Shown: positions 1 through 46,941 of the stretch, in pieces
Position numbering within the stretch: position 1 is the stretch's first letter
Layout of the letters: each line of letters begins with the position of its first letter
From: Dehalococcoidia bacterium
Lineage (GTDB): Bacteria > Chloroflexota > Dehalococcoidia > Dehalococcoidales > UBA1222
Length of the DNA: 46,941 nucleotides
Direction of reading: 5' to 3'
NCBI GenBank assembly: GCA_009779255.1
Contig: WREQ01000006.1
Coordinates: 1-46,941 of the forward strand
Translations under genes and position numbers: made by a program
Notes under the pieces: model-generated
What the model saw: only the letters and a program-made list of their open reading frames with translations
Told to the model about the DNA's origin: nothing
The model's database searches: none

Positions 1-1
1 T

Positions 2-241
2 GAACCTGTCCGCGATATATTTACGTTTTTGATTCCTTTTGTCCTCGCACCACACTCCCAAAAAGAGCTTTGGTATGGTATAAACTTCTACTATGGCAAT
101 CTTGAAAAAGGCACATACCGAATCGTAACGCAATTTTCAGAAAGCCTTTACAAAGTTGTGACTGACCCTTCTGAACCCGGCAATCCCCCTATTCGCGATA
201 CCGCTAGTCACTGGGTATATGCTGAATTTGAGATAGTGTAA
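2..241 (+). CDS. C-terminal fragment of a secreted protein with an Ig-like (Big_14-like) domain, truncated by the window edge
   Basis: Frame is open to the window start (EPVRDIFTFLIPFVL...); ...LEKGTYRIVTQFSES...ASHWVYAEFEIV resembles bacterial Ig-like 'kGkYRiv...aeFeI' endings. Confidence 0.5.
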   Translation, partial: EPVRDIFTFLIPFVLAPHSQKELWYGINFYYGNLEKGTYRIVTQFSESLYKVVTDPSEPGNPPIRDTASHWVYAEFEIV

Positions 242-370
242 TACATGGCTGTCGGCAATTCATCATGTCGCTGAATGATAATCATGATGCCTCCGTTCAA
301 TATTTCGATTATGATGCGTATGTGGTAAATAATGTTTTTGCAACGTTTGTTACAATGTCGTAGCTTTCCG

Positions 371-850
371 ATGAAGCGATTTTTGGTGCTTGCTACGGTT
401 TTATCATTGCTGGCAGCTGTATCAAGCCTAGGGTCGTGCGTAGTTATTCCGCAGACTATATATGGTGTCGGTGACACTTATGAAAGTTACGATTCAAGCA
501 TAACATTGAACAGTGCCAGCCGCATGGATTCCATTACTATTGATGGAAATACGATACAGGCGGAAGACGGCAAAAATTTCCTGGTGTTGAACGTCACAAT
601 AACAGCCAAGCGGACCATCGCACTTGAGAACCAGCGGTTTATAATAGCTGTGCTGAATGTTGTTGCTGATGCGGATTTGTCCAAAGGCCTGAATAACGGC
701 GTCGACTATTTAAGTAATTATGTTCTTATAAATGGTGATGCATTGACATTCAATGTGGTTTTCTCACTGCATACGATAGAAGGCTCTTCTTATTCAGTCC
801 ACTTGCATGAAGCATCTTTCGATCTAATGCCACATGACATTACTGCATAA
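371..850 (+). CDS. Putative lipoprotein, possibly DUF4352-like
   Basis: MKRFLVLATVLSLLAAVSSLGSC signal peptide with lipobox, then a beta-rich domain (DGKNFLVLNVTI). Confidence 0.5.
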   Translation: MKRFLVLATVLSLLAAVSSLGSCVVIPQTIYGVGDTYESYDSSITLNSASRMDSITIDGNTIQAEDGKNFLVLNVTITAKRTIALENQRFIIAVLNVVADADLSKGLNNGVDYLSNYVLINGDALTFNVVFSLHTIEGSSYSVHLHEASFDLMPHDITA

Positions 851-1048
851 TCCGGATTGTCCCTGTATCAGCAGCGCCACATAGTAGAAGAAACAGTTGT
901 CTGCGGATACGGCCTTGCGGCAGTTGCGAACGCCATTGATCAGCTTCAGGCGTGACATCTTATCGTGTTAACATAATATTGCAACATATGCAATCAGGCT
1001 GGTAAACTGGCTCTTTGGGCGACGAACCGCTACAATAAATCTATTGCC

Positions 1049-1780
1049 ATGAGCGATACTACAGCATCCATACCATATGCCATTGAAACTGTCGGACTAA
1101 CCCGGTCCTTCGGCGGCTATCGCGCGTTGCGCGGCGTTGATATTCGCGTCGGCGCGGGCGAAATCCTGGCGGTTTTCGGCCCCAACGGCGCCGGCAAAAC
1201 CACGCTTGTCAAGATTTTGGCTGGCATCATGCGCCCTACAGCCGGCAGTGTGTTGATTAACGGCGTGGAGCTGGGTGATAACGCCCGGTTGCGCGCCGGA
1301 ATCGGGCTGGTGGCGCACAGTAGTTATCTCTATGGCAGTCTCAGCGCGCAGGAAAATCTGGATTTCTATGCTCGTCTCTACGGAGTCAAAGCCCGTGAAA
1401 AACGCATTTCCGAGGTGCTGGAGATGGTTGGGCTGACCGTGCGCCGCCACGACCGTTTTGCCACTTTCTCGCGCGGTATGCAACAGCGACTGTCTCTGGC
1501 GCGCGCGCTTCTTCACAATCCATCCGTGCTGCTGCTGGACGAGCCGGAAACAGGTCTGGATCAGCAGGCTCTCGATTCGCTGTGGCAGATTATCCGCTGG
1601 GACGAGGAAAAACGCACGGTCGTCTTCACCAGCCACAATTTTGAAAGAGCGCTGGGTGTTTGCAGCGCGGTGGTGATATTGGAGCGTGGGAGGGTGGCCT
1701 TCAGCGAGCGCGCCTGCAATCTCGATCTTTCCACGCTCAGGCAGAGATACGGCGAAAGCGCAGGGGCGGTGAAGCCGTGA
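1049..1780 (+). CDS. ccmA: Heme exporter ABC ATPase CcmA
   Basis: Walker A GPNGAGKTT, signature FSRGMQQRLSLARAL, Walker B LLLDEPETGLD; followed by ccmB, ccmC and ccmD. Confidence 0.85.
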   Translation: MSDTTASIPYAIETVGLTRSFGGYRALRGVDIRVGAGEILAVFGPNGAGKTTLVKILAGIMRPTAGSVLINGVELGDNARLRAGIGLVAHSSYLYGSLSAQENLDFYARLYGVKAREKRISEVLEMVGLTVRRHDRFATFSRGMQQRLSLARALLHNPSVLLLDEPETGLDQQALDSLWQIIRWDEEKRTVVFTSHNFERALGVCSAVVILERGRVAFSERACNLDLSTLRQRYGESAGAVKP

Positions 1781-2451
1781 GATTCTGGCCGTGTGTTCTG
1801 GCTATCGCGCGCAAGGACATTCTTGCCGAATTACGCGGGCGTGAAATCATCTCCTCGGTGCTGGTGTTCGCCGCGCTGGTGCTGGTGATTTTCAATTTCG
1901 CTTTCGGGCAGGATGCAGAACTGATGAGGGAGGTTGCTCCCGGAATATTGTGGGTGGCCTTCGCCTTTGCCGGCGTGCTGGCTTTGAACCGTGCCTTTAT
2001 ACCGGAAAAAGAGGAAAACTGCTTGGAGGGGTTGCTTGGTTGCCCAGCGCCGCGCGAGGCGATATATACCGGCAAAGCCCTCGGCAGCCTGGCGTTCATG
2101 CTGGCAGTGGAAATCGTGATTTTGCCGGTGTTCGCGCTGCTTTTTAACATTGATGTCTTCCGTCCGCAATTGATTGCCACCACGCTGCTGGCGACGATTG
2201 GCTTCGTGGCGGTGGGCACCATTTTTTCTGCGCTTGCGGTCAATACCCGAGCGCGCGAGATGGTGCTGCCGATACTGTTCCTGCCGGTCGTTACACCGGT
2301 GCTTATCGCCGCCGTCAAGGCCTCGGCGCTGTCGCTTGCTGGGAGCGGCTGGGGCGGCGATATGCTGCAGTGGCTTCTGATACTTCTGGCGTTCGACGCC
2401 ATTTTCTTGGTGGTGCCATTCCTGGTTTTCCCATACGCTCTTGAAGAATGA
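1777..2451 (+). CDS. ccmB: Heme exporter permease CcmB
   Basis: GTG start overlaps the ccmA stop (GTGA); six-TM-like sequence with ...RAFIPEKEENCLEGLLGCPAPREAIYTGK typical of CcmB. Confidence 0.85.
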   Translation: MRFWPCVLAIARKDILAELRGREIISSVLVFAALVLVIFNFAFGQDAELMREVAPGILWVAFAFAGVLALNRAFIPEKEENCLEGLLGCPAPREAIYTGKALGSLAFMLAVEIVILPVFALLFNIDVFRPQLIATTLLATIGFVAVGTIFSALAVNTRAREMVLPILFLPVVTPVLIAAVKASALSLAGSGWGGDMLQWLLILLAFDAIFLVVPFLVFPYALEE

Positions 2452-2460
2452 GGAGGTAAA

Positions 2461-3135
2461 GTGTTGAGACTCAAAATATTGCTTGTCGCAAGCACGCTGC
2501 TGATGCTGGTGGCGCTGTTTATGGTTTTCGTTTCCGTGCCCACTGACGCCGGTCAGGGTGTGATTCAGCGCATCTTTTATTTCCATGTGCCTGTGGCATG
2601 GGTGGCGTTTTTCGCCTTTTTTATCACCTTTGTCGCTGGCATCGTGTATCTGACGAATCGCAGCCAGAAGTGGGATATGATAGCCAGCGCATCGGCGGAA
2701 ATCGGGCTGGTGTTCACCACCCTTATACTGATTACCGGCTCCATCTGGGCCAGGCCGGTATGGGGGGTGTGGTGGACATGGGATGCGAGGTTGACCGCCT
2801 CGCTGGTGCTGTGGCTGATTTACCTTTCTTACTTTATCATACGCTCGTATATCTCCGATGAGGACCGCCGGGCGCGCTTCGCCGCTGTGGTGGGTATTAT
2901 TGGCTTTGTGGACGTGCCTGTCGTGGCGCTGTCCATCCAGTTGTCGCGCACCCAGCATCCCCCCGCGATGATTTTTCAAGGGGGTCTGGCAGGCTCCATG
3001 TCCATGCTGGCGACGCTACTGGTAAGCGTCGCGGCTTTCACCGTTCTGTACGCGCTTCTCATGGAGGTGCGCGTTCGTATTAAAAAGGACGAAAGAGAAA
3101 TAAAAAAGCTTAAGGAGGCTTGTGCCGATGAATAG
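2461..3135 (+). CDS. ccmC: Heme exporter/cytochrome c biogenesis protein CcmC
   Basis: WWTWDARLTASLVLWLIYLSY tryptophan-rich motif; RBS gaggt before a GTG start; operon context. Confidence 0.9.
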   Translation: MLRLKILLVASTLLMLVALFMVFVSVPTDAGQGVIQRIFYFHVPVAWVAFFAFFITFVAGIVYLTNRSQKWDMIASASAEIGLVFTTLILITGSIWARPVWGVWWTWDARLTASLVLWLIYLSYFIIRSYISDEDRRARFAAVVGIIGFVDVPVVALSIQLSRTQHPPAMIFQGGLAGSMSMLATLLVSVAAFTVLYALLMEVRVRIKKDEREIKKLKEACADE

Positions 3136-3271
3136 CGATAATCTGTGGTATCTGTTTGCCGCCTACGGTATCATCTGGCTGGCGGTGTTCGGCTATGTAG
3201 TTATGCTTGTCAGCCGCCAACGGGCCATGCGGCGCGACATAGATGCGCTCAAGAAAGAACTGAAAAAGTAG
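3128..3271 (+). CDS. ccmD: CcmD-like small membrane protein (47 aa), absent from the ORF track
   Basis: MNSDNLWYLFAAYGIIWLAVFGYVVMLVSRQRAMRRDIDALKKELKK*; single TM plus basic helix, overlaps the ccmC end. Confidence 0.75.
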   Translation: MNSDNLWYLFAAYGIIWLAVFGYVVMLVSRQRAMRRDIDALKKELKK

Positions 3272-3341
3272 TCGTCAGCAGTCAGTTAGCAGTGTTCCAT
3301 GCCGGGAATCTGGCTGCCTTGAACGACAGATGGCGCAGTCG

Positions 3342-3950
3342 TCAGTTCCAGCGGTAGCGGTTGAAGCTGCGGCGTTTGTAAAACCACCCCGCCAGCGCGC
3401 CGAAGGCCAGTCCTCCGAGGTGCGCCTGCCAAGCCACGCCCATGCCGGTGAAGATTGAGAGCAGGGTGAAAATCGTGAAACTGCCTATGATGGCAATCCA
3501 CAGCGGCATGGGGGCGGGAATGGGGAAGAAGACCACCCGGAGATTAGGCCTGAGTACCGCCAGCGCCCCTCCAAGTGCGAAAATAGCCCCCGAAGCCCCG
3601 ATAGCCGCGGAATAACTCCTTCCCAGCCAGTTCATGCCTGTTGCGTCTCCAAGATAGGCTAGTCCAACAAAAGCCAGTCCGCCAGCCAACCCGCCTGCCA
3701 GATACACCAGCCAGAAGCGCTTCGCGCCAAGTATCTGCAAAATGGACGAACCGAAGAAATACAGCGCCCACATGTTGAACAGGATGTGCATGAAGGAGGC
3801 GTGGGTGAACATGCTGGTGAGAAACTGCCACGGATGAGTCCAGGCTTCGTAAGGGGCGAGCGCCAGTATATCCAGCGCCTGACCGCCGGCTATCTTCACG
3901 CCTATGAAAATGACAAAGTTTATGAGGATTATGGCGTAAAGGCTTTCCAT
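3342..3950 (-). CDS. Rhomboid family intramembrane serine protease
   Basis: MESLYAIILINFVIF...; GASGAIFALGGA (GxSG) and AHLGGLAFGALAG (catalytic His) motifs. Confidence 0.88.
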   Translation of the reverse strand: MESLYAIILINFVIFIGVKIAGGQALDILALAPYEAWTHPWQFLTSMFTHASFMHILFNMWALYFFGSSILQILGAKRFWLVYLAGGLAGGLAFVGLAYLGDATGMNWLGRSYSAAIGASGAIFALGGALAVLRPNLRVVFFPIPAPMPLWIAIIGSFTIFTLLSIFTGMGVAWQAHLGGLAFGALAGWFYKRRSFNRYRWN

Positions 3951-4066
3951 TGATGCTCCCGTGAAACAGTTTCGTACAATCATAAGGCTAAACGGGAAAT
4001 GAGGCAACTTTTGAGGGTTGAATTGAAAAAATGGAGCGTCTGCGCTCTCAACCGGCTGCGATATAG

Positions 4067-4579
4067 TTATTTCTCGATGAAATTGAGCACCTGACCGTCC
4101 TCGCAGTAGATAGCAAGCGCGCCAGCCTCAAGCGAAAAACTGTGGGACTTCGCCAGCAGATGCTGGTAAGCATATTCCTGTTCGTTGAAGGAGGGGTCTA
4201 ATGCTGCCATCTCTGTCCAAAACATGTCATTGAGGGCAATCCGGTTGCCGCTGGTTACGGTGTAACCACCGCCGAAGATGTTTACACCGCCGTTGCCGCT
4301 GAGTCGGGCGGTGTCGTCAAATACTAGTGTAAGGCGCGTGCCTGGGATGACTGTTTTTAACGCTTCTGGCTCGCCGTATGAAATCAGTTGCCACGAGGTG
4401 CCGGTCAGGCTGCTGGGAATGTCCGCCCGCAAAATATCCGTCGGTGCCTCGGTGGGGGTGTCGGTTGGGCTGTGCAGAGTCCCGCTGGCCGCTTTTCCGC
4501 AGCCGGCCGCCAGCATAAGCGCCACGGCTCCCGACAGCGCTACGACGATAATTCCTGATATCATTGGTTTCTTCTTCAT
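4067..4579 (-). CDS. META domain lipoprotein (HslJ-like)
   Basis: Lipobox LAAGC; LTGTSWQLISYGEP...LSGNGGVNIFGGGYTV...MAALDPSFNEQEYAYQHLL. Confidence 0.78.
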   Translation of the reverse strand: MKKKPMISGIIVVALSGAVALMLAAGCGKAASGTLHSPTDTPTEAPTDILRADIPSSLTGTSWQLISYGEPEALKTVIPGTRLTLVFDDTARLSGNGGVNIFGGGYTVTSGNRIALNDMFWTEMAALDPSFNEQEYAYQHLLAKSHSFSLEAGALAIYCEDGQVLNFIEK

Positions 4580-4691
4580 GGTTCCGCCTCGCGCTTGTTA
4601 TAACGCAGAAACGTGGTTCTGGTTAGTTTATAATGATTGCGCCCCTTTCGGACGCTTGATACAATAAGGAATCTGTAAAAGGATGGTTTGT

Positions 4692-7139
4692 ATGATAGAT
4701 AAATATAATCCTTCCGAAATCGAAGCCAAATGGCAGCAGCGCTGGGCTGACGACAACCTGTACCAGGCGCGTGACGATGACCCTCGGCCGAAATGGTATG
4801 CCCTCACCATGTTTCCCTACACCTCCGGCGATCTGCATATCGGCCACTGGTACGCTATGGCGCCGTCAGACGTCTATGCTCGTTTCAAGTGTATGCAGGG
4901 CTATAACGTGCTGCACCCCATGGGTTTTGACGCCTTCGGTTTTCCGGCGGAAAATGCCGCCATCAAGCGCGGCATTCATCCGCGCACTTGGACCATGTCC
5001 AATATCGAAAATATGCGCCGGCAGCTCAAAAGCATTGGTGCCATTTACGACTGGAGCCGCGAGGTTATCACCTGTGAGCCGGAATATTACAGGTGGACGC
5101 AGTGGTTCTTCCTGAAGCTGTGGGAGGCGGGGCTGACATACCGCGCCAAGGCGCCAGTAAACTGGTGTCCCAACTGCCAGGCGGTGCTGGCCAACGAACA
5201 GGTGGTCAATGGCGAGTGCTGGCGCTGCGAAACGCCAGTGACACGTCGCGATCTGGAGCAATGGTTCTTCCGTATTACCAAGTATGCCGACGAACTCATG
5301 AAACACGACGGTCTGGACTGGCCGGAGCGCATCAAGATCATGCAGGCCAACTGGGTGGGGCGCAGCGAGGGGGCAGAGCTTTCTTTCGGGTTGGATTATC
5401 CGGATGTTGAGGAAAAGGAAATTCGCGTTTTCACTACCCGTCCGGATACCGTTTTCGGTGTAAGTTTCATGGCGCTGGCGCCGGAGCATCCGCTGGTGCG
5501 GAAGCTGACCACTGCGGAGCAGCGGGACGCCGTCGAGGCTTATATCGATAAAGCGCGGCGCCGCACCGAAATAGAGAGATTGTCCGCCGAACACGAAAAG
5601 GACGGGGTGTTTACCGGCGCCTACGTTATCAACCGCTTGAACGGTGAGAATGTGCCAATATGGATTGCCGATTATGTGCTGGCTTCATACGGGACGGGGG
5701 CGGTCATGGGCGTGCCGGCGCATGACGAACGTGATTTTATCTTCGCTGGAAAGTACAAGCTGCCAGTAAAAGTGGTGGTTGCACCCCCGGACTGGAATGG
5801 GCGGCCGCTTGCGGAGGCTTATACCGGACCCGGCGAAATGGTGCATTCTGACAGTTTTGACGGCATGCCCAGTGAGCAGGCCGGAATCAAGATTTCCGAA
5901 TTTATCGCCAGGCGCGGCTGGGGCAGGCGCACCGTCAGTTACAAGCTGCGTGACTGGCTGATATCGCGCCAGCGCTACTGGGGAGCGCCTATTCCTATGG
6001 TCCACTGCGAAAAATGCGGCATCGTGCCGGTGCTGGAAAAAGACCTCCCGGTGCTGCTGCCTGAGAACGCCGAGTTTAAGCCAACCGGCGAATCACCGCT
6101 CAAGTATGTTGACAGTTTTGTTAATACCGTCTGCCCGCAGTGCGGCGGCGCGGCAAAGCGTGAAACAGATACCATGGACACCTTCATGTGTTCGTCGTGG
6201 TATTTTCTGCGCTATGCCAGCCCGCTCTACGCGGATGGGGCTTTCAATCCCGATGCGGTCGGAAAATGGCTGCCGGCGGACATCTACACCGGTGGCGGCG
6301 AACACGCCGTGATGCATCTGTTTTACTCCCGCTTTTTCACAAAGGCGCTGCGCGACATGGGGCGGCTGGACTTCGGCGAACCGTTCCTGCGACTGTTCAA
6401 CCAGGGCACGATTACACACGACCACCAGAAGATGTCCAAATCCAAAGGCAACGTGGTAAACCCGGACAAATATGTTTCGGCAATGGGCGCCGACACGGTG
6501 CGCGCCTACCTGATGTTTATCGGGCCGTGGGAGCAGGGTGGCGACTGGGACGACTCCGGCATTTATGGGCTGGCGCGCTGGCTGGGGCGCATCTGGTCAC
6601 TGGCACTCGAGCCTTACGAGGGTGGTGCCTGTGGTGGGGAAGGGCTGTCGCCGAAAGACTTGTCTCGTGTTACCCACCAGACCATCCGCCGTGTCACCGG
6701 TGATATGGAAAAGCTGCGTTTCAACACCATGATTGCGGCGTTGATGGAATTCTCCAATTTCTTGGGCAAAGTGCGCGAGAACGGCTCAGTACCGGTTGAG
6801 GATTATCGGGAGGCCGTTCGTGTGCTGTTGAAACTGCTCGCTCCCACCGCACCGCATTTTGCCGAGGAGGTGTGGGCGCGGTTGGGTTATGCGTACTCCA
6901 TCCACAACCAGAAGTGGCCGGAGTGGGACGCGGCGCTGGTTGAAGACGAAGAGATTCCGCTGGTGGTGCAGGTCAACGGCAAGCTACGCGACCGGCTGAT
7001 GGTGGCGGCGAATATTGACGAGGCCTCCGCCAAAAAACTGGCGCAGGAAAGCGAAAAGGTCATGGTTTACACCGCCGGCAAGACGGTGATTCAAGTGGTT
7101 TACGTGCCGGGCAAATTAGTCAATATTGTGGTTAAATAA
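4692..7139 (+). CDS. leuS: Leucyl-tRNA synthetase
   Basis: MIDKYNPSEIEAKWQQRW; HIGHWYA (HIGH), KMSKSKGNV (KMSKS), EQWFFRITKYADELM editing region. The ORF also permits a start at 4683. Confidence 0.97.
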   Translation: MIDKYNPSEIEAKWQQRWADDNLYQARDDDPRPKWYALTMFPYTSGDLHIGHWYAMAPSDVYARFKCMQGYNVLHPMGFDAFGFPAENAAIKRGIHPRTWTMSNIENMRRQLKSIGAIYDWSREVITCEPEYYRWTQWFFLKLWEAGLTYRAKAPVNWCPNCQAVLANEQVVNGECWRCETPVTRRDLEQWFFRITKYADELMKHDGLDWPERIKIMQANWVGRSEGAELSFGLDYPDVEEKEIRVFTTRPDTVFGVSFMALAPEHPLVRKLTTAEQRDAVEAYIDKARRRTEIERLSAEHEKDGVFTGAYVINRLNGENVPIWIADYVLASYGTGAVMGVPAHDERDFIFAGKYKLPVKVVVAPPDWNGRPLAEAYTGPGEMVHSDSFDGMPSEQAGIKISEFIARRGWGRRTVSYKLRDWLISRQRYWGAPIPMVHCEKCGIVPVLEKDLPVLLPENAEFKPTGESPLKYVDSFVNTVCPQCGGAAKRETDTMDTFMCSSWYFLRYASPLYADGAFNPDAVGKWLPADIYTGGGEHAVMHLFYSRFFTKALRDMGRLDFGEPFLRLFNQGTITHDHQKMSKSKGNVVNPDKYVSAMGADTVRAYLMFIGPWEQGGDWDDSGIYGLARWLGRIWSLALEPYEGGACGGEGLSPKDLSRVTHQTIRRVTGDMEKLRFNTMIAALMEFSNFLGKVRENGSVPVEDYREAVRVLLKLLAPTAPHFAEEVWARLGYAYSIHNQKWPEWDAALVEDEEIPLVVQVNGKLRDRLMVAANIDEASAKKLAQESEKVMVYTAGKTVIQVVYVPGKLVNIVVK

Positions 7140-7158
7140 ATCCGGAAGGAAGGCAGGA

Positions 7159-7968
7159 GTGGGATTATTTAAAATCGCTTTTATCGGTGGGGGCAACATG
7201 GGCGCTGCCATGGCCGCCGCCGTCATCAAAAATAATCTGGCTGATGCATCTGACGTATCCGTCAGCGACGTCAGCGTCGAGCGCCTTGAAACACTCAAGA
7301 GTGAGATGGGCGTCTATACCACGCAGAGCAATCTTGAAGCGGCACTGCGTGGTGAAATTATCGTTCTGGCGGTCAAGCCGCAGATTCTGGACGGTGTTAT
7401 GGCGGAGCTTTCCGGCAAACTCCATCCGAAGTCTCTGGTCTTTTCCGTCGTTGCCGGTAGGAAGCTGGCGGCGCTGGAGGCCGGACTCAGGCATCAGGCC
7501 ATCGTGCGCGCCATGCCCAATACGCCGGCGCAGATTGGTAAGGGTATGACGGTATGGACGGCCACGCGGGACGTGACGCCTTCACAGCGCACTCATGTCG
7601 AGGCGCTCGTATGCGTCATGGGGCGCGCCATTTATACTGGCTACGAGCATTTTCTGGATTTGGCTACGGCGCTTTCTGGCTCCGGCCCGGCCTACGTATT
7701 TTTGTTTCTGGAGTCGCTGATAACTGGCGCCGTGGAGTTGGGCATGCCTGATGAAATGGCGAAGAAACTGGCTTTCCAGACCCTGATTGGCGCGGCGGAA
7801 TACGCACGCGAGTCGGACAAGTCCCTCGATGAGCTGCGCCGCAATGTCACCTCTCCCGGCGGCACCACGGCGGAAGCGCTCAAGGTGTTCGACGAAGCGG
7901 ATTTCTCCGGCATCGTCAGGCGCGCCGAGGCGGCGGCGTACAAACGGGCACAGGAGCTGGGGGCATAA
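7159..7968 (+). CDS. proC: Pyrroline-5-carboxylate reductase
   Basis: KIAFIGGGNMGAAMAAA; LSGSGPAYVFLFLESL; NVTSPGGTTAEALKVF. Confidence 0.95.
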   Translation: MGLFKIAFIGGGNMGAAMAAAVIKNNLADASDVSVSDVSVERLETLKSEMGVYTTQSNLEAALRGEIIVLAVKPQILDGVMAELSGKLHPKSLVFSVVAGRKLAALEAGLRHQAIVRAMPNTPAQIGKGMTVWTATRDVTPSQRTHVEALVCVMGRAIYTGYEHFLDLATALSGSGPAYVFLFLESLITGAVELGMPDEMAKKLAFQTLIGAAEYARESDKSLDELRRNVTSPGGTTAEALKVFDEADFSGIVRRAEAAAYKRAQELGA

Positions 7969-8025
7969 AATCAAACACCGTATTTTGATGGTGAAAGATG
8001 TTTACAGCAAAAAAGGAGATCTGAT

Positions 8026-8511
8026 ATGAACTGGCTGGACATTATAATTCTAATTGTTCTGGCGGCCTCCGCAATCGCGGGGCTGGGGAGAGGGATCATT
8101 CGCGGCGTGGTCAGTCTGGTTGGGTTTATCCTGGCGATTTTCCTTGCCGGCAGGATGCACGAGACGGTGGCTGGTTGGCTGAGGTTCATTTCCAATGAAA
8201 ACATCGCCAAGATTGTTGCTTTCGTTCTCATTATCCTGGTGGTGATAATCGCGGCGGATTTGCTGGGCAAGCTGCTGCGCAGGCTTATATCCTTGGCGAT
8301 GCTGGGCTGGCTGGATCGTCTGCTGGGCGGGGTGCTGGGATTATTTATCGGCGCTGTCTTCTGGGGGGCGCTGCTGGCGGTGTGGGGCAAATTCGTCGGC
8401 GCGGGATCCATCGGCGGATCATGGCTGGCCAAGTTATTGCTGGATAAATTTCCGCTGGTGCTGGGGCTGCTGCCTGACAGCTTCAATTCCATCAAGGATT
8501 TTTTCAAATAA
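8026..8511 (+). CDS. CvpA family membrane protein
   Basis: MNWLDIIILIVLAASAIAGLGRGIIRGVVSLVGFILAIFLAGRMHE matches the CvpA N-terminal pattern. Confidence 0.85.
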   Translation: MNWLDIIILIVLAASAIAGLGRGIIRGVVSLVGFILAIFLAGRMHETVAGWLRFISNENIAKIVAFVLIILVVIIAADLLGKLLRRLISLAMLGWLDRLLGGVLGLFIGAVFWGALLAVWGKFVGAGSIGGSWLAKLLLDKFPLVLGLLPDSFNSIKDFFK

Positions 8512-8554
8512 AGGCGCGATAACAAGCTGTCAGAAGGCTCTCTGTAAAGGAATA

Positions 8555-8586
8555 ACATGAAGGCTCGCGTACGCGAGCCTTCATGT
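8555..8586. terminator. 32-bp perfect palindrome, probable bidirectional terminator
   Basis: acatgaaggctcgcgt|acgcgagccttcatgt lies between convergent cvpA (+) and ferredoxin (-). Confidence 0.5.
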
Positions 8587-8664
8587 GTTTTCAGGCGGCG
8601 GGAATTAAGCGGTCTTCTGGGGTTTCGCCGGGTGGACCTGCTGCCTAACGTGCCAATGTCTTCC

Positions 8665-8862
8665 CTAGCCTGCGGTGTCAGGGACGGGGGCACCGACTGG
8701 GCAGGTGTCAGCGCACTGCGGTTTGTCGAAGCTGCCGATGCATTCAGTGCAGCGTGCGGGGTCGATGACGTACTTGCTGTCGCCTTCGCTGATGGCCTTG
8801 TTGGGGCACTCGGACTCGCAGGCGCCGCAGGAGATGCAATCATCGGAAATCTTGTAAGCCAT
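8665..8862 (-). CDS. 2[4Fe-4S] ferredoxin
   Basis: [24 protein letters not shown]...[22 protein letters not shown]; two CxxCxxC-type clusters. Confidence 0.93.
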
Positions 8863-8921
8863 TTTGTACTCCTTTGAAGTTGGTAGTTAGATTATACGAC
8901 AACGCGCTTAAATCCCCAATT

Positions 8922-9419
8922 TTACAGAGGCCGGCGCTTGATTGTGGCAACTCTGGCTTTTACCGCCTGTGCCACCGGCGCGGGCACCCAGTCGTCGATG
9001 TTTCCGCCGAGCTGCGCCACTTCCTTGAGCAGGCTGGAAGACAGGAACTGGTACTGCGGGGCGCTCAGAAAGCATATCATCTGCAGGTCCGGCGCCATCT
9101 GGTAGGTCATCATGGCCAGCTCGAACTCAAATTCAAAGTCAGCGCTGGCGCGCAGGCCGCGCACCATCACTGTCGCCCCGACTTTCCTGGCAAAATCCAC
9201 GGTCAGCACGGAGTAGGATTGCACCTCTATATTTGGGATATCCCTGACCGCCTGGCACGCCATCTCAACGCGCTCCTCCGGGCTGAACATCAGTTTTTTA
9301 CTGGGAGTGTCGTAGACCCCGATGATGATGCGGTCGAAGATGCGGGCGGCGCGCATTGCGACATCCAGGTGTCCGTTGGTAAGGGGATCAAAGCTACCGG
9401 GGTAAATCGCGATGCTCAA
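8922..9419 (-). CDS. coaD: Phosphopantetheine adenylyltransferase
   Basis: LSIAIYPGSFDPLTNGHLDVAMRAARIFD...; TTG start inferred at 9419; ...SLLKEVAQLGGNIDDWVP. Confidence 0.94.
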   Translation of the reverse strand: MSIAIYPGSFDPLTNGHLDVAMRAARIFDRIIIGVYDTPSKKLMFSPEERVEMACQAVRDIPNIEVQSYSVLTVDFARKVGATVMVRGLRASADFEFEFELAMMTYQMAPDLQMICFLSAPQYQFLSSSLLKEVAQLGGNIDDWVPAPVAQAVKARVATIKRRPL

Positions 9420-9972
9420 GATGTTTCTCCTCGATACGATAGATGGCAATGGTCGAGTCGCCATGGCGGTATTCGCGCCTAAGTGACAGCCTCCCGTAGG
9501 CCGGTTCAAGCTTGAAGCGGGAGGAATGGGTTATCACCACGGTTGAAGTTTCGTTCACCAGATTCGATGCCGCCAGCTGCTCAATGATGACGCCGATGCC
9601 TGTATCATTGTAGGGCGGGTCCATCAGCACGATGTCGTACGTTCCTGTGAGCGCGGATATGGCACGACCGACTGTCGTACAGTGTACCCGGGCGCGTCCC
9701 GACAGCTTTGTCTTCTCTAAATTTTCCCTGATTATAGCACAGCAGCGTGATTCCTGGTCAACGAAGTCCACGCTATCGGCGCCACGCGACAGCGCCTCAA
9801 TACCCAGCGAGCCGGAGCCGGAAAAGAGGTCGAGTATGCGCTCCATGCCGCTGTCTGAAGACTGCAGTATGGAAAAGATGGCGCCGCGCACCAGCTCGGT
9901 GGCGGGTCGCGTCGGTGTGCCTTTAGGAACCTTTAACGGAAAGCCCTTGGCGGAGCCTGCGATAACTCTCAT
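9394..9972 (-). CDS. rsmD: 16S rRNA (guanine(966)-N(2))-methyltransferase RsmD
   Basis: MRVIAGSAKGFPLKVPKGTPTRPATELVRGAIFSIL...DLFSGSGSLGIEALSRGA...DIVLMDPPY; overlaps the coaD start. Confidence 0.93.
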   Translation of the reverse strand: MRVIAGSAKGFPLKVPKGTPTRPATELVRGAIFSILQSSDSGMERILDLFSGSGSLGIEALSRGADSVDFVDQESRCCAIIRENLEKTKLSGRARVHCTTVGRAISALTGTYDIVLMDPPYNDTGIGVIIEQLAASNLVNETSTVVITHSSRFKLEPAYGRLSLRREYRHGDSTIAIYRIEEKHLEHRDLPR

Positions 9973-10120
9973 GGTACAGGCATTATATATCAAAACGGGT
10001 ATTCCTGTGTGTGTGCGCTTTTGGTAAATGGACTGAACTCATGACTCAAAACTGATTACTCACGACCCGTTTCCTCAAAGTCATTGCAGGTCAAACCCGC
10101 AATCCAGTGCGGCTATAAAT

Positions 10121-10360
10121 TCATGCTGGAGCCTTTAGCCTTGAACTTGATTCAGGGGCAGCGAAGCATCCGGTGGGGTGGTGGACGGTTACCCCCTCCG
10201 CCACCAGATCCTTCGGTCGTTACACTCCCTCCAGGATGGACTTGGTCATAAATCCATGCTGGAGGAATGAGCCTGCGAGTGACGAAGCATCCGGAGGAGG
10301 TGGAAGGTTACTCCCCGCCACCAAATCCTTCATCACGCCGAGGCGGGACTCCAGGATGGA
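10121..10360 (-). repeat. Two tandem copies of a ~110-120 bp palindromic repeat (10121-10240, 10253-10360)
   Basis: Same family as the array at 44726-45210, in opposite orientation (CCATGCTGGAGG ... CCTCCAGGATGGA arms). Confidence 0.8.
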
Positions 10361-10382
10361 CTTCGCGGTATAGCATGAGGGC

Positions 10383-10571
10383 ACCCTGCTGGATGACATT
10401 GATGAGTTCAACTGTAAACTCACTGACTGGCTTATCTTCTACAACATCGTTCGTCCTCACCATGCGGTACGCATCAACTGCAGGCAGGGACATTCCCTCA
10501 CGGATTGTCTCAACATACCAGGATTATCTGCTGCTAAGTCCAATATTGTGCTGGACTCATCCCGGTGTTTG
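10383..10571 (+). pseudogene. Degraded C-terminal fragment of an IS481-like (rve integrase core) transposase
   Basis: + frame TLLDDIDEFNCKLTDWLIFYNIVRPHHAVRIN...LSAAKSNIVLDSS; 'WLIFYNtvRPHhA' is typical of DDE transposase C-termini. Approximate end. Confidence 0.7.
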
Positions 10572-10597
10572 ACATGCTGTATCGTTTGTGATATATT
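10569..10597 (+). promoter_or_regulatory. Predicted sigma70 promoter driving the modBC leader
   Basis: TTGACA - 17 nt - TATATT. Confidence 0.6.
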
Positions 10598-10636
10598 GGT
10601 ACTTGTCAGGCACAAGCAGCCTTACTGGCAAGAGAT

Positions 10637-10757
10637 GGCAAGTCCTGCCGGGGGAAACTAGGGTGACGGGTTCTGAGCCAGTCTCGTCTTAAATGGATAA
10701 CCTCCCCCTCCCGTGCGCGGAGCCCTAGGTGTAATCGGGCAAGCGGCAGGACTTGCC
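10637..10757 (+). ncRNA. Candidate structured leader RNA (riboswitch-like) upstream of modBC
   Basis: 14-bp perfect closing stem GGCAAGTCCTGCCG/CGGCAGGACTTGCC enclosing CTAGGG/CCCTAG and two inner hairpins (GACGGG/CTCGTC, CTCC/GGAG). Confidence 0.5.
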
Positions 10758-10869
10758 AACTTCTCTCTGATGATGTATACATAGCATAGCGAACCGCTGC
10801 TAACGGTGGTTTTGTTGTGTTTATGGGTGACTGTAAACGGGAATTGTTGGAATAATAAACCACATCGCT

Positions 10870-11556
10870 ATGATGGACACCTATCTTTCACCGATATGGA
10901 TTTCAGTACGCACCGTGTTGACCGCCACGGCGATAACCTTTTTCCTGGGCATCGGCGCGGCGCATTGGCTGGGGCGCTACACTGGCCGCTTCAGAAGTAT
11001 TATGGATGGCATTTTCATTCTGCCGATGGTGCTACCGCCGACGGTGGTGGGATTCATTCTGCTGGTGATATTCGGCCGCAACGGACCCATCGGCAAAATA
11101 CTGATGGAAATCGGTGTCAACATCATTTTCTCGTGGTGGGCCACTGTCATCGCGGCAGTGGTGATGGCTTTTCCCCTGATGTATATGACCACCCGCGGCG
11201 CCTTCGAGCAGGTGGAGCCTAACATCAAGGACGCCGCCCGCACCCTGGGCGCCTCGGAATGGCGTGTCTTCTGGACGGTGACCATGCCATTGGCCTGGCC
11301 GGGAGTAGCGGCTGCCACCGTGCTGGCGCTGGCGCGCACGCTGGGTGAATTCGGGGCTACGCTGATGCTGGCGGGCAATATACCCGGTCGCACCGCTACA
11401 ATACCAGTCGCCATTTATTTCAGTATTCAGGCCAACGACTATCAAAGTGCTGCTGTGATGGCCGGCATCGTGATGATATTTTCTGTTGTGGCGCTGGCGG
11501 CTGTCAGCTACTGGCAGCGCCGTGCCTCCCGTTCCAGAAGAGTTATCATCAGCTGA
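10870..11556 (+). CDS. modB: Molybdate (or tungstate) ABC transporter permease ModB
   Basis: ILPMVLPPTVVGFILLVIFGRNGPIG; EAA-like loop DAARTLGASEWRVFWTVTMPLAWPG; LARTLGEFGATLMLAGNIPGRTATIPVAIY. Confidence 0.92.
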   Translation: MMDTYLSPIWISVRTVLTATAITFFLGIGAAHWLGRYTGRFRSIMDGIFILPMVLPPTVVGFILLVIFGRNGPIGKILMEIGVNIIFSWWATVIAAVVMAFPLMYMTTRGAFEQVEPNIKDAARTLGASEWRVFWTVTMPLAWPGVAAATVLALARTLGEFGATLMLAGNIPGRTATIPVAIYFSIQANDYQSAAVMAGIVMIFSVVALAAVSYWQRRASRSRRVIIS

Positions 11557-11567
11557 AACGGACAAAT

Positions 11568-12647
11568 ATGCTCAAAGCCAGAATCAAACGCGCGCTACCG
11601 GGATTTACGCTTGATATCGACCTGTCGCTGGATAGGGAGCTGATGACCATTCTCGGGCAATCTGGCTCCGGCAAGACCATGACGCTGGCCTGTATCGCTG
11701 GTCTGGCGCGCCCGGACGAAGGGCGCATCGAGCTGGGCGGCAAGGTGCTTTTTGACTCTGAGGCCGGCATTAATCTTCCCCCGCAGAAAAGACGGGTGGG
11801 ATTCGTCTTCCAGGACTACGCGCTGTTTCCCCACATGACGGTCGCCGACAATGTGGCTTATTCGATTCATGGCCTGCCTTCCGCCGAGGTGAAAGAGAAG
11901 GTGTCGCGGCTGCTTGGCCTGATGAATGTCAGCCCGCTTGCCGACCGCTATCCCCGGCAGCTTTCCGGTGGCCAGCAGCAGCGTGTGGCGATTGCCCGTG
12001 CGCTGGCGCCGGATCCGGACATTCTGCTGCTGGATGAGCCTTTTTCAGCGCTGGACACGCAGCTCAGGGAGCGGCTGGAAATGGAACTGTTGGAACTGCA
12101 GCGGGAGTATCGTTGCAGCATGCTTATGGTGACGCATGATCTGGCGGAAGGCTACAAGCTGGCTTCGCGCGTTGCCGTCTATCATGCAGGGCGCATCGAG
12201 CAGTGTGACCTGCGGGAACGTGTCTTTTTCGCGCCGCTGAATCGTACTGTGGCCCGTCTTACCGGAGTGCGTAACATCATGGTCGGGGCAGTGACGCGTT
12301 TCGAGCCTGACCATGTCTGGATTCATGTCCGGGCGTGGGACAGTGAAATCAAGTGCGTCCTGCCGCCGGATATGCGGCTTGAGGTTGGGCAGCAGGCAGC
12401 TGTCGGCATTCGCCCCGAGTATGTCGAGCTTACTGATGGTTGCGGTGAGAATGTTTTTTCCGCCCGGTCTTTGCAAGTGGTGCGGGGCATATCGGCCGTC
12501 AGCTATCGCTTTCAGCTAGATTGCGACCGGGAGGCGGCGCATCTTGTCAGCGCCTCGATCCCGGCCCCCGGCGCATTTTGTGCCAAGACTGGTGAGTCCT
12601 GCAGGGTACACCTGCCGGCAGCCCATCTCATTGTTATCCCCGAATAG
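11568..12647 (+). CDS. modC: Molybdate ABC transporter ATPase ModC
   Basis: GQSGSGKTMTL, LSGGQQQRVAIARALA, LLLDEPFSALD; 'PPQKRRVGFVFQDYALFPHMTV'; adjacent to modB. Confidence 0.92.
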   Translation: MLKARIKRALPGFTLDIDLSLDRELMTILGQSGSGKTMTLACIAGLARPDEGRIELGGKVLFDSEAGINLPPQKRRVGFVFQDYALFPHMTVADNVAYSIHGLPSAEVKEKVSRLLGLMNVSPLADRYPRQLSGGQQQRVAIARALAPDPDILLLDEPFSALDTQLRERLEMELLELQREYRCSMLMVTHDLAEGYKLASRVAVYHAGRIEQCDLRERVFFAPLNRTVARLTGVRNIMVGAVTRFEPDHVWIHVRAWDSEIKCVLPPDMRLEVGQQAAVGIRPEYVELTDGCGENVFSARSLQVVRGISAVSYRFQLDCDREAAHLVSASIPAPGAFCAKTGESCRVHLPAAHLIVIPE

Positions 12648-12699
12648 GGTAAAATACAATACTGAAATAGCTACTGTCGTGAAAGCGAGTATACAAAAT

Positions 12700-13527
12700 A
12701 TGGGCGTCAGAAATCTCAAGGTACTTATCCGCGGTGGGGGTGAATTGGCCAGCGCCGTCGCCTGCCGGCTGGCTGAAAGCCATTTCAAGGTCATTATGAC
12801 CGACGTGTCGGCTCCCCAAGCGGTGCGGCGGCATGTTTCTTTCTGCGAGGCTGTTTACGATGGCTACAAGACCGTCGAGGGCCGGACCGCCCGACTGGTA
12901 TCCTCTGCCACCCAGTCCCGGGCTGCCTGGAAAGCGGAGGAGATGGCCATTATCGTGGATCCGGACAACACTATTCTTGGCGACATAAAGCCGGATGTTG
13001 TGGTCGATGCCATCATCGCCAAGAAGAATCTGGGAACGCGTATTACTGATGCTGGACTGGTCATCGGTTTGGGAATTGGCTTCGAGGCTGGCAGGGACGT
13101 GCATGTGGTGATTGAGACCAACCGCGGTCATAATCTGGGGCGCGTGCTGCGCAGCGGTATCGCCGAGCCGGACACCGGCAACCCTGGTGACATCTGCGGC
13201 TATACCTTCGAGCGCGTGATGCGGGCGCCATGTGGCGGCATCATCAGGACAGTCAAACAAATCGGCGACATGGTCAAGGCTGGCGACATAGTTGCTTATG
13301 TTGATGGTGAATCGATTAAAACTACCATCCCCGGCGTAATTCGCGGCCTGATCAGGGACGGCACGCCGGTAACCAAAGGTCTCAAGTCGGGTGACGTAGA
13401 CCCGCGTGGCAGGGTTGAGTATATTGATACCATTTCCGACAAGGGACGCACCATATCCGGCGGCGTGCTGGAGGCCATACTGGCGCATTTCAACGGCAGG
13501 AGTTTGCCATCGATATCAACGATCTGA
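12700..13527 (+). CDS. yqeB: Selenium-dependent molybdenum hydroxylase maturation protein YqeB (EF2563 family)
   Basis: VLIRGGGELASAVACRLAESHFKVIMTDVSAPQAVRRHVSFCEAVYDG...VVIETNRGHNLGRV; context with yqeC/xdhC/mocA. Confidence 0.87.
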   Translation: MGVRNLKVLIRGGGELASAVACRLAESHFKVIMTDVSAPQAVRRHVSFCEAVYDGYKTVEGRTARLVSSATQSRAAWKAEEMAIIVDPDNTILGDIKPDVVVDAIIAKKNLGTRITDAGLVIGLGIGFEAGRDVHVVIETNRGHNLGRVLRSGIAEPDTGNPGDICGYTFERVMRAPCGGIIRTVKQIGDMVKAGDIVAYVDGESIKTTIPGVIRGLIRDGTPVTKGLKSGDVDPRGRVEYIDTISDKGRTISGGVLEAILAHFNGRSLPSISTI

Positions 13528-13541
13528 TTGATGTCAACGAA

Positions 13542-14909
13542 TTGTGGCGCGATGTATATCCATACACCGCGGCGCAGATAATCGGGTCTTTCGGGCGCGC
13601 TTCAGGCAGGGTGCTGGAGCTCGGCTCATTTTCCGGCGGCATTTCCTTCGAACTGGCTGGGCGTTATTCGGAGATGCAGCTTGTTATCGCCGATTCCAAT
13701 GCCGCATATCTCGCCTGGCTCGAACAGCAGATTGACAGCCGTGGCCTGCCTTCGCGCATCAAAATAGTTTCGAGCGCTTTGGACGCGCTGCCATTTGCCG
13801 ACGGCAGTTTTGACCTTATTATCCTGCGCGGAGCTTTTTTCTTTATTATGGATGCGCCGTCCATCCTGTCCGAAATCCACCGCGTGCTGGCTTATGGCGG
13901 ACTGGCATTCGTGGGCGGCGGTTATGGTAGGGGTATCCCGCAGGCGGATATTGATGCCATTGCTGATGAATCCCGTCTTCTCAACGACCGCCTTGGGCGC
14001 AGGCGCGTGGCGGTCACCGATTTGAAAGCCCTCGTCGCTACGCGGAATTTGAGCGATGTGGTGCATATTACCGAGGAAGGCGGGGTGTGGCTGGAGATGC
14101 GCAAACCCGCGCCGGTTGCGGAGCATCACGCTGGCGGTCTGGCGGAGGCTCTGGGAGTTGTGGTCGGGGATGTCATATCAGTTGTCGGGGGCGGTGGCAA
14201 AACCAGCCTCATGTTTACCCTGGCTGAGGAACTGGTTCGGGCGGGCAAAAAGGTGATTACCACTACCACCACGCGCATTATGCCGCCGGAGGCGCACCAG
14301 TCGCCATCGTTGGCCGTCGATGAAGACGAAAACCGGCTGATAGCAAAGATCGGGAGCGAACTGGCGCGTTACCCCCATGTAACCGCTGGGCGCTGTGTGG
14401 AGGCAGTCAAGCTCAAAGGGCTGCATTCGGAAACGGTTGACCGGCTGGCCGGGTTGGCGTTGGCGGATTACATAATCAACGAGGCTGACGGAGCGGCACG
14501 GATGCCTGTCAAGGCGCCCAATGCCACCGAGCCGGTGGTTCCTCAAAGCACCACTCTAGTGGTGGCTGTGGTAGGGCTGGATGGCTTGTGCAGGCTGCTA
14601 GGTAGGGATACGGCCTTCCGCGTCGAGTTTATCACCAGTCTCACAGGGTTGCTGGAGGGTGAGGAAATTACCCCGCAGGTCATCACTACCCTGATGACGG
14701 ACAAACATGGTATCATACAAAATACGCCTCCGGGGGCACGCATCGTGCCGTTCCTTAACAAGGCTGATCTGGCGGCGGAGAACACTGTGGCTGCTCTGGC
14801 CGGCGGGATTCTGGCTCGCTGTCACCCGCAAATTGGGCGGGTGGTGTCCGGGGCGGTACTATCGCAAAATAAGACGCTCAGGGTTTTCCTTCCCCTGGCG
14901 CGGGAGTAG
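13542..14909 (+). CDS. Fusion: class I SAM methyltransferase domain (N-terminal ~190 aa) + YqeC selenium cofactor biosynthesis domain
   Basis: VLELGSFSGGISFELAGR...LDALPFADGSFDLIILRG (MTase motifs), then VISVVGGGGKTSLMFTLAEELVRAGKKVITTTTTRIMPPE (YqeC P-loop) and ADYIINEADGAARMPVKAPNATEPVVP. Start codon uncertain (TTG 13542 or upstream alternative). Confidence 0.85.
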   Translation: MWRDVYPYTAAQIIGSFGRASGRVLELGSFSGGISFELAGRYSEMQLVIADSNAAYLAWLEQQIDSRGLPSRIKIVSSALDALPFADGSFDLIILRGAFFFIMDAPSILSEIHRVLAYGGLAFVGGGYGRGIPQADIDAIADESRLLNDRLGRRRVAVTDLKALVATRNLSDVVHITEEGGVWLEMRKPAPVAEHHAGGLAEALGVVVGDVISVVGGGGKTSLMFTLAEELVRAGKKVITTTTTRIMPPEAHQSPSLAVDEDENRLIAKIGSELARYPHVTAGRCVEAVKLKGLHSETVDRLAGLALADYIINEADGAARMPVKAPNATEPVVPQSTTLVVAVVGLDGLCRLLGRDTAFRVEFITSLTGLLEGEEITPQVITTLMTDKHGIIQNTPPGARIVPFLNKADLAAENTVAALAGGILARCHPQIGRVVSGAVLSQNKTLRVFLPLARE

Positions 14910-14911
14910 CT

Positions 14912-15730
14912 ATGCAGAATGATATTTACGCTGAGCTGGTGCGTCTCACTGCCGCTGGAGAGGAAGCGGCGTTAGTGACGGTGATAGCGGTTTCTGGTTC
15001 GACGCCGCGCGAGGAAGGCGCCAAGATGCTGGTGCGCGCCGATGGCTCCATTATGGGGACGATAGGTGGCGGGGCAGTGGAAAACGCTGCCATAAAGGAA
15101 GCACTGGAGGTGTTGAAGCGCGGCGTGGCTAAAAAGTTTGAGTACAAGCTGAACCCTTCCGGTGATCTTGGTATGATCTGCGGCGGGGATACCGAGATTT
15201 TCATCGAGCCGGTCAAATCCGCCCCGCCCCTGTATATCTTCGGCGGCGGGCATATAGCGGTGCCGCTGGCGCGGATGTCTGTCATGTGCGGTTTCAGCGT
15301 CACCGTGATTGACGAGCGTCCGGGGTTTGCCTCGGCGGGGCGCTTTCCCGACGCCGCTACTGTTGCGCTGGAAATTCCGGATGCCTACCGGCAGATGGAA
15401 ATCGGTAGCGGCGCTTATATCGTCATCGTTACCCATGGGCACAACGGGGACGAAGCCGCGCTAGAGGGCGCGCTGAGGACTCCGGCCAGATATATCGGCA
15501 TGATTGGCTCCAAGTCCAAGAACGCTGCTGTTTACGCTCGGCTGGAGGCCAAAGGCTTCTCGCGAGAGCAGCTGGCGCATGTGCATAGCCCCATTGGGTT
15601 GAACATCAAAGCGCAGACGCCGGAGGAGATTGCCGTCAGCATACTGGCCGAGATGATTGCGGTGCGCCGCGCGGCGGGCACGGCGGCGGCCTCCCATATA
15701 TGCGAAAGCGCGCCGTCCGTTGGCAACTAA
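14912..15730 (+). CDS. xdhC: XdhC/CoxI family Mo-hydroxylase maturation protein
   Basis: ALVTVIAVSGSTPREEGAKMLVRADGSIMGTIGGGAVE; FGGGHIAVPLARM; RYIGMIGSKSK. Confidence 0.92.
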   Translation: MQNDIYAELVRLTAAGEEAALVTVIAVSGSTPREEGAKMLVRADGSIMGTIGGGAVENAAIKEALEVLKRGVAKKFEYKLNPSGDLGMICGGDTEIFIEPVKSAPPLYIFGGGHIAVPLARMSVMCGFSVTVIDERPGFASAGRFPDAATVALEIPDAYRQMEIGSGAYIVIVTHGHNGDEAALEGALRTPARYIGMIGSKSKNAAVYARLEAKGFSREQLAHVHSPIGLNIKAQTPEEIAVSILAEMIAVRRAAGTAAASHICESAPSVGN

Positions 15731-15752
15731 ATCATGTGGAGAGATAGATAAA

Positions 15753-17063
15753 ATGGCACATACATGGCAGAATTACTACGACGAACTTAAAAAATATATT
15801 GCCGATCATCCCGCGATCAAGATAACCCCCAAGGTCGTGACGCTTTTTGATGACGAGCGTCCGGAGTTTTATCGTCTCTTTGACGCAGTGCGCACTGCCT
15901 TCGTCAGGGAACGCTTCGCTGCCCAACTCGAGAAGGCATACGACATGGGACGGGGCTGGAAAGAGGCCTGCGATACGGTCAAGAGCGAGATGTTTCTTGA
16001 AGGCATCGATGTGCAGTCCCACCTGAAGTGGTTCTTGGATGATCCGGTGTACGGGCTGATGCACTGGCTGTTCGATCCGCTGTTTGATCTTCTTAAAGAT
16101 AAAATTGATCTCGACGGCTTTATCGCGGCAGGTGATGCGGTGGTGAGCGAACGGTTCCGGCTGTTGTACCGTGAGGGTTACGAACGCTGGGGGACACTGG
16201 CGTTGTTGCATCTGCTTGCTCCCGACCGCCTGTGGCTGGGCAAAACGCACGATTTCTACACTGACAATTTCTTGGAAAAAGACATCGTCGAAGGGCTGAA
16301 CATAGACTGGGTGCATGATCCGGAGGAGTCGAAAAAGCTCGTGTTTAACAACCTGATTCGCGCCTCGTTTGTGGTGCCTGATGTGCTGGTACACACCCCG
16401 AAGCTCAATACCTACATAGGCCTTAGGGCAGGCTGGTACGCCCCTCGCTGGAACGCCAAGGAAATCTCCAGACGGCACGAGTGGGTGGATCTGCTGCAGC
16501 TCTATCGTGATTATGGCACGGGGCAGATATGGCCTGATCTGACGCTGCTTGCCGCCGATGAGCGCCCGGAAGAGTTGCGGTTGATGGCTGACCACAAGCG
16601 CATGGCGCGCCCGGACGTGATAATCGAGTTCATGGAGGAGGATGAGTGGTGGGATGCCGCTCATGTCGAGGCTATTATTCGCCACGATTTGGTGAGTAAT
16701 CCGCGTTTCGGCACATTCATAATCTCTCGTGCTGCGGTGCCCGGCGAGGCCTTCCAGCCTCTTCCCGAAGTAGAGCTGCCGGTTCCCCCAGCGCCTCCCG
16801 TCGAAGATGTCCCCGCCTTGTCTGATGCTTCGTTGGACGAAAATGCTCCGGTGGAACCTGTAGAAAACGTTCCTGCCGCGCCGGTCGAACCCCCGCCCCC
16901 TCCGAAGGCGCGCCCCCTGAGCCTGGCGGAGCTACCACAAAGTGTGCAAGTCATCAGTGTCGGGTATGACATGGCCAAGCTGGCGCCGGTGATGGAAGCC
17001 ATGAAGGCGGCGGCGGCTCATGCCAAAGAGGTGTTTCTCAAGGCCGAGGCAGCCGGCGAGTAA
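15753..17063 (+). CDS. Conserved-looking hypothetical protein, 436 aa, with Pro/Val/Glu-rich linker
   Basis: MAHTWQNYYDELKKYIADHPAIKITPKVVTLFDDERPEFYRLFDAVR...; no family recognised by eye. Confidence 0.75.
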   Translation: MAHTWQNYYDELKKYIADHPAIKITPKVVTLFDDERPEFYRLFDAVRTAFVRERFAAQLEKAYDMGRGWKEACDTVKSEMFLEGIDVQSHLKWFLDDPVYGLMHWLFDPLFDLLKDKIDLDGFIAAGDAVVSERFRLLYREGYERWGTLALLHLLAPDRLWLGKTHDFYTDNFLEKDIVEGLNIDWVHDPEESKKLVFNNLIRASFVVPDVLVHTPKLNTYIGLRAGWYAPRWNAKEISRRHEWVDLLQLYRDYGTGQIWPDLTLLAADERPEELRLMADHKRMARPDVIIEFMEEDEWWDAAHVEAIIRHDLVSNPRFGTFIISRAAVPGEAFQPLPEVELPVPPAPPVEDVPALSDASLDENAPVEPVENVPAAPVEPPPPPKARPLSLAELPQSVQVISVGYDMAKLAPVMEAMKAAAAHAKEVFLKAEAAGE

Positions 17064-17091
17064 CAGCGCGGCTGGTTCAACCTAAAGTACC

Positions 17092-17118
17092 AAAAAGGGA
17101 GCGGCACGCTCCCTTTTT
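17092..17118. terminator. Bidirectional intrinsic terminator
   Basis: AAAAAGGGAGCG-gca-CGCTCCCTTTTT between convergent genes; overlaps the cobJ stop codon. Confidence 0.85.
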
Positions 17119-17860
17119 AATATCCCGCTCCAGGTAGATATGGCCGTGGTGTCACCATGCGCCCGTCCAGCGTGTAGGTCTGCGAATTGCCGATGATGAT
17201 GAGTGTATCAGCGGCGAGTTTTTCGGTCTCAATTTGCGCCATGGTGGTTATCAGAATATTCTCATTGTGGGTCGCGGCTTGGCTCAGCAACCCGGCGGGG
17301 GTGTTGGGGCGGCGGAATCTTCCGATGATGGCTAGCGCTTCCTTGAGCCGCTCCGGGCCGAGCCTGCCCAGCGGGTTGAAGAGCGCGATTACGAAATCCG
17401 CTTCTGCCGCGGATGTGATCCTTTTCTGGATGGTTTCCCACGGAGCGCATTGGTCGGTGAGCGAGATGGCGGCGAAATCACCGCCCAGCGGCGCGCCTAT
17501 TCGTGCGGCGGCGTAGAGCGCCAGGTTAATCCCCGGTACAACCTCGACATCGGCGCTGAGGTTATGCTCCTTCAGATAGCCAAAAAAGGTGGCGGCGATG
17601 GCGTAAATTCCCGGATCGCCGTTGGAAACAATTGCCGCAGTCGCGCCGGTTTGCGCCTTTTCCAGCGCCAGCCGCGAGCGCTCCAGCGGATTGCTGGTTA
17701 CGGCCAGTAGCTCTTTCCCCTGTGTCAGCATGGCGATAAGCGCCAGTGTGTCTGGGTGGCCGATAATCACCCCGGCGCGCCCGATAGCCTCGCGTGCCTG
17801 CGGAGTGATCATTTCCGGCTGCCCCGGGCCGATGCCAACAAGCATAATTTTGCCGTTCAT
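17117..17860 (-). CDS. cobJ: Precorrin-3B/cobalt-factor III C17-methyltransferase
   Basis: MNGKIMLVGIGPGQPEMITPQAREAIGRAGVIIGHPDTL...IVSNGDPGIYA...VVPGINLALYAAARIGAPLGGDFAAISLTD. Confidence 0.9.
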   Translation of the reverse strand: MNGKIMLVGIGPGQPEMITPQAREAIGRAGVIIGHPDTLALIAMLTQGKELLAVTSNPLERSRLALEKAQTGATAAIVSNGDPGIYAIAATFFGYLKEHNLSADVEVVPGINLALYAAARIGAPLGGDFAAISLTDQCAPWETIQKRITSAAEADFVIALFNPLGRLGPERLKEALAIIGRFRRPNTPAGLLSQAATHNENILITTMAQIETEKLAADTLIIIGNSQTYTLDGRMVTPRPYLPGAGY

Positions 17861-17912
17861 TGGCACTAGCATAGTTCAGAGGCGCGGGCGCGTCAAGCGG
17901 GGGTGGGAGAAT

Positions 17913-18116
17913 CTATTTTGTCAGCGACCAGATCAGCGTTATAATCCAGCCGACGCCGGACCATCCCAGAAACAAATTTACCAGTACGATGGCAGCGGCG
18001 TTGCGATGCCGCCGCGATATGGCGATTATACTGGGCAGGAAATAAAGCGCCAGACTAACCGCTATACCTACTACGGCAATCAGTATCGTGAACCATTCAA
18101 AACCAGCAATGTTCAT
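17913..18116 (-). CDS. Superinfection immunity-like small membrane protein
   Basis: LALYFLPSIIAISRRHRNAAAIVLVNLFLGWSGVGWIITLIWSLTK resembles the T4 Imm-like (Imm_superinfect) family. Confidence 0.8.
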   Translation of the reverse strand: MNIAGFEWFTILIAVVGIAVSLALYFLPSIIAISRRHRNAAAIVLVNLFLGWSGVGWIITLIWSLTK

Positions 18117-18219
18117 TGTAAAGCTCCTCGTTCAAGTATTTTTAAGCCCTAATCCACATTGGTGAATGCGCATGCTATACTATTCGCGTCTACTATAGCT
18201 GTAATCATGGAGTAAATCA

Positions 18220-19467
18220 ATGGCACTCTCATGGAATGAAATTCAGTCCAAAGCCATAGCATTTTCAAAGCGTTGGGAGGCCGCTCACAAGGAAGAGGCT
18301 CAAGCCCAGTCATTCACCACTGACTTCCTGCGTGTTTTCGGCGTTTCTGACCCTGAAGCCATCGGCGATTTCGAATACAAAGTACCCCTGTCAGACGGCA
18401 AAATGGGCTATATAGACTATGTTTGGAAACAACCCCCACCGCCTGCGGGCGGTACCCCCTTTGAAAAGGGGGCAGGGGAAACAAGCCCCCTTTCTGCGGT
18501 AGCGGGAATAAAGGGGGTGTCACGAAGTGACGGGGGTTTGTTCATCTGCGGCAGCGACGGGGCGAAGATTCCAGCGAAAAACATCAACCCCTACCTCCTT
18601 GAAGCCCCGACCGTTTTTATCGAGAGCCGTAGCAAACCAATTTGCGATGTGCCGAATATGAGTCTTGGCAACCAACCGATAGACGGAGGTCATTATCTAT
18701 TTACGGCAGAAGAAAAAGAGGAGTTTTTGAAAAAAGAACCGCAGGCGGAAAAATGGTTTCGTCCGTGGATAGGTTCACATGAATTTATTAATCGTTATTA
18801 CCGCTATTTTTTGTTTTTGAAAAATTGTTCTCCTGCGGAATTGCGCACAATGCCCGAAGCAATGAAACGGGTTGAAGCGGTAAAAATGTTTCGGCTTGAA
18901 AGCAATCGTGAAGTTACGAAACAACTGGCTGAAACACCGCGAGAATTTGCTTTCACCAATATCTCCGATGGAACATTTATCGTTGTCCCCGAAGTTTCAT
19001 CAGAACGCCGCAGATACATTCCTATTGGTTTTCTCACGCCAGAAATTCTGTGCAGTAATCTTGTAAAAATCATCCCCAACGCCACGCTTTACCATTTCGG
19101 AATTTTGACATCATCCGTCCACATGGCGTGGACGCGGGCAGTATGCGGACGCTTGAAAAGCGATTACCGTTATTCTAATACGCTTGTCTACAACAACTTC
19201 CCGTGGCCAGAGGCACCTGATAAAGAAAAAGCTACAATAGAAAAGTTAGCGCAAGCTGTTCTTGGCGCTCGCGCAGTATTCTCTGATAGTTCTCTTGCCG
19301 ATCTATACGACCCGCTGACCATGCCGTCGGAATTATTAAAAGTTCACCAGAAACTCGACCGCGCCGTGATGAAGCTGTATGGATTTGATCCTAAGACTAC
19401 TGAGCTTGAGATTGTTGCGGAGTTGCTGGGGCGATACAAGGAACTTGCTGACAATGATATTAAATGA
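18220..19467 (+). pseudogene. Internally deleted MmeI-like type IIG restriction-modification protein (N-terminus + TRD/C-terminus retained)
   Basis: MALSWNEIQSKAIAFSKRWEAAHKEEAQAQSFTTDFLRVFGV...YIDYVWK, then a palindromic insert, then AKNINPYLLEAPTVFIESRSKPICDVPNM...AWTRAVCGRLKSDYRYSNTLVYNNFPWPE. SAM and NPPY motifs absent. Confidence 0.75.
18430..18538 (+). repeat. In-frame palindromic insert with four hairpins inside the MmeI-like ORF
   Basis: ACCGCC/GGCGGT (18438-18453); CCCCCTTT/AAAGGGGG (18455-18472); CCCCCTTT/AAAGGGGG (18486-18517); GTCAC/GTGAC (18519-18531). Confidence 0.85.
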
Positions 19468-19662
19468 CTGAAGCAATTTAGGTCGCTTTAATCGTAATTT
19501 GTTCCAGCAATAAGTCACTCATGTAGGTTTCTGATATTTACGAGTAGTCTTGATTTCTGCATCGAACTTTAAATGGTGACGTATTACAAGATTGTCGCAG
19601 GGTCTTTGACGCATGCTACTTTTCATGACATACTTTACCTCTGGAGAAATTTTCTTTTGGCT

Positions 19663-20268
19663 ATGACCGCGTCTAAAACATCCTGCGTATCGGCGGTTCT
19701 GCTGGCCGCCGGCAAGAGTACCCGCATGGGGGAAAATAAGTTGCTGTTGCCTTTCGGCGGCGGCACTGTGATTGAGCGCACCCTTGACAACCTGCTGGCC
19801 TCGCGCGCCGGTGAGGTGATCGTTGTCCTCGGCTCGAAGGCGGATGAAATCGGTGCCCGTATTGGCAGGCGCGGGGTAACGCAGGTGTTCAATGAAAACT
19901 ACGCGCGCGGTATGAGTACCTCGCTGACCGCCGGCCTTAAGTTGGTAAATCCCGAGGCGCGTTTTGTGCTGGTGGCGCTGGGCGACCAGCCTCTGATTTC
20001 TCCCTATATCTACAACAAGTTGATTGCGGCGGCTGTTGCCACCCGCAAGGGTATTGTGATTCCGGTGCGCCGCGGCGAGCGCGGCAATCCTATCCTGATC
20101 GCTGCTTACTACAAGACGGAGCTACTTAAGCAGAGCGGCGACGTTGGTGGGCGCGAACTACTCAAGGCTCACTCAGGCGACATCCTAGAGGTGCCGGTAT
20201 CCTCCGGCAGCGTGCTGGTCAATCTCAACACCCCTGATGAATACCGTAAGCATCTCGTGAACGTTTAG
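19663..20268 (+). CDS. mocA: Molybdenum cofactor cytidylyltransferase (MocA-like NTP transferase)
   Basis: VSAVLLAAGKSTRMGENKLLLPFGGGTVIERTLDNLL...ALGDQPLISPYIYNKLI...RRGERGNPILIA. Confidence 0.87.
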   Translation: MTASKTSCVSAVLLAAGKSTRMGENKLLLPFGGGTVIERTLDNLLASRAGEVIVVLGSKADEIGARIGRRGVTQVFNENYARGMSTSLTAGLKLVNPEARFVLVALGDQPLISPYIYNKLIAAAVATRKGIVIPVRRGERGNPILIAAYYKTELLKQSGDVGGRELLKAHSGDILEVPVSSGSVLVNLNTPDEYRKHLVNV

Positions 20269-20295
20269 CAATTTTTATCTCCGGAGAAGCCGTCC

Positions 20296-21303
20296 ATGAT
20301 TAAAAAAGTACCGATTCATGATGCCGCCGGCATGACGCTGGGTCACGACCTGACCCGCGGCGCGGAGACGCTTTTCCGGCGTGGCTGGGTGTTGCGTCGC
20401 GAGGATATTCCGGCAGCGCTCGATTCTGGAAAGGCCCATGTTTACGTCATGACGGATGGGGAAGCGGACGTCAACGAGGAAGACGCCGCTTATCGCCTGT
20501 CTGACGCCTTCGCCGGTGCGGGGTTCCGTCGCTCTGATATCAAGGAGGGGCGCATTGATTTTATTGCCGCCGCGCGCGGTGTGTTAAAGGTAAATATGTC
20601 GCTGTTGGGTGAAATAAACGCCGCTGGCCGCGTGGTGCTGGCCACCCGTCACACCGGCACCGTCTGCGAACTGGATATGGTGGTCGCTGGCGCCAAGATT
20701 ATTCCGCTGTACATCCCCGACGCAGGGTTGCGCACTGTCGAAAATCTGTGCCGCGAAAAGGGACCGGTGCTGAAACTCCTGCCGTTCGTCCTCAAGCGCG
20801 CCGGTGTGGTGGTCGTCGGCACAGAGTTCTTCAGGGGAGAGGCCGAGGAGAAGTTCACCGAACTGATCTGGCGCAAGATGGAGGCGTTGGGGGCGCAGGT
20901 GATTCACTCTGTAATCGTACCAGATGACGAGCGGCAGATTGCCGATGCCGTTATTGATATGAAAACACGCGGGGCGGAAATCATTTTTGCCTGCGGCGGT
21001 TTTGGCGTCGATCCTGATGATGTGACAACAGAGGCGGTGGAGCTCGCCGGCGCCGAAATTGTTTCTTACGGTGCGCCGGTTATGCCGGGCAGTTCCTGTC
21101 TGGTAGCCTATCTGGACGGCGTTCCGGTGCTGGGCGCTCCCACCTGCGCATTATGGAACAAGGCGACGGTAATGGACGTGTTTTTACCGCGTATGCTGGC
21201 TGAAGACCGCATCATGCGTGACGAGGTGGCAGCGTTGGGGCATGGCGGGTTGTGTCTTTCCTGCCAGCCGTGCAAATATCCGTTGTGCCCGTTCTGCAAA
21301 TAG
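20296..21303 (+). CDS. Molybdopterin-binding (MoeA-like) protein with C-terminal Cys cluster
   Basis: PIHDAAGMTLGHDLTR; VIFACGGFGVDPDDVTTEAVELAG; C-terminus GGLCLSCQPCKYPLCPFCK. Confidence 0.85.
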   Translation: MIKKVPIHDAAGMTLGHDLTRGAETLFRRGWVLRREDIPAALDSGKAHVYVMTDGEADVNEEDAAYRLSDAFAGAGFRRSDIKEGRIDFIAAARGVLKVNMSLLGEINAAGRVVLATRHTGTVCELDMVVAGAKIIPLYIPDAGLRTVENLCREKGPVLKLLPFVLKRAGVVVVGTEFFRGEAEEKFTELIWRKMEALGAQVIHSVIVPDDERQIADAVIDMKTRGAEIIFACGGFGVDPDDVTTEAVELAGAEIVSYGAPVMPGSSCLVAYLDGVPVLGAPTCALWNKATVMDVFLPRMLAEDRIMRDEVAALGHGGLCLSCQPCKYPLCPFCK

Positions 21304-21409
21304 GGGATTTACGGCTGCTTGGCTATCCCCGTTTGTGGAAGCGGTAGCTCTCATGTTGCGCATGGTGTCGATAAAGCTGTGGTCGGCGTCCTTGATTTGT
21401 TGCGCAGGC

Positions 21410-22171
21410 CTAGGGGCGGATTGGTATGCCGCGTTGTTTCAGATAGTCCTTGACTTCGGCAACACTGTGTTTGCCGTAATGGAAAATACTGGCCGCCAGC
21501 ACGGCGTCAGCACCACCTTCATCCAGCGCAGCGTATAAATCTTCCAGACTGCCGGCGCCGCCGGAGGCAATCACCGGAATGTTTACCTCTTTCGATATCC
21601 GCCGCGTCAGTTCGATGTCGTAGCCGCAACAGTGTCCGTCGGCGTCCATACTGGTGAGCAGGATTTCACCGGCACCCAGTTCCGCGGCTTTTTTGGCCCA
21701 CTCGATGGCGTCCAGCTCCGTGAGGGTCTGGCCGCTTTTAACGTATACACTCCATCCGGCTTCGTTTTCCCGGCGGCGGGCGTCGATGGCGACCACGATG
21801 CACTGGCTGCCGAAGCGCGCCGCTCCCTCGCTGATGAGCTGCGGGTTTTTCACCGCGGCGGTATTGAGCGATACCTTGTCGGCTCCGGCGCGTAGCAGTT
21901 TCTGTATATCTTCGATACTGCGCAGCCCTCCACCCACGGTAAGCGGCATGAACAGCTTTTCCGAGATGCGTTCAACCATTTCCGCCGTGGTGTCGCGTCC
22001 CTCCGGGGTGGCGGTGATGTCGAGGAAAACCAGCTCGTCGGCACCGCCTTTGTAATAAAAATCCGCCAGTTCCACAGGGTCTCCGGCGTCACGCAGATTT
22101 AGAAAGCTGGTGCCCTTGACCACGCGTCCGTCCTTGACGTCCAGGCAGGGAATAATGCGTCTGGTTAACAT
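21410..22171 (-). CDS. hisF: Imidazole glycerol phosphate synthase cyclase subunit HisF
   Basis: [59 protein letters not shown]. Confidence 0.97.
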
Positions 22172-22794
22172 GTCCTGCCTCCCAGTGCCAGGCGCAGGAA
22201 GTTGCCGTAAAGGCGCAACCCCGTTTCGCCGCTCTTCTCCGGGTGGAACTGAGTGGCGATCACGCTACCCTGCGCGAGGACTGAGCAGAATTGCTCGCCA
22301 TAATCGGTGGCGCCGATAACCGCTGTTTTATCCTGCGGGTCGGCGTAATAGCTATGCACGAAATAGAAATAGGCGTTGTCAGGGATACCTTCGAAAATGG
22401 TATGGCTACGGAGTTGTTTTACCTGGTTCCAGCCCATGTGGGGGATTTTATGATTTTCCGGCAGTTTTCGCACCAGTCCGGGCACGATGTTCAGGCATGG
22501 GACATCCCCTCCTTCCTCCGTAGTGCCCATGAGGACTTGAAGACCCAAACAGACGCCCAGAAGGGGTAGATTGCGTTTGCCCCGCTCTTGTAGCGCCTCT
22601 GCAAGGCCAAGCCGTGTCAACTCAGTCATCGCCGCGCTTCCCTCCCCTACGCCGGGCAGGATGACGGCTGCGGCGGATGTGATTTCGGCGGGGTCAGCCG
22701 TGAGATGCGGCTCATGGCCCAGCGAGCGCACGGCGTTTACCACGCTGCGCAGATTGCCAGCTCCATAATCCACGATGACGATTTTAGTATTCAT
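22165..22794 (-). CDS. hisH: Imidazole glycerol phosphate synthase glutaminase subunit HisH
   Basis: [26 protein letters not shown]...[12 protein letters not shown]...[12 protein letters not shown]. Confidence 0.96.
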
Positions 22795-22927
22795 ATCTTG
22801 AATAAAAACGGCAGACCGGTGCCGGATGAAACAAACATGATAAATAAAACGGGTGGGGATGTCAAACTGATGCGTTGACACAAAACTAACAACGCCCGCC
22901 TTGCCTGAATGTCAAAAGAGTTGGCAG

Positions 22928-23187
22928 TTATGGCGCAGGTGAGTACGAATACCAATATCCATTACTGTAGTATTCCACCTGCCAGTAGACACCGTAGAAT
23001 ATGGTGTTACCCATGTATGAACCCAGTACCTGGGTTCCATTATAGGCTTGGTATCTAAAGTCATCAGCCGCCCACTGGTCCGTAAAGTGGTCTTGCCCAC
23101 GAAAATTGTACCAATTCCATCTTTAGTCTGACACTATGTCAATGCCAGCAATGTTAAGGATAGTCCGATTGATACTAACTTTTTCAT
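22928..23187 (-). pseudogene. Decayed small lipoprotein: in-frame TAG before the lipobox Cys, plus a frameshift
   Basis: RBS ggagg, then MKKLVSIGLSLTLLALT[TAG]CQTKDG; another frame gives RWNWYNFRGQDHFTDQWAADDFRYQAYNGTQVLGSYMGNTIFYGVYWQVEYYSNGYWYSYSPAP*. Confidence 0.55.
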
Positions 23188-23213
23188 TTATTTTTCCTCC
23201 CGCTAATTTACAG

Positions 23214-23657
23214 TTATGCTGTGTGTATATTGTGTAGTGCTTCTATATCGGCTATTGTCAATAAGCCTTCGTCGTAAGCAATGACTAGCTCATAAAGTAT
23301 CCCTGAATTCCATATGATAATGGTTTCCCAAGTACTATGTTGAAATACAAATCCGGCAACTTCATAGGGTGGAGGGACTGAAGGAGGTCCTATTAGACCT
23401 CCCATAATTACAGCAACACTCGCGTTGTAGGTGCCATAGTATTTGGCAATATAAAAATCCTCCAGTTTATAGTTTCCGTAGGTATTGTCAATGTTTCTAA
23501 AACAATCAGCGACAATTTGTTTTTGCAATTCATTGCTTAATCCCGGATGATTTCGATAATTGTTCCACTCGTCACCAGCATTATTTTTGCACGCCACCAT
23601 CACAACAGGCGTGAACACAACCAACGATAGTAAAGCAATCAGCTTCAACTTTTTCAT
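23214..23657 (-). CDS. Hypothetical lipoprotein
   Basis: MKKLKLIALLSLVVFTPVVMVACKNNAGDEWNNYRNHPGLSNELQ; lipobox VMVAC. Confidence 0.65.
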   Translation of the reverse strand: MKKLKLIALLSLVVFTPVVMVACKNNAGDEWNNYRNHPGLSNELQKQIVADCFRNIDNTYGNYKLEDFYIAKYYGTYNASVAVIMGGLIGPPSVPPPYEVAGFVFQHSTWETIIIWNSGILYELVIAYDEGLLTIADIEALHNIHTA

Positions 23658-24074
23658 GTCAATATCGCTCGTGCACTAATTTGCTTCATAGTGCTTTCCC
23701 CGTAAAAACAATAAAGCAACCAGACGCCCGCGCCATCGAAACAACACGGACAATACTGGTTGCTGAAGGTTCTCTGCGTTCCTGCATCTTATTTATCATA
23801 AGACAGCCCGCCTGCAACACCTCGCCTGTGAATATTTTGCTAGAGTCTACTCACACCCACGTAGAGCGTAACATGTTGAAAAGTCACCAGTCAACTTATC
23901 GGCAATAACCAGCACAACATTCATGAAACATTTCCAAAACAATTCGAGTGTATAATATGGACTTCAGTCTGGCTGGACTACAAGCGCATGCAGGAAGTGG
24001 ATGACTTGGGGACGCGGGCGCATTCCCATGAGTTCCATCCGTATTTTGACGCCTGGTTCGCCGTTTTTTCTGTG

Positions 24075-24713
24075 TTAGCAGTCTATGTCCGCGAATACTT
24101 CAGGAGCCTGCTCTTTCATGACGGCGGCTATTTTACCGGCGACCGCCCTTATCTCCGGCAGTGCCGCCGTGCTTGAGCGCAGTTTGAGGATATGCCGTAT
24201 CTCACGAAAATTCCAAGTGCAGATTATTTCAGTGGCACAGGCGTTAGGCAGCACGTAGCGGGCTATTTCCGGCTTGATTCCGGCATCCAGCAGCCGGCGA
24301 TAGGTGTCCCAGGCGGCTGACATCGACTGATGAAACAGCGTAGTAGCTTCAGCGCTTTTCTCCGCCAGTTCGGGAGGAGTGATATATTCCTCCTGAAGCT
24401 CCTTGACGTAACGCTGGCTGCGCTGGGAGTAGCTGGCGATACGATGGCGCACCAGCTCGTGGGTCAGGGCGCGGGATGCCCGGATGTAAAAGGTGGCGCT
24501 GGCATGTTCAATCAGGCTTTCATGCCCCTGCTTAATTCTGGTTTTAAGCCAGTCCGCGCTGGTGCCGAGCTTATCCCCGCTGGCATAGCAAAGCCGTCCC
24601 GCCTGCTCCAGCAGTTGTTCGCAATCAGGCGTAATCGCCAGCAGTTTTACTTCTACGTCGTAGTCCGTATGCAATTCCTTATCCGTCCGGCTTTGCCCGG
24701 CAGTATCCGCCAT
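24075..24713 (-). CDS. thyX: FAD-dependent thymidylate synthase ThyX
   Basis: ThyX signature ELVRHRIASYSQRSQRYV; HESLIEHASATFYI. Confidence 0.96.
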   Translation of the reverse strand: MADTAGQSRTDKELHTDYDVEVKLLAITPDCEQLLEQAGRLCYASGDKLGTSADWLKTRIKQGHESLIEHASATFYIRASRALTHELVRHRIASYSQRSQRYVKELQEEYITPPELAEKSAEATTLFHQSMSAAWDTYRRLLDAGIKPEIARYVLPNACATEIICTWNFREIRHILKLRSSTAALPEIRAVAGKIAAVMKEQAPEVFADIDC

Positions 24714-24731
24714 CCTCTGGTTGTTGTTTGA

Positions 24732-25730
24732 CTATATCTCCCGCCTGATATTCGACACAGCCTTTACTATGTTGGTAAGTTTGGCGATGGACTCTTCTGA
24801 ATTTCTGGTTTTCAACCCGCAGTCGGGGCCAATCCAGATGGATTCCTTGTCAAAAAGGGTCAGGGCATGTCGTATGGAAGCCTCAATAGTCTGTTCGCTC
24901 TCTATCTTGTGGCTGTGTACGTCGACGACGCCGTAGGAAATATCTTTGTCGAAGCGGTTGCTGGCGATATAATCCTCGAGTATATGTGTTCGCCGGCAGG
25001 TTTCCAGGTCGAGGTTGTCGACGCTGAGCGAGAGCATATGGCGGTAAACAGGCAGGAAGTCGCCGTAACAGATATGGCAGATGAAGTAGGCGGCGATGCC
25101 GTCGGTTACCATTTCCATTACCTCCCGCGCCAGATCCAGTTCGTCGACGCGGGTGGATATGGCCGGTTCGTCGATTTGTATGATTTTTGCCCCGGCGTCT
25201 ACCAGTGCTTCCACCTCTTTCCGTATTTCACGGGCGATGGCGACGGCGGCTTCGCGCCGGTTGGCGTAATACTCGTTGAACGACCAGTCCATAACCGTGT
25301 AGGGTCCGGTCAGCATCCCCTTCACCGGCTTTTGGGTCAGCGACTGAGCATACCGCCACCAGTCCAGCGTAATCGGGTTGCACCATTCCACGGCGCCGGC
25401 TATCACCGGTTTGCGGTAGTAGCGGTTGCCGTATGAACGCACCAGTTTTCCCGTCTGGAAGCCCTTCATGGTCTCGGCGAAATACGCTACCATGTCTCCG
25501 CGGTACATTTCGCCGTCCACCAGAACGTCCAGCCCTATTTCGTCTTGTTTTTCAATCCAGAACCGGGTGGCCTGCTCCTCAAGCTCCTTGAGTTTTGCGT
25601 ACTCCATCGCGCCGCGGGCGTACTGCGCCCTGGCGGTCAAAAGATAATCCGGCTTGGGCAGGCTTCCCACCGTGGTAGTGGGCAGTAAAGGCAGATACAG
25701 GCCGAGTTGCTCCAGTTTGATTCTAGGCAT
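24732..25730 (-). CDS. metE: Methionine synthase II (MetE) C-terminal catalytic half
   Basis: TTTVGSLPKPD; GEMYRGDM; IIQIDEPAIST; zinc ligand motif HICYGDF (HxC) and GPDCGLKTR. Confidence 0.85.
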   Translation of the reverse strand: MPRIKLEQLGLYLPLLPTTTVGSLPKPDYLLTARAQYARGAMEYAKLKELEEQATRFWIEKQDEIGLDVLVDGEMYRGDMVAYFAETMKGFQTGKLVRSYGNRYYRKPVIAGAVEWCNPITLDWWRYAQSLTQKPVKGMLTGPYTVMDWSFNEYYANRREAAVAIAREIRKEVEALVDAGAKIIQIDEPAISTRVDELDLAREVMEMVTDGIAAYFICHICYGDFLPVYRHMLSLSVDNLDLETCRRTHILEDYIASNRFDKDISYGVVDVHSHKIESEQTIEASIRHALTLFDKESIWIGPDCGLKTRNSEESIAKLTNIVKAVSNIRREI

Positions 25731-26709
25731 GCTTGCCTCCTATGAATTTATCGCGCAGGCCGACCATGTTTTTCAGCTTGGCAACGGCTCTTTCCTTAGG
25801 CAGGTATTCCAGTCCGCAGGATGGGTTCAGATAGCAGTCATCCACTCCTGGCAGCGCTGACAGCGCCTCCAGCACAGGGAAAATATCCGCCTCGGTTTCC
25901 ATCCGGGTATTGCGCCCGTCTACAAGCCCCAGCCCCAGTTTTTTGCCGATGCCTGAACCGGTCAGGATTTCGACCAGATTGGTGCTGTAGGTAAAGTCCA
26001 GTCCCAGAATATCCACTGGAAGCTGTTGGAGTTCATCACAGACCGGGGCGGCGTCTCCAAAGTATGTGTAGAGAGCCAGCTCCGACGTCCCCTTGCAGCG
26101 GTTTGCTGCCTCCAGCAACGGACGTAACCGCGCAATATCCTGCGGGTTTTGCAGTAGCGACGGTTCGTCTATTTGTATAACGGCGGCTCCGGCTTCGGCT
26201 AGGGCTTTGACCTCTTCGGCTATAACAATGCCTATTGCTTCCATCAGTTCATCGGTGTTGCCGTAGGCTTGGTTTACCGACAGCCGGGCCAGCGTGCAGG
26301 GGCCGGTAAGCACCGGTTTGACGGGCTTCGGCGCGTTGCGCTGAGCGAAAAGAAACTCGTCAAGCACCAGCGGACGCTGCCAGACTATTTTCTCCTGAAC
26401 AATGGGTTGACGATAGTAGGTGTTGGTGTCGAAAAAACGGGACAGTGGGCCGACTTGTACGCCCTGCAGTTTGCCCATGACATGCGAAACTGCGTCGTGC
26501 CAGCGTATATGCCCGTCGGTAAGCAGGTCAACGCCCGCGACAGCTTGAAGCGCGATGGCTTCCCGCGTGACCTCTTCCTCAACGGCTTTCAGCCCCGACA
26601 GGTCTATCTCCTGCCTGTCCAAGCTGGCCAATGCCTTGCGTAGTTGCTGCTCTTGGCTTCCATCCCCGATGCGGGGGAAGCTACCAGTGCTTGCTGCGAT
26701 TAATCTCAC
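25723..26709 (-). CDS. MetE N-terminal-domain homologue (split MetE)
   Basis: AASTGSFPRIG; TGPCTLARLS; IIQIDEPSLLQ-like; LYTYFGDAAPV in place of HxC; LGLGLVDGRNTRMETEAD as in MetE N-domains; NPSCGLEYLP. GTG start with aggagg RBS. Confidence 0.8.
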   Translation of the reverse strand: MRLIAASTGSFPRIGDGSQEQQLRKALASLDRQEIDLSGLKAVEEEVTREAIALQAVAGVDLLTDGHIRWHDAVSHVMGKLQGVQVGPLSRFFDTNTYYRQPIVQEKIVWQRPLVLDEFLFAQRNAPKPVKPVLTGPCTLARLSVNQAYGNTDELMEAIGIVIAEEVKALAEAGAAVIQIDEPSLLQNPQDIARLRPLLEAANRCKGTSELALYTYFGDAAPVCDELQQLPVDILGLDFTYSTNLVEILTGSGIGKKLGLGLVDGRNTRMETEADIFPVLEALSALPGVDDCYLNPSCGLEYLPKERAVAKLKNMVGLRDKFIGGKHA

Positions 26710-26723
26710 TATGCCTCCTGTCC

Positions 26724-26757
26724 TAAAAACAAAAACTCAATCACTCCCGTTGGAGTG
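26724..26757 (-). terminator. Intrinsic (attenuator) terminator in the metE leader
   Basis: Minus strand CACTCC-AACG-GGAGTG followed by ATTGAGTTTTTGTTTTTAG, immediately before the metE-N RBS. Confidence 0.8.
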
Positions 26758-26764
26758 CGGACTG

Positions 26765-26875
26765 TATGCATCCTGTAACCACTTACACTCCCCAAGGAGT
26801 AAAGACGACAGCTACTTTAGGTGTTGCTTCAGGGGTTCATCTGGGCGAGACGTCTTCCAGACCTGGATAAGTCCA
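26765..26875 (-). ncRNA. SAM-I-like riboswitch
   Basis: Minus strand CTTATCCAGG...TCTCGCCCAGATGAACCCCTGAAGCAACACC...GGATG resembles the SAM-I core (UUAUC..., GGCCC-AUGAA-CC-GCAAC); sits upstream of a terminator and metE genes. Confidence 0.6.
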
Positions 26876-27109
26876 GCGGTCAGCCGGCTAGCTCGTCACT
26901 GATAACCGGAAACATTATAGCTACCGCCCGTTGGATTAGTCAATGCGGCTGGAATGATATAGTGGCCGGATTTGGTTGGAGTTGATGAACGTGACCACTC
27001 TTTTTATCCGGCTGCTGGCTTCCGCACATCGCAATCCTTTCTCCAAACCGGCAATCTACGGCGACTCTGCTGTGTTATAATGCAGAGTAGTATCTTCATG
27101 GAGGTTACG

Positions 27110-28465
27110 ATGCCCAAGTCCAGCGCCGAAGCCAAGGCTCATGTACTGAAGCAGTGCAAGGAAAACGACGTGCGTTTCATTCGCATCTGGTTTACCGACG
27201 TGCTTGGCATACTCAAGAGCTTTGCCATCAACATTAATGAACTGGAAAGAGCGCTGGAAGAGGGGGCAGGCTTCGACGGATCCTCTATTGAGGGTTACAC
27301 GCGTATTGAAGAGAGCGACATGATCGCCTTGCCTGACCCTGAGACTTTTCGCATCATTCCGTGGGGACCCAAAGATAATGCGGCGGCGCGCATGTTCTGC
27401 GACGTGCTACTGCCCGACGGCCGTCCCTTTGAGGGGGACCCCCGCTATGTTCTGAAAAAGGTGCTGAAGCGGGTTGCTGATATGGGCTACACCTTCTACG
27501 TGGGGCCCGAACTGGAGTTTTTTTATTTCAGGAAAAGTGCGGACAGCGTCATTCAGCATGATACCGAGTTTCTTGATGCCGGCGGCTACTTTGATCTGAC
27601 ACCGCTGGATGAGGCATCAGACCTGCGCCGCGAGACGGTGCTGACGCTGGAGCAGATGGGCGTCGGTGTGGAGTGTTCGCATCATGAGGGCGCCCCATCT
27701 CAGCATGAAATCGCCATACGCTATGCCGATGCGCTTACCATGGCAGACAATGTCATGACCTATCGCTTGGTGGTCAAGGAGATTGCGCATCGCAACGGCG
27801 TATATGCTACTTTCATGCCCAAACCGGTTTTTGGCGTTAACGGCTCCGGTATGCACGTGCATCAGTCGCTTTTCAAGGGTAATTCCAATGTTTTCTTTGA
27901 TAATGATGGTCCTTGCTATCTCTCGAAGCTGGCGCATAGCTATGTGGCAGGGTTGTTGTCCCACGCGCACGAAATCACCGTTGTCACCAATCAATGGGTC
28001 AACTCCTACAAGCGGCTGGTTCCCGGCTACGAAGCGCCGGTTTATATCTCGTGGGCGCAGCGCAACCGCTCCGATCTGATACGCATCCCCCAGTACAAGC
28101 CTGGGCGCGAGGCTGCCACGCGTATTGAGTTCCGCTCGCCGGATCCGGCCTGCAATCCATATCTTGCCTTTGCCGTGATGCTGACGGCGGGACTGGATGG
28201 CATCGAGAAGGGCATGGTGCCTCCCGAACTTGTCGAAGAGAATGTTTACGAGATGAGCGAAGAAGAGCTTCGCAGGCGCGGCATCGGGCTTCTGCCCGCC
28301 GATCTGCAGCAGGCCGTCGAGGCTGCGGAAAAGAGTGAGATTGTAAAAAAGGCACTGGGTGAACATACTTTCCGCGCCTTTATCGGGAACAAAAAGCGCG
28401 AGTGGGCGCAGTACCGCATGCATGTTACCGATTATGAGAGGACGCGCTACCTGCCGATACTTTAA
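27110..28465 (+). CDS. glnA: Glutamine synthetase type I
   Basis: FDGSSIEGYTRIEESDMIALPDPET; NGSGMHVHQSL; ISWAQRNRSDLIRIP; EFRSPDPACNPYLAFAVMLTAGLDGI. Confidence 0.96.
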   Translation: MPKSSAEAKAHVLKQCKENDVRFIRIWFTDVLGILKSFAININELERALEEGAGFDGSSIEGYTRIEESDMIALPDPETFRIIPWGPKDNAAARMFCDVLLPDGRPFEGDPRYVLKKVLKRVADMGYTFYVGPELEFFYFRKSADSVIQHDTEFLDAGGYFDLTPLDEASDLRRETVLTLEQMGVGVECSHHEGAPSQHEIAIRYADALTMADNVMTYRLVVKEIAHRNGVYATFMPKPVFGVNGSGMHVHQSLFKGNSNVFFDNDGPCYLSKLAHSYVAGLLSHAHEITVVTNQWVNSYKRLVPGYEAPVYISWAQRNRSDLIRIPQYKPGREAATRIEFRSPDPACNPYLAFAVMLTAGLDGIEKGMVPPELVEENVYEMSEEELRRRGIGLLPADLQQAVEAAEKSEIVKKALGEHTFRAFIGNKKREWAQYRMHVTDYERTRYLPIL

Positions 28466-28489
28466 ACGCGAAGAAGCGTGGGCGCCGAC

Positions 28490-28798
28490 ATGAAAGAAAT
28501 TCTGACGGATGTAGCTGTTGCGGCAGGCGTCATCTGGGTGGTGGTGTGGGGTGTCGTTTCATTCCTGCGCGTGGAAATCAAGGCGCTGATTGGACGCGGG
28601 TCCATCGTGCAGCTCGAGACAGCCGTTACAACAAGGGACTGGCCACCTGCTGCTTGGGTTGGAGTTTATGATAGCCGCCGACATCATCAACCCCGCGATA
28701 GAGCCTGCCCTGAAGGAAGCGGGTATACTGACCGTAATCGTGGCCATCTGCGCCACTGTTTTTTTCTTAACCGCGAGATGCATAGCGTCGGCAAATAA
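28490..28798 (+). pseudogene. DUF1622-family membrane protein split by two frameshifts
   Basis: Frame 1 MKEILTDVAVAAGVIWVVVWGVVSFLRVEIKALIGRGSIVQLE; other frame RQPLQQGTGHLLLGLEFMIAADIINPAIEPALKEAGILTVIVAI; back to frame 1 FFLNREMHSVGK*. Confidence 0.7.
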
Positions 28799-28816
28799 TT
28801 CAGGGAGAGCAAGGCC

Positions 28817-29863
28817 ATGTCTGAACGTCCTGTCTTTATAACAGATCTAAGCCCGTCCCAGGTCGGGGAGCTGATGGCGTCCTTCGGCCAGCCCTCCTAT
28901 CGCTCCGGAGCGTTGCTGCGCTGGGTGTATCAGAAACGTGCCTCCTCGTTTGATGCTATGTCGGATCTCCCCAGAGACTTGCGTGTCCGGCTCGGGGAAA
29001 AACTGACCCTGTCCAGTGTGTCCGAAATAGAACTCCGGACAGCGCGTGACGGTACGCAGAAGGTTCTTCTGGTGCTGTGGGATGGGCGCAGCATTGAAAC
29101 GGCGCTGATACCCTCGGCTAAGTCCCAGTTCACGGTGTGCGTCTCCTCGCAGGTGGGCTGCGCCATCGGATGCCCCTTCTGCGCCACTGGACAGCAGGGT
29201 TACGAGCGCAATCTGGCTTCTTCCGAAATCTGCGACCAAGTACTGTATTTCGCAAGGCGGATGGAGGGTGGAGAGACTATCTCCAATATTGTTTTCATGG
29301 GTATGGGCGAGCCGTTCGCCAATTACCTTGACGTCATGGTGGCTGTGGGGCGTCTTAACGCGGAGTGGGGATTCGGGATAGGGGCGCGCCATATCACCAT
29401 CTCTACAGCGGGGCATATCCCTGGCATACAAAAGCTCGGCAAGGAAAAATTGCAGGTCGGGCTTGCCGTATCCCTGCACGCTCCGGACGACCTGCTCAGG
29501 AACCGGCTGGTGCCCATGAATCGTAAATACCCGTTGGGAAAGCTGATTCCGGCCTGCGACGCCTACGTGCAGGCCACCGGCAGGCGCGTCACTTTCGAAT
29601 ACGCCATGTTCGATGGCATCAACGACTCCATGGAGCAGGCGCGGGAACTGGCGCATCTTTTGCGCGGTCTCAACTGTCATATCAACCTGATTAGCGCCAA
29701 TCCGACTGCCGGTTGCACCTATAAGCCGTCATTGAAAGAGACGGCGATGGCCTTTGAAGCGGAGTTGGCGCGTTTGCGCATACCGGTCACGCTGCGCAGG
29801 AGTTACGGCGGGGAAATAGATGCCGCTTGTGGGCAGCTCAAAAGTCGGTGGGGTGGTGTGTGA
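28817..29863 (+). CDS. rlmN: Dual-specificity RNA methyltransferase RlmN
   Basis: Radical SAM CAIGCPFCATGQQGYERNL; NIVFMGMGEPFANYLDV; VSLHAPDDLLRNRLVPMNRKYPL. Confidence 0.96.
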   Translation: MSERPVFITDLSPSQVGELMASFGQPSYRSGALLRWVYQKRASSFDAMSDLPRDLRVRLGEKLTLSSVSEIELRTARDGTQKVLLVLWDGRSIETALIPSAKSQFTVCVSSQVGCAIGCPFCATGQQGYERNLASSEICDQVLYFARRMEGGETISNIVFMGMGEPFANYLDVMVAVGRLNAEWGFGIGARHITISTAGHIPGIQKLGKEKLQVGLAVSLHAPDDLLRNRLVPMNRKYPLGKLIPACDAYVQATGRRVTFEYAMFDGINDSMEQARELAHLLRGLNCHINLISANPTAGCTYKPSLKETAMAFEAELARLRIPVTLRRSYGGEIDAACGQLKSRWGGV

Positions 29864-29925
29864 AGCGCGGTGGGGTGCCTATTCTATGTTTGGTTGGGGA
29901 CAATAGCGAGCGTTCTAAGCAGTTG

Positions 29926-30546
29926 TCATGAAGCAGTTTTGAATATCTCCGCGACAAGACAAGTTCTGGCATAGAACGCCCGACTTTTTGAACCATGACC
30001 GGCGCCTTTAGTTCTGGCCTGAATCCATTTGCCGTCGATACCGGTAAGACTGTCAAATCCGTAGTCAATCAGTTTTTGCCTGATTAAATCATAGTCGGCC
30101 TGTATTTCTTTAATCAGATTATCGTCTTCCGCGTAATCGAGGCTTGTTACGCTTAACAGTTTAGAAGATTCTGCATTTTTGCCATCCCACGTTACGGCGC
30201 AGAACACCAGTGATTTGAGTTTGTCCCAGCAATGACTTTCAAAAAACTCTGATTTTCGCAGTTCATCTTCATTGAGCATCGTGATTGCCATGGTTTCTTT
30301 GGGAACAAGGTTATCTTTAACGTAGTGAAAGCTTACGGATTTTATTTCATAGGACAAGCCATTGGGAGCTTTTGACACGTTGGTTTCCAGTCCGGCAAGT
30401 TTCTCTAACAGCAGTCCCTTCCACCCCTTATTTTGCTTTCCGGTTTCGTAGGTGGTTACGCCGTATTTTACTGCTAATTCGCGCAGGTCATGTCCTATAA
30501 ATTTCTGCAGGTTCTTAATTGCTGTTGCTCTTGTTACAATTTTCAT
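29926..30546 (-). CDS. MutH/Sau3AI-family type II restriction endonuclease
   Basis: NKGWKGLLLEKLAG...GLSYEIKSVSFHYVKDN (ExK); GKWIQARTKGAGHGSKSRAFYARTCLVAEIF. Confidence 0.82.
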   Translation of the reverse strand: MKIVTRATAIKNLQKFIGHDLRELAVKYGVTTYETGKQNKGWKGLLLEKLAGLETNVSKAPNGLSYEIKSVSFHYVKDNLVPKETMAITMLNEDELRKSEFFESHCWDKLKSLVFCAVTWDGKNAESSKLLSVTSLDYAEDDNLIKEIQADYDLIRQKLIDYGFDSLTGIDGKWIQARTKGAGHGSKSRAFYARTCLVAEIFKTAS

Positions 30547-31466
30547 TTTTGTGACCTCAAGCATTTGTCGATAGGCTTGCGTTCATCTTCGTTAAAAAAT
30601 CTCTCTACCAGCATGTATTCAGAAGTCATCTCTGCCGTGGCTGTAGCCAATTTTGAGAATGACGGTTGCTTGACCTGGATGTTTCTATTCAGGGACTCAA
30701 ACCTTTTGATGGATAGGTCTAGATATGGCTTTGCTGTGTCTATCCCTACGAAGTTGCGTTTGTAAAAATATGAAACCAATCCTGTGGTTGAGCTTCCTGT
30801 GAAAGGATCTACGATTAAATCTTTTTCATTTGTGCTGGCTAAGATGATTCGTTTTAATAGTGAACTTGGTTTTTGTGTCGGATGCTTTCCGAATTTCTTT
30901 TCTGTCGCTGGAGGTGTATTAATAGACCATACGGATCTCATTTGCGTATTTGGTTTTTTTAGCTGGTCATCAGTCCATGCTCCGTTTCGCATGGCATGAT
31001 AGTTAAAGGTGTGTTTGGCCTTTTTATCTTTTCTTGCCCACAGTAAGGTTTCGTGGCTGGCAGTAAAAAATCGACAACTCAGATTTGGCGCGGCATTTGG
31101 TTTCAACCACGCAATATCATTCAAAAAATGGAAGCCATTTAGTTCAAGCGCAAACCCACATTGGTAAATTGAGTGATACGTACCGCTAATCCAGATTGTC
31201 CCGTTGGGTTTTAGTATTCTGTGGCAGGCTTTTATCCAATCCATGTGGAACTCAAAGTTTTTCTTGGAACCATTGCTCAGATCCCACTCACCCTTTTTGA
31301 CACTCACTCTTTTTCCGTTTTGGCATGTGAAGCTACCGGACGAAAGAAAGTATGGCGGGTCGGCGAAAACCATGTCCGCCGAGTTCTCTTCCATAGAATT
31401 GAGCAACTCAATGCAATCGGACAGATATAACTTAAAATTGGGCTTTTCGTAATATGGTACAATCAC
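30543..31466 (-). CDS. Site-specific DNA methyltransferase (DPPY N-terminal, FTGSSTTG C-terminal; beta-type order)
   Basis: ADMVFADPPYFLSSGSFTCQNGKRVSVKKGEWD; LIVDPFTGSSTTGLVSYFYKRNFVGID; overlaps the endonuclease start. Confidence 0.93.
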   Translation of the reverse strand: MIVPYYEKPNFKLYLSDCIELLNSMEENSADMVFADPPYFLSSGSFTCQNGKRVSVKKGEWDLSNGSKKNFEFHMDWIKACHRILKPNGTIWISGTYHSIYQCGFALELNGFHFLNDIAWLKPNAAPNLSCRFFTASHETLLWARKDKKAKHTFNYHAMRNGAWTDDQLKKPNTQMRSVWSINTPPATEKKFGKHPTQKPSSLLKRIILASTNEKDLIVDPFTGSSTTGLVSYFYKRNFVGIDTAKPYLDLSIKRFESLNRNIQVKQPSFSKLATATAEMTSEYMLVERFFNEDERKPIDKCLRSQK

Positions 31467-31576
31467 GATCTAAATCCCTCTAACTGAACAGGTTGTGCCA
31501 ATTATAGATGTTTTGGAGGGTGTGCGCTACCGGAAAAGTTACAAAACCCGTTTGGTAGCCATTTGGAAATGTTGCT

Positions 31577-32332
31577 TTACGCCTCATATCCGATGCGCCC
31601 GTCCGGCAGGTAGGTCATGCCCTGGGTGAATGCCAGGTAATGCGCCATGATTTCGGAGTCGTCGCCCCCGCCTCCCGCCTCTTTTGCCATTTTGACCACC
31701 TCTTCCCAGTCACCGATGGGACGATCGTGTCGTATGGGCGCGTGCTGTTGATACTCCTTGACATAATCAGAGGCGTCAATCAGCCACAGCGGCTTGCGTT
31801 TGCGCAGTTTGACCTTTACCAGGCGCCCGTCAGGGTGGCGCTCGATTGGCGTAGGCTTCTGTGTGACTTGCTCGTCGATGCCGATGTCGAACGCGCTGGC
31901 CAACGTCGGACATGACGGCAACGCCATCTCCCCGACCGGGAAGATAGTGGGAGCTGGATGGTACGAGATAACATATGGATGCACGCGGCAGGCCCAGCTG
32001 CGGGCGGGATGGATTGCGCAGCGGCTGCCAAAGAGGAATATGCAATCTTTGCGTTTCGAGCGGACGTTCCGCAAAAGCTGCTTCTTCTCTTCTGGAGTAA
32101 AATGGTCGCGTGCATATTCGAGTTGTATCCACCATTCCTCGGCGCTGAAAGGGTTGCCAGCACTCTGCAGCACTGGGAAAATGGCGTGAGCGCAGCAGTA
32201 GCCGTCGCTGCACTTGTTGCAGGTGTTCCAGAACGGCTCGTTCCGGTAAAGCAACTTCACCTCTCCGTCGAAGCGGCGGTAGAAGTCCTTGAGCCAGGCA
32301 ATGTTTTCCTGCATGATGGATGTCTCAGTCAT
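31577..32332 (-). CDS. YkgJ-like cysteine cluster protein
   Basis: CNKCSDGYCCAHAIFPVL...CIFLFGSRCAIHPARSWACRVHPYVIS. Confidence 0.75.
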   Translation of the reverse strand: MTETSIMQENIAWLKDFYRRFDGEVKLLYRNEPFWNTCNKCSDGYCCAHAIFPVLQSAGNPFSAEEWWIQLEYARDHFTPEEKKQLLRNVRSKRKDCIFLFGSRCAIHPARSWACRVHPYVISYHPAPTIFPVGEMALPSCPTLASAFDIGIDEQVTQKPTPIERHPDGRLVKVKLRKRKPLWLIDASDYVKEYQQHAPIRHDRPIGDWEEVVKMAKEAGGGGDDSEIMAHYLAFTQGMTYLPDGRIGYEA

Positions 32333-32407
32333 AAAGTTTCACCAGACGCCGGTGTGGCGCATATACTCCGGTATATTTTCCAGTAAAACGGGCGGATGGT
32401 CAAATGG

Positions 32408-33097
32408 CTAAAATGGTAGTTTGGTTACCAGCCAGATGCCGACAAGCAGCTTAAGTATGTTGGCCACGAGTACGTAGGCAGCGGTAATCCAGCGGGAGTT
32501 CTCTTTTATCGCAAAAGGGAAGGCAATCATTTCTATGATAAACACAATCATCCCGCCGAAAATGACGGAGCTGGACAGGGAGCGTGGCTGGGTGGTGTGT
32601 ATTAGAATGGCGTTCAGGTAACACAGCGTGATGGCATTTACCATCAGGAAGACCAACCAGGAATGCCGCGAGCGGTAGCCGAAGAGAAATAAGACAGCGT
32701 CTTCAAGCAGTAATATGACGCCGATGCGCATCGCGGTCAGACCGATTTCACGGGACTGTAATTCGCCGGAGCTGATGGACTGGTGCTTAATGTCCAAAGT
32801 ATAAAGGTTGCTGGCGCTCTTCGGCGGAGGACCGGTAGAGACCTCGAAACTTTCTTCGCGGGTTGTTCTCTCAAGCGTGTAATTTTTGCCAGTGACGAGA
32901 ATACGGCTCTAGATGGTGAAGCAACTTTCGAAAATCCCGTCAGTGCGGGAAAAATTTATGCTTTCTGCCAGAAGGCTGATTTCGGGATCGGATGGTGCAT
33001 TCAGCACGATTACCAAGATGCCCGGCGGGATGGTTGCGTGGCATGCAGTCAGGAGAGCCGTCATCCCGATGAGTAGGCTGACCAGCGCCGGTCGCAA
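32408..33097 (-). pseudogene. Lipoprotein/membrane protein gene interrupted by a single in-frame TAG (at ~32909-32911)
   Basis: ORFs 33097..32909 and 32797..32408 are in the same frame; between them only TAG, then SRILVTGKNYTLERTTREESFEVSTGPPPKSASNLYTLDIKHQ with no other stop. Confidence 0.7.
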
Positions 33098-33118
33098 TAG
33101 CCGCCGGAGATATCCTGC

Positions 33119-33580
33119 CTATGTTAGCTCTCCCAGTTGGGTGGTGCAGGCAGGGCAGCGCGTGGCTTTCTCCGGAATTTTCGACAAACAGTACGGGCAG
33201 TCTTTGGTGGCTGGTGGTGGCGCTACCGGGGCTTGCTGTTGAGAGGCTTTCATAATGCGGTTGGCGCTCCTAACAATCAGGAACAGCACGAAGGCGATGA
33301 TAATGAAGTTGATGATGGTGTTGATGAATGCGCCGTAGGCGATGACGGCGGCGTCAGCCGCGCGGGCTTCTGACAGGGTCGCGTATTCGGTTGAGGTCAG
33401 GTTAATGAAGAGGTCAGAGAAGTTGACACCGCCTAGCAGGCGTCCGATTGGCGGCATCAGGATGTCGTTTACCATGGATGTGACGATGGCGCCGAAAGCC
33501 ACGCCGAAAATCACACCGACGGCCATATCTATCACATTGCCGCGCATGATAAATTGCTTGAATTCCGAGAAAGCCTTCAT
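33119..33580 (-). CDS. mscL: Large-conductance mechanosensitive channel MscL with C-terminal zinc ribbon
   Basis: FSEFKQFIMRGNVIDMAVGVIFGVAFGAIVTSMVNDILMPPIG; C-terminal CPYCLSKIPEKATRCPAC. Confidence 0.95.
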   Translation of the reverse strand: MKAFSEFKQFIMRGNVIDMAVGVIFGVAFGAIVTSMVNDILMPPIGRLLGGVNFSDLFINLTSTEYATLSEARAADAAVIAYGAFINTIINFIIIAFVLFLIVRSANRIMKASQQQAPVAPPPATKDCPYCLSKIPEKATRCPACTTQLGELT

Positions 33581-33629
33581 AGTTTCCTCCCGTCTTGGTG
33601 TCGTTGAGTGATTTGGCAGTGTCCGTCCG

Positions 33630-33845
33630 TTATTTTATTACTGCTGCGGCGCAAAAGCAACCAGATGTATGTGTCCAAAACATATTGGACTTAAGGGGAT
33701 CGTATTCTGGCATATTGAAGTAGCCTATGAGGGGCGGCACCTGTCTGCCATTTATGCGCACCGCATGGTGAGGACGAACGGTGTTGTAGAAGATAAGCCA
33801 ATCTGTAAGTTTGCGGTTGAACTCATCGAAGTCATCCAGCAGGGT
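33630..33845 (-). pseudogene. C-terminal fragment of an IS481-like transposase
   Basis: Minus frame TLLDDFDEFNRKLTDWLIFYNTVRPHHAVRINGRQVPPLIGYFNMPEYDPLKSNMFWTHTSGCF; homologous to the remnant at 10383-10571. Confidence 0.75.
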
Positions 33846-34017
33846 GTCCGCATGCCATACGGCGAAGTCCTAAAGGCCTTCTTCCGGTAAAAGAACCTTC
33901 ATCCAGAAGTCGCAGACAGCCTGATTGGACAGATACTATGGGCTGGTAGTTGAAACATGCTTCATAACGCTGGAAGCATAACGCCTCAAGTTAATCAGCG
34001 TATAGGTCTGTTTCATC

Positions 34018-34089
34018 ATCGGACTCCTATTCTCCCTTCAGGAGTCCGATATATGTTTGAACTTATACATTCCTCATAATAAGTTCAAA
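34018..34089. repeat. Two consecutive 11-bp perfect inverted repeats
   Basis: ATCGGACTCCT/AGGAGTCCGAT (34018-34050) and TTTGAACTTAT/ATAAGTTCAAA (34056-34089). Confidence 0.75.
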
Positions 34090-34224
34090 ATGCATACTCC
34101 AAGCTGTTTTGTATGCGCCCACTGCTTTGTGATTCACTGCCAAACCAAGCAAAGCCAAACCATCTATGGATACAGATTTTAAACCTGCTTATACAGCATG
34201 GCACAAAATAAATGCGTGACTGTA

Positions 34225-34668
34225 TCAGGTCAGGTTTGTCATAGTGAAAACCATGGTAAAAAGGGCTACAGTTTCCATGATGCCGAGTATGGCGATGTAA
34301 AAACCTACGCCTTTGCCTGTATCGCTTAGCGAGTCACAAGCAGCGGCGCCTGCTTTGCCTTCTACTGCCGCGACTACAGCCATAACTAGCCCTGCGCCGA
34401 CTCCATAACCAAATAGTAAGCCGGCATTTTCCGGTGTTACTGTAACAGCTAATATTTGCTGCATAAGTATGAAGCCGTAGATAGTTAGTGTAAGAGGAAA
34501 ACCTACGAATGTGAGCATGAACATAGGCACTGGCTTATTGGCTCTGTAGCAGCGCTTGCTGCTGCCTATAGCAGCCGCTCCTGCAATACCCATACCTATG
34601 GCAGTTCCAACAGCAGAAAGACCAAGTACAAGTCCTGCGCCTAACGTTCCTAAAAATTGTGAATCCAT
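34225..34668 (-). CDS. V-type ATPase subunit K (membrane rotor)
   Basis: GAGLVLGLSAVGTAIGMGIAGAAAIGSSK...ILGIMETVALFTMVF; last gene of the V-ATPase operon. Confidence 0.88.
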   Translation of the reverse strand: MDSQFLGTLGAGLVLGLSAVGTAIGMGIAGAAAIGSSKRCYRANKPVPMFMLTFVGFPLTLTIYGFILMQQILAVTVTPENAGLLFGYGVGAGLVMAVVAAVEGKAGAAACDSLSDTGKGVGFYIAILGIMETVALFTMVFTMTNLT

Positions 34669-34696
34669 AGTGAACTCCTCCTCCTGTCAAATATTA

Positions 34697-36610
34697 TTAT
34701 TGCGATCGCCTGGCAAATGGTTTATATGCAAATCCTGACCATTCAAGCCCTACACGGCTTGAAAACTCCAATGTATTAAGCCGTACTCCGTGAACTAGAA
34801 ACGACATTGCGTTAAGCACCATATTAAAGCCGTGTCCGAACACGAACAGTAATACGCCAAAAACGAAAAATATTAAATTTCCCAGCATTGGTTCGGCAAA
34901 GCTATTGATTGTGCTGGCAATAGCCGCTCCGGCAATAGCCATGGCCCAAAGCCTTATATAGGACATGATATCTGAAAACGCGCCTGTTATCGTAAGTAGT
35001 AAGGATATGAAATTTGTGCAGCTTGAAGTTATGGATTTTAACAAGTTATTTTTATAATTTGCAAAGATAAACACCAATATGAAACCACCAGCCAGGAGTA
35101 AAAGTTGCCATGATTTTACTCCTTCAAATCCTGTGTTATATACCATCATTGAAAGGATGACAAAATACATTCCGACAAGCATAGCCAAATGTCCTAATTC
35201 CGCTAGGACTTTCAGTGATTTAATATTACGGAGCATTCGTTTTATGTGAGCTAGTCCAAGGTGTACCAAGGCAAGGCTGAAGCAGAATAATTTAAGGTTC
35301 GCTTCAACTGCTCCGGTATGGGCTTCGGCTGTAGCATGAGCTGTCGCAATCCCTGAGCTAATCCAGAGGTTGCTTTCGTTGTATGAGGTAATCCATCCGG
35401 ATTCACTGGAGGCATTGGTAATAAATGGGAGAGTTATATTTTGCAAAAACTGAGGTATTTTTGCGATATCAAGGCCAAACCATGCGCCGGTAAGAGCTCC
35501 CCAAATAAAACATGAAGTACTCATTAAAAAAAGGAATTTTGTAAAAAGAGGGATGCCTTTTTTTGCGCTTTTAGCCATGAAGATGAGTGAAATAAGTAGC
35601 AAAATAGCTCCATATGCGGCATCTCCGAAAATTATCCCAAAGAATATAGCAAGGAAAACGAGAAACCAGCTGGAAATGTCTGTCTCTCTATAACCTGGAG
35701 ATAAGTCAAGAAAATTCATAATAGGATATACAAGGCTTGTGAAGCGGTTGTTTTTTAATTTGGTAGGGACGTTAAAATCGTCCTCTGCTGGATCGGTGGC
35801 ACATAATGCCCAGCCATTTTCGCTGGCTGCTTGTTCAAGTAATCTCACATCGTGTGCCGGAACGTAACCTGAAAACCATGAAACAGATAAATCTGTCTCA
35901 TGGTTGGTTTTATTTTCGTCGATTAGTTCCATACTGGCACGTGCTGTTTCAAATTCAATGTCTGCCATCAAGTGTTTTTTTTCGTTTTCCAAACGCTTTC
36001 TCAGTGGCGAAAGAGAAGTTAATTCTGCCTCGATTTTAGCCAGTTCGCTTTTTCTGCGTGCATCCCTTGCATGAACTACGGAAAGAGGCTGATCCGGCAT
36101 CGTCCAATGGTCTTCGTTTGGAATTTTTTCGAAAGCTGCTATACGAACGCATTTCTGCCGATTGTCCTTAGCAAGAACGACAAATGGTATGTTACCAAAG
36201 TTGTCTTTGTATGTATCAAAGCTAATTTCATATAGGTATATATTTACTCCGTGATCCGCAAGATATTGGATATCTTGCGGATCAAATTCGCCCCATCTGC
36301 CAAAGCGGGCTTTTTCGCTATGATTATTAAGCATATAGGCTTGCAGTTTTTTGCGGCGCTCAGAAAGTGCTATGACATGGCTTGCAATATCTCCCTCAAA
36401 ACACGGAGGCTCTGCTTTTGCCGTTTTTTTGTTGTGGAAACTGTAAAGCACTCCCCAAGCATTTTCAATCTGCGCATAGCGGTTTGTGAGCTTTGTCAGA
36501 GCTTGCGAAGAAACAGATTTCTTTTCTAGGTGAATGACACCCAAATCTCTGACCTGTTCTAAAGCCTCCTGTTTATTTTTATCCATCACGAGGAGAAACA
36601 CTTTTTTCAT
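34697..36610 (-). CDS. V-type ATPase subunit I (a subunit)
   Basis: MKKVFLLVMDKNKQEALEQVRDLGVIHLE...; C-terminal multi-TM with SYIRLWAMAIAGAAIAST and FGHGFNMVLNAMSFLVHGVRLNTLEF. Confidence 0.93.
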   Translation of the reverse strand: MKKVFLLVMDKNKQEALEQVRDLGVIHLEKKSVSSQALTKLTNRYAQIENAWGVLYSFHNKKTAKAEPPCFEGDIASHVIALSERRKKLQAYMLNNHSEKARFGRWGEFDPQDIQYLADHGVNIYLYEISFDTYKDNFGNIPFVVLAKDNRQKCVRIAAFEKIPNEDHWTMPDQPLSVVHARDARRKSELAKIEAELTSLSPLRKRLENEKKHLMADIEFETARASMELIDENKTNHETDLSVSWFSGYVPAHDVRLLEQAASENGWALCATDPAEDDFNVPTKLKNNRFTSLVYPIMNFLDLSPGYRETDISSWFLVFLAIFFGIIFGDAAYGAILLLISLIFMAKSAKKGIPLFTKFLFLMSTSCFIWGALTGAWFGLDIAKIPQFLQNITLPFITNASSESGWITSYNESNLWISSGIATAHATAEAHTGAVEANLKLFCFSLALVHLGLAHIKRMLRNIKSLKVLAELGHLAMLVGMYFVILSMMVYNTGFEGVKSWQLLLLAGGFILVFIFANYKNNLLKSITSSCTNFISLLLTITGAFSDIMSYIRLWAMAIAGAAIASTINSFAEPMLGNLIFFVFGVLLFVFGHGFNMVLNAMSFLVHGVRLNTLEFSSRVGLEWSGFAYKPFARRSQ

Positions 36611-36621
36611 TGGTGTGATCA

Positions 36622-37218
36622 TCAGCGCTTCTCCATTTTATGTTTGGCAATCTTGCCTCGCACTATCGCCGTAGTCTGCTGATCACCAAGATAAACTGAG
36701 ATTTTTTTAATGTTTGCCTCAGCTTCCGGAATTTTTATGTTTTCAAAGAGATTTACTCGCTGGCTGGTAATCTGCAGCTCTTTCCTGAGACGTTGTTGTT
36801 GTTCTTCTGCACATTGCAGTTCTAGTCTCAAAGAAAGTGTTTTTTTCATATTATCTACTGCGAGATCCAGCCATAATGGTTTTTCCACAAGATCGTACGG
36901 AACTGTTTCAAATTCAACTGTTTTAAAAATCGGGATGGCAACTCCGGCAATATTGCCTTCTATGGTTATTAATTTGGTAATTCGTAGTACGTCTGGCGTA
37001 AAAACCCCTTCTTCGGCAAATACAGCGACCCAACTGCTGAAACCTTTGTCCACTTGGTCTTTTTGCCGGCGCAATTCATTTACTCGTATATCCACCCCGT
37101 GAATCTCAGCTTGGAGTTGTTGTTTTTTTAGCGTAAGCATAGGCAGGTAGCGGTGAAATCGCTTTAAATTATCTTTCTGCTTTTTCCGCTCATTTTTGGT
37201 GAGATTTAGCTTCGCCAT
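36622..37218 (-). CDS. V-type ATPase subunit D
   Basis: MAKLNLTKNERKKQKDNLKRFHRYLPMLTLKKQQLQ...; coiled-coil stalk protein in operon. Confidence 0.88.
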   Translation of the reverse strand: MAKLNLTKNERKKQKDNLKRFHRYLPMLTLKKQQLQAEIHGVDIRVNELRRQKDQVDKGFSSWVAVFAEEGVFTPDVLRITKLITIEGNIAGVAIPIFKTVEFETVPYDLVEKPLWLDLAVDNMKKTLSLRLELQCAEEQQQRLRKELQITSQRVNLFENIKIPEAEANIKKISVYLGDQQTTAIVRGKIAKHKMEKR

Positions 37219-37224
37219 ATGTTT

Positions 37225-38529
37225 TTACGAGTCCTTATTTTGCGGCCAGAATTCATTAATCAGTTCTGACCGAAGGCCAGTTTCATCACTTGTGAAACTA
37301 TTTGCTAAGATTTCCCATCCCAAATCAAGGGCTTTCTCCAACGGAATATTCCTTGATAAATCCATCATCTCCTGCTCAAAACATTCGCCATAACTTAGTA
37401 GTTTGTTGTCCCATGCGCTCATGTTAAAGCCCATGGATTTTTTTTCCAGAGTATCTTTGTAGGCTGCATAAAGTTTTATCATGCAATCCATCAAAGCTCT
37501 GTGATCTTTGCGGGTTTTGGCGTTTACTTGCTGCTTGAGTCGTGACAGCGATCCAAAGGGTTCAATATGCCCGCCGCGAAGGTAGTATTGGCCTTCTGTG
37601 ATATACCCTGTATTGTCTGGCACTGGATGTGTAATATCATCGCCAGGCATGGTGGTTACTCCTAGGATAGTAATGGAACCCGCCGTGTCAAAATCGACAG
37701 CTTTTTCGTAGCGGGATGCAAGCTGGCTGTAGAGGTCTCCAGGGTAACCCCTGTTGCTGGGGACTTGATCCTGGGATATGGCGATTTCTTTCATGGCATC
37801 TGCAAAACTGGTCATGTCAGTCAGAAGTACCAACACATCTTTATCTTGGAGGGCAAATTGTTCGGCTACTGCTAATGACATGTCTGGAATCATAAGGCAT
37901 TCCACGGTAGGGTCAGCTGCGGTATGTATGAACATAACTGTCTTGGAAAATGAGCCGCCCCGCTCAAAAGTTTCCTTAAAGAAAAGATAATCATCAAATT
38001 TTAGCCCCATACCGCCGAGAATAATTACATCGGCGTTGGCTTGCATGGCAATCCGTGCTAAAAGCTGATTGTAAGGTTCGCCTGAGATGGAAAAAATGGG
38101 CAGTTTTTGTGAAACCACTAGGGTATTGAACAAGTCAATCATAGGAATGCCCGTTCGTATCATCTCTCTCGGTATGATGCGATGGCTTGGGTTAACAGAA
38201 GGTCCTCCTATAGGAATGAGGTCTTCTGCCAGAGACGGACCGTTGTCACGTGGAGAACCGGAACCGTCAAAGACTCTGCCCAGAATATTTTCAGAAAAAG
38301 AAATTTCCATGGGATGGCCGAGGAATATAACAGTGGCTTTGGTAGAAATGCCGCGGCCCCCGGCAAAAACCTGAAGAGACACCAAGTCTCCTGACAATCC
38401 TATTACTTCTGCCAAGGATGTGCCAAACCGAGTTTCAACTTTTGCCAGTTCTCCGTAGCGCACACCTTCTGCACGGACGGTAATAACATTGCCAACTATT
38501 GATTCAATCTTGCAGTAAACCTTTTTCAT
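37225..38529 (-). CDS. V-type ATPase subunit B
   Basis: [91 protein letters not shown]. Confidence 0.95.
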
Positions 38530-38556
38530 TAAAACATCCTTTTTTATAAAAAGAAA

Positions 38557-40320
38557 TCAACTGGCAATGTGCGCTTCTGCGATCTGATCCAAACCGTTTG
38601 ACGTTTCTTTTATCATGCCGAGAATTTCGCTCTCAATAGCTTTGAACTCATCACTTTGCCAAGGCGCATAGTTATAATCAATAAACTTCTGGCGTAATCT
38701 GTTAAACCAAATGCGGGCGGCGTCTTTGTCTGCAAAGTTGAAAATACTTCCCAGAATCAGGAGGATATTGTTAAAAACATGCTTTTGTCGTTCTGGGCTT
38801 GTAGCTTTGTCTACCTTGTCAAAAGAATTTTGCTGTAAATATACCGCATCAAGGAACGTGCTTTTTAGATAGCGGATATAATCTTCCAGGCTTGTCCCTT
38901 CTTCTCCGACGACTTTCATCATTTGTTCCACATCGGATCCTTGAATGAGAAGTTGCATAGCATAGCCCACTTTTTCTTCCGGAATGATTCCTTTGTATTT
39001 TGACCATGAATCCATGGGATGGATGGCCGGATACTTATGAGCGTCTGAGCGTTCGCGGGAAAGGCCGTGGAAAGCACCTACCACTTTAAGAGTTGCCTGT
39101 GTTACCGGTTCTTCAAAGTTGCCTCCGGCAGGGCTTACAGTACCTCCTACTGTTATTGATCCGATACTTCCATCCCTATTGCGCACGAGCCCTGCTCTTT
39201 CGTAGAATCCTGCAATTGTAGATTCTAAATAAGCCGGGAATGCTTCTTCTCCTGGTATTTCCTCTAAGCGGCCAGATGTTTCACGCAACGCTTGAGCCCA
39301 GCGGCTGGTGGAATCGGCTAGGAGGAGTACATGGAGCCCCATCTGACGGTAATATTCGGATATGGTTATTGCTGTATACAATGACGCTTCCCGTGATGCC
39401 ACAGGCATAGAAGATGTATTGCAAATTATGACAGTCCGTTCCATCAGAGGTTTAGCTGTTCGGGGGTCTGTGAGTTTGGGGAATTCATGAATTACTTCAA
39501 CCACCTCACCTGCCCGTTCGCCGCAGGCGGCAATAACTACGATGTCAACATCTGCATTTTGACTGGTGGTTTGCTGCAGTACTGTTTTCCCTGCGCCGAA
39601 CGGGCCTGGTACGCAATAGGTGCCGCCTTTGGCTACCGGGAAAAAAGTATCAATGAGTCTGAATTGGGTTACCAGCGGTTCGTTTGGGCGGTAACGTTCC
39701 TCATAACAAGTGATCGCTCGTTTTATGGGCCAATAAAATGAAAGATGGATGTTATAATCTTCACCTGCATCGTCTGTCAGGACGGCAATTACTTCCTTAG
39801 TGGTATAATGCCCCGCAGGCATTATTGATTTTACCGTGTAGGTGCTGCTCAGGTTAAACGGCACCATGATTTTGTGAGTAAAACTCAATTCCGGCACAGT
39901 GCCGATAGTATCTGCACAACTGACTACGGCGCCCTGTTCTACAGCAGGAGTAAAAGCCCAATCTTTATCTTTTGGAAGCGGGTCCAAGTATACTCCGCGT
40001 TCAAGAAAATAGCCGCACTTTTTCGCCAGCTGCGGAAGCGGATTCTGAAGCCCGTCATATATTTGGGTAAGCAGTCCAGGCCCGAGTTCTACGGCAAGCA
40101 TGTCTCCTGAGAATTCGACGTCATCATTTACTTTAATTCCTTTGGTCATCTCAAAAACTTGCAAAGAACAAAGATTTCCTTTTATGCGTATAACTTCACT
40201 CTTAAGTTTTCTTCCATCAGTTTCAATGAATGCTACCTCATTCATCATAACAGGCCCGTCAAAATGGACCGTTATCATATTGCCGTTTACTGCGAAGACT
40301 TTTCCCTTAGTTCCGTTCAT
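38557..40320 (-). CDS. V-type ATPase catalytic subunit A
   Basis: Walker A GPFGAGKTVLQ; ACGERAGEVVEVIHEFP; LLADSTSRWAQALRETSGRLEEIPGEEAFPAYLESTIAGFYERAG. Confidence 0.97.
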   Translation of the reverse strand: MNGTKGKVFAVNGNMITVHFDGPVMMNEVAFIETDGRKLKSEVIRIKGNLCSLQVFEMTKGIKVNDDVEFSGDMLAVELGPGLLTQIYDGLQNPLPQLAKKCGYFLERGVYLDPLPKDKDWAFTPAVEQGAVVSCADTIGTVPELSFTHKIMVPFNLSSTYTVKSIMPAGHYTTKEVIAVLTDDAGEDYNIHLSFYWPIKRAITCYEERYRPNEPLVTQFRLIDTFFPVAKGGTYCVPGPFGAGKTVLQQTTSQNADVDIVVIAACGERAGEVVEVIHEFPKLTDPRTAKPLMERTVIICNTSSMPVASREASLYTAITISEYYRQMGLHVLLLADSTSRWAQALRETSGRLEEIPGEEAFPAYLESTIAGFYERAGLVRNRDGSIGSITVGGTVSPAGGNFEEPVTQATLKVVGAFHGLSRERSDAHKYPAIHPMDSWSKYKGIIPEEKVGYAMQLLIQGSDVEQMMKVVGEEGTSLEDYIRYLKSTFLDAVYLQQNSFDKVDKATSPERQKHVFNNILLILGSIFNFADKDAARIWFNRLRQKFIDYNYAPWQSDEFKAIESEILGMIKETSNGLDQIAEAHIAS

Positions 40321-40340
40321 TATCCTAGCCTCGTTGCTTT

Positions 40341-40904
40341 TTAGAGCTTGGCGTTATATTCATCCAGTATTGCATTATAGCATTTTTGGTACTGCTCTAA
40401 GCCCTTTTTAGTGTCAAAAACTTGTTTGCGTTCTAACAGCTGAAGCTTTAACACGTGGTCGAAAATAACGTTTACACCAAACATATCATCTAATCTTAGC
40501 ATTGCATCCAAAAAATTCCAGCGTGATTTGTCTATATATAGCATGGCTTGGAGAGGATCATCAATTTCAATGGCAGTTTTTGCGACGGTTGCGACATAAG
40601 CTGCTTCCTGAGGAGGCTCTGCCGGAGCCTGGAATTTTAACCTTGCTGCTCTGAGATAGGCGAGATTCAAAACCAGAGTGCGTTCTTGTAACAAAAATAG
40701 ATCGACATAGTCTGAACCAGTAGGTTCCAGCGTTTCGACTGCCAATTTAGAATTATAGCTGCAATACGGTATAAGAGCGGCATCCTTCGGATCCAGCAAG
40801 GAATAACATTCCTCCTGAAATTCTACAGAACTTTTCGGCGGTTTGTCGCCATAGTTGACAAATGGCAACGTTGAGGCAAAATAGTAGTATTTTGGCGATG
40901 CCAA
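40341..40904 (-). CDS. DUF2764 family protein of the V-ATPase operon (putative C-like subunit)
   Basis: MASPKYYYFASTLPFVNYGDKPPKSSVEFQEECYSLL; located between E and A. Confidence 0.82.
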   Translation of the reverse strand: MASPKYYYFASTLPFVNYGDKPPKSSVEFQEECYSLLDPKDAALIPYCSYNSKLAVETLEPTGSDYVDLFLLQERTLVLNLAYLRAARLKFQAPAEPPQEAAYVATVAKTAIEIDDPLQAMLYIDKSRWNFLDAMLRLDDMFGVNVIFDHVLKLQLLERKQVFDTKKGLEQYQKCYNAILDEYNAKL

Positions 40905-40906
40905 AG

Positions 40907-41518
40907 TTATCTGTCCGCCGTTCTTTTAAGAATTTCTGCTAACTTTGGATTAAGATAAGCGGAAAGCATGGCAGTCACAGATTCGGCGGAAAAATCGTAG
41001 AAAACAGAACCATCTTTTTCTACAATGTGGAAACCATGATGGAGCCTTTTTATTGCTCTAATTTCCACTCCTTCTTTGAGGGCGGATACAATCATAGCCT
41101 TAGAAGCGTTGTCTAACTTTTTTAAATCCTCTTCAGAAAGCAATACTGTGATGGAGTCAGTGTGTCTACCTGCCCAATTTTTAATTAGGTCTGGCAGAAT
41201 TTCCTTGATTACCTCGGATGAATAGGAAGAAGCCACCGCTTTGGCCATAAGATTATCCAAAATCGCTTGGATTTCGCCTTTGAAAGCGAGTATTAGATTA
41301 CGGGAGGCCTGTTCTAGTGCTGCAATGCTTGCCTTTTCATCCAGTTCAATGGCTTCCTTGGCTTTGGAAATAGTTGCGGCAGCCTCTTTTTTTGCTTCTT
41401 CAACTATTCGCTTCGCTTCAGCCTCCGCATCAGCTTTGATTCGGGCTGTTTCTGCGTGGGTGGCCGCAATTCCGTCCCGTTTTATTTTTTCGATAAGTTC
41501 ATTTAGTTTGATATCCAT
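40907..41518 (-). CDS. V-type ATPase subunit E
   Basis: MDIKLNELIEKIKRDGIAATHAETARIKADAEAEAKRIVEEAKKEA; first gene of the operon. Confidence 0.88.
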   Translation of the reverse strand: MDIKLNELIEKIKRDGIAATHAETARIKADAEAEAKRIVEEAKKEAAATISKAKEAIELDEKASIAALEQASRNLILAFKGEIQAILDNLMAKAVASSYSSEVIKEILPDLIKNWAGRHTDSITVLLSEEDLKKLDNASKAMIVSALKEGVEIRAIKRLHHGFHIVEKDGSVFYDFSAESVTAMLSAYLNPKLAEILKRTADR

Positions 41519-41591
41519 AATGGCTTCTTTCTATAAAATATAGGGGCGCGCCTTCTGAAACATGGAAATAAGCTGGCGTGTGAGTCACAGT

Positions 41592-41621
41592 ATTATACTT
41601 GTATTTGGTTAAGCATGTCAA
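41592..41621 (-). promoter_or_regulatory. Perfect-consensus sigma70 promoter for the V-ATPase operon
   Basis: Minus strand TTGACA - TGCTTAACCAAATACAAG (18 nt) - TATAAT. Confidence 0.8.
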
Positions 41622-41885
41622 GCAAATGTACGCGTTCAAGACATATAATGGCACTCAGTTGGCAGCTTTTAGTTTTCTATCTTTGCGCTCCACTGGCATT
41701 CTGGCCTCCGAGTCGGAACCCAGATGTGTCATCCATCTTAAAAAATCCACGGGCTGTAAAAATATGCTCTGCCAGAGGTTGCTTGTCAGATGTGAAACGG
41801 TGCAGGCCGCTGCCTCAGTGCTTCACTTTACAAAAAAAGGTGTTTTAATGGTAGAATACCAACAGTTTGTCTGAAGGGAAAAACT

Positions 41886-43274
41886 ATGTCTTCACGTACA
41901 CCCGACAAAAAGGAGAGCTTCAAACAGAAGCTCGACAGCCGGCGCAAACGCCGGGCGGCAAGGATTCGCGCTATTGAGCGTTTTATAAAGCGGGAATCTT
42001 TCGGCGGCATTCTGCTGCTGGTGGCTGCCGTGGCGGCGATGATAATCGCTAACTCGCCGTGGTCGGAGCAATATTTTAACCTGTTGCATATGGATGCCGG
42101 CGTCAAGCTGGGACGTTTCAGTCTTGAGATGTCGCTGGAGCACTGGATTAACCACGGTCTCATAGCCCTGTTCTTCCTGTTGATCGGGCTGGAGGTTAAG
42201 CGCGAGGTGCTGGCGGGCGAGCTGTCATCTCCGTCGCGGCTCGCTTTCCCGGCGGTGGCCGCAGTCGGAGGGATGGTAGTGCCTGCTCTCCTCTACTTTC
42301 TGGTTAACATGTCCGACGGCGGTGTTCCCCGTGGCTTTGGCATACCGATGGGTACCGACACTGCTTTTGCCATCGGCATTCTGGCGCTGTTGGGCAAGCG
42401 GGTGCCGCTGTCGCTCAAGGTCTTTCTGGTGTCGACGGCGGTCATCGATGACGTCGGGGTGGTCATCATCATCGCTGCGGCGTATACAAGTTCAATTGAC
42501 TGGGCCGCGTTAGGCTGGGCGGGGCTGGTTATCGCGGGGCTGATTGCTCTGAATATCGGTGGTGTTAAGAAACTCGTGCCCTATCTTTTATTGGGGCTGA
42601 TACTGTGGTATTTTGTTCTGCAGTCTGGTCTGCACGCAACTCTGGCCGGCATCATATTGGCGCTGACCATTCCTCTGCGTCAGAAAATTTCCTGTAGCGA
42701 GTTTATTGATACCTGCAAGACGGGATTGGAGGTTTTCGGCAGTGCTGAAGGTCGGCGTACCAATGTCCTGCTGACCTATGAGCAGCAGGACACGCTGGAC
42801 AAGATGGGGAAAGCCTATGAGCAAGTGCAGAATCCGCTGCTCAGGCTGGAGCATAGCCTGCATCCTATCAGCGCCTATTTCGTCATGCCTGTCTTCGCGT
42901 TGGCCAATGCTGGCATACCGTTCGGTGGTGGAATTGATATTTGGCAACCGGTGGCCCTTGGCATTATGCTAGGGCTGGTAATCGGCAAGCCGCTGGGCAT
43001 CGTGGGATTGACGTTCGTTTTAACCAAGCTGAAACTGCTTAGAAAGCCCTCTTCGTGTCAATGGCAGCACATCATTGGGGCGGGTTTGCTTGGCGGTATG
43101 GGCTTCACCATGTCCATGTACATCGCTGTGATGTCACTGGACGCCGAGGTGATCAACGCTGCCAAGCTGGCAATCGTACTGTCATCGTTGGTGGCTGGGC
43201 TGGTCGGGGCGCTGTTTATTATGTCTCAGCCGGTGGGTGAGTGCGAGACGATAGATGTGGATTTGCCGCACTGA
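41886..43274 (+). CDS. nhaA: Na+/H+ antiporter NhaA
   Basis: FGGILLLVAAVAAMIIANSPW; LIGLEVKREVLAGELSSP; GIPMGTDTAFAIGILALLGKRVPLSLKVFLVSTAVIDDVGVVIIIA. Confidence 0.96.
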   Translation: MSSRTPDKKESFKQKLDSRRKRRAARIRAIERFIKRESFGGILLLVAAVAAMIIANSPWSEQYFNLLHMDAGVKLGRFSLEMSLEHWINHGLIALFFLLIGLEVKREVLAGELSSPSRLAFPAVAAVGGMVVPALLYFLVNMSDGGVPRGFGIPMGTDTAFAIGILALLGKRVPLSLKVFLVSTAVIDDVGVVIIIAAAYTSSIDWAALGWAGLVIAGLIALNIGGVKKLVPYLLLGLILWYFVLQSGLHATLAGIILALTIPLRQKISCSEFIDTCKTGLEVFGSAEGRRTNVLLTYEQQDTLDKMGKAYEQVQNPLLRLEHSLHPISAYFVMPVFALANAGIPFGGGIDIWQPVALGIMLGLVIGKPLGIVGLTFVLTKLKLLRKPSSCQWQHIIGAGLLGGMGFTMSMYIAVMSLDAEVINAAKLAIVLSSLVAGLVGALFIMSQPVGECETIDVDLPH

Positions 43275-43322
43275 AACACAGCTGGCGGGGTTCATTTGAA
43301 AACCAGAAGCCAGAGGAATAAG

Positions 43323-43350
43323 AAAAAGGCCGGCAAACGCCGGCCTTTTT
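43323..43350. terminator. Bidirectional intrinsic terminator
   Basis: AAAAAGGCCGGC-aaac-GCCGGCCTTTTT between nhaA (+) and tRNA-Val (-). Confidence 0.92.
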
Positions 43351-43376
43351 AATCCCCTTGGGAGTCCGATATCTTA

Positions 43377-43452
43377 TGGTGGGCGGTAGAGGATTTGAAC
43401 CTCTGACTTCCTGCGTGTGAAGCAGGCGCTCTAACCACTGAGCTAACCGCCC
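43377..43452 (-). tRNA. tRNA-Val (anticodon CAC), CCA encoded
   Basis: Minus strand GGGCGGTTAGCTCAGTGGTTAGAGCGCCTGCTTCACACGCAGGAAGTCAGAGGTTCAAATCCTCTACCGCCCACCA; cloverleaf by eye, anticodon loop TTCACAC. Confidence 0.95.
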
Positions 43453-43510
43453 GCACTGGGGCAGAGGTAATTCTACCCCAATAGGCACGCGGTGTAAACA
43501 TTGCCCGCGT

Positions 43511-44593
43511 TTAGCCTGCCGCGATTCCCTGTGCCCCCCGCCCGATTAGGGCGCCCACGCTTCCCTCCGGAGTCAGTTTGCCATCTTTCTCGATCTTGAA
43601 GATCTGGATAGCCATGGACTGATTGTCCAGCACGTAAAGATATTTGCCATCAGAGCTCGCGGCAATCTCGGATACACCGGGAACGTCGGCGACCACTCCC
43701 ACTGCGAGGAGTTTGTCGTTGTCAGAACGCGATATCTCGAAGCAGCTGATGGTGCGGCTGGTAAGGTTGGCGGCATAGACGAAATTGCCGGACACGGCTA
43801 TCCATCTGGGTGTTTGCTGTCCGGTTGACAGCGAGGCGGTTATCGTTTGAAGCCCGTTGTTGGAGATGGAATATTCGGAGATGGCACTGGTAGCCGCCTC
43901 GACCACAAGCAGATTGCTGTTGGCGCTGAAGGCGAGTCCAGATGGGCCGCGTCCGCTAGATTCGGTGACAATGGGATCAATGCCCAAGTTGTTGCCGTCC
44001 ACGGCGTATGTCAGCAGTATGCTATTCGATTCACCGGTGGCCACCAGCCATCTGCCGTTGGGCGAGACTTCAATGCTGGAATAGGTGCCTGGAGGCAGTT
44101 GACGGGTAGATTCTTTGTTCACATCGAGTACGCCGTCTTTGTCCATGGTAAAAGCGGTGATGTTGGGAGGAGTGCTTTTCTGGTTGAGTACGAACACCGC
44201 TCTACCCGTAATCGCGATGCTGCAAGGGAACTGTCCCAGCGAGGAGGTCTTGTCGGCGAACACCAGCCCGTCATTGGTAGTTTTAAAAATGCTGATTTCA
44301 TTCGAGCCGGCGTTGACAGCCCCCAGCCATTTACCGTCCTTGCTTAGCGACAGTGCCCCCTGCGAACCGAGCGAGTTGGAGAAGCTGCCGGAGCCTCTGC
44401 CTTGGGTGGCGTAAGAATCGTCATAAACCAGGTTGCCGTTGGCGTCGTGGGTGTAGGCCAGCACCGCATTTGCGGTGGTGGAGTTGTTCATTACGTAGAC
44501 CCATCCGGTGCCGGCGGCCGAATGTCCGCGGCAGGCGGAAAGGGTGGGTACGAGCATTATGGTTACGATTGCAAGAGCCAGTAGTTTTTTCAT
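43511..44593 (-). CDS. Lipoprotein with YVTN/lactonase-like beta-propeller
   Basis: MKKLLALAIVTIMLVPTLSAC lipobox; repeats VYVMNNS..., SLSKDGKWLGAVNAGSNEISIFKT, EVSPNGRWLVATGESNSILLTY, AASSDGKYLYVLDNQSMAIQIF. Confidence 0.85.
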   Translation of the reverse strand: MKKLLALAIVTIMLVPTLSACRGHSAAGTGWVYVMNNSTTANAVLAYTHDANGNLVYDDSYATQGRGSGSFSNSLGSQGALSLSKDGKWLGAVNAGSNEISIFKTTNDGLVFADKTSSLGQFPCSIAITGRAVFVLNQKSTPPNITAFTMDKDGVLDVNKESTRQLPPGTYSSIEVSPNGRWLVATGESNSILLTYAVDGNNLGIDPIVTESSGRGPSGLAFSANSNLLVVEAATSAISEYSISNNGLQTITASLSTGQQTPRWIAVSGNFVYAANLTSRTISCFEISRSDNDKLLAVGVVADVPGVSEIAASSDGKYLYVLDNQSMAIQIFKIEKDGKLTPEGSVGALIGRGAQGIAAG

Positions 44594-44725
44594 CAGGACC
44601 TCCATATCGGCATGGAATGTGCCGTGAAATGCGACCATCGTATTATATCCTGCGGATATCTCTATGGCAATATTGTGGCAGTGATGAGTTGCGAGTTGCG
44701 AATATCGAGTACGGTCCCGTACAAG

Positions 44726-45210
44726 TCCATCCTGGAGGGAGCGCAGCGACCGAAGGATCTGGTGGCGGGGAGTAACCTTCCACCACCCCACCGGATGCTT
44801 CGTCACTCGCAGGCTCATTCCTCCAGCATGGATTTATGTACAAGTCCATCCTAGAGGGAGTGCAACGACCGAAGGATCTGGTGGCGGAGGTGCCAGTTAC
44901 TACTCCCCGCCTCCTCCAGATGCTTCGTCACTCGCAAGCTCGTTCCTCCAGCATGGATTTACGACTAAGTCCATCCTAGAGGGAGTGCAACGACCGAAGG
45001 ATCTGGCGGCGGGGAGTCGTAACAATCCACCGCCCCATCGGATGCTTCGTCACTCGCAAGCTCGTTCCTCCAGCATGGATTTATGATCAAGTCCATCCTG
45101 GAGGGAGCATAGCGACCGAAGGATCTGGCGGCGGGGAGTAACCATCCACAACCCCACCAGATGCTTCGCTGCCTCTGAATCAAGTTCGGGGCTAAAGGTT
45201 TCAGCATGGA
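44726..45210 (+). repeat. Tandem array of four ~107-119 bp palindromic units (period ~120-124 bp)
   Basis: Units at 44726-44832, 44846-44957, 44970-45079, 45092-45210; each starts TCCATCCT(G/A)GAGGGAG... and ends ...CAGCATGGA, with internal inverted symmetry. Confidence 0.9.
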
Positions 45211-45324
45211 CTTACGACTGTCCGTGATTGCGGGGCAAGCCCGCAATGACACATGGGGATAATGCCATTCCGTCCCGCTTAGTCGGATGACGGAAGCTCT
45301 TGTGCGCAGGTGGTTGGCGCGAAA

Positions 45325-46101
45325 CTATGCCGTCGCGCTCTGTGTGGGATTCCCACGTTTTTTCTTGTAAACCAGCCGCGATAGCAGGATACCCAGCTCC
45401 AGCAGCAGTATCAGCGGCACTGCGACGATAGTTTGCGTCACTGGGTCAGGCGTGGGGGTTGAGATTGCCGCGATGATAAAGGCAAGCAAAATCCACCACT
45501 TGCGGCGTTTGGCCAGCCATTGCGGCGATACCACGCCGAGGCTGGCCATGCCCATGATAATCAGCGGTGTCTCGAATACCAGCCCCAAGACCACCAGAAT
45601 GCGCACCACCAGACTGACATAGTTGTCAAGTGAAACCATTGGCGTAGCCCCGACATCAAAGGTGAACAGGAAGTTCAGCGCCGGCGGCAGGGCTATAAAA
45701 TAGGCAAAGGCCACGCCGCACAGGAACATGAAAACGATGGCGGGGATCATGATGAGAATAAACCGTCTTTCCTTGGGTGTCAGCCCGGGGGCGACGAAGG
45801 CGAAAAGCTGATATAGCAGAAACGGCATGGTCATGATGAGGCCGAATAGCAGCCCAACCTTGAAATATACGGCGATGCCCTCCACCAGCCTGATGGTAAC
45901 CAGCTCGGCGTGGGATGGCGCCGGTACCAGCAGAATGCGCAGTACAAGTTCGCCGCAGAACATGCCGACTACCAGTCCGATGACGATGGCTATGGCCGAA
46001 TATAGGATGCGGTTGCGCAATTCCTTGAGGTGCTCCATGAAGGGAGCGCGTTCATAGGGGGTTTGCGGTGTCTGTAGTTCAGCGGCTTGGGTGTCGCTCA
46101 T
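45325..46101 (-). CDS. tatC: Twin-arginine translocase subunit TatC
   Basis: PFMEHLKELRNRILYSAIAIVIG; MPFLLYQLFAFVAPGLTPKERR; FVLGLVFETPLIIM-like segment. Confidence 0.95.
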   Translation of the reverse strand: MSDTQAAELQTPQTPYERAPFMEHLKELRNRILYSAIAIVIGLVVGMFCGELVLRILLVPAPSHAELVTIRLVEGIAVYFKVGLLFGLIMTMPFLLYQLFAFVAPGLTPKERRFILIMIPAIVFMFLCGVAFAYFIALPPALNFLFTFDVGATPMVSLDNYVSLVVRILVVLGLVFETPLIIMGMASLGVVSPQWLAKRRKWWILLAFIIAAISTPTPDPVTQTIVAVPLILLLELGILLSRLVYKKKRGNPTQSATA

Positions 46102-46102
46102 A

Positions 46103-46690
46103 TCAGTAGATCTCGTCCTCTGTCTGGGCGGCTGCCGTATCGAAAGAAGGAGTTATCGGGATGGAAACGGGAGCCTCTTTGGGCGCTTCAAGCGTAGCGC
46201 CGCCGGCTTCATTAATGGCATCCGAGGCCGCTTTGGCTCCGGTCGATACGGCTTCTGAGACAGTCTGCGCCTGTGCCTCGAGGGTGGTTTTCATTTCGGT
46301 GGCGCTGGTATTCAGCGACTCGGAAATATCACCGAGATCTTTCTTCAGCGTTTCAGACACTTCCCGGGAGCTCTTCTCCAGGGTCTCTGCGATGTCATTG
46401 GCTTGGAAATTGAGCGAAGCCTTGAGGTCGGCCATGTCCTTTTCCAAAGACTCCTTGACCGCCGTCAGATCATTCCTTATGCCGAAGGCGTTGCCGTCTT
46501 CATCGTCGAGGTCAAGCGCCTTGGAAACCTGTCCGGTGAGGTCGTTGGTAATTTTGCGGATATTACGCACAACTTTAGCCACCTTGCGCGCGTAATATGG
46601 TAGCTTGTCAGGACCGACCACCAGCAGACCCACAACCAGAATCACCAGCAGCTGGCCCAAGCCGATTTCCACTCCCAGGATGTTCAACAA
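46103..46690 (-). CDS. tatB: TatB-like translocase subunit with long amphipathic tail
   Basis: MLNILGVEIGLGQLLVILVVGLLVVGPDKLPYYARKVAKVVRNIRKITND. Confidence 0.85.
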   Translation of the reverse strand: MLNILGVEIGLGQLLVILVVGLLVVGPDKLPYYARKVAKVVRNIRKITNDLTGQVSKALDLDDEDGNAFGIRNDLTAVKESLEKDMADLKASLNFQANDIAETLEKSSREVSETLKKDLGDISESLNTSATEMKTTLEAQAQTVSEAVSTGAKAASDAINEAGGATLEAPKEAPVSIPITPSFDTAAAQTEDEIY

Positions 46691-46723
46691 GGACTCAAAT
46701 TCTCCTTAAAAAGCTCCTGTGGA

Positions 46724-46939
46724 TTACTCGGCCTTGGTAGTCTTGGCGGCTTTGGTAGTCTTGGCGGCCTTGCGCTTCTTCTTAGGTTTTTCGACCTCTT
46801 CATCGGTGCTGCCGACCTCTTCGCGGAAGCCGCGTACGGCCTGCCCCATCGAGCTGAAAAGCTGGGGCAGTTTGCCAGCGCCGAAGATGATAAGAATGAT
46901 GATCAGGATGACTGCCAGTTGCCATGGTCCAAAGTTCAT
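46724..46939 (-). CDS. tatA: TatA translocase subunit
   Basis: MNFGPWQLAVILIIILIIFGAGKLPQLFSSMGQAVRGFREEV; basic KAAKTTKAAKTTKAE tail. Confidence 0.92.
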   Translation of the reverse strand: MNFGPWQLAVILIIILIIFGAGKLPQLFSSMGQAVRGFREEVGSTDEEVEKPKKKRKAAKTTKAAKTTKAE

Positions 46940-46941
46940 AA

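Follow-up and report, generated by a model that had tools for sequence, protein, structure and literature searches.

An order-restricted class of structured leader RNA in Dehalococcoidia, most likely an orphan riboswitch, found upstream of molybdate-transport and other operons

The Moco/Tuco riboswitch (RF01055) adopts a P1-P5 fold with a GNRA tetraloop and receptor (Regulski et al. 2008, PMC2408646). Another described RNA, the rdhA motif WRC-34-1, is presented in the accessible part of its source as a weak riboswitch candidate with 18 representatives, mostly from Dehalococcoides, located immediately upstream of rdhA (Narunsky et al. 2024, PMC11109978). The RNA element described here resembles the double-pseudoknot riboswitches in its compact junction, two pseudoknots and nearly invariant core but, unlike them, has no match to any Rfam family. 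The Dehalococcoidia are hard to culture and include organohalide-respiring bacteria used in bioremediation. With the element, the few regulatory RNAs recognized in these bacteria gain a structured class with good support, and a putative layer of RNA control is placed before reductive-dehalogenase and molybdoenzyme operons.

The element lies in contig 6 of a metagenome-assembled genome (1.14 Mb, 77% complete). This whole stretch of 46,941 nucleotides is referred to as the window, and its features are collected in the table. The original prediction had placed a near-consensus promoter, a leader of ~265 nt and a perfect 14-bp stem ahead of modB, and all of these were recovered, with a transcription start predicted from the promoter at ~10604. 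The 900-nt region contains 4 promoter-like sites as compared with 0.8 in shuffles. The identical promoter at a modA-leader copy (L211) stands 77 nt upstream of the element, and strong promoters at comparable distances were found within the window's family in the window itself and at L211, L210, L037 and L056. Over the copies as a whole, promoters with at least 10 of 12 matches stand upstream of 7.9%, against 2.1% in shuffles. The hairpin resembling an intrinsic terminator behind the element had gone unmentioned in the prediction. Judged by their predicted products, the genes behind the leader serve molybdate uptake and selenium/molybdenum-hydroxylase maturation.

Table. Features of the leader and of the genes that follow it, in window coordinates.
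Feature	Position	Strand	Evidence
Sigma-70-type promoter TTGACA-17-TATATT, TG-extended (TG ahead of the -10)	10569..10597	+	11/12 matches; same promoter at modA-leader copy L211
Whole conserved RNA element	10634..10761	+	covariance model R1, 126.8 bits; the window sequence is among the 30 used to build R1
P1 5' strand, partner 10744-10757	10637..10650	+	14/14 pairs compensatory, 91% of cells paired
PK1 5' strand GGGG, partner 10705-10708; nearly invariant AAAC next	10651..10654	+	98.6% of cells paired, 3/4 pairs compensatory
P2 5' strand CTAGGG, partner 10723-10728	10658..10663	+	98.3% paired, 5/6 pairs compensatory
P3 hairpin 10665-10670/10683-10688, loop variable	10665..10688	+	86.5% paired, 6/6 pairs compensatory
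PK1 3' strand CCCC	10705..10708	+	covariation
PK2 5' strand CCCG inside nearly invariant UCCCGU	10710..10713	+	99.1% paired, 3/4 pairs compensatory; column conservation
P2 3' strand CCCTAG	10723..10728	+	covariation
Nearly invariant GUAAUCGGG; CGGG at 10736-10739 is the PK2 3' strand	10731..10739	+	conservation and covariation
P1 3' strand	10744..10757	+	covariation
Terminator-like hairpin, 9 pairs, T-rich tail TGTTGTGTTT; candidate expression platform	10791..10812	+	
modB, molybdate ABC permease	10870..11556	+	TIGR02141, 249 bits
modC-like molybdate/tungstate ABC ATPase	11568..12647	+	TIGR02142, 222 bits, under model cut-off
yqeB, selenium-dependent molybdenum hydroxylase maturation	12703..13527	+	TIGR03309
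Methyltransferase-YqeC fusion	13542..14909	+	TIGR03172
XdhC-family molybdoenzyme maturation factor	14912..15730	+	NF045664/TIGR02964, under models' cut-offs

The RNA is built from three helices (P1, P2 and P3) and two pseudoknots (PK1 and PK2). The 14-bp stem, which becomes P1, lies within an 18-nt inverted repeat that is 94% complementary, and the minimum free energy of positions 10630-10765 is -60.9 kcal/mol as compared with -47.4 +/- 4.1 kcal/mol for shuffles (z -3.35; matched by 1 of 200). In an alignment of 30 sequences, compensatory changes were present in 25 of 34 pairs (116 cells versus 31 expected). When 112 sequences (111 distinct) were aligned with the model, 31 of the 34 pairs were compensatory and 93% of cells paired. 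Compensatory cells numbered 602 versus 155 +/- 15 in shuffles, the covariation score was 0.492 versus 0.205 +/- 0.005, and 0 of 500 shuffles reached any of the covariation measures; with slid partners as controls, pairing collapsed to 34-59% of cells. The fit of this alignment used P1-P3 of the model; PK1 and PK2 lie outside it, still pair, and both covary (for example GGGA/UCCC, AGGG/UCCU and UCCG/CGGA). The core of the homologues runs, in order, through GGGGAAACcAGGGUG, a variable hairpin, CUUAA, CCCCUCCCGUG, the P2 3' strand and GUAAUCGGG, and its nearly invariant pieces are GGGGAAAC, CUUAA, CUCCCGU and GUAAUCGGG. The inner pairings proposed originally stand in part: CTAGGG/CCCTAG and GACGGG/CTCGTC covary and correspond to P2 and P3, whereas conservation does not extend to the CTCC/GGAG hairpin. 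Many homologues lack GGAG, and the C-rich strand instead pairs within PK1 as its 3' side and within PK2 as its 5' side. The element is a conserved, covarying, aptamer-like structure.

Searches with the 4227 Rfam families, for the whole window at gathering thresholds and for positions 10500-10900 and 13 homologous loci at E<=10, gave no match to the element, either for RF01055 or for any other family, and no description fitting it was found in the openly searchable literature. We take the element to be a new orphan class of cis-regulatory RNA without a match in Rfam 15. Of the original interpretation, a structured cis-regulatory leader that stands in front of mod genes of relatives and matches no Rfam family is supported, plausibly as a new riboswitch-like class. 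The rdhA motif WRC-34-1 comes from the same bacterial group and is likewise linked to reductive dehalogenases. Unlike the motif, so far as the accessible part of its description extends, the present element has ~150 copies, two of them per Dehalococcoides-like genome and none beside a listed reductive dehalogenase; on that partial description, identity of the two RNAs is disfavoured by genomic location.

In a DNA search of 100 relatives, 44 of 101 genomes matched, and the strong multi-copy matches span window positions 10633-10762. Of 139 genomes from the window's order, covariance model R1 recognized 57 as carriers, with ~150 copies in all, often several per genome and up to 16, and it found no carrier outside this order in a 400-genome sample of the phylum. 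When ~85,000 species genomes were scanned with a degenerate pattern, 37 stretches were returned, nearly all of them in records titled Dehalococcoidia or Dehalococcoidales. The exceptions bear the titles Chloroflexota (one record, two stretches) and Deltaproteobacteria (one record), the latter probably being a mislabelled bin of the window's order; all of the records are consistent with Dehalococcoidia. The window's genome holds a second, weaker copy (C35:234-358). The genus labels used here (Dehalococcoides-like, Dehalogenimonas-like) were inferred, partly from counts of reductive dehalogenases. A blastn search of phages and plasmids gave no match to the element. One copy stands on an IMG/VR viral contig (L151, 5352-5483, minus strand) beside an ORF of 128 aa.

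For 146 unique copies we scored the orientation of the nearest downstream gene that encodes at least 150 aa; it was sense in 111 of 130 cases and antisense in 19 of 130 (p ~5e-17, the null being that a randomly oriented element is sense in half of the cases), the counts being approximate since the gene caller missed short ORFs, for instance one of 20-30 aa behind one Dehalococcoides copy. An antisense gene upstream combined with a sense gene downstream was observed 34 times, versus 14 for the reverse arrangement, and the distance from element to gene has a median of ~118 nt and is usually 30-300 nt. The sense bias, the gene arrangement and the promoters upstream together indicate that the element is in most cases a 5' leader. 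Counter-evidence to this role comes from three Dehalococcoides-like genomes, in which one copy, with differing flanks, is followed by a terminator within ~5 nt and looks free-standing. The other Dehalococcoides-like copy is followed, ~17 nt downstream, by the start of a short conserved ORF; at L208, L035 and L054, from three species, it has ~26 codons and reads MSxLGLWLIL(I/V)A(L/I)I(L/I)SI(G/S)N...

No common expression platform and no shared terminator or antiterminator was visible when 143 copies were checked for terminator-like hairpins, such a hairpin being close downstream in only 3 of 143 (0.4 in shuffles). The mod leaders of the window, L023 and L211 each have, behind the element, a hairpin whose 5' arm could base-pair with AGCGG(C) in the 3' strand of P1. 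A simple strand-exchange switch is energetically unlikely in the window, where the 14-bp P1, with a pair probability of 0.94, looks too stable, and we keep it as a lead. A very strong Shine-Dalgarno sequence (AAGGAGGTGATG-like) was seen soon after P1 in leaders of marine and sediment families (L154, L157, L160-L163, L171, L009, L137), with an apparent tiny ORF at that site, distant from the gene start.

The operons behind the element differ between families. Those of the window's family (f1) and of f16 contain modA and modB (the three mod leaders are the ones of the window, L211 and L023), Tat-exported [2Fe-2S] subunits with the large subunits of molybdopterin hydroxylases behind them, a Tat 4Fe-4S protein, and a DUF364-FecCD-ABC transporter. 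In the Dehalogenimonas-like family f8, the 46 proteins scanned include 10 class II ribonucleotide reductases (RNR), 11 radical SAM proteins, 7 B12-binding proteins and 6 reductive dehalogenases, and also CbiZ. Several class II RNR paralogues per Dehalogenimonas-like genome are element-led, often together with DUF2795 proteins and reductive dehalogenases (L212, L214, L216, L217, L221, L222, L224, L225, L059, L060). In f15, f28 and f38 the element is followed mainly by family-5 ABC binding proteins (29 of 68) and permeases, and further by three AFOR, MttB and B12-binding proteins; at L164 a molybdopterin oxidoreductase-like ORF was recognized by eye behind the binding protein. Mo/W-transport, Moco or molybdoenzyme genes are thus found downstream in f1/f16 but not across the class. 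The sensing of Mo/W or Moco suggested originally agrees with the operons of these two families and is not supported class-wide, since reductive-dehalogenase, RNR and B12-radical-SAM operons or family-5 ABC transporters follow elsewhere and RF01055 is a separate RNA in the order.

A strongly diverged Moco/Tuco riboswitch sensing the Mo or W cofactor would account for modA, modB, the Mo hydroxylases and the DUF364-FecCD transporter in f1/f16. Like RF01055, the element is a leader of ~130 nt before Mo/W-transport and molybdoenzyme genes, sometimes in tandem, and AGGGUG, a hairpin and a (C)CUCCCGUG-like sequence are common to both RNAs. In the window's genome (G000), and in G001, G003 and G007-G009, no RF01055 was detected, a provisional result given strict filters and an incomplete genome. 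We nevertheless consider this origin improbable. The element agrees with RF01055 neither in covariance model nor in fold, consisting as it does of P1, P2 and P3 with two pseudoknots, a variable P3 loop, and no conserved GNRA tetraloop or receptor that we could see. The chance of a common 8-mer between two such cores is estimated at several percent, and homology by way of the CUCCCGUG octamer is not significant by itself. Furthermore, of 140 genomes from the order, 96 have RF01055 hits above the cut-off. Behind it lie, where seen (names by eye), genes for tungstate-type binding proteins, FecBCD-like transporters and formate dehydrogenase, moaC-like genes and a Tat-protein/AFOR operon. G005 and G024 each carry both RNAs, in front of different genes. 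The element, unlike RF01055, also precedes reductive-dehalogenase and Opp-type operons.

Since very different operons share one core and a common platform is not visible, the main rival is a leader that binds a protein or modifies RNA polymerase before many unrelated operons, for example by processive antitermination, of which EAR and put are known elements. Such a leader, to which we assign a minor but appreciable likelihood, would explain one core before unrelated, often multi-gene operons as well as the lack of a common platform, and is favoured by the response-regulator domains in 16 of 45 scanned upstream genes of f1/f16/f8 and by the copy on the viral contig. However, a dense invariant junction with two covarying pseudoknots around it is a typical trait of ligand aptamers, and upstream genes are varied in the other families. 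It is very unlikely that the copies are free-standing small RNA genes that often lie near genes and act in trans: the terminator directly behind one copy in three Dehalococcoides-like genomes would fit, but most copies have no terminator and are ahead of a sense gene, and the other Dehalococcoides copy is followed by its conserved ORF. The original prediction had also allowed for a mobile palindrome (MITE/REP), to be recognized by its occurrence at unrelated loci. Several copies per genome do stand at unrelated genes and operons, G036 holds ~90% identical copies with different flanks, and transposase-like genes are near some copies. Yet near-identical copies without a preferred orientation were not what we found: the mean identity within genomes is only 0.59-0.76, with compensatory changes, the sense bias is strong, the conserved core is stable, and orthologous sites are retained in related species (the Dehalococcoides pair and the mod leaders). 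We find a mobile palindrome hardly credible.

The reading that we prefer, and regard as probable, is a new class of cis-regulatory leader RNA, restricted to one order and most likely an orphan riboswitch. The mechanism with the best support is a riboswitch-like attenuator. The double-pseudoknot junction would bind a small ligand, with the core as the sensor, and the ligand-bound state would stabilise the junction and P1. This stabilisation would alter transcription read-through or ribosome access, with the following 30-300 nt as the output; in the window, with the terminator-like hairpin as the platform, binding would lower modBC expression. Because one and the same nearly invariant core stands before all operon types, one signal probably serves the whole class. 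A cue common to Mo/W- and corrinoid-enzyme operons, be it a cofactor or metabolic, fits best. The Mo/W cofactor itself is one candidate, possible as the ligand and not supported across the class. The downstream genes are too varied for a ligand to be named, and for the large SBP_bac_5/Opp-type transporter group a connection with Mo or corrinoids is not apparent. We tentatively propose, while holding it short of probable, that the element is a new riboswitch class, confined to this order of Dehalococcoidia, which responds to a single signal and places the operons of the order's major metal-cofactor enzymes under joint control. Under its control would be Mo hydroxylases together with molybdate uptake in some families and, in Dehalogenimonas-like bacteria, reductive dehalogenases along with their class II RNR and B12-radical-SAM partners; elsewhere it would act on transporters. 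In the window's family the role of the element may be similar to that of the Moco riboswitch. What the original prediction observed is real and extends beyond what was seen then, and ligand discovery becomes a concrete problem, testable with heterologous reporters.

Some loci have unusual layouts. At L156 (G144:C162), three tandem copies lie within ~520 nt, with one ABC binding-protein gene downstream; tandem copies are also known for riboswitches (PMC2408646). At L225 and L220, two copies are ~1.9 kb apart with an IstB-like ATPase on the opposite strand between them, and this layout is the same in two genomes. In the window, the YqeC protein carries a SAM-dependent methyltransferase domain fused to its N-terminus. 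A non-coding repeat family, with pieces 84-92% identical, occupies window positions 10115-10400, 44722-45214 and 33831-33870 and gives rise to spurious ORFs such as MSLRVTKHP...; it has copies shortly before the leader and around 45 kb. Between ~10400 and ~10560, immediately ahead of the promoter, a frame that by eye reads like the end of an IS transposase (...LTDWLIFYNIVRPHHA...) is apparently a relic.
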